Source of the DNA: a virus
DNA: 29,895 nt
IMG/VR virus record: IMGVR_UViG_3300010151_000094
Coordinates: 1-29,895 of that record
Reading direction: 5' to 3' (one strand)
The position numbers and the translations under genes are program-made. Positions 1 through 29,895 of this stretch are shown here, one piece after another (the first letter of the stretch is position 1; each line of letters opens with the position of its first letter). A model generated the notes under the pieces. It made no database searches, was not told where the DNA came from, and saw only the letters and a program-made list of their open reading frames with translations.

Positions 1-147
1 CCTACAGATCCTCGTGCAGTGGTAGGATTTGTTAAATATGAGTGTATGATTTCAGTAAATGCTTACCCTCTAGGTGTAGTATCCTCTTGGGTTAACGGCA
101 AGCCTGTACTCTTCCCCGGACAACCCTCAAATGAGGAGAAGATATAA
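1..147 (+). CDS. C-terminal fragment of a virion protein, probably the major capsid protein
   Basis: Frame 1 is open from the first base and ends at TAA 145-147, leaving 48 residues of a gene that starts outside the window. The fragment reads DPRAVVGFVKYECMISVNAY then a PLGVVSSWVNGKPVLF stretch. This is a beta-rich ending of the sort seen where capsid subunits finish with an R-A-V-G-F segment and a long strand. The next sizeable gene is tail tubular protein A, and in T7-like genomes the major capsid gene directly precedes that gene. The assignment therefore rests mainly on gene order, and another head protein is possible. The stop overlaps the next start (TAATG). Confidence 0.55.
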   Translation, partial: PTDPRAVVGFVKYECMISVNAYPLGVVSSWVNGKPVLFPGQPSNEEKI

Positions 148-290
148 TGAGTATATATAAGTCACCACTAGAAGATAATATCTGCCCTAAGTGTGGGAAA
201 AGGGGATGCACTTGTGATCCTGAGACTTGTGATTGTAAACCACAAAAACATAGTAACAAGAAAGAACTAATACAGGACTTTGAGGAATAA
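147..290 (+). CDS. 47-aa cysteine-rich small protein
   Basis: A 47-codon gene starts at the ATG overlapping the capsid-side stop (TAATG), behind a strong GAGGAG ribosome site about 8 bases upstream. Residues 13-30 read CPKCGKRGCTCDPETCDC, giving six cysteines in 18 residues (CxxC, then two CxC pairs). A lysine-rich stretch and an acidic end (QDFEE) follow. The cysteine spacing suggests a metal-binding knuckle, probably zinc, but no family is recognised. The gene lies between the probable capsid gene and tail tubular protein A, so it is transcribed late. It could be a minor virion or assembly protein. The reading frame and ribosome site are clear; the function is not known. Confidence 0.7.
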   Translation: MSIYKSPLEDNICPKCGKRGCTCDPETCDCKPQKHSNKKELIQDFEE

Positions 291-296
291 TATCTA

Positions 297-1070
297 ATGC
301 CAAAATTAACTCTTTTAGATATGACGCAGCGTATCCTAAGTTCAATGGATGCTGATTCTGTTAATACTTTTTCAGATACTATTGAGTCTGAACAAGTTGC
401 GTACATAATTCGTGATGCTTATTATGATTTAATTAATGATATTGAAATACCTGAACATAGAAAACTTGTTGCATTAACTGCATTGGGTGATACAGCTAAA
501 CCTACAACCATGTTAATTCCAGATGGAATACATAGAATAGAAGAAGTAAGATATAATAAAATTAAATCTGGAGACTCAGATAAAGACTATGAAATTATTC
601 CTTATATGGAACCAAAAGATTTCTTAGCTATGAGTTTATCTCGTAACTCTTCTGACTCTACAATAGTGACAGTTGCTGTAGACAATGGAGAAGTACTAGT
701 TCAAAATGATAAGGCACCAGAACATTATACATCTTTTGATGATGCTTATCTAATCTTTGACTCATACGATAGTACTGTGGACAGCACATTACAAACTAGT
801 AAGTTTCTGGTATGGGCTATTCAAGAACCTACGTTTACTATGTCTGATACCTTTGTACCTGATATAGATGTAAATCTGTTTTCACTATTATTGAATGAAG
901 CAAAGTCAGTGGCACATGTAGAAATAAATCAAAGAGCTAATCCTAAAGCTGAACAAGTGTCATTAAGGCAGAAGATACGTTGGCAATCTGATAGGCACAA
1001 TGTAGCTTCATCTAGTAGTAACTATTATGGAAGGGCTAATTATGGACGGATATCTCGTAGACGGGCTTGA
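297..1070 (+). CDS. Tail tubular protein A-like head-tail adaptor (T7 gp11-like)
   Basis: This 257-aa protein has the start typical of podoviral tail tubular protein A: MPKLTLLDMTQRILSSMDAD, followed by a helical segment with VAYIIRDAYYDLI. The C-terminal part has the helix NLFSLLLNEAKSVAHVEINQ and a Trp-containing RQKIRWQSDRHN segment, then a Ser/Tyr/Arg-rich tail (NYYGR..NYGRISRRRA) common at the end of these adaptors. In T7-like particles the protein forms the upper tail ring that joins portal to nozzle. It lies just before tail tubular protein B, as expected. The ribosome site is GAGGAA about 11 bases before ATG. The end overlaps the next gene by 29 bp. Confidence 0.85.
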   Translation: MPKLTLLDMTQRILSSMDADSVNTFSDTIESEQVAYIIRDAYYDLINDIEIPEHRKLVALTALGDTAKPTTMLIPDGIHRIEEVRYNKIKSGDSDKDYEIIPYMEPKDFLAMSLSRNSSDSTIVTVAVDNGEVLVQNDKAPEHYTSFDDAYLIFDSYDSTVDSTLQTSKFLVWAIQEPTFTMSDTFVPDIDVNLFSLLLNEAKSVAHVEINQRANPKAEQVSLRQKIRWQSDRHNVASSSSNYYGRANYGRISRRRA

Positions 1071-1314
1071 GTGGCAGACACAGAATAAAACACTACAAGT
1101 TATAAGTAAGAACCCGTATGGATTCATGCATTTTCAATTTAAAGAGGGTGGAGTTTTACCTGAAGTATTAAACGGAGCTTATACTAATGTATCTGATGTA
1201 GAAGCTGCTGGTAATAAATACATTAGTTCTATATTCATCAGCAGTAATGCACATAAAGAGCGTCCTGTACTAAAAACTAAAAAGGTTTCTAATAAAACTA
1301 AAAAAGAGGAATAG
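1042..1314 (+). CDS. Small late protein between the two tail tube genes, 90 aa
   Basis: The protein starts MDGYLVDGLEWQTQNKTLQV, with ATG at 1042 chosen because a GGAAGG ribosome site lies 7 bases upstream. An in-frame ATG at 1027 lacks this site. The N-terminal 70 residues look like a small folded domain with Trp and several aromatic residues. The C-terminus is lysine-rich (VLKTKKVSNKTKKEE) and may be disordered. It overlaps the end of tail tubular protein A by 29 bp and abuts tail tubular protein B (TAGATG), so it belongs to the late operon. No family is recognised. A minor head-tail or tail component is a reasonable guess. Confidence 0.75.
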   Translation: MDGYLVDGLEWQTQNKTLQVISKNPYGFMHFQFKEGGVLPEVLNGAYTNVSDVEAAGNKYISSIFISSNAHKERPVLKTKKVSNKTKKEE

Positions 1315-3543
1315 ATGCCTAAGAAAGATGCACTAAAAGTCTATAATACTTTTGTAGCTGGTTTAGTTACTGAGTCTACTCCCTTGACTTTTCCTGAGAA
1401 TGCAGTTAAGGATGCTATTAACTGTATCTTCGATAAGAAAGGGGATATACGTAGGCGATTAGGCATCAACTATGAGAGTAGTTCCTCTTTAACTAATAAG
1501 AATGTTACAGAAAGTGAATGGCAAACTAAAGCTGTAGGCTGTTTTGAATGGAGTGAAGTAGCTGGTGATGGTAATAAGCATTTCTTAGTTGTTCAAGCTA
1601 ACGCAACTTTATATTATTTTGATATAGGTAGTCAACCAGTATCGGGTAATATTAAATCATTTACAACTAACTTAGCTTCCTTTGCAGCCCCCGGAGCTAC
1701 TGATGTAGGTTCAGAACAAGTCTCAGTATCTAGTGGTAAAGGTTTCCTATTTGTAGCTTCCAAGAAACTTAAACCATTTTATGTTACATATACTGCAGCT
1801 AGTGATTCTATAACTAACACTGAGATTGGAATACAAATTAGAGATTTTGATGGTGTAGATGACTCTTTAAGTATTGATGAAGAACCCTCTTCCCTCTCTA
1901 CCACACATAATTATAACTTAAATAATCAGGGTTGGGTCAGTCCGGGTGGTTCAGTAGCTAACCCAATCACTACCTACTATAGTAGCCAATCAAAATATCC
2001 CGGTAATAATAAACAATGGTGGGTAGCTAAGGATAGTAGTGATGACTTTGATCCTTCTGAACTAACTAAAATATTCTTTGGTAATACTCGTGCACCTCGT
2101 GGTCACTATCTCCTTGATCCATTCAATAAAGATAGGGATACTGCATCAGGACTATCAGGTATTGCTACAGAAACTACATCTACTCGTCCTCAAGCTACTG
2201 TATTCTATGCTGGACGTGCATGGTTTGGTGGTCCTCCAGAAGCAACTATTAGTGGTCACCTTTACTTTAGTCAGATTATTGAAGATGAAGCTAATATTTC
2301 TAGATGTTACCAAGAAGCTGATCCTACTTCTGAGGAAATTAGTGATCTTGTTGATACTGATGGCGGTGTAATTGTTATTCCTGAAGCTGGAAATATAGTA
2401 AGTTTAAGAGTAACTGGAGAATCTCTATTAGTCTTCGCAGATAATGGTTTATGGGAGGTTAGTGGAAGTGCTGGAACTGGGTTTACACCTACAGATTATA
2501 GTGTATCTAAGGTAAGCTCTGTTGGTATTAGTGGCAAACGGACTATTGTTGATGTTGAAGGTACTCCTATCTGGTGGAGTGATAGAGGTATTTATAGCAT
2601 CGGACGTAATCAAGTAACTGATCGTATCGAAGCTCAATCACTAACTAAACAAACTGTTCAAACATACTATGATAATGATATTCCTGCTGCTTCTAAAACG
2701 TATGCACAAGGTTCATACGATTCTGTTACTGGTAGAGTTACTTGGGGATGGAACTCAGATGGTAATGATACCAACTACAGATTCAAGTTTGATAGAGCTT
2801 TAATCTTTGATACTAACATAGGTGGATTTTATCCTTGGTCATTTGGAGAACTTGCTAGTAACTCCCCTTATGTCTTTGGTATCTTTACTCTACCCACTAT
2901 TAGTAGAGTTAGTATAACTGATACTGTTATACAAGCATCATCTGGAACTACAGTTATCCAACAGTCTTCAGGTAATACCGTCATTGCAGATGTAGACGTT
3001 ATACGAGGTGGACAAACAACTACCGTATTTATCACAGCAGTTCCCGGTACTGGTGAAAGTGAAATGACTTTCTCCTTATTAAATGATAGTACCTTTGTAG
3101 ATTGGAAAGGCAAGGATGGAACAGGAGTTGACTTTAGTAGTTACTTCGAAACTGGGTACCTTCTAGAAGGCAATATAACGATGCGTAGACAGACGCCTCA
3201 TATCTTTGTATACTCTAAACGTACAGAAACGGGATACGTACTCAGCGGGGCAGATCACGTACTACAGAACCCTTCTAGTTGCTACATGCAAGCACGATGG
3301 GACTTCGCTGATCATAGTAATTCCTCAAAGTGGGGTAGACGTAAACAAATCTATCGTATCTTAAAAGATTATGATAAGACTCCAACATCTCTAGACTTTG
3401 ATAGTGGCTTTCCCGTTACAATGACACGTAATAAAGTACGAGGAAGTGGCAAAGCTTTACATTTGTACTTTGATAGTGAAGCAGGAAAAGACTTTGATGT
3501 TTATGGATGGGCCGTCCACTTCTCAGATAATGCGGGACTATAA
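1315..3543 (+). CDS. Tail tubular protein B-like tail nozzle (T7 gp12-like)
   Basis: This 742-aa, mostly beta-rich protein has the hallmarks of podoviral nozzle proteins. The N-terminus has NTFVAGLVTESTPLTFPENA and then INCIFDKKGDIRRRLGI, the recurrent opening of the family. A central part reads VIVIPEAGNIVSLRVTGESL then LLVFADNGLWEVSG, the beta-propeller-like repeats of gp12. Later come WWSDRGIYSIGRNQ and a tail of strand-rich segments (FSYFETGYLLEG, QARWDFADHS). In T7 the protein forms the distal tail nozzle. The length is close to the usual 700-800 residues. The start directly follows the upstream TAG, with AGAGGA as ribosome site. No depolymerase or tail-fibre gene follows here, so the adsorption proteins must lie outside this window. 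Confidence 0.9.
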   Translation: MPKKDALKVYNTFVAGLVTESTPLTFPENAVKDAINCIFDKKGDIRRRLGINYESSSSLTNKNVTESEWQTKAVGCFEWSEVAGDGNKHFLVVQANATLYYFDIGSQPVSGNIKSFTTNLASFAAPGATDVGSEQVSVSSGKGFLFVASKKLKPFYVTYTAASDSITNTEIGIQIRDFDGVDDSLSIDEEPSSLSTTHNYNLNNQGWVSPGGSVANPITTYYSSQSKYPGNNKQWWVAKDSSDDFDPSELTKIFFGNTRAPRGHYLLDPFNKDRDTASGLSGIATETTSTRPQATVFYAGRAWFGGPPEATISGHLYFSQIIEDEANISRCYQEADPTSEEISDLVDTDGGVIVIPEAGNIVSLRVTGESLLVFADNGLWEVSGSAGTGFTPTDYSVSKVSSVGISGKRTIVDVEGTPIWWSDRGIYSIGRNQVTDRIEAQSLTKQTVQTYYDNDIPAASKTYAQGSYDSVTGRVTWGWNSDGNDTNYRFKFDRALIFDTNIGGFYPWSFGELASNSPYVFGIFTLPTISRVSITDTVIQASSGTTVIQQSSGNTVIADVDVIRGGQTTTVFITAVPGTGESEMTFSLLNDSTFVDWKGKDGTGVDFSSYFETGYLLEGNITMRRQTPHIFVYSKRTETGYVLSGADHVLQNPSSCYMQARWDFADHSNSSKWGRRKQIYRILKDYDKTPTSLDFDSGFPVTMTRNKVRGSGKALHLYFDSEAGKDFDVYGWAVHFSDNAGL

Positions 3544-3548
3544 GTATA

Positions 3549-4049
3549 ATGTGGGGTAGCATCTTAGGAGTAATTGGTTTAGGTCTTGCAATTGGCGGGA
3601 CAATATTTAATTTAGTAAAACAGAATAAAGCTGCTGATTTACAAGAAGAAGCTGCTAATGCACAACGTAGAGCGCTTGAACTCCAACAAAAGAAAAATAA
3701 GATAGAAGTACGAAGACAGAAGATGCAGTTAATTAGAGAGACTCGCATAAAACGTGCAGCTGCTGTAGCAAGGGCTGAAGCTCAAACTGGTGGTTTCGGT
3801 GGCTCTCTCCAAGGAGGTGTTGGAAGTATTATCTCTCAAGGAAGTTCTGGTCTAGGTTTCTTACATCAAGCTAGCAGTTTTACTCTAGCAGCTAGACAAG
3901 AATTTGCACAATCTACTATCTTTAATAATCAAGCAGTCCAACTACGTAATCAAGGAGCAATTGGTCAAGGTATCGCTTCAATTGGTGGGACTATTTTTGA
4001 TAAACGTACCAGTATTGTTAAAATTGGAACTCAATTAGGACTCATTTAG
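3549..4049 (+). CDS. Internal virion protein, T7 gp14-like, with N-terminal membrane segment
   Basis: The 166-aa protein opens with a hydrophobic glycine-rich segment (residues 4-22, SILGVIGLGLAIGGTIFN). A long charged helix follows, likely coiled coil (about 24-75, rich in Q, E, R and K). After it comes a Gly/Ser hinge (TGGFGGSLQGGVGSIISQGS) and an Ala/Gln-rich C-terminus. This layout is that of T7 gp14-type internal core proteins, which are ejected first and form the outer-membrane pore. It is the first of three successive internal virion protein genes and is followed without a gap by the 1532-aa gene (TAGATG). Sequence identity to gp14 was not tested, so the call rests on architecture and position. 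Confidence 0.78.
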   Translation: MWGSILGVIGLGLAIGGTIFNLVKQNKAADLQEEAANAQRRALELQQKKNKIEVRRQKMQLIRETRIKRAAAVARAEAQTGGFGGSLQGGVGSIISQGSSGLGFLHQASSFTLAARQEFAQSTIFNNQAVQLRNQGAIGQGIASIGGTIFDKRTSIVKIGTQLGLI

Positions 4050-7000
4050 ATGGGATTAACTCCAGTTACTGATAGCTTATCTATTACTCCTGTAGAACAG
4101 GTACCTGAAGTGCCTGATGAACGGTCTATGCGTTTAGCTACTCTGGCAACTATAGCTGATGAGCGTATTAATACATCAGAAGCTCGTAGTTTTGTAGATT
4201 GGCTTAGAATTACCCATCGCCCGGGAGGTGAAGCAGAAGCTCGTCAAATATTAGCTATTGATAAAGCAGATAAAGAGACTGATTCTCTAATTCTTAGTGA
4301 AACTGAAGATCCTATGGTAACACCTACTGAGTTTTTAGAGATTCTCCATTCACAGGAAGAAGAAGATTATAATAAAAAATACCAAAATATACTAGAGACT
4401 GAGACAGCAGCTTCTTTAAATGAAGGAGCGTTGATGGACCCTGTTCGTAGTGTAGTTATGGATAGGGAAGAACTTAGTTTAACTGATGAAGAGTTTGAAA
4501 AGCTTACTAGTCTGGATCGTAGAGAGAACTTAACTGCTGCTTTAATTAAGATGGACTCTTTACGTATGAAGTATGCTAAAGAGTTACAAAATGCAGGAAT
4601 CCCAGAGACTCTTGGAGGTCTTATATCTATCTTCATGCCATTTGTAGATACATTTACTCAGTGGGTTAATGGAGAACGTAGAGTTGAGACTCTAGGTGAT
4701 GCTCTTAGACGTGAAGCTACTGAACTCTTTAATAGTCCTGACCCTGTTAATGCTATTTCTAAATTTGAAAAGAAGTTAGAGGAAGGTAACCTCCCAACTT
4801 TACTCAAACTAGATAGTCTTATGACTAAATCTATCACAGAAGAAGAAGCAACTTTACGTACTGTCTTTGAAATTGTAGATTTAACTGGTTTGTTGGGTAC
4901 TACAGTACGTACAGCTAAAGCTTTTTCTCAAATGGGTAGATTATCTCGACTTGCTAAGGTAGCACAGAACCCCCAAGCTACTATAGATACTACACAAGAC
5001 TTAGGACGCCGTTCAAACGATGGTCCTTTAAGTATTGATGAGCAGGAAGAGTTGATTGAGAATGTTACTCCATCAAATGGTGTAGATTTTATTAATAATA
5101 CATCAGGACGTGCTGCTCGTACCTTAGAAGAACAAAGCGCAGAACTTGAAGCGATTCGTATGACTCGTGGACAAGACTTCTTAAGTGAAGCTGAGCAGAA
5201 TGAAGCTATTAACTTGATTAAGAATGATATCATGCAACAACATCCTCGGATAACTGCTGTAGATGTACAAGACGCTGATGATCTTAATCGTGTATCCTTT
5301 AGAATTGGTACTGGACGAGATGGCACCTCTTCATATACTAGTGAAGAAGCTGCTAGAGCTAGTGCATCTCGTTTAGGACTACAGCACGGATTCTACAAAG
5401 TTGTTAAAGAAGATGGTGTGTACCATCTTGATGTACAGAGAGATTTAGTAGATGTTGATGGTAGTGGAGCCTCCCTTCTTGTTGGATTTGATGTTCCTGA
5501 TAATTTAACTACTCCTCTATTCCTTTCTAAATATCTTACAGGTAACAAAGTCAACCTCAACTTTGCTGATCGCTTAGCTGAAGGTGGAATTACTGGTGTT
5601 AATGCTGCTGCTAGACTTAATGAGATTTTTAAGAGTAGTACAAAGCTTATTACTAGACTTAACAAACGTGAACGTACTTCTTTTGATGCCGTTATGTTGT
5701 ATACTCAAAGGAATAACAATGGACGTTGGTTAAAATCACAAGACTTTGAAGACTTCTATCTTGAAAAACTGCATAGGCGTCCTACACAGAATGAAAGGAT
5801 AGCGTATGGAGCAGCTATTCAAGTCCATAAAGCTGATGAGTACATTCTCAATCAAGCTGTACGCCAAGACTTTATTCAAAAAAGGTTTCAAGAGATTGGT
5901 GTAACTGGTGCAAGAGAGTCTAAGACAATTGGTAAAATTATTCCTGAGTTTGATAGGAAGAACTTAAAAAATGTTAGTATCTATGATGCTACTAATGGAG
6001 ATTACTTTCCTAAAGGTACGTCACCTTTACGTATTAGAGAAAAGTTAGCTGGTGATGATACACTAGTCTTAGTTAAATATCTTGATGATGTTCCTATTGA
6101 AGCTGCGACACGTAAAGTAGATGACTTTGGTAGTCTTGGGTCTGAAGGAGTTAAAGCTCAGTATATCTTAACTCGTAAAAATAATGTAAACCAAACTGCT
6201 ATTCGTGCTAGAGTTCTGAATCATTTTGATGGACCTCACCGTGAATATAAAACTCCTATCTTTGTTAAACAGTCTTTGGTTAGCGACGGTACCTTTACTG
6301 GACTACGTACTCACTTCAATGTAGGTTCTGAACAGCAAGCTATTAAAGTTGCTACTCAATACAACCAAGCTCTTATAGCTTTTCTAAGAGCAGAGAAAGC
6401 TGTTAATGAGAACTTAGCAGAAGCTGCTACAAGTGTTACTGAAGCGTCTAACATAATACAAACAAATACACGTTACAGTAGCTACGACGAATTTAAACAA
6501 GCTATTGATAATAAGGAAATTGAACGTACATTCTTTGAAGCTTGGATTGACCAAGGAACTAAACCACTAAATAAGATTGAAGGTGGCCGTCATTCTCATG
6601 AGTACGCTGAAGATGCTATGGACATAGATGCAGACTACATGAATTTATCTGAGACTTCACGAAAGTATATCGACCAAGGTAGATTGTATTTCTCATCAAG
6701 AGGGCATCATCTACCTACTCCTGATGGTGACCTTGCTCCTGTGCTGGATGCTACAGAAATTATGGAAAACTCTATCAAGCACATTATTAATACTAGAGCC
6801 TTTGGAGAGTATAAGTCAAGACATATTAAAGAGTGGGTGCAAACTTTTAAAGATCATCTTGATAGTGGAGGAGTTATCCGTCCTGATTGGTACCATTTTA
6901 CTCATGGTAAATTTAACCCTGATACTCCTACTGAGATACACAAAGCAGGAGAGAGAATACGTACCGGTTTAAACCGTATTGTTCATGCTAAATCAGAAAC

Positions 7001-8648
7001 TGTACGTAGACGAGAACGTTTAATGCATGATATGCTTCAGTACACTTTACGTGAAGATGCAAAAACAATGCGTAAACTTGCTTACAAGGGTATCCTTAAA
7101 ATTTCTGATAAAGATTATATCTCAGGGATACGTGCACTTACATTTAAAGCCTTTTTAGGTATGCTGGATGCTTCTCAAGTAATTGTACAAACATCATTGA
7201 CACCAGCTATCTTAACTGCGTTCCCACGTTTAGGTACGCAAGCATTGTCTATGATGATTCCCCTACGTATGTCTACAATGTTTGGTAACCCTAAAGCATT
7301 AGACCATTTAGCCTCTATCATGTCTACTATAGGGTTAGTTGTAGGTAAGAAGCCTATGAAAGCTCGTGAGATTCGTTGGATGATTGACGATATGCGTGAT
7401 AGTGGTGTTGATATTGTTGGTGGTTCACAAGCACAGCTTGATAATCCTTTTGATGGTAACATAATTTATAATAATAGGCTTCTTGAGTATGGTAACAAAG
7501 CTTTAGATATTGGTCTTATTCCATTTAAAGAAGGTGAGCGTCTAAATCAGATGCTTGGCTTTGAGATTGCTTGGCTTGAACATTTCTCTAAGGCACGTCG
7601 AAGACCTACTAGAGATGAACTAGGTAAGATTCTTAATAGGGCTGAGACAATAGCCGGTAACATGAAGAGTTCCTCTCGTGCTGCTTACCAAAATGGAATA
7701 GCTAGTATTCCTACTCAGTTTGCTGCTCATCCTGTCCGAGTATTTGAACAAATACTTAAGCAAAGTGGTGGTCTTAGTAAGACTGAACGAGCTTCTTTCT
7801 TCACAGGTATCGTATTAGCATATGGATTAGGTGGCCTTGGCCTTGATAATATTGCAGATAAAACTGCTGAACTATACTCTGGCGCTACAGGAGAGCCTAT
7901 GACACCTGAGTTAGTTAATAATCTTAAGAATGGATACGTTAGTAAATTGTTCGAAGGACATGATATCTCTCGTGTCCAGCCATTAAAGAATACTATTATC
8001 CACAAAATACTTAGTGATGAAGATTTACCTAAGTCTGAGTTCTTTGGTCCAGCTGGTGGATTAGTTGGAGATACTTGGCAATCTTTTGGTGGTAGCATTC
8101 TTATCAGAGGGTTAATTGAAGGAACATTAGAACTTGAGGAAGTACCTGAAACCTCCTTAAATATGGTTAAGGAGATGCTTACTAATCTTCCTAATCCTTC
8201 ACGTTTAACTAAAGCATGGAGTATGCACCTATCTAGCGTAGAGTACAGTAAGTCTGGTAGACTACTAGATAGTAAAGAATACTCAAACTTTAACATAGCT
8301 ATGACTGCATTAGGCTTTCCTCCCAAGGGTAGTAAAGACGCATACGATATTGTACTAGACATTCAAGATATCAAAAGTGCTATGAAACCTCATGTACAGC
8401 GAGTCCTTAAAGCTGCATCAAATATGGCCTTATCTGAAGACAAAGAAACTATTGCAGCAAACGGTAGAGAGATAGCACGTTGGGTCAAACTATATGAAGC
8501 TCAAGAACCACACATTGAACGTGCCTTTAAAGATGCTGTTGTCAATGGACTAGGAAAAATGAGTACACCACAAACCCCATTAAACTTCCAAAAGGCTTAT
8601 AAGTTCTTTGGTAGTGACTATGTGAATAAACGAGTGAGGATAGACTAA
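4050..8648 (+). CDS. Large internal virion protein, T7 gp16-like position, 1532 aa
   Basis: This is the largest gene in the window. The product is mostly alpha-helical and charged, with no signal peptide. It has long Glu/Arg-rich helices in the first 550 residues. A region around 1010-1100 is hydrophobic and Met-rich (TFKAFLGMLDASQVIVQTSL, then SMMIPLRMSTMF). A further hydrophobic stretch reads FFTGIVLAYGLGGLGL near residue 1255. In T7-like virions the largest internal protein (gp16) is ejected into the host and spans the envelope during DNA entry; size and order support that role. I see no convincing lytic transglycosylase motif at the N-terminus, unlike T7 gp16, so peptidoglycan cutting may lie elsewhere. 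The stop overlaps the next start (TAATG). Confidence 0.8.
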   Translation: MGLTPVTDSLSITPVEQVPEVPDERSMRLATLATIADERINTSEARSFVDWLRITHRPGGEAEARQILAIDKADKETDSLILSETEDPMVTPTEFLEILHSQEEEDYNKKYQNILETETAASLNEGALMDPVRSVVMDREELSLTDEEFEKLTSLDRRENLTAALIKMDSLRMKYAKELQNAGIPETLGGLISIFMPFVDTFTQWVNGERRVETLGDALRREATELFNSPDPVNAISKFEKKLEEGNLPTLLKLDSLMTKSITEEEATLRTVFEIVDLTGLLGTTVRTAKAFSQMGRLSRLAKVAQNPQATIDTTQDLGRRSNDGPLSIDEQEELIENVTPSNGVDFINNTSGRAARTLEEQSAELEAIRMTRGQDFLSEAEQNEAINLIKNDIMQQHPRITAVDVQDADDLNRVSFRIGTGRDGTSSYTSEEAARASASRLGLQHGFYKVVKEDGVYHLDVQRDLVDVDGSGASLLVGFDVPDNLTTPLFLSKYLTGNKVNLNFADRLAEGGITGVNAAARLNEIFKSSTKLITRLNKRERTSFDAVMLYTQRNNNGRWLKSQDFEDFYLEKLHRRPTQNERIAYGAAIQVHKADEYILNQAVRQDFIQKRFQEIGVTGARESKTIGKIIPEFDRKNLKNVSIYDATNGDYFPKGTSPLRIREKLAGDDTLVLVKYLDDVPIEAATRKVDDFGSLGSEGVKAQYILTRKNNVNQTAIRARVLNHFDGPHREYKTPIFVKQSLVSDGTFTGLRTHFNVGSEQQAIKVATQYNQALIAFLRAEKAVNENLAEAATSVTEASNIIQTNTRYSSYDEFKQAIDNKEIERTFFEAWIDQGTKPLNKIEGGRHSHEYAEDAMDIDADYMNLSETSRKYIDQGRLYFSSRGHHLPTPDGDLAPVLDATEIMENSIKHIINTRAFGEYKSRHIKEWVQTFKDHLDSGGVIRPDWYHFTHGKFNPDTPTEIHKAGERIRTGLNRIVHAKSETVRRRERLMHDMLQYTLREDAKTMRKLAYKGILKISDKDYISGIRALTFKAFLGMLDASQVIVQTSLTPAILTAFPRLGTQALSMMIPLRMSTMFGNPKALDHLASIMSTIGLVVGKKPMKAREIRWMIDDMRDSGVDIVGGSQAQLDNPFDGNIIYNNRLLEYGNKALDIGLIPFKEGERLNQMLGFEIAWLEHFSKARRRPTRDELGKILNRAETIAGNMKSSSRAAYQNGIASIPTQFAAHPVRVFEQILKQSGGLSKTERASFFTGIVLAYGLGGLGLDNIADKTAELYSGATGEPMTPELVNNLKNGYVSKLFEGHDISRVQPLKNTIIHKILSDEDLPKSEFFGPAGGLVGDTWQSFGGSILIRGLIEGTLELEEVPETSLNMVKEMLTNLPNPSRLTKAWSMHLSSVEYSKSGRLLDSKEYSNFNIAMTALGFPPKGSKDAYDIVLDIQDIKSAMKPHVQRVLKAASNMALSEDKETIAANGREIARWVKLYEAQEPHIERAFKDAVVNGLGKMSTPQTPLNFQKAYKFFGSDYVNKRVRID

Positions 8649-10912
8649 TGGCTTATAGAACTGGTACAGGCTTTGTCGATGTTGTATCTAGTGTACAAGA
8701 TAGGTCTAAAGTATTAGCGACAGGAGAAGCTACAAAGGCTGATAGAAGGTTTCAAGGTCAAAGTATATCCCAACTAGCTAAGTTGGCGGGAGGTAGTGTT
8801 GATCTAGCAACGGACTTATATGGCCAAGAGATCGTAACAGACTTACAAACAGCAAGGTCAGAAGCTTTTAAAGAGTTTCAACGATTTACCAAACAAGGTA
8901 CTGCTGCGGTACGCCAAGGTAAAACTCCTAAAGCTCTGTACAATACTATGTTAGTCAAGAAGGTACAAGAGATTGAAAAACGTTACCCCGGCTTTGCTGA
9001 AGAAGTAGAAGATGCTAAAAAAGCTATGGGTATTAAACCTCGTGATGCTATTATAGCTGAAGAACAGCGTATGCGAGTGCTAGAAGATCAAGCTCTTCTG
9101 GATGAGGCAAGAACTTTAAAAACTCTTAGATTCAATTCTGATAGGAGTATTGATTGGGACGAAACCTTTAATGATACTTCAGAACTTAAAGCTAGTAATG
9201 CTGCACGAGCAACATTAGAGACGAGGGCTAGGGCTCGTGGTGAAACTGATGTTACCGAACATGGTCCGGCTTACTTATCAGGATCAGACACGATCTATAA
9301 AAACCTTGCTATTAAATTTAACAATGAAACCAGATCATTTATTACTGAAATTGATAAGATAGTTACACAAGGAGGAAATCCAAAAGAACTTATAACTCAA
9401 GGTTTGACAAAATTAACTAGATGGGAACAAGTACAACTTAATCAGATTAGAGATAAATGGTACGGTAAAGACAGAGAAAAATTTACAAAGTTTATTACAG
9501 ATAAAGTAGCTGGTATACGACAGATAATTACTGGTAAGAAAGAACCTCAAGGTATGGCTGCTTCTCTTGAGATGTATACTAAAATGGTCAAGAATATGGA
9601 TCTAGCTTCTCTACGAGAGTCACTTCCTGCTCTTTCAAGATTGATAAACATTGGAGGAGAGGCAGCACAAAAAGCTATATTATCTGATGGACTATTAAAA
9701 CTTCTTTCTTCTGGTAAAATAAAAGATATGTCTACCGGACTTAATGCGTGGCTACTTGCAAAGGATGCAACCTCTTTGGTTTCTACTCCTTCATTTAAGG
9801 GTGACCCTAAAGAAATAGCTGAGGTAGGATTAAATAGTTTACATTCTATCTTAAAAAATGGTCCGTTTACCGAAGAGAATGCCCAAATAGTTTTTGGTGC
9901 TAATTCAATGATAGCTAGGGCACACAACAATGGGCATCTTGAAGCTGAAGATTACGAAGCTATTCGTAAGACCTTTGATAACCCTGTCTTCAAAGGATTT
10001 TTAGAGAAACAACCTAAACGTAAGCAACAAGAACTAGGTAGTCTTGCTTTTGATGTGTTCAATTCAGCTTCTGAAAAACATTTAGCTCAGATAACTAGTA
10101 GAGGTTTCTTCAGAGGTATTGAATATACCGGTGATAAACTAAAAATCATCGCAGATGATGCAGCGATTTCCGTAGCTGAACAACGAGGAGCTATGGGTAT
10201 ACGTTCGCAGATTGAACAAGATGAAAAAGTTTTAAATAAACTCTTCGATGATATGAACTTTTATCTAAAATTTAAGAAGGCCTATGCAGAATCACCTATG
10301 AATAAAGGAGATATAGAAAGACACATTAGATCCCTTAATGGTGAAGCTATCGCTTTAAGATTCTCACTCCCAGATATAACAGAGTTACCAGTAAGTATTG
10401 GTGAGTCACCTACGGTGGTGAGAACTGGCCCTATATTTCCTGCAAACTTTAGCTTCAGAGATGTTTTCTTAAAAGCTATGGAGTTGTTAGATAGGTGGGA
10501 TGACAAAGGTAAAACTAGTATTAATCTTATGGGACCAGAAGGAGCAGTATATAAACAAATACTTAGTGGAGCTTTATCTTCAAATTTAAAACACTTTAGA
10601 GCTAGGGAGTGGACTGCAGAAGGTGAGAAAATCAGAGAAAATCTGAATCTAACTGAGCATATCCCCGGTGGCCCGTCTAAAACTGTACCACTTGATGCAG
10701 CTTTTGAGAAGCCCCTTCCTAGAATAGCTTATGCACCACCTGTATCAAATGTTAGCAGTAGTAAGGCTGTAACATCACCAATCAACCCAACCTTTTTGGC
10801 AAGAAGTCTAAAGAGGGCAACTAAGGATGAACTAACCAAGCTGGCAAATGAAAGTCAAAATCCTGAAATCTTACAATTAGTTGAAGCTGAACGTAAACGT
10901 AGGGGATCATAA
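8648..10912 (+). CDS. Internal virion protein, T7 gp15-like position, 754 aa
   Basis: A 754-aa helical, charged protein that begins MAYRTGTGFVDVVSSVQDRS and starts on the upstream stop (TAATG). It is Ala/Glu/Lys-rich throughout, has no membrane segment, and ends with a Lys/Arg-rich tail (VEAERKRRGS). The N-terminal motif QSISQLAKLAGGSVDLATDL is of a type seen in gp15-like internal core proteins. With its neighbours of 166 and 1532 aa it makes a set of three internal proteins, the same number as the T7 inner core (gp14, gp15, gp16), though here the largest gene comes in the middle. A role in the ejected DNA-translocation machine is inferred. Enzymatic domains were not seen. Confidence 0.75.
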   Translation: MAYRTGTGFVDVVSSVQDRSKVLATGEATKADRRFQGQSISQLAKLAGGSVDLATDLYGQEIVTDLQTARSEAFKEFQRFTKQGTAAVRQGKTPKALYNTMLVKKVQEIEKRYPGFAEEVEDAKKAMGIKPRDAIIAEEQRMRVLEDQALLDEARTLKTLRFNSDRSIDWDETFNDTSELKASNAARATLETRARARGETDVTEHGPAYLSGSDTIYKNLAIKFNNETRSFITEIDKIVTQGGNPKELITQGLTKLTRWEQVQLNQIRDKWYGKDREKFTKFITDKVAGIRQIITGKKEPQGMAASLEMYTKMVKNMDLASLRESLPALSRLINIGGEAAQKAILSDGLLKLLSSGKIKDMSTGLNAWLLAKDATSLVSTPSFKGDPKEIAEVGLNSLHSILKNGPFTEENAQIVFGANSMIARAHNNGHLEAEDYEAIRKTFDNPVFKGFLEKQPKRKQQELGSLAFDVFNSASEKHLAQITSRGFFRGIEYTGDKLKIIADDAAISVAEQRGAMGIRSQIEQDEKVLNKLFDDMNFYLKFKKAYAESPMNKGDIERHIRSLNGEAIALRFSLPDITELPVSIGESPTVVRTGPIFPANFSFRDVFLKAMELLDRWDDKGKTSINLMGPEGAVYKQILSGALSSNLKHFRAREWTAEGEKIRENLNLTEHIPGGPSKTVPLDAAFEKPLPRIAYAPPVSNVSSSKAVTSPINPTFLARSLKRATKDELTKLANESQNPEILQLVEAERKRRGS

Positions 10913-11310
10913 TGGCTCCTCGTGGTATTAGAAATAATAATCCGGGCAATATCGAGCATGGTATTGATTGGAATGGTATGGCTGAAGAGCAGCCTGATGA
11001 GCGCTTCATTAAGTTCAAAGATCCTGAACATGGTATAAGGGCTATGGCACGTATCTTAATGACATATACTAATAAGTATGGTATCTCCTCAGTTTATGAT
11101 GCAGTATGCCGATGGGCGCCACCACATGAGAATGACTCTGATGCCTATGCTGCCTTTGTAGCTGATTGTATGGATGTTGACCCACATGAATGTATTGACC
11201 TTACTAACCGTAGCATTCTTGCTAAGATGATACCAGCTATGATTAAGATGGAGAACGGTGAGCAACCCTATCCATTAGAACAGATTAAAGAAGGGATTAG
11301 TCTTGTCTGA
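10912..11310 (+). CDS. RNNNPGNI-family virion or lysis protein (structural protein P5-like)
   Basis: The 132-aa protein opens APRGIRNNNPGNIEHGIDWN, the signature of a widespread phage family with R-N-N-N-P-G-N then W-x-G. It then has FIKFKDPEHGIRAMARIL, YGISSVYDAVCRWAPPHEND and a C-terminal helix. Members are variously annotated as structural protein P5, virion-associated muramidase or lysozyme-like protein; catalysis is not established for most of them. No other endolysin candidate is visible in this window, and a holin gene lies 1.2 kb downstream. This could therefore be the peptidoglycan-degrading partner, or a virion-borne one used on entry. It is translationally coupled to the gene before it (TAATG). 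Confidence 0.75.
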   Translation: MAPRGIRNNNPGNIEHGIDWNGMAEEQPDERFIKFKDPEHGIRAMARILMTYTNKYGISSVYDAVCRWAPPHENDSDAYAAFVADCMDVDPHECIDLTNRSILAKMIPAMIKMENGEQPYPLEQIKEGISLV

Positions 11311-12529
11311 AGATAGTAAGAATAAAGATGTAATTCTAGAACATCCTAATCATGGGGATATTATTCTAGAAGTACCAGAGGCATATACTTCTGATCAAAT
11401 ACAGGAGTATGCTCAAGGTATTGACTTTGATACTATGTTGAACTCTCCTCAAGAACCTATTGAGACTGAAGATACCTCTGCACAAGGAGTTTATGCAGAC
11501 ATTGGTGTTGACAACAGTAATCTTGGAGCAGTTAACCCTGAAGAAGACCAACAATTCTTAAGCAATATGGCTACTGAGTTGGCGAATTTTATAGGCCCCG
11601 GTGCTGATATCAAAGATGCTGTAGCTGCTAGTGGTAAGACAATGCAAGCTCTAAAGAGTGGTAATCCGGGGGAGGCCACTTTAGGTATAGCTCAAATGTT
11701 TGCTGGAATAATTGGTGCACTAGTCCCGGGATCACAGAAGATCAAGTCAGCTGGTAAAGCTGTGGGTAAGCAGCTTGATGAGGCTCTCCAACCTAACATG
11801 CCCACTAAAGGATACCATGGGACAGTAGGTAAAGAGATGTCTGTTACTAGGTACGATAAAGAACTTTCTAACCCTAAAGATATGTTCCTAGGTCCGGGGT
11901 TTTATGTCACCATTGAGCCTAAGATAGCTGGTGAGTACGCTAACTTTCGGGCTATCAAAGGTAAGATTGTACCAAGCACTAAAGATCAAAAGAAGAGACT
12001 GCTTGAAACTAAAGAAGGACAAGTCTTTAAGGAAGATAGTCAAGAGATTGCCAAAGGTTTAGACATCGAGGGTAAACCTATCAATGCTGGACAGAATGTA
12101 TTACCTTTAGATATCAGTAAGCTTGAGAAGACATACATGGTCAAGGATAATAAGGATAGATTGTGGGCTATCAAGAATAGAGATAAACTTATTGAACAAG
12201 GGTACGATTCAATTGCTTTTGAAAACTTTGCAGATAGGTCTAAACAGATTGTTATCTTCCCTAAAGCTGTACATAAAGTAAAAGGATTAGCTCGTGGTAA
12301 AACTAAAGGTAAAACTAGAGAAGAAGTAGAGGTACAAGGTGGCCCCCTGTCTCGTAAGTTTGAAGAGACACAGATAGGTCGTATCCTTGATGAGCATGGT
12401 GTCGAATGGGAGTACCATGAGAATGGGGGTGTTACAGCTATAGAAGAGTTCTCTAAAGGGCCATCAAAGAAGAAATACTTTGGACCTAACACAACGTTAA
12501 AGACACTACGTAACTGGTTAGGTTATTAA
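11303..12529 (+). CDS. Polyvalent protein with predicted ADP-ribosyltransferase domain, TTG start
   Basis: The best start is TTG at 11303 behind AAGGGA. The conserved-looking N-terminus (VILEHPNHGDIILEVPEAYT) precedes the first ATG by some 35 residues. Residues 1-60 form this N-terminal module, 85-160 are Ala/Gly-rich with a weakly hydrophobic stretch (LGIAQMFAGIIGALVPG), and 169-328 resemble the ART domain of phage polyvalent proteins. The key pieces are YHGT (171-174), LGPGFYVTIEP (197-206) followed by an Ala/Tyr helix, and YDSIAFEN (301-308) then a strand ending IVIFP. H172 and Y201 fit the H-Y-[E/D] type of catalytic triad; E307 may be the third residue. The last 60 residues form another small domain. 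Its place among internal virion protein genes suggests ejection into the host to modify a protein target. Activity is inferred. Confidence 0.72.
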   Translation: MSEDSKNKDVILEHPNHGDIILEVPEAYTSDQIQEYAQGIDFDTMLNSPQEPIETEDTSAQGVYADIGVDNSNLGAVNPEEDQQFLSNMATELANFIGPGADIKDAVAASGKTMQALKSGNPGEATLGIAQMFAGIIGALVPGSQKIKSAGKAVGKQLDEALQPNMPTKGYHGTVGKEMSVTRYDKELSNPKDMFLGPGFYVTIEPKIAGEYANFRAIKGKIVPSTKDQKKRLLETKEGQVFKEDSQEIAKGLDIEGKPINAGQNVLPLDISKLEKTYMVKDNKDRLWAIKNRDKLIEQGYDSIAFENFADRSKQIVIFPKAVHKVKGLARGKTKGKTREEVEVQGGPLSRKFEETQIGRILDEHGVEWEYHENGGVTAIEEFSKGPSKKKYFGPNTTLKTLRNWLGY

Positions 12530-12548
12530 AAATTAGTAGGAGATTAAC

Positions 12549-12944
12549 ATGCTTCCAATATTAGGACCAGTGATCTCAGGCCTCTTTGACATTGGTAAAC
12601 AGTACCTAGGTAATAAGGCTGAGAAGGCTCAAGCTAAGCACGAACAAGAAGTAGCTGTCATTAAAGGTGATCAGCAATGGGACCAAATACAGGCTCAGAA
12701 TAGTGGTGATAGTTGGAAAGATGAATTCTTAACTGTGGTTATCACCAGCCCCTTTGTTGCTATGTTTATTGCATCTGTCTTTGGTGACATGGATATGGTC
12801 GAGCGCCTTTCGGATGCCTTTATTATCTTACAAACAAATGTACCAGAGCAGTATTGGACACTTCTTTACGTTGCCTTTGCTGCTTCCTTTGGAATTAAAG
12901 GTGTACTTAAAGGTGTCAAAACCTACAAAGATGGTAAAAAATAA
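12549..12944 (+). CDS. Holin of the three-TM (GTA-type) family
   Basis: The 131-aa protein starts MLPILGPVISGLFDIGKQYL, followed by a charged coiled segment (residues 20-60). It then has two clear membrane segments, FLTVVITSPFVAMFIASVFG (about 65-84) and YWTLLYVAFAASFGIKGV (about 102-119), and a Lys-rich end. The SPFVAMF and YWTLLYVAFAASFGIKG motifs match the holin family described for gene-transfer-agent release, common in marine phages. It would permeabilise the inner membrane at the end of infection. AGGAG lies 7 bases before ATG. It is the last late gene; its stop is 5 bp from the stop of the convergent operon. Confidence 0.82.
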   Translation: MLPILGPVISGLFDIGKQYLGNKAEKAQAKHEQEVAVIKGDQQWDQIQAQNSGDSWKDEFLTVVITSPFVAMFIASVFGDMDMVERLSDAFIILQTNVPEQYWTLLYVAFAASFGIKGVLKGVKTYKDGKK

Positions 12945-12949
12945 ATAGA

Positions 12950-13309
12950 TTACTTTTCTTTTGTAGACTGTGGTACTAGTACATCTTGTTTAAGTCTCTC
13001 AAGATACATGGCTGCATCTAATAACTCTTCAATAGTATGGTCTATCCATTGAGAAGTTGTTATATCTGTCCTTTCCATTGTACAACCGTACTTCTTTATT
13101 CCTTCTCTTGAGCGTTCAGTCATCCTTTTTACAACCGTGGCAACAATAGGATCTGGATCTATTTTCCATCTCTCCCTCTGCCACTCAAGAGTTCTGGCAT
13201 CTAACCCCTCATCTATAGTGTACTCCATATCAATCGGAAGCGTATGTTTTGAGGGTGTGTAGCCTACGGTACGATAGCCTTTAAACCATCTCTGTAAATA
13301 AGTAAACAT
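12950..13309 (-). CDS. MazG-like nucleotide pyrophosphohydrolase-type protein, 119 aa
   Basis: The last gene of the leftward operon. The C-terminal two thirds carry RMTERSREGIKKYGCTMERT, then SQWIDHTIEELLDAAMYLER. This is the R-x3-G-x2-KYG...W-x2-H-x2-EE-x2-D pattern of a phage all-alpha MazG-like family. The EELLD motif supplies candidate metal-binding Glu/Asp residues (about 92-96). Relatives are proposed to hydrolyse (d)NTPs to monophosphates. The N-terminal 45 residues (WFKGYRTVGYTPSKHTLPID) are not recognised. With the RNR and a second MazG-like protein upstream it would fit nucleotide-pool management. The ribosome site is weak (AAAGAGAG). Confidence 0.62.
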   Translation of the reverse strand: MFTYLQRWFKGYRTVGYTPSKHTLPIDMEYTIDEGLDARTLEWQRERWKIDPDPIVATVVKRMTERSREGIKKYGCTMERTDITTSQWIDHTIEELLDAAMYLERLKQDVLVPQSTKEK

Positions 13310-13320
13310 ATTCTCTCTTT

Positions 13321-13398
13321 CTATAAAATTTTAATAGTATGGATAACAAGTGTAGCTATACTAATAGCTGTCCACGTTAGTAAGAATGTTGTCAACAT
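13321..13398 (-). CDS. 25-aa single-span membrane peptide
   Basis: A short reading frame starts on the RNR stop codon (TAATG) with an AAGGAG ribosome site 9 bases upstream, inside the RNR 3' end. The peptide is MLTTFLLTWTAISIATLVIH followed by TIKIL, almost entirely hydrophobic and long enough to cross a membrane once. It occupies the otherwise empty stretch between RNR and the MazG-like gene. The clean coupling, good ribosome site and membrane-compatible composition argue for a real gene. Such tiny peptides cannot be proven by eye, and no function is known. Confidence 0.55.
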   Translation of the reverse strand: MLTTFLLTWTAISIATLVIHTIKIL

Positions 13399-15086
13399 TA
13401 CCCGCACTCCTTTTGTCCTGTATCAGGGTCAATAAAACAAGCGGCTCCTTCCTCTTCTGGCTCAATTTTATTTAGTATACCGTACCTCTTACCATCTAAC
13501 CTAAAGGTAGTTACTCCTTTAAGTTTACCTTTCCATGCCTTCGTATAGATTTCCTTGAACTCTTCAAAAGAAACTTGACTACCGACATTAATGGTCTTTG
13601 ATACAGCCGAATCAATAAAAGGTTGAACAGCAATTTGCATATTAAGGTGATCGTCAACGGTGAGGTCATCAGTAGTTTCACCTTTGAGTCCAAACCTATC
13701 GTAAACGAAATCCCGTAGGCGAACAATCTGTGGCCCATTCTCTGTCTGTACTGTACGATCAAGCTCATATTGAAATACCGGTTCTATACCACTGGATATG
13801 TTATCTGCTGTAAAGGATATGGTACCAGTAGGAGCGATACTTGTCAAGTGAGAATTACGAATACCTTGCTGTTTAATCTTATCCTTTAAATCATTAGGCA
13901 ATCGTGAAATGTATCCACTACTCAAGTATTCCTCAGAACTATAAGCAGGGAAAGATCCTTTCTCTACTGCTAAGTCTGCACTAGATGAGTAAGCTTCACA
14001 CATAAGTGTCTTAAGAATTTTACGAGTAAGCCTTAATGACTCCGAACTCCCATAAGGGTAGCCACATAAAGTAAGACAGTTAGCAAGACCGGTGACACCA
14101 AGCCCCATTCTACGTTTAGATTTTGCTTCAACCTCCTGTTCTCCCAAAGGGTAACTAGTACGATCAATAACATTATCCATAGCGCGAACAACATGGGGGA
14201 TGTCCTCCTTGAATTGACTAAAGTTAAATCGTGTATTACTTATGTACTTCACTAGGTTAAAAGAACCAAGGAGACAGGCCCCATAAGAAGGGAGTGGCTG
14301 TTCACCACATGGATTAGTTGCTTCTATTGGCTCACAGTATTGCAAGTTATTCTCATTGTTAATACGATCTAAGAAAAGTACCCCCGGTTCAGCCCAATCC
14401 CAATTGTTTCTCATGATCTCATCCCACAATGCATTAGCATTTACTGTGCGGTAAGGCTGGCCATCAAAGGTTAAAGTAAATACCTTCTCGTCCCTCACAC
14501 ATTCCATGAATTCATCTGTGATACCCACTGAAATATTAAAGTTAGTAAGGGAGTTATCATTACGTTTGGATCTTATGAACTCTTCGATATCGGGATGGTC
14601 TACGCGCAGAACCGCCATCATTGCTCCTCGTCTATGCCCCGCTGACATAATCGTTTGACATACTGCGTCATAGATACCCATGAAAGAGACAGGACCACTA
14701 GAAGCAGAGTCAAGGGATACAATACGATCACCGCTAGGCCTGATCCTACTAAAGTCAAAACCAATTCCACCACCTCTACGCATAGTCTCAGCGGCTTCAG
14801 TAGCCCTTGCCATGATGCTCTGCATTGAGTCTTCAATCGTACCAGACACAAAACAATTGTATGCTGTAACATCTCTTGGACTCCCCATTGCTGCTTGTAC
14901 TCTACCCGCTGGCATGAATCTTTGGTTGAGTAAGATGTCTTTGTAAGCAAGTCTATGTTCTTCGGTATCGGCCATTGCGCCCGTTTGTCTCGCGCAAGCT
15001 TCACTGAACGCTTCATTAGCTAACCTATATTTCTGTGCATGTAATGCATCACATGCTGGGTTCTGTGGTCCATATGTATCAAACAT
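13398..15086 (-). CDS. nrdJ: Class II (B12-dependent) ribonucleoside-diphosphate/triphosphate reductase
   Basis: The 562-aa protein reduces ribonucleotides to deoxyribonucleotides for phage DNA synthesis. Catalytic features are clear: C78 (AYNCFVSGT) and C271 (GACLLGSFNL) as the redox pair, and NPCGE at 258-262 with the thiyl-radical Cys260 and Glu262. The loops RRGGGIGFDFSRIRPSG (about 103-119) and APTGTISFTADNISSGIEP are also present. There is no class I radical-subunit gene next to it and no class III glycyl-radical end, so class II with adenosylcobalamin is favoured. The C-terminus has ACFIDPDTGQKECG, whose cysteines may relay electrons. It is shorter than many cellular NrdJ proteins. GGAG lies 9 bases before ATG, and the start overlaps the MazG stop by 8 bp. 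It resembles the RNRs of SIO1-type phages. Confidence 0.9.
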   Translation of the reverse strand: MFDTYGPQNPACDALHAQKYRLANEAFSEACARQTGAMADTEEHRLAYKDILLNQRFMPAGRVQAAMGSPRDVTAYNCFVSGTIEDSMQSIMARATEAAETMRRGGGIGFDFSRIRPSGDRIVSLDSASSGPVSFMGIYDAVCQTIMSAGHRRGAMMAVLRVDHPDIEEFIRSKRNDNSLTNFNISVGITDEFMECVRDEKVFTLTFDGQPYRTVNANALWDEIMRNNWDWAEPGVLFLDRINNENNLQYCEPIEATNPCGEQPLPSYGACLLGSFNLVKYISNTRFNFSQFKEDIPHVVRAMDNVIDRTSYPLGEQEVEAKSKRRMGLGVTGLANCLTLCGYPYGSSESLRLTRKILKTLMCEAYSSSADLAVEKGSFPAYSSEEYLSSGYISRLPNDLKDKIKQQGIRNSHLTSIAPTGTISFTADNISSGIEPVFQYELDRTVQTENGPQIVRLRDFVYDRFGLKGETTDDLTVDDHLNMQIAVQPFIDSAVSKTINVGSQVSFEEFKEIYTKAWKGKLKGVTTFRLDGKRYGILNKIEPEEEGAACFIDPDTGQKECG

Positions 15087-15501
15087 AAATTAAGTCTCCA
15101 AGAGTAGGTGCTTTGTAATTTGGCCCCTTAGTAACTTTACCATCTTTACGGTGTATCGGGCTACCATTAGAGCCAAGCTTCGACATATTAGAAAAGTGTA
15201 CCCGATTGAAAGCGGCATCAAAATCACCAGAAAGGGGATAAAGACTAACGAGAGTACCTGATAAAACATATTGCAAATCAGCGAGTTCCTTTAACAAGTC
15301 TGCCCACTGCTCCTTTGTTCCTTTCTTACCACGTTCGAGTTCCATCTCTAAAGTTTCCATAGCCTTTACTGTTTCCTGTGCCTCCTCTAGTATTAACCTC
15401 GCTCTTAATTGTAAGAGGGAAACACGAGGTTGACTACCAATATCTAATGACATTGCCTCATGAAACTCACTAACTTTCTGTTCTCTAGTGCAGGATTTCA
15501 T
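15079..15501 (-). CDS. MazG / phosphoribosyl-ATP pyrophosphohydrolase-like enzyme
   Basis: This 140-aa all-alpha protein has the family's metal-binding pattern: RLILEEAQETVKAME (EExxE-type, about 35-49) followed by LLKELADLQYVLSG (ExxD, about 69-82). It ends HRKDGKVTKGPNYKAPTLGD, a conserved tail in phage PRA-PH-like nucleotide pyrophosphohydrolases. It is expected to cleave NTPs or related nucleotides to monophosphate and PPi. It lies directly upstream of RNR and overlaps it by 8 bp, which ties it to nucleotide metabolism. Effects on host ppGpp have been proposed for phage MazG, but cannot be judged here. Ribosome site AGAGGT, about 10 bases before ATG. Confidence 0.83.
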   Translation of the reverse strand: MKSCTREQKVSEFHEAMSLDIGSQPRVSLLQLRARLILEEAQETVKAMETLEMELERGKKGTKEQWADLLKELADLQYVLSGTLVSLYPLSGDFDAAFNRVHFSNMSKLGSNGSPIHRKDGKVTKGPNYKAPTLGDLIYV

Positions 15502-15694
15502 CTGTATGATCTACCTCTATGCCTTGGCGAATTGCTTCTATCGTTAGTGCTGATGCAGTAACTAGAAAATTACGTAGCTCATCACGTTCAGTCTTATCTG
15601 CTTCACGTATTAAACGTATGAGTAAATCAAGTCTATTGACTAGTATATCTGGATTAAAAAATACTAAGTCTTTATCGTTGCTCTTGTTGTACAT
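15485..15694 (-). CDS. Small helical protein, 69 aa
   Basis: The product begins MYNKSNDKDLVFFNPDILVN and is mostly amphipathic helix (LDLLIRLIREADKTERDELR, then SALTIEAIRQGIEVD). It is acidic near the C-terminus. It overlaps the MazG-like gene by 17 bp and the 54-aa gene upstream by 23 bp, consistent with the packed style of this operon. No family is recognised. It may be an oligomerising accessory protein. Confidence 0.6.
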   Translation of the reverse strand: MYNKSNDKDLVFFNPDILVNRLDLLIRLIREADKTERDELRNFLVTASALTIEAIRQGIEVDHTDEILH

Positions 15695-15836
15695 GTCTAA
15701 TATATTGCTTCTCCTTGGCTCTATTGTATACGTTCTTCTTATCTCCTACAATACGCTTAGCGTACTTAGGAGTATGGAGATCATGAGCGATAACACTACG
15801 TGTATTCCTTTTCCGTTGCTGTTTGGGTGTAGACAT
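15672..15836 (-). CDS. 54-aa strongly basic protein
   Basis: A 54-codon frame begins MSTPKQQRKRNTRSVIAHDL and continues with HTPKYAKRIVGDKKNVYNR, then KEKQYIRHVQQEQR. Lys and Arg make up more than a quarter of the residues, and acidic residues are few. AGAGGA lies 8 bases before ATG. It overlaps the genes on both sides (41 bp and 23 bp), like others in the operon. The charge suggests nucleic-acid binding; no domain is recognised. The alternative is chance, but this stretch would otherwise be partly empty. Confidence 0.55.
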   Translation of the reverse strand: MSTPKQQRKRNTRSVIAHDLHTPKYAKRIVGDKKNVYNRAKEKQYIRHVQQEQR

Positions 15837-16026
15837 TATCATAGTCCTCTTGAGTTAACTCTAAGTCATTAACAATTTCATCAAATCTGTATACATTATT
15901 ATACACCTCTTCGAAAAAATTGTCAAGTACCTCTTCAGCTGTAATTTCTAAACGTTCAATAATCTCTGCTCCAGTATACCTATCAGCGATGAGCAACTTT
16001 AGCTCGTTTGGTTCTAGACCTAGCAT
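15796..16026 (-). CDS. Small acidic helical protein, 76 aa
   Basis: ATG at 16026 is chosen because GAGAGGT lies 8 bases upstream; longer versions would run 120 bp into the phosphoesterase gene. The protein MLGLEPNELKLLIADRYTGA continues EIIERLEITAEEVLDNFFEE and is very acidic. The R/K-Y/F-T-x-E-I-x-E-x-L-x-I-T-x-E-x-V-x-D-x-F pattern recurs in small proteins of T7-like and marine phages and looks like a helix-turn-helix-type helical pair. The function of that group is unknown. It overlaps the basic 54-aa gene by 41 bp and the phosphoesterase by 44 bp. Confidence 0.65.
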   Translation of the reverse strand: MLGLEPNELKLLIADRYTGAEIIERLEITAEEVLDNFFEEVYNNVYRFDEIVNDLELTQEDYDNVYTQTATEKEYT

Positions 16027-16795
16027 TAGCTTTACCTCTCTTCTTTGTGCTATACTCCTTTCGTAAAGCATTGATGGATACAAATTGTGGATCGTAACTC
16101 CCACCTTCTACATTACGTTTGATGATCACTCCTGACCACCATAACGCCTCACTTTGAGGGTTATTCCATCCACTCTCATGATCAATGTAACACCCACCAA
16201 CTAACCCCATGATACGTTTACTAGCTGCTGTTGTAGTACTAGCAAAGTCTAAGGTGTGAGTATGACCAGCGGTAGTGGACATATGCTGCTTATTTAACAG
16301 AGACTTAGCTGGGTTATCACCACCAATAGGTCGGCCCATTACACCACTAGTGAAGAAGTGACTATAAGCTATGTCATTAATAACTATAGGTTTAAGAAAG
16401 TCTACAACTTCCCACCCATACTGTGGAAGTGAGAGGTCAGTGATACCAATAGTCCCATCTAACACAGCATCAGAACTAATAGCTCTGAGTATTCGTTCTT
16501 CATGGTTACCAATGGTAAATATATACCTTGCCCTTTTCTTCTTAGCCTTTTTGATTGGTGTAAACATACGCTCTTGTGCATCAAGAACAGATTCAATGTC
16601 ACTCTTGTAGCGTCTACCTTCGAAGCCCTTAGTTCCTTTATCATAACTGCATAGGCTAGGCATGTCTGCCATATCCCCTAAGTTAATGACAACATCAGGA
16701 CGTAGGTCTACGATCAACTTACCTAACCACTCAAACCTTTCATTACCATGATCAGGATGAGCGTGTTGATCTGGTATAACTAGATGAGTTGTCAT
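15983..16795 (-). CDS. Calcineurin-like metallophosphoesterase
   Basis: The 270-aa protein carries the five metallophosphoesterase blocks in order: D9-x-H11 (PDQHAH), GD at 40-41 (NLGDMAD), GNHE at 96-99, a His at 146 (AYSHFF), and GHTH at 177-180. These bind two metal ions and cleave phosphoester bonds. The C-terminal 40 residues are Lys/Arg-rich (KEYSTKKRGKANARSRTKRA), which could let it bind nucleic acid. Phage enzymes of this fold include DNA nucleases, protein phosphatases and 2',3'-cyclic phosphodiesterases, so the substrate is open. Its position beside endonuclease I and the exonuclease hints at DNA or RNA processing. The start overlaps the stop of the zinc-ribbon gene (TAATG). Confidence 0.85.
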   Translation of the reverse strand: MTTHLVIPDQHAHPDHGNERFEWLGKLIVDLRPDVVINLGDMADMPSLCSYDKGTKGFEGRRYKSDIESVLDAQERMFTPIKKAKKKRARYIFTIGNHEERILRAISSDAVLDGTIGITDLSLPQYGWEVVDFLKPIVINDIAYSHFFTSGVMGRPIGGDNPAKSLLNKQHMSTTAGHTHTLDFASTTTAASKRIMGLVGGCYIDHESGWNNPQSEALWWSGVIIKRNVEGGSYDPQFVSINALRKEYSTKKRGKANARSRTKRAKVAHR

Positions 16796-16971
16796 TAGCG
16801 ATAGCTCCTTCTTTTAGCCCTTGTCATAGATCCATCTAACACAGCCTCTTCTTCATACAGATTATTCTCAACCTCTGAGTTACAATTAGAACAAATTACA
16901 TGTGTCCAATCTAAATGATACACAATAGTTTCATGGTGGCAATGCTCACAAAAAACTTGTACTCTAACCAT
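16795..16971 (-). CDS. 58-aa zinc-ribbon protein
   Basis: A short gene encodes MVRVQVFCEHCHHETIVYHL then DWTHVICSNCNSEVENNL. The two CxxC pairs (C8/C11 and C27/C30) are 15 residues apart, the classic spacing of a small zinc ribbon. The C-terminus is Arg/Lys-rich (MTRAKRRSYR). The ribosome site AAGGAT lies upstream, the start overlaps the preceding gene by 8 bp, and the stop overlaps the phosphoesterase start (TAATG). A single-domain zinc ribbon with a basic tail could bind DNA, RNA or RNA polymerase, or act as a partner of the phosphoesterase. The gene is too short to be found by most length cut-offs but is well supported. Confidence 0.78.
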   Translation of the reverse strand: MVRVQVFCEHCHHETIVYHLDWTHVICSNCNSEVENNLYEEEAVLDGSMTRAKRRSYR

Positions 16972-17107
16972 CCTTTTTATCCTTATACTCTTTCTTCAAA
17001 GTTTTAACTAAGACTTCTTTAACATCCTCCTCACTTTTTGATTGGAGAATATCCTCAGTCATATCAATAGTTTCATTATTTGGTAGCATCATTACAAATT
17101 TAGGCAT
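16964..17107 (-). CDS. 47-aa charged small protein
   Basis: Starts 2 bp after the endonuclease I stop with an AGGAG site inside that gene's last codons. The sequence is MPKFVMMLPNNETIDMTEDI followed by LQSKSEEDVKEVLVKTLKKE and a Lys/Asp-rich end. It begins like a short beta strand and then a charged helix. It overlaps the zinc-ribbon gene by 8 bp. No family is recognised. Spacing and ribosome site make it a likely gene. Confidence 0.62.
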   Translation of the reverse strand: MPKFVMMLPNNETIDMTEDILQSKSEEDVKEVLVKTLKKEYKDKKDG

Positions 17108-17109
17108 CG

Positions 17110-17499
17110 TCAATCTCCTATCCAATCTGAAGGTATCTCTTTATCTGCGAATAAAAACCCATGACGGTTACACCAATCTGCGTATAAAGTATCACTCCCT
17201 TTGTATAACTTCTTACGAGAGTTACTAAATACGAATCGTATGTCTAAGTCAGGGTGTTGTTCCTTGACTAGTATATGTTTCTTCCTATCGGCACTGCTGA
17301 ATAAACCTTTAGCTTCTATTATAATTCCATTAGGAAGGATGAAGTCAGGAGTATATTTGTGTGGAGTAGCTGGCTTAGTATAACTAATCTTCAGTGTCTC
17401 GTACTTAAACTTAACACCACTTAGATTAAGCTCTTCAGCTATACGTTTCTCCAAACCACTACGGTACTTACCCCATGACTTCATCCTTTTGTATTTCAT
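17110..17499 (-). CDS. Endonuclease I, Holliday-junction resolvase of the T7 gp3 family
   Basis: The 129-aa protein has the full active site of T7 endonuclease I with the same spacing: E17 (SGLEKR), D52 (YTPDF), E62 and K64 (IIEAKG). The T7 residues are E20, D55, E65 and K67. The family works as an intertwined dimer that cuts branched DNA, resolving recombination intermediates before packaging and helping to degrade host DNA. The length is close to the usual 140-150 residues. It lies downstream of the exonuclease and SSB genes, as in other marine T7-like phages. Its start overlaps the upstream stop (TAATG). Confidence 0.92.
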   Translation of the reverse strand: MKYKRMKSWGKYRSGLEKRIAEELNLSGVKFKYETLKISYTKPATPHKYTPDFILPNGIIIEAKGLFSSADRKKHILVKEQHPDLDIRFVFSNSRKKLYKGSDTLYADWCNRHGFLFADKEIPSDWIGD

Positions 17500-17720
17500 T
17501 AACCGATATCCTTCCCATTAATTTTAAATGATACATCGGATGAGTAGCCAGCACTATTCAAGAAGCTCTTGAACATTTTAATTGGCCCATTTAAATCAGT
17601 AAGACAAGCTCCGCCGGGCCATGCTTGAGAAAATTCAACCTCCGAATTACCAGCCTTATACTTAAAGGTGAATGCTTCATTCCATTCAGCCCCAAGTTCT
17701 TCATTTATTTCATCCGTCAT
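17499..17720 (-). CDS. Small protein between exonuclease and endonuclease I, 73 aa
   Basis: The product MTDEINEELGAEWNEAFTFK then YKAGNSEVEFSQAWPGGACL is compact and mixed alpha/beta, with a conserved-looking WPGGACL and a C-terminal strand pair (VSFKINGKDIG). It overlaps the exonuclease by 11 bp and endonuclease I by 1 bp. I do not recognise a family. A partner of one of the flanking nucleases is possible on position alone. Confidence 0.65.
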   Translation of the reverse strand: MTDEINEELGAEWNEAFTFKYKAGNSEVEFSQAWPGGACLTDLNGPIKMFKSFLNSAGYSSDVSFKINGKDIG

Positions 17721-18558
17721 TAGTTACCTCCTTTACATCAGGGATACGTTCAATAGCAGTGAGCCACCGTGGCCCGTTGGAGTATAGGAACTTACGCAAA
17801 CCATCCCCATTGTTAGCGTCAGCCCAGCAAGTTTCTTTAAAGGTACAGTAAGAACAATTTACAGGCAACTTCATGTTACCACTCTTACCGTCAGGTACTG
17901 CATCAAAGCAGCGTGTTGGTGGTGTATCTTGTTTCACAATCTCCTTTAATAGTTTAATACGTTTAGGCACATCAAGTATATCCATTTCTATTACTGGCAT
18001 GTATGTTAGTTTACCTAACTGTTTATCCATAGCCACGAAGCCAGCCTCTTGTTCACCTTCTGCAGTTGCATAGCCACTGATCTGCGCGAAGTACCCGAAG
18101 GGATCATCGTCTGCCAGAGTCCCCTCATTAAACTTCTTAAACGCAAAAGAAGACGCACTCTTAATATCAACAGTGACACCATCAATCTTGCAGTCCATAT
18201 GTCCAGTAATACCGTCAACTTTTACCTCCTTCTGTTCATCAGTCACCTTATGTCCAGCTTCTTTAGCTAGGTAAATAATTAATGCTTCAATAATATCTCC
18301 GAATAAGAATTTAATACGGACATGAGCATCTAACTTTTCCTTTGGTGAGCCATTAGCCTCATGCCATAGCTGACATACAGGCTTACCAATGTTAGACATA
18401 CGTAGAGTATTACGATCTTCTCTGTATTTAGGTGAGAATTGCCTGACTACTGAATGAGCTACAATTTCAACTAAGTCTTCTACGGCTTCGATAGTAGGTT
18501 CAAAGCCATCATCTATTACTTGGTAGATATCTTCTACTAATGTTTCTATGTTCTTCAT
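17710..18558 (-). CDS. Cas4/RecB-like PD-(D/E)XK exonuclease with probable Fe-S cluster
   Basis: The 282-aa protein has nuclease motifs of the RecB/Cas4 type: a helical motif around FGDIIEALII (87-96), GHMDCKID (119-126), D131-x-K133 (TVDIKSAS) and Q159 (FAQISGYA). Four cysteines frame the domain in the Cas4/AddB pattern: C62 (KPVCQLW) near the N-terminus, and C235, C238 and C244 (NCSYCTFKETCW) near the end. This suggests a 4Fe-4S cluster. In this genome it sits where T7 has the gp6 5'-3' exonuclease, so host DNA breakdown and primer removal or recombination are likely roles. No CRISPR genes are nearby, so a Cas4 role in spacer capture is not supported. AGGAG precedes the start. Confidence 0.85.
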   Translation of the reverse strand: MKNIETLVEDIYQVIDDGFEPTIEAVEDLVEIVAHSVVRQFSPKYREDRNTLRMSNIGKPVCQLWHEANGSPKEKLDAHVRIKFLFGDIIEALIIYLAKEAGHKVTDEQKEVKVDGITGHMDCKIDGVTVDIKSASSFAFKKFNEGTLADDDPFGYFAQISGYATAEGEQEAGFVAMDKQLGKLTYMPVIEMDILDVPKRIKLLKEIVKQDTPPTRCFDAVPDGKSGNMKLPVNCSYCTFKETCWADANNGDGLRKFLYSNGPRWLTAIERIPDVKEVTNDG

Positions 18559-18670
18559 TGTTCTTCTCCTGATGATAGAGCCAGCCTACCACCTCTTCAC
18601 TGGCACCCAAGGCTAATTATATCTAATGGATTCCGCATACCCTAACGAAAACCTTGGCCCTAACATTTAG
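18559..18670 (-). other. 112-bp intergenic stretch between SSB and exonuclease genes
   Basis: This is one of the few gaps in the operon. Read on the minus strand it holds an inverted pair CCAAGG...CCTTGG about 40 bases apart, a TATAAT with no good -35, a GCCAG...CTGGC pair, and the exonuclease ribosome site at the end. There is no T-run after a strong stem, so no terminator is called. An RNA processing or stability element that lets SSB be made in excess is possible but unproven. Confidence 0.3.
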
Positions 18671-19147
18671 TTAAGCTGCTTCGTACTCTTCATTCAACTC
18701 ATCATCAAGATCAGTATCGGTATCGTCGTCACCAAAATCCAAATCATCATCGTCATCATCCTCATACTTAACAAGGTCAGTAACTTGTATCTTATTCACA
18801 CCAATACCTACTCCCTTCTTACCTTGAAACTTCCAATCATAAGTAACGAACTTAATCTTAGCTTTAGTACCGTTACCAATAACTTCAGGATCAACTTCCT
18901 CTACTCCAGATTTAAAAATAACCTTGATAGGGAATTTAGATTTACCAGTTACGAACTGACCACGATCACCATAGTCCTTGTTCTTATGTGGATCGGTACG
19001 TACTGTAACTCCCATTGATTCAAGAGTTTTGATAGCCGCTTTATCAAGGTTAGCCATGTCTACTTGATACTTACCGGACATCTCGTTCTTAGTAGTAAGG
19101 TTGGCCCAGTAAAGAGTAGCTTCAATAATTGCTGATTGCTTAGCCAT
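18671..19147 (-). CDS. Single-stranded DNA-binding protein, T7 gp2.5-like
   Basis: The 158-aa protein has a beta-rich OB-fold-like core (EATLYWANLTTKNEMSGKYQ, then PIKVIFKSG and AKIKFVTYDWKFQGKKGVGI). It ends in a very acidic tail, DDDDDDLDFGDDDTDTDLDD then ELNEEYEAA. An acidic, aromatic-ended tail is the hallmark of phage and bacterial SSBs, where it contacts the polymerase and primase-helicase. It is the first gene behind the best promoter in the window, fitting high expression. AGGAG lies 7-8 bases before ATG. The family is inferred from architecture and context. Confidence 0.82.
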   Translation of the reverse strand: MAKQSAIIEATLYWANLTTKNEMSGKYQVDMANLDKAAIKTLESMGVTVRTDPHKNKDYGDRGQFVTGKSKFPIKVIFKSGVEEVDPEVIGNGTKAKIKFVTYDWKFQGKKGVGIGVNKIQVTDLVKYEDDDDDDLDFGDDDTDTDLDDELNEEYEAA

Positions 19148-19192
19148 GTTAATTCTCCTATTGGCTGGTTGATTAATCTACTTTGTACTAAT

Positions 19193-19221
19193 ATTATGAC
19201 ACATACAACTACGCTTGTCAA
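19193..19221 (-). promoter_or_regulatory. Sigma70-type promoter for SSB and downstream genes
   Basis: On the minus strand TTGACA (19216-19221) and CATAAT (19193-19198) are separated by exactly 17 bp. They match the sigma70 consensus at 6/6 and 5/6 positions. The site lies in the 75-bp gap between the DNA polymerase stop and the SSB start, with a leader of about 40 bases and a good ribosome site. It implies host RNA polymerase makes an extra transcript starting at SSB. Confidence 0.8.
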
Positions 19222-19222
19222 A

Positions 19223-21079
19223 TTAATGTGTCTGCGCCCAGTTTTCACCGGTTCTATACTCTGCATCCATTGGGACATTAAGCTTAAAGTGTTGCCCCGC
19301 TGTGATGATTGATTGTTTAACAAGTTCTCCTACTTCATCGGCATGTTCCTTTCGTACTTCAATTTGAAACTCATCATGTACTACAGCTACTTGTCTTGCA
19401 TCAAGCTTACGCTTGCGTATCCACTCATGCCATAGCAACATAGCGTACTTCATTACACAAGACTCTCCTCCCTGTAAGTAGCAGGAGAGTGCGAAGTGTT
19501 CTGACTTGATGGGGATGTACCTTCCGTCGAGGCCAACCAATCTTCCAAGTCTAGCTGAACTGGCGGCGTTTTGTTTAAGTCTAGCAAGTGCTGGGAGAGA
19601 AGAGAGGAAAGTCTCTTTAACTCTACGTCCATCTGCTGGAGTTCCGCCTGTAATAAGTCCGACCTTCTCATCACCAGCACCAAGTAACCATGCATAGATG
19701 AAAGTCTTTGCTGTGTCTCTAGCTGTCCACTGTCCTTTGTCATCGTTCCATTCTCCTTTATCAATTCCCATAGCTTCTAAGTTCTTAGTATGTATATCAC
19801 CATTGACTACCTCATGTGAGTAGTCATCATCATCCATATAGTGAGCAAGGATACGCAGTTGAATACCACTAGCATCACATCCCAAGAGGGTATGAGTCTC
19901 AGGATCTCCTATAGTAAAGCAAGAGCGACACACCTCTCCATAAGCGGAGCCTATCGCTGGTATATTAGCCATGTTAGGGCTGTTATGTGACATGCGGTGG
20001 GTAACGGCACCAATTGAAAAGACAGTACCGTGAACCCTATCATCTGTACCAAGTGCATCGAACCAGCCTTCTACTTCTTTAGCTCTTGCTGATACAACAG
20101 CGTACTTACCTAAGAGTTTAAGTTCCTCTGGTGCATCATCATTAATTGTTTCTAAATTCTCCTCGCATAGCTGCCATGTATACCGAGCTTTATCATTAAA
20201 CTCTTCTTGAGTTATCGTCTTGTCTCTTTGTTTATCAAGTAGTTTACGATAACCTTTTGTACGAATAACAGGTGACCAGTATGGTGATAGCCTCTTCACC
20301 TTCTGTTTAGGTGAGTTAAGGTTGAACTCTTCCCACTTCAGCCTAGTGAAGGGGCCAGCTACATTCGTATAGTCAGTGGTACCCATAAATTTAAGATTAA
20401 CCTTGGATAAGTTACCATCCTTAGTATACCTTGGTTCAATCACCTGTAGTGGTACTGGTAATGGAGGAGCTACAGCCAGTATAGTCTCCTCTAATTGTGT
20501 AGCCTTGCTCTTGAGATGGGCGAGTAACTTATGAGCCTTCGGTACATCAAGTGCGAACCCGAACTCACACTGGCTGTCTACGATGTACTGACTACGATGT
20601 TCTATCGTTACGGCTTCGATGTCGTTTGCCTCGCCCCCGAACTTTAGTGCTACAGCTACCTTGTATGTTAACTCTACATCATTAATACAATACTCTAACA
20701 TTTTATCATTGTATTCACTGAAGTCTTTGAAGGGTAGCTTGGGGTAGTTCAGTATCTTACCCCAATTCTCAAGTGAATGACCACCCTTAAGGGTGATATC
20801 ATATAGTCTGGATAGTAGCAGAGTATCTGTCACACGACTAGGTCTGATACGTAAGCCCATGATCTTCTTAAGTACACGTAAATCATAACCAACAAAGTTG
20901 TGTCCTATCCAATGGTGTACGTTGTCCTCTGCCCAAGCTGGGAAGTCCATGATATCCTCTGGTATCCAGCTAAATATCTCACCACTATCCCAATCCTTGC
21001 ATACGATACACCATATCTGTGTGGCATTACTCAGTAGTCCATCTGTTTCTATATCACAAACTACTGTGCGTTTAGGCAT
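19223..21079 (-). CDS. Family A DNA polymerase with 3'-5' exonuclease (T7 gp5-like)
   Basis: The start at 21079 (MPKRTVVCDIETDG) is chosen for its 7-base spacing to AAGGAG; an ATG three bases earlier is closer than ideal. The 618-aa protein has exonuclease motifs DIETDG (9-14), GHNFVGYD (about 59-66) and YCINDVELTY (130-139). Polymerase motifs are A (LGCDASGIQLRI, Asp about 402), B (RDTAKTFIYAWLLGAG, about 454-469) and C (VVHDEFQIEV, His about 568). Both metal-binding aspartates and both exonuclease acids are present, so it should be a proofreading replicase. It overlaps the methyltransferase gene by 8 bp. The size is slightly below T7 gp5 (704 aa). A separate processivity factor is not visible. 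Confidence 0.95.
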   Translation of the reverse strand: MPKRTVVCDIETDGLLSNATQIWCIVCKDWDSGEIFSWIPEDIMDFPAWAEDNVHHWIGHNFVGYDLRVLKKIMGLRIRPSRVTDTLLLSRLYDITLKGGHSLENWGKILNYPKLPFKDFSEYNDKMLEYCINDVELTYKVAVALKFGGEANDIEAVTIEHRSQYIVDSQCEFGFALDVPKAHKLLAHLKSKATQLEETILAVAPPLPVPLQVIEPRYTKDGNLSKVNLKFMGTTDYTNVAGPFTRLKWEEFNLNSPKQKVKRLSPYWSPVIRTKGYRKLLDKQRDKTITQEEFNDKARYTWQLCEENLETINDDAPEELKLLGKYAVVSARAKEVEGWFDALGTDDRVHGTVFSIGAVTHRMSHNSPNMANIPAIGSAYGEVCRSCFTIGDPETHTLLGCDASGIQLRILAHYMDDDDYSHEVVNGDIHTKNLEAMGIDKGEWNDDKGQWTARDTAKTFIYAWLLGAGDEKVGLITGGTPADGRRVKETFLSSLPALARLKQNAASSARLGRLVGLDGRYIPIKSEHFALSCYLQGGESCVMKYAMLLWHEWIRKRKLDARQVAVVHDEFQIEVRKEHADEVGELVKQSIITAGQHFKLNVPMDAEYRTGENWAQTH

Positions 21080-21809
21080 CATAAAACTCCTTAATCTGAT
21101 CATGAAGAGTTCTCATAAATCTTTTATGTATTTTAAATAATGCTTCACCTAATACTTGTGGTATATAAGGCACTACACTATTGCCTAAACATTTAAGTCT
21201 GTCCAACCTATAGGGTACCCCATCAGATACTCGAAGTGCGTTGGTGAGACTTTCTGATCCCCAAACATCTTTACATAATTGCGGCAGCTTTTGTGTTTCT
21301 GCATAGATGGTGCCGTTATATTCGCTGCACATGTGGGGGTATGCACATAACCACCATCTTGTTCTGCGGTGAGGTGCAGTACAGTCTGATGCACTGATTT
21401 TAAGGACTGTTGTGGCATAATTTCCAATCTCCTCTATATCTTGTTGAGCTTTAACTATAGCTCCTTGAGTTACATTCTCTGCAATTACATATAACGGAGT
21501 CATTTCTTTGATAACCCGTAACATCTCAGGCCAGAAATCAACAGCTGTATGGTGTCCATGTGCTGCTGTACTGAAGGGTTGACAAGGAAATCCTCCAGTA
21601 ATTACATCAGCATACACCTTATGTCCATCAAACTTAGTGATATCTGAAGAGATAGGAATATCAGGCCAATGTTTAGTTAAAACTTTTTGCTGATACTTTC
21701 CACACTCTACAAACCTAATTGTTTGGTAGTGTTTAGTACGCTCCATACCTAATGTAAATCCACCAATACCAGAAAAGAGATCAAGAACTTTTAATGGTGA
21801 CCATTTCAT
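21072..21809 (-). CDS. C5-cytosine DNA methyltransferase, compact orphan type
   Basis: ATG at 21809 follows GGAGG; longer starts would run deep into the upstream gene. The 245-aa protein has motif I (VLDLFSGIGGFTLG, 8-21), motif IV with catalytic Cys76 (GGFPCQPFS), motif VI (ENV, 111-113), motif VIII (RTRWW) and motif IX/X (GVPYRLDRLKCLGNSVVP). The region between VIII and IX, which reads DNA sequence, is only about 40 residues long. No restriction enzyme gene is adjacent, so it probably protects phage DNA from host nucleases by methylating a short site. It sits between replication genes and overlaps both neighbours (29 bp and 8 bp), so it is expressed with them. Confidence 0.9.
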   Translation of the reverse strand: MKWSPLKVLDLFSGIGGFTLGMERTKHYQTIRFVECGKYQQKVLTKHWPDIPISSDITKFDGHKVYADVITGGFPCQPFSTAAHGHHTAVDFWPEMLRVIKEMTPLYVIAENVTQGAIVKAQQDIEEIGNYATTVLKISASDCTAPHRRTRWWLCAYPHMCSEYNGTIYAETQKLPQLCKDVWGSESLTNALRVSDGVPYRLDRLKCLGNSVVPYIPQVLGEALFKIHKRFMRTLHDQIKEFYDA

Positions 21810-22044
21810 CATCAACCTCCATCTTACTAATATATGCGTTAACATCACCGTGTTTAACTTGACCATATACTCTGAACGTACCTGTTGAAGGCCAGTACTC
21901 TACCTTAATCCCTTTAATTTCTTTATACCAATGATGAGATGTATACTTACCCCATCCTGTATCATCAGCTTCTTTAAGGCGATCACGTCTACGTTTCTGT
22001 CTATTCTTACGCATTTCTTTATAGGCTTCAGCCATGTCACTCAT
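21781..22044 (-). CDS. Small basic protein between primase-helicase and methyltransferase, 87 aa
   Basis: The chosen start (MSDMAEAYKEMRKNRQKRRR) overlaps the primase-helicase stop by 8 bp and uses AGGAG 7 bases upstream. The first 30 residues are a charged helix rich in Lys/Arg. The rest, GWGKYTSHHWYKEIKGIKVE then YWPSTGTFRVYGQVKHGDVN, resembles a small beta-fold found in many phage proteins of the form G-W-x-K-x-T-x2-H-W ... Y-W-P-S/T ... G-D-V. That family has no established role. Its place in the replication module suggests a DNA-associated function. Confidence 0.72.
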   Translation of the reverse strand: MSDMAEAYKEMRKNRQKRRRDRLKEADDTGWGKYTSHHWYKEIKGIKVEYWPSTGTFRVYGQVKHGDVNAYISKMEVDDEMVTIKSS

Positions 22045-23683
22045 CATCCATCTCCTTATCAATCTCAATCAAGCGACCAGTGTGTTCATTGTAAATGACT
22101 TGGGTAGCCACACCTGTCCTTCCACAGAAGCGGTTCTTAACAACTCTAATCGTTGTGGTGTTAGCTTCGACAGGGTCTTCTGCTTGTCCATCTCGCTCAA
22201 GTCCGATAACAATGTTAGATAGTTGGCCAATCCCTGCTGTGCCTCGTATATCTGAGAGCTTTGTCTGGCCTCCCTCTTCGAGGGCTTTACCCGCCTGTCG
22301 TTTAGTGTGTGCAACCACACAAAGATGGATGTCGTACTCAACAGTAGTGAACTTAAGTTTGTGTGCGATCTCATCAAGCATCTTCCTTTCATCACCGGGT
22401 TGATCAGATACCATGAAGCTGATATGATCTAGTATGATTACCTTACAGTCACAACCCATGGCGAAGTACTTAATTTTATCACAGATATAGTCTACACTAT
22501 TGTCTTGCCATGAATCGGACAAGGTATGTAGCCTACCTGTACCCCATGTCCTCTCGTTACCTTCCTTCAATTCATCTAAGGTAACATGGATATCAGGTAG
22601 ATGGGTAGGTTTGTTAAGATCAAGACTAATCATACCACGTCCTGTCTCCCAACCTGTATCTTCAAGAAATAACATACCTATATTAAAGTCAGTAGTCTTG
22701 AGGGTATTGAAAGCTATCTCTCTAGCTACTGAAGTCTTACCACTACCTGACCCAGCAATGAGAGTAATCATCTCACCAGTACGCATACCATATGTCTTAT
22801 AGTTTAAACCAGACCAAGGATATTGTACTGCTGCTTCTGCTCTTGGTTGTTTGATGATATCCCACATAGTCTCTGCATCAGATATGATATCGTCAGGCCG
22901 GTACTCTTCAGCCCTCCACCATAGATTAACAAACACTGAATCTTCATGGTTCTCAAGGTACTCACCAACATCATTACGCTTTAGCTTTACGATCTTAGCT
23001 TTCTTAGGGAACAAAGAGGCAACAGCTGTAGCTGCTTTCTTGCCAGCATCATCATTATCAAAGGTGATGATGATGTTCTCGTATGTATCAAGCCATTCAA
23101 ACTCACGCTTGCATAATTTGTATGCATCACTTGAAGACTTCACACCTACAACAGGCCACTTACTGCCCATCATCTGATACGCAGCCATCGTATCTATCTC
23201 ACCTTCACAAACAGTGATGTACTTACCACCCTTGGTGAACTCTGACTGCCCAAAGAGAGTAGCTTTACGAATAGGACCATGAGTCCTGAAGTCCTTAGTG
23301 TCTACAACACGCTGCTTGTACGCTATGATATCACCATCCCTACTTGCATAAGGATAGTAATGATCTGTTACAATACCACGGTCAACATCAAGCCTGACCT
23401 TATATGTTTTAACTGTGTCAATGGTAATGTTCCTATCTTTAATAGGTCCAACCTTGTCACCCATAAGATCATGATCAATGTTCTTACTTGTAGGTATGGG
23501 TACCACATTGTTCTCCTCTATATCTATTGGTACCTTGCTCTGATGGGTATGTGTCTCACATGAAAAGCAAAACATATGACCATCATCGAATAAGGTATTG
23601 GCATCACTGCTCCCACAAGAGGAACAGTCATGCCTTGATACCATGTTACTACCATTGTGTTCAGATGGGCGTATCTGATACAT
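22037..23683 (-). CDS. DNA primase-helicase, T7 gp4-like
   Basis: The 548-aa protein fuses an N-terminal zinc finger (C20, C23, C39, C42), a Toprim primase core (EGEID 160-164; DNDDAG 209-214) and a RecA-like DnaB-family helicase. Walker A is AGSGSGKTS (310-318), Walker B is around KVIILDHISF, and a later motif reads RGTAGIGQLSNIVIGLERD. It unwinds the fork and primes lagging-strand synthesis with the family A polymerase and the SSB. Start MYQIRPSEH at 23683 has GGAG 5 bases upstream; an ATG 15 bases earlier lacks a good site. It overlaps the zinc-ribbon gene by 23 bp. The length is close to T7 gp4A (566 aa). Confidence 0.95.
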   Translation of the reverse strand: MYQIRPSEHNGSNMVSRHDCSSCGSSDANTLFDDGHMFCFSCETHTHQSKVPIDIEENNVVPIPTSKNIDHDLMGDKVGPIKDRNITIDTVKTYKVRLDVDRGIVTDHYYPYASRDGDIIAYKQRVVDTKDFRTHGPIRKATLFGQSEFTKGGKYITVCEGEIDTMAAYQMMGSKWPVVGVKSSSDAYKLCKREFEWLDTYENIIITFDNDDAGKKAATAVASLFPKKAKIVKLKRNDVGEYLENHEDSVFVNLWWRAEEYRPDDIISDAETMWDIIKQPRAEAAVQYPWSGLNYKTYGMRTGEMITLIAGSGSGKTSVAREIAFNTLKTTDFNIGMLFLEDTGWETGRGMISLDLNKPTHLPDIHVTLDELKEGNERTWGTGRLHTLSDSWQDNSVDYICDKIKYFAMGCDCKVIILDHISFMVSDQPGDERKMLDEIAHKLKFTTVEYDIHLCVVAHTKRQAGKALEEGGQTKLSDIRGTAGIGQLSNIVIGLERDGQAEDPVEANTTTIRVVKNRFCGRTGVATQVIYNEHTGRLIEIDKEMDDE

Positions 23684-23873
23684 CTTCACTCCAATCATCT
23701 AGCTGTGGCAGTTCATCTAATAGTTCCTTAATATATCCTGAATCAGACTCAAGAGATAAGGAGTTATCATATGAAGATTGAGTACACTCTGAACAAGGCA
23801 TCCATCTCTTGTTCTTATCTTGTCGTATCTCAGAGGATTCTAAGATACGATTACATATATAACAACGGCTCAT
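23661..23873 (-). CDS. Small CxxC...CxxC protein, 70 aa
   Basis: ATG at 23873 overlaps the rIIB stop (TAATG) and gives MSRCYICNRILESSEIRQDK then NKRWMPCSECTQSSYDN. The CxxC pairs at residues 4/7 and 27/30 form a likely zinc ribbon, and the C-terminal half is acidic. Proteins of this form (C-x-I-C-x-R-x-L ... P-C-x2-C) are common small ORFs in T7-like phages and have no assigned role. It precedes the primase-helicase gene and overlaps it by 23 bp. Confidence 0.75.
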   Translation of the reverse strand: MSRCYICNRILESSEIRQDKNKRWMPCSECTQSSYDNSLSLESDSGYIKELLDELPQLDDWSEDVSDTPI

Positions 23874-24775
23874 TACCAACTCCCATCAGAATCACTCTTT
23901 ACTGCATCATGAAACCCTGCTTCCCAATCAGCGTGATCAGTAGGGTTTGAGTCCTTATCAAAAGGATTGTCATCATCACCAAGGTGATAACTATCCCAAC
24001 CATTATCATATGGACCTTTCCATCCTCCATCAGATACACTGGACTCAGACAAAGTATCCTTAGTATCATGCATATGCTCAGCAACAACAGTATACTTACA
24101 GCACCGGCCCTTGCTATTGTTGTAGTCAACAGGGATGCTAACCACATCAGCAGGGTTGATCTTCACTACCATTGTGTGACCACTGGTACCCCAGAATCCT
24201 TTGAGGTATTCAATAGAACAGAAGTGTAAGCCAGAGCTACACGTCTGATTAGGATCATCCATAACTTCATTACGTGCCATCTCACATACTGCACCTACTG
24301 AATTATCAAAGGTGTTGCTATGCTTATCCTTGTAGTCTTCATTGACATTCTTGTAAGCTAAGAAGTACCCATCTGGTGTGATGGGTAGGCTGTTGCTCTC
24401 AAGAAAACGATACAGTTCTTTGATAGCCCTTCCACTTGGGTTAACCATCAAGTTCTCAAGGAACTTCACCATTGGTGACACATCGAATCCATCCTGAATC
24501 ATACGAGAGATCCGTTGAGTCAACGAATTGTGTAGTTCAGTTCCATTCCAGAACACAACACCACCTTGAACATAGACTTGTCCTTCACCAAAGTCATTGA
24601 TTGACTTTGCTGCATCAGCTAAACGCATAGCTTCTGTGTAATCACCCAACTTAATAGCCATCACAGCCGCAGTGTACGACACATGAGACGAAGGGATAGT
24701 AAGGATACCTTCATCGGTAGTGATGGTGATAGCCGAGCTAGTTACGAGGTGGCCGAGGTAAGTTTGACTAGACAT
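23873..24775 (-). CDS. rIIB: rIIB-like protein
   Basis: The 300-aa protein has the conserved rIIB core: a region with LENLMVNPSGRAIKELYRFL, then LPITPDGYFLAYKNVNEDYK, and CSSGLHFCSIEYLKGFW followed by VVKINPADVVSIP. The last 60 residues are Asp/Ser/Gly-rich and lack a recognisable fold. In T4, rIIA and rIIB act at the membrane and oppose exclusion by lambda RexAB; in other phages the pair is widespread but its role is unclear. AAGGAG lies 8 bases before ATG. The start overlaps the end of rIIA by 8 bp, keeping the usual rIIA-rIIB order. Confidence 0.88.
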   Translation of the reverse strand: MSSQTYLGHLVTSSAITITTDEGILTIPSSHVSYTAAVMAIKLGDYTEAMRLADAAKSINDFGEGQVYVQGGVVFWNGTELHNSLTQRISRMIQDGFDVSPMVKFLENLMVNPSGRAIKELYRFLESNSLPITPDGYFLAYKNVNEDYKDKHSNTFDNSVGAVCEMARNEVMDDPNQTCSSGLHFCSIEYLKGFWGTSGHTMVVKINPADVVSIPVDYNNSKGRCCKYTVVAEHMHDTKDTLSESSVSDGGWKGPYDNGWDSYHLGDDDNPFDKDSNPTDHADWEAGFHDAVKSDSDGSW

Positions 24776-26912
24776 TACAATTCTCCTTTAGGTTAATGTA
24801 GTCTTCAACAATGTAAGCATGTTCATTCTTAGGATCGTATGGTAGGTTAACATGCTTTAGTAATGGGTAACGTTTAAAGAACTTTTTACTTAGAGCTTCA
24901 GACTTAAGAACTAAGTCATCTCCATAATCATTACCCTTCTCTCTTATACCCATCCCATTTAATTGGAGACAAGCATTGTAGATATCATAGATACTTTTAG
25001 CATTAAGGTTCTTATTAAAAGTTAAGGCTCGTTGTTTACATAGACTATAGTAACTCTTATCTATAGCTATGTCAAGTGAAAAGATTTCTTTATGATCGCC
25101 AATGAACTCAGACATTGACTTTACATAGTTCATCTTAGAGATAGTTAAGGGTGTTAACATATCCTTTTTTAATTCAAACAATTGATTGATAGCCTCATCA
25201 ATATGTATGAAGTTCGGGTGGTCCTTAAGTTTATTTTTGTGTGACCCGGGACATCCATAGATAGGTGTTGATACGGGTACTATATCGTACTTCTTTAAAC
25301 TTTGTATAACCTTATCCAACTGACTATCATGCCCATCATAGATGTACTTCGAATCCTGAAGTGTTCTCTTACGTACATTGATCCATACTCCAGTGGAATT
25401 GTCAAGATCAATCTCACCTTGTTTATCGGACCACCATGGAGTGTTCCACATACGATGTTTACTTTCTATAAACTCAAGAGCTTTAGCTGTCTTTCGTTGG
25501 ACACCAGATGTTGTGTTGCGTTGCACCTTATAGTCAGGGACTACATCACCAAAATCTTGGGTAACTTTCCAACCATAGGTTGTATACACCCAGCGTCTAA
25601 CTTTTGCTTTAGTATTATCTTTGTAGTAGAATAAGATAGCTTGATCATTAGGGTGGTGTTCATGCATGTACCTAAGTAAACGTGACGGTACTTTCTTAGT
25701 ACTCTCATGTATTATGAACACTTGATAGTTCTTATCGTATACCGTTATAGGTAGGTCACCATTTACATTTCCAGATATTGTATAATCCTGTAAACTCAAG
25801 GACTTATACCTCCATCTATACTGTGGTACCACCACTAGCTTAGGACATGGACTCTTACAGTATACAATTCTATTAATGGCAACCCCTTTATACGTAACAT
25901 CTGCCAATTTTTTTGTCAATCCTTGTATTAAACTAGCACTCTCTTTAAACATTTTTATAGCTTGGTAGATGTTAGGTTGTTTCTCGATATCTTTTTGGAA
26001 CCCATCAATAACCTCATCAATAACCTTGTCCGCCTTCTTACGAATTACCTCAATGGTTGTATCAACATATAGTATTGACTCCCTTGACATAGGTAGTTTG
26101 ACACTGCCTATAGGTACATGGATATCAACACCATGATCAAGAAGGTAAGAGTACTTATCCAATCTATCCTCACGTACTTGATCCGAATCAACAGGGTACC
26201 ACCTACGTCCCATAATAATACGGGATTGTCCTCTGTATCCTTCACGTTTAATCAAGCCCCAACCCTCACCAGTTTGAGTGTAATTATTTTCAGGCCACTC
26301 AACTTCTAAGTTAGTCTCAGGTCTAGGATCATTGAAGTACTGAAGAGATTCTTTAACGTACTTCTTAACGTCATCGAACGTACCTTCAGGTACAGGGATA
26401 CGTACCTCAGTACCGTTACGTTCAGTAGTACTGCGCTCATACAGCTGGACTATTGAAGGGATGTTGTACTCATCCTTGTAACATGTGATAGCACACTCAG
26501 TACCCTCATACCTACTGATCACGGTGTACTCTTCACCAATAGCTAGCCCTACTTTCATACCAAGACCGAAGCCACCTTCAGTCTCGTTGTCTTCATCTTT
26601 AGTAGAGGCACCAAGATTGTTGTACTTAATTAGATTGTCCCTACCTATACCAATACCAGTATCAGTGACACTATAGTATGGCTCCAACATAGTAGGTAGG
26701 TGGATGTAAATAGGTATGTGCCCACGGTCAGCCATGTCCATTGCTTCGACAGCATTGGTCACTAACTCAACGACACCGGCCTTCCAAGGCACAGTGTACA
26801 AGGACACAAGGGTATTGAGTATGATCTTCTCCGGCTTATCAATACCCATTGCTACCTTGGCCATGAGGTTAGCACTATCTACCTCATTGATTTGATCACC
26901 ATGTACTTTCAT
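24768..26912 (-). CDS. rIIA: rIIA-like protein with GHKL ATPase domain
   Basis: The 714-aa protein has the three GHKL ATP-binding boxes near its N-terminus: N-box VELVTNAVEAMD (48-59, with E49 and N53), G1 box VTDTGIGIG (82-90) and G2 box EGGFGLGMKVG (112-122). The remaining 580 residues are rIIA-type and not otherwise recognised. The Hsp90/MutL/gyrase-type fold suggests ATP-driven dimer closing. With rIIB it probably acts early at the cell envelope against exclusion or superinfection; this is inferred from T4. The start overlaps the previous stop (ATGA). Confidence 0.88.
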   Translation of the reverse strand: MKVHGDQINEVDSANLMAKVAMGIDKPEKIILNTLVSLYTVPWKAGVVELVTNAVEAMDMADRGHIPIYIHLPTMLEPYYSVTDTGIGIGRDNLIKYNNLGASTKDEDNETEGGFGLGMKVGLAIGEEYTVISRYEGTECAITCYKDEYNIPSIVQLYERSTTERNGTEVRIPVPEGTFDDVKKYVKESLQYFNDPRPETNLEVEWPENNYTQTGEGWGLIKREGYRGQSRIIMGRRWYPVDSDQVREDRLDKYSYLLDHGVDIHVPIGSVKLPMSRESILYVDTTIEVIRKKADKVIDEVIDGFQKDIEKQPNIYQAIKMFKESASLIQGLTKKLADVTYKGVAINRIVYCKSPCPKLVVVPQYRWRYKSLSLQDYTISGNVNGDLPITVYDKNYQVFIIHESTKKVPSRLLRYMHEHHPNDQAILFYYKDNTKAKVRRWVYTTYGWKVTQDFGDVVPDYKVQRNTTSGVQRKTAKALEFIESKHRMWNTPWWSDKQGEIDLDNSTGVWINVRKRTLQDSKYIYDGHDSQLDKVIQSLKKYDIVPVSTPIYGCPGSHKNKLKDHPNFIHIDEAINQLFELKKDMLTPLTISKMNYVKSMSEFIGDHKEIFSLDIAIDKSYYSLCKQRALTFNKNLNAKSIYDIYNACLQLNGMGIREKGNDYGDDLVLKSEALSKKFFKRYPLLKHVNLPYDPKNEHAYIVEDYINLKENCNV

Positions 26913-27109
26913 TTCCCAAGCAACTCCTTCAATGTTTCACCAGCTTCATGCACATAGATATCATAATCGGATGAACCTATGTGAGCTTGTGTCTGATACA
27001 GTGCATAGTCTACCGAATCTTTAAGAAAAGAATCCACCTCATTCTCAAGGTACTGGTAGATTAACTCATCTATTTCTGTGTATAAGTCTTCTTGATATGG
27101 GTTTGACAT
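26909..27109 (-). CDS. Small acidic protein upstream of rIIA, 66 aa
   Basis: The start at 27109 overlaps the regulator stop (TAATG) and has AAAGGAG 8 bases upstream; a longer form from 27151 lacks this. The protein MSNPYQEDLYTEIDELIYQY is acidic and helical (ENEVDSFLKDSVDYALYQTQ), ending with AGETLKELLGK. Not recognised. It overlaps rIIA by 4 bp and may be translated with it. Confidence 0.68.
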   Translation of the reverse strand: MSNPYQEDLYTEIDELIYQYLENEVDSFLKDSVDYALYQTQAHIGSSDYDIYVHEAGETLKELLGK

Positions 27110-27474
27110 TAGTAAGTCTCCTTTACAATACGGACTCGTGTTTGAGGACAATCACTCACGATCTCACGAGTGATAGCATCATTAGGAATGAGACTAATAG
27201 GGTACCCTGCTTCGAAGGTAAAGGTAGGTTGAACACTGGACTCACGATAGATGCTACATAACCTAGCCCAGTTATTTCTTTGAGGCTTACTATGACCAGC
27301 CTCCCATAAGCATAACGTATTGTGACCAACAGCTAATAAAGAACACGCTTGATTAATTGTCAGGCCTAGACTTACCCGTATAGCTTTAAGGTTGTTACCT
27401 TTAGGTGTTTCTTTCCATGACCAACCGGATCTGCGGCCACTCTTCAAAGTTTTTAATGCTGTTACGTTTGACAT
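27109..27474 (-). CDS. XRE-type helix-turn-helix regulator
   Basis: The 121-aa protein has a Cro/CI-type DNA-binding domain at about residues 28-76: NLKAIRVSLGLTINQACSLL, then AVGHNTLCLWEAGHSKPQRN, then NWARLCSIY. The N-terminal 25 residues are basic, and the C-terminal 45 residues have no recognised fold. The W-E-x-G motif at the end of the recognition region is typical of the family. It lies inside the early operon, so it may feed back on early transcription; the dyad leader repeats at the right end are candidate sites. The ribosome site is AAAGGAG about 9 bases before ATG. Confidence 0.82.
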   Translation of the reverse strand: MSNVTALKTLKSGRRSGWSWKETPKGNNLKAIRVSLGLTINQACSLLAVGHNTLCLWEAGHSKPQRNNWARLCSIYRESSVQPTFTFEAGYPISLIPNDAITREIVSDCPQTRVRIVKETY

Positions 27475-27487
27475 AGTAGTCTCTCCT

Positions 27488-27679
27488 TTACATTGATTGA
27501 GTCAAGACACACATGATCCTGACTTTCTTATTGGTATAGCCTATAAAGAATGCTCTTTCTTGATAGACTTGCCTCGCTATCATACAGTTACTACGTGCTA
27601 CTTCTGTATGATAGTCTTCGAAATGTGCAAGGATTTCTACTGGTCCTTGCAACCATAATACCATCAAAGCGTAGTACAT
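27488..27679 (-). CDS. Small early protein, 63 aa
   Basis: Starts on the stop of the gene before it (TGATG) with AAGGAG 7 bases upstream. The sequence MYYALMVLWLQGPVEILAHF then EDYHTEVARSNCMIARQVYQ has a hydrophobic start and a mixed alpha/beta character, like the small YYxLxL-type proteins of T7-like phages. Function unknown. A frame on the opposite strand (27550-27795) is rejected because this gene has the ribosome site and coupling. Confidence 0.68.
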   Translation of the reverse strand: MYYALMVLWLQGPVEILAHFEDYHTEVARSNCMIARQVYQERAFFIGYTNKKVRIMCVLTQSM

Positions 27680-27810
27680 CAGTCACTCCTTTTAACATAC
27701 CGAAGAGTAGCCTTTATCTTTTCTTGAGAGAGAAGCTCCATTATTTCTCTTGCTTCCTCTTCTCCATCAAAGCGAAATGTATCACTGATCTCTGACTTTA
27801 TTATCCACAT
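27679..27810 (-). CDS. 43-aa early protein
   Basis: A 43-codon gene lies exactly between two TGATG junctions: its start overlaps the stop of the membrane protein gene, and its own stop overlaps the next start. The sequence is MWIIKSEISDTFRFDGEEEA then REIMELLSQEKIKATLRYVK and a short end. It looks like a small alpha/beta protein. GGAG lies 8 bases before ATG. No family is recognised. Confidence 0.66.
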   Translation of the reverse strand: MWIIKSEISDTFRFDGEEEAREIMELLSQEKIKATLRYVKRSD

Positions 27811-28004
27811 CAGTCATCTCCATTGTGAGGTAGTGTATCGACATAGGCTGCTGCAATACAGCCTATGCTACACGGGATAAGGGATAACATGCAAGCAAAA
27901 TACATTTCACCTACACTTTTACCTACGAACACTAACATTGTCACCATGACAATGAACATGAGTACCAAGAGATACCCACATATTAATAGGATTATTTTAT
28001 CCAT
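27810..28004 (-). CDS. Small two-span membrane protein, 64 aa
   Basis: The product has two hydrophobic spans: IILLICGYLLVLMFIVMVTM (about residues 4-23) and FACMLSLIPCSIGCIAAAYV (about 36-55). The connecting loop is short and the C-terminus acidic (THNGDD-like end LPHNGDD). It lies within the early cassette and is coupled on both sides by TGATG. It might act on the host envelope or on superinfection, as suggested for other early membrane peptides, but nothing in the sequence proves this. Confidence 0.72.
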   Translation of the reverse strand: MDKIILLICGYLLVLMFIVMVTMLVFVGKSVGEMYFACMLSLIPCSIGCIAAAYVDTLPHNGDD

Positions 28005-28171
28005 CAGTCATCTCCTTCCATGAATGCTTGGGCTTGTTCTTCATTCATGCCCAAGCGTATAAGGTCAGACTTACATTGACTCTCATCAATGCGATTATAC
28101 AAGAATTTCTCGAGGGTTTTAAATATCATAGCTTCCCAGAACAATCTGGTGCTGATTATCTCTGCGGGCAT
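28004..28171 (-). CDS. 55-aa early protein
   Basis: A 55-codon gene fits exactly between two TGATG junctions and has GGAG 8 bases before ATG. The protein MPAEIISTRLFWEAMIFKTL then EKFLYNRIDESQCKSDLIRL and GMNEEQAQAFMEGDD is helical and acidic at the end. Not recognised. It would otherwise be an unexplained 167-bp gap in a gapless operon. Confidence 0.68.
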   Translation of the reverse strand: MPAEIISTRLFWEAMIFKTLEKFLYNRIDESQCKSDLIRLGMNEEQAQAFMEGDD

Positions 28172-28383
28172 CAGTCTTCTCCCATTACTTCGAAAGCTTC
28201 TTTGATCATATCGTCACACCAATTGTAGACCTCACAATCATCATCATCAAGGTCTAGATTTAGAATTGAGAAGACCTCTTGGTCTGGGAACGCATGCTTA
28301 GCATAGCACAGAACCTCCTCTACACTCTTACTATATCTGTTATAGCTCCAGCCACTATCTAAAATGATTTCGTAAAGTTGCAT
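28171..28383 (-). CDS. 70-aa acidic early protein
   Basis: ATG at 28383 overlaps the upstream stop (TGATG) and is preferred over an ATG 15 bases earlier that would overlap more. The sequence MQLYEIILDSGWSYNRYSKS continues VEEVLCYAKHAFPDQEVFSI and then an Asp-rich stretch (LDLDDDDCEVYNWCDDMIKE). Four cysteines are scattered without a metal-binding pattern. Strongly acidic small early proteins of phages often mimic DNA or inhibit host enzymes; that idea is speculative here. Confidence 0.65.
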   Translation of the reverse strand: MQLYEIILDSGWSYNRYSKSVEEVLCYAKHAFPDQEVFSILNLDLDDDDCEVYNWCDDMIKEAFEVMGED

Positions 28384-28676
28384 CAGTTTACACTCCATCT
28401 CTGCTTGGTTAACTTGGGAAGTTTAGGTATGAACGTTGGCCGTGGGATCGACAACGCCGATCTACCTACGACACTGCGCCAATGTATTGACGTGAACATT
28501 GACACTGCCTCCTCAAACGAGGCAACTACGCAAGAGCTACCATGATCACGGCCATGATCTTTCAATGACCAGACTTGGTATCGTCCCGGTGATAGCTGAT
28601 CTATCCTGCCGACATGTTCACAATCAAACGTTACATCGTGAACGTATCGGCCTCGTTTGCGTAGCTTGACTTGCAT
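28383..28676 (-). CDS. 97-aa basic early protein, GC-richer than its neighbours
   Basis: The start MQVKLRKRGRYVHDVTFDCE at 28676 has GGAGG in the shared 23-bp leader repeat just upstream; longer starts have no such site. The protein is basic and beta-rich at first (GRIDQLSPGRYQVWSLKDHG). It ends with a Pro/Lys-rich tail (SIPRPTFIPKLPKLTKQRWS). Not recognised. Base composition here and in the next gene upstream is visibly richer in G+C than in the rest of the operon, which suggests a separate origin. Confidence 0.62.
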   Translation of the reverse strand: MQVKLRKRGRYVHDVTFDCEHVGRIDQLSPGRYQVWSLKDHGRDHGSSCVVASFEEAVSMFTSIHWRSVVGRSALSIPRPTFIPKLPKLTKQRWSVN

Positions 28677-28681
28677 CATTC

Positions 28682-28704
28682 CTCCGTTTACCACTGGTAA
28701 GTGG
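28682..28704 (-). repeat. 23-bp leader repeat, copy 1 (dyad plus ribosome site)
   Basis: Identical to 29318-29340. On the minus strand it contains overlapping dyads CCACT-TACC-AGTGG and TTACC-AGT-GGTAA and ends in the GGAG ribosome site of the 97-aa gene. It could be an operator or an RNA hairpin that controls access to the ribosome site. Confidence 0.85.
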
Positions 28705-28735
28705 CCTCGAGTTTCAGAAACGCAGACAAGCGAAA

Positions 28736-28759
28736 GCACCCTGCAACTAGGCAGGATGC
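28736..28759 (-). terminator. Possible attenuator hairpin between the first two early genes
   Basis: On the minus strand GCATCCTGC (28751-28759) and GCAGGGTGC (28736-28744) can form a 9-bp stem with one G-U pair around a 6-base loop. TTTCGCTTGTCT follows. The run of T is short, so termination would be partial. It lies between the 172-aa gene and the 97-aa gene, so it could separate high expression of the first early gene from the rest. Confidence 0.45.
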
Positions 28760-28788
28760 CTCCGCGTTTTGCTGCGGTGCGGTAGGAC

Positions 28789-29307
28789 TTAGTCTTGGCT
28801 AGGCACCGGCGTTATGGCCTTGTTGGTCACCATTCCCTCAATGTATGCCAGCCATTCAGTGATATCGGTGCCAGCCTTGGCGGCGTCTCTGGATACCTTG
28901 GCCAGTGTCTTGAGCTTGTCATCGGTCTCAATTTCAAGCGTTGATTTCACCCGGGCAATGGCCTTTTTCATCTCCGCCCAAGTCGCCCAAGGCATTGAGG
29001 TATCAACGCCATATGCTTTTTTGCTCTGTGATTTGTAAGTGGCGATGCGTCCCTCTGCTTTGTCACCCTCAACGTCCACCATCTTATCGCTAGCGGCGTC
29101 GTAGATGCGATAGGCGAGGCCAAGCTCATCGTAGACTTGGTTCCAAAAGGCGTGAACGTTGGTGCCGTCATCTTGGGCGTGCTTGATGCAAATCAGAACG
29201 TCATCGGTGAAGCAGGTCACGTCAGCTTTGACGGCATCTAACTGGCCAGCAAGTTCATCAATGGTGTTGATGGCATCAATTGCCGATTTGATGTAAGCGT
29301 TTGTCAT
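28789..29307 (-). CDS. First early gene, 172-aa protein of unknown function
   Basis: The most upstream leftward gene. The protein starts MTNAYIKSAIDAINTIDELA and is mostly alpha-helical. Trp/Phe-containing central segments (VHAFWNQVYDELGLAYRIYD; TSMPWATWAEMKKAIARVKS) are followed by helices ending GTDITEWLAYIEGMV. There is no signal peptide or membrane span, and only a few Cys. I recognise no family. GGAGA lies about 9 bases before ATG in the second copy of the 23-bp leader repeat. It is richer in G+C than the replication genes. First early genes of phages commonly act against the host (polymerase, nucleases or defence systems), so it is a good candidate for a take-over protein, but this is inference. 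Confidence 0.78.
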   Translation of the reverse strand: MTNAYIKSAIDAINTIDELAGQLDAVKADVTCFTDDVLICIKHAQDDGTNVHAFWNQVYDELGLAYRIYDAASDKMVDVEGDKAEGRIATYKSQSKKAYGVDTSMPWATWAEMKKAIARVKSTLEIETDDKLKTLAKVSRDAAKAGTDITEWLAYIEGMVTNKAITPVPSQD

Positions 29308-29317
29308 TTTGTCTTTT

Positions 29318-29340
29318 CTCCGTTTACCACTGGTAAGTGG
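29318..29340 (-). repeat. 23-bp leader repeat, copy 2 (dyad plus ribosome site)
   Basis: Identical over 23 bp to 28682-28704. Here it precedes the 172-aa first early gene and again ends at the GGAG ribosome site. Two exact copies 636 bp apart, both in the same position relative to a start codon, point to a shared control element. Confidence 0.85.
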
Positions 29341-29344
29341 TGTT

Positions 29345-29374
29345 GTTGCGGTGCAACATTATGTTGCGGTGCAA
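29345..29374. repeat. Pair of TTGCGGTGCAA dyads at 18-bp spacing
   Basis: GTTGCGGTGCAAC (29345-29357) and TTGCGGTGCAA (29364-29374) are near-perfect dyads of the form TTGC-GGT-GCAA. A third copy of the core, TGCGGTGCAA, lies at 29533-29542. In the leftward leader the first would fold as a 5-bp stem with a 3-base loop. As DNA they would be two operator sites just downstream of the early promoter. Confidence 0.65.
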
Positions 29375-29391
29375 TATGGTCATAGGTGTAC

Positions 29392-29421
29392 ATAACAAGA
29401 GCATCGCAATTAGTGTGCCAA
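29392..29421 (-). promoter_or_regulatory. Candidate early leftward promoter
   Basis: On the minus strand TTGGCA (29416-29421) and TGTTAT (29392-29397) are 18 bp apart, matching the sigma70 consensus at 5/6 and 4/6. It is the best candidate for transcription of the 172-aa gene, with a leader of roughly 75 bases containing the dyads and the 23-bp repeat. It is weaker than the SSB promoter, so the real start may lie elsewhere. Confidence 0.4.
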
Positions 29422-29455
29422 TTATGGTTTATTCAATGATATCAATGACTTACAT

Positions 29456-29475
29456 TGAGAATGATTATCATTAGC
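29456..29475. promoter_or_regulatory. Isolated Fur-box-like site
   Basis: TGAGAATGATTATCA (29456-29470) matches the 7-1-7 Fur consensus TGATAATNATTATCA at all fixed positions but one. The longer form GAGAATGATTATCATTAGC matches the 19-bp E. coli consensus at 16 of 19 positions. It lies about 200 bp before the tandem array and overlaps the -35 of the candidate rightward promoter. Binding by host Fur is predicted from the match alone. Confidence 0.6.
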
Positions 29476-29499
29476 AAGAGAACAAATGTAGGGTATAAT
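29471..29499 (+). promoter_or_regulatory. Candidate rightward promoter overlapped by the Fur-like site
   Basis: TTAGCA (29471-29476) and TATAAT (29494-29499) are 17 bp apart; the -10 is perfect and the -35 matches 4 of 6 positions. A repressor on the Fur-like site would cover the -35. Transcription would run through the repeat array and out of the window, so its product is not visible. Confidence 0.45.
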
Positions 29500-29665
29500 T
29501 AATTCTGCACAGTTTTAAGGCATATTTTTAGGTGCGGTGCAATAAGTCTAGGTTTTCTGCGGGTTTCAGAGCCTATATTTTGGGCATTATTTGCACAATA
29601 TTTGACCAGATGCAAAGGCCATAAATAGGCCATAACTGGCATGATTATTGCATGGATACCTAATC

Positions 29666-29883
29666 GAGAATGATAATCATTATCAATAGGTTATGCTAAT
29701 GAGAAGCATTCGCATCTGTGTCTGCAATTGATAATCACTCGCAACTAATTGAGAATGATAGTCATTCGCAGCTGGGTTTGCAATTGAGACGCATTCGCAA
29801 TTGGGTTTGCAAATGAGAATCATTCGCAGCTAGGGTGACAATGAGAATCATTCGCAGGCAATCGAGAATGAGAATCATTCGCA
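29666..29883. repeat. Tandem array of eight Fur-box-like dyads, 27-29 bp period
   Basis: Eight 15-bp sites end at 29685, 29714, 29743, 29770, 29799, 29828, 29856 and 29883, so they are spaced 29, 29, 27, 29, 29, 28 and 27 bp. The first, TGATAATCATTATCA, is a perfect 7-1-7 Fur consensus, and GAGAATGATAATCATTATC around it matches the 19-bp box at 18 of 19 positions. The last five end in ATTCGCA, and three are exactly TGAGAATCATTCGCA. Spacers share a loose GCTGGGTTTGCAA pattern. The array continues to within 12 bases of the window end and may be longer. Confidence 0.85.
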
Positions 29884-29895
29884 ACTAGGGTGGAG

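Follow-up and report, generated by a model that had tools for sequence, protein, structure and literature searches.

A predicted ADP-ribosyltransferase beside the internal virion protein genes of a Zobellviridae-like podovirus

Main finding

We found that a viral record of 29,895 bases (hereafter the window, i.e., the whole stretch of DNA that was analysed) encodes a small, separate protein with a predicted ADP-ribosyltransferase (ART) domain, next to its genes for internal virion proteins (IVPs). We estimate a probability of roughly 60% that this protein is a virion cargo enzyme that is ejected into the cell and ADP-ribosylates a host molecule early in infection. The notion that phages package and inject ARTs is well established (T4 Alt; PMC5512222; PMC9503650). 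What is new is a subfamily of ARTs that carries a characteristic Gln, the small separate form of the protein and the exchange of an N-terminal module between lysozyme and ART. Searches of open-licence papers for internal virion proteins or the ejectosome together with ADP-ribosyltransferases gave few papers, none of which, by title and abstract, is on this topic. Outside T4, packaged ARTs have mostly been predicted from giant polyvalent proteins. The ART described here is small and separate, and its short N-terminal module is found on a different enzyme in relatives, which makes it a compact case for testing packaging, ejection and target.

Gene order and the reading frame

The structural genes of the window are of the Zobellviridae-like podovirus type. 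The tail nozzle/appendage protein (1315..3543; phrog_8094, E=9e-181) has full-length matches of 34-38% in Roseobacter phage SIO1, MEP401 and related phages. It was our anchor for finding relatives, and 80 related viral loci were gathered through its alignment. On the plus strand, which carries all genes and features located below unless stated, the order is adaptor, nozzle, IVP B, IVP C, IVP D, a muramidase-like protein, the ART reading frame and a membrane protein. The IVP B-like gene (3549..4049) has a weak T7_gp14 match and conserved synteny, the IVP C-like protein of 1532 amino acids (4050..8648) matches the internal virion protein family phrog_12003 (E=1e-35), and the IVP D-like protein of 754 amino acids (8648..10912) is assigned by synteny and has homologs in L012 and L020. 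The muramidase-like protein (10912..11310, 132 amino acids; phrog_873, E=4e-53) resembles P5 of phage PM2 (45%, tblastn). The membrane protein (12549..12944, 131 amino acids) belongs to phrog_2524, whose function is unknown; it has hydrophobic segments and is holin-like by hydropathy only. Replication genes are on the minus strand. Also on the minus strand of this podovirus, genes resembling rIIA and rIIB (23873-26912) lie beside those for a primase-helicase and a polymerase.

The predicted ART gene (11303..12529) encodes 408 amino acids. It starts with TTG at 11303, overlapping the end of the muramidase gene by 8 bases, and its stop codon is at 12527-12529. The purine-rich sequence AAGAAGGGAT lies upstream of the TTG with the spacing of a ribosome-binding site, and the start is supported by the conservation of the N-terminal module described below. 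A preliminary description of this DNA placed the gene in the internal virion protein operon; it does follow the IVP B, C and D and muramidase genes. A scan of positions 8000-14000 for promoters and terminators gave fewer sites than chance alone would produce, and is therefore uninformative on transcription units.

Evidence for an ART fold

The prediction of an ART fold for residues 166-326 (11798..12280) is well supported, because a consistent list of structural matches agrees with the sequence evidence from Pfam and profiles. The Pfam family ART-PolyVal (PF18760) matches residues 167-319 with E=2.6e-6 and 28.7 bits. This score is just below the curated cut-off of 31.2 bits, and we therefore place the protein in a diverged subfamily next to ART-PolyVal and do not count it as a formal member. 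For the sister ART gene of L018, the score is 31.9 bits (neighbours included in frame). Against a profile of 18 canonical phage ARTs, from which the window's own clade was left out, the reading frame scored 32.9 bits, and the best of 5000 shuffled sequences scored 10.7. The preliminary description had recognized YHGT (171-174), GPGFYVT (197-203), an Ala/Tyr helix, YDSIAFEN (within GYDSIAFEN, 300-308) and a strand with VIFP, and the shuffle test indicates that these occur in ART order and spacing beyond chance. The strand of the last motif is QIVIF (315-319), followed by P320. All members of the subfamily have an insert, about 45 residues long, that separates the Tyr helix from the GQ-V/I motif.

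Searches with the single sequence against phage records and viral contigs gave only near-identical contigs and two insignificant matches. No ART relative was found in a scan of genome contigs, so no prophage form was seen. Relatives in the subfamily were taken from viral contigs and aligned with canonical ARTs (alignment A6, 28 ARTs). N-terminal fragments were left out of the structure alignment because they misaligned when mixed in.

An AlphaFold model of the domain made with A6 has a pLDDT of 76.9 and a pTM of 0.69. In this model, H172 lies in a strand (169-175), Y201 lies in another (200-203) and the Ala/Tyr helix spans 206-218. Comparison with the PDB, the check proposed earlier for this domain, gave ART folds at all of ranks 1-22, the best being 1xk9 (E=1.2e-3, probability 1.00). 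The matches include exotoxin A, diphtheria toxin, cholix, the RES toxin and an insecticidal ART, with PARPs lower down; with E-values of 1e-3 to 4e-2 and a TM of about 0.45, they are moderate. A Foldseek search of a viral structure library gave 25 matches below 1e-3, many of which are named ART-PolyVal. When the full-length protein was modelled with AlphaFold from 12 sequences, the result was of low quality (pLDDT 50). ARTs nevertheless took the first five places among its PDB matches, none of them significant.

The PDB match at rank 23 (9k3a_B, E=0.037) is a chain of the cyanophage A4 pre-ejectosome, and it weakly resembles the ART model (11798-12292). If this chain truly has an ART-like domain, the presence of such a domain in a solved ejectosome would directly support a role as cargo. 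Weak ART-PolyVal matches of 13-21 bits also occur in the IVP C proteins of L034, L063 and L065, and we do not count them as proof. These IVP C-like proteins (L063/L065:13021-19059, L034:7221-13175) have about 2000 amino acids, and the weak matches may be internal ART domains.

Predicted active-site residues

The conserved residues of the pocket are H172 (codon 11816..11818), which is the first residue of the triad and is in YHGT, Y201 (11903..11905), which is in GPGFY, and D302 (12206..12208), which is in GYD. The preliminary description had singled out H172 and E307. H172 is conserved in the YHGT strand. By contrast, relatives have E, T, A or D where E307 stands, and E307 was rejected as the catalytic acid; the invariant acid is D302, found in 28 of 28 aligned ARTs. 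The active site of polyvalent ARTs consists of H, Y and D (Iyer et al. 2017, PMC5512222), and in our own reading D302 would be the D of this signature. The A6 profile matches YHGT and the Tyr strand in exotoxin A and cholix, with weak E-values.

The position of Gln315 (12245..12247) is Gln in the whole subfamily and Glu, the usual catalytic residue, in most canonical ART-PolyVal members (NEYIVF). PDB sequences yielded no alignment of the last strand with PARPs, so the equivalence of Gln315 and Glu is based on the phage alignment.

Modules outside the ART domain

The acidic N-terminal module (residues ~6-57, 11318..11473), identified with jackhmmer and a held-out profile, has homologs at the N-termini of T4-type lysozyme proteins, whose genes fill the slot that follows IVP D in L014, L015, L018 and L020/L021. 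It also occurs on a like protein of the short contig L144 and on a peptidoglycan-binding protein of L016. A profile of the lysozyme N-termini, made with the window excluded, matches the window's protein with 26.6 bits (E=1.8e-6; best shuffle 9.1), which bears out the earlier idea of a separate module starting at the TTG codon. Among 8135 reading frames, this was the sole further match, and the next candidates have E-values of 5 or more. Each locus in which the module was found has a single copy: L018 carries it on the lysozyme and not on the ART, the window on the ART and not on the muramidase.

The middle module (residues ~76-163, 11528..11791) is Gly-rich and helical, and was detected by a held-out profile with 58.8 bits. 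It recurs in the ART of L018, behind the lysozyme domain of an L069 lysozyme protein, and at the N-terminus of a 213-amino-acid protein of L044. Given how the two modules are shared, the window's protein resembles the N-terminus of a slot lysozyme joined to an ART of the L018 type. Since these parts recur across cargo proteins, we read the protein as modular virion cargo. Outside the near-identical contig L001, no relatives were detected for the C-terminal extension of 82 residues (327-408, 12281..12526).

The slot after IVP D and homologs elsewhere

To judge from the predicted genes of the related loci, this lineage would use the slot after IVP D for cargo, with lysozymes, a fusion of a transglycosylase and an ART, a lone ART and at least one further putative effector interchanging in it. 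In ctOsX528 (MW202697), a single protein in this slot has a lytic transglycosylase (SLT) domain at residues 40-141 and an ART at 278-407. This protein, UOF80613, matches ART-PolyVal with E=2e-12. The phage is a related podovirus and the slot is the same, but the ART is fused behind the transglycosylase, whereas the window has a muramidase and an ART as two overlapping genes. The fusion protein (L006:23305-24543, 412 amino acids) is annotated as hypothetical. In L018, the ART gene comes after a lysozyme gene, with an overlap of one base, and the encoded ART is 43% identical to that of the window in the aligned part. L085 likewise has an ART protein after IVP D (E=7e-26). Matches to ART-PolyVal are patchy, occurring in 6 of 50 related records, 3 of them above the cut-off. 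In the podovirus ctQRb9, an ART domain is found within a 3209-amino-acid protein after a lysozyme gene.

The closest homologs in the subfamily outside this phage group (32-36% identity) are in the HMO-2011-like podoviruses L099, L101 and L104. They share the insert and the SKQI-FP strand. Unlike the ART in the window, they are internal (residues ~590-790) to proteins of about 1500 amino acids that bear the polyvalent domain LPD23, and the corresponding genes lie directly 3′ of an SU10-type portal gene. The ART domain in this clade is under strong purifying selection (dN/dS 0.03-0.05).

Comparison with known ARTs

The protein resembles ART-PolyVal/Tox-ART-HYD2 (PMC5512222) in its motifs and their order, in its H, Y and invariant D, in its fold and in its context of phage virion genes. 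It differs in the insert after the Tyr helix, in having Gln where most have Glu, in a score just under the cut-off and in being a small separate gene, not a domain of a giant protein. Instead of a multidomain polyvalent architecture, it has only two small modules and a C-terminal tail, although sisters in the subfamily are found in large proteins.

ORF173 of LIMEstone1 (Ackermannviridae) is also a small stand-alone ART-PolyVal protein (E=5e-12). It was detected in virions by mass spectrometry, with one peptide and 11.8% coverage (PMC3296691). LIMEstone1 is a distant myovirus with another genome context, however, and ORF173 has neither the N-terminal nor the middle module.

The parallel with T4 Alt drawn in the preliminary description is apt as an analogy of delivery, in that both would be packaged ARTs acting as infection begins, but this likeness holds only if the window's protein is ejected. 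As kinship, the parallel fails. Alt belongs to the R-S-E class, and the H-Y-D class is related to PARP, diphtheria toxin and cholix (PMC5512222). The window's protein has the H-Y-D residues and not the R-S-E active site of the Alt/VIP2 family, and the two proteins belong to different ART clades with no common context.

Proposed role and alternatives

In the mechanism that we propose, the acidic module of ~50 residues and the Gly-rich helical module would place the ART among the ejection proteins, and the protein would accompany the DNA and the IVPs into the cell. To judge from its fold and residues, the H-Y-D domain would then use NAD to mono-ADP-ribosylate a macromolecule of the host, most probably a protein, at an early stage of infection. 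Packaging and ejection are probable from the context. We found no virion proteomics of this phage or of any Zobellviridae ART. Delivery with the virion is favoured because of the gene's place behind those for IVP B, C and D and a muramidase, the SLT-ART fusion, the portal-adjacent homologs, the lysozyme module in the same slot and the LIMEstone1 precedent. This context suggests that the ejection envisaged in the preliminary description was well motivated. Counted against it are the merely presumed virion status of the lysozymes that share the module, the single peptide from a distant phage, the weakness of the 9k3a_B match and the patchy distribution of ART genes.

The position of the gene, between the muramidase gene and the holin-like gene that it directly precedes, also counts against cargo and lends itself to the main alternative, a late cytoplasmic ART of a lysis cassette that is not packaged and could act on, for example, the host envelope, translation, defence proteins or a second phage. 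L012 and L013 fit this scheme, since in their slot a small endolysin precedes the same membrane protein. On the other hand, the domain of the 132-amino-acid muramidase is also found inside the 949-amino-acid proteins in the IVP D position of L074 and L078, and neither the ctOsX528 fusion nor the large portal-adjacent sisters have a lysis context. We therefore regard a lysis role as rather unlikely. Gln315 is a further point against an active cargo enzyme, and the ART fold might be catalytically weak or dead and retained for a structural or binding role in the ejection apparatus. Some PARPs that lack the Glu are inactive, but several mono-ART PARPs without it are active. The retention of H172, Y201 and D302, the invariance of the Gln within the clade and the strong purifying selection on the domain in the sister clade make loss of activity improbable. 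Phage ARTs, like Macro and Nudix proteins, are often tied to NAD-based conflict (PMC9503650), which would fit an enzyme, ejected or not, that counters an NAD- or ADP-ribose-based bacterial defence instead of modifying a housekeeping protein. No gene in the window points to a defence target, and targets are indistinguishable here; we consider this reading very improbable.

A candidate loading tag

Within the cargo reading, the N-terminal module may have a docking or loading function. More tentatively, its ~50 residues could be a tag for loading or docking virion cargo that is on the lysozyme in most relatives and was moved onto the ART here, such that the slot would be an exchangeable, tagged position for ejected enzymes. 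The module can thus be considered a candidate tag by which proteins could be loaded into virions of podoviruses.

The lysozymes that bear the module (L018:10269-12308, L014:15283-16989, L020:19151-20671, L015:19441-21156 and L144:338-1819) have ~490-680 amino acids and lie after IVP D wherever the contig covers that site. After their lysozyme domains, and in some cases also peptidoglycan-binding domains, they have a long C-terminal region of unknown function. The protein in the same slot of L044 (18434-19075) combines the middle module with a different C-terminal domain, which has no Pfam match, looks ParB/sulfiredoxin-like by eye and is possibly another effector.
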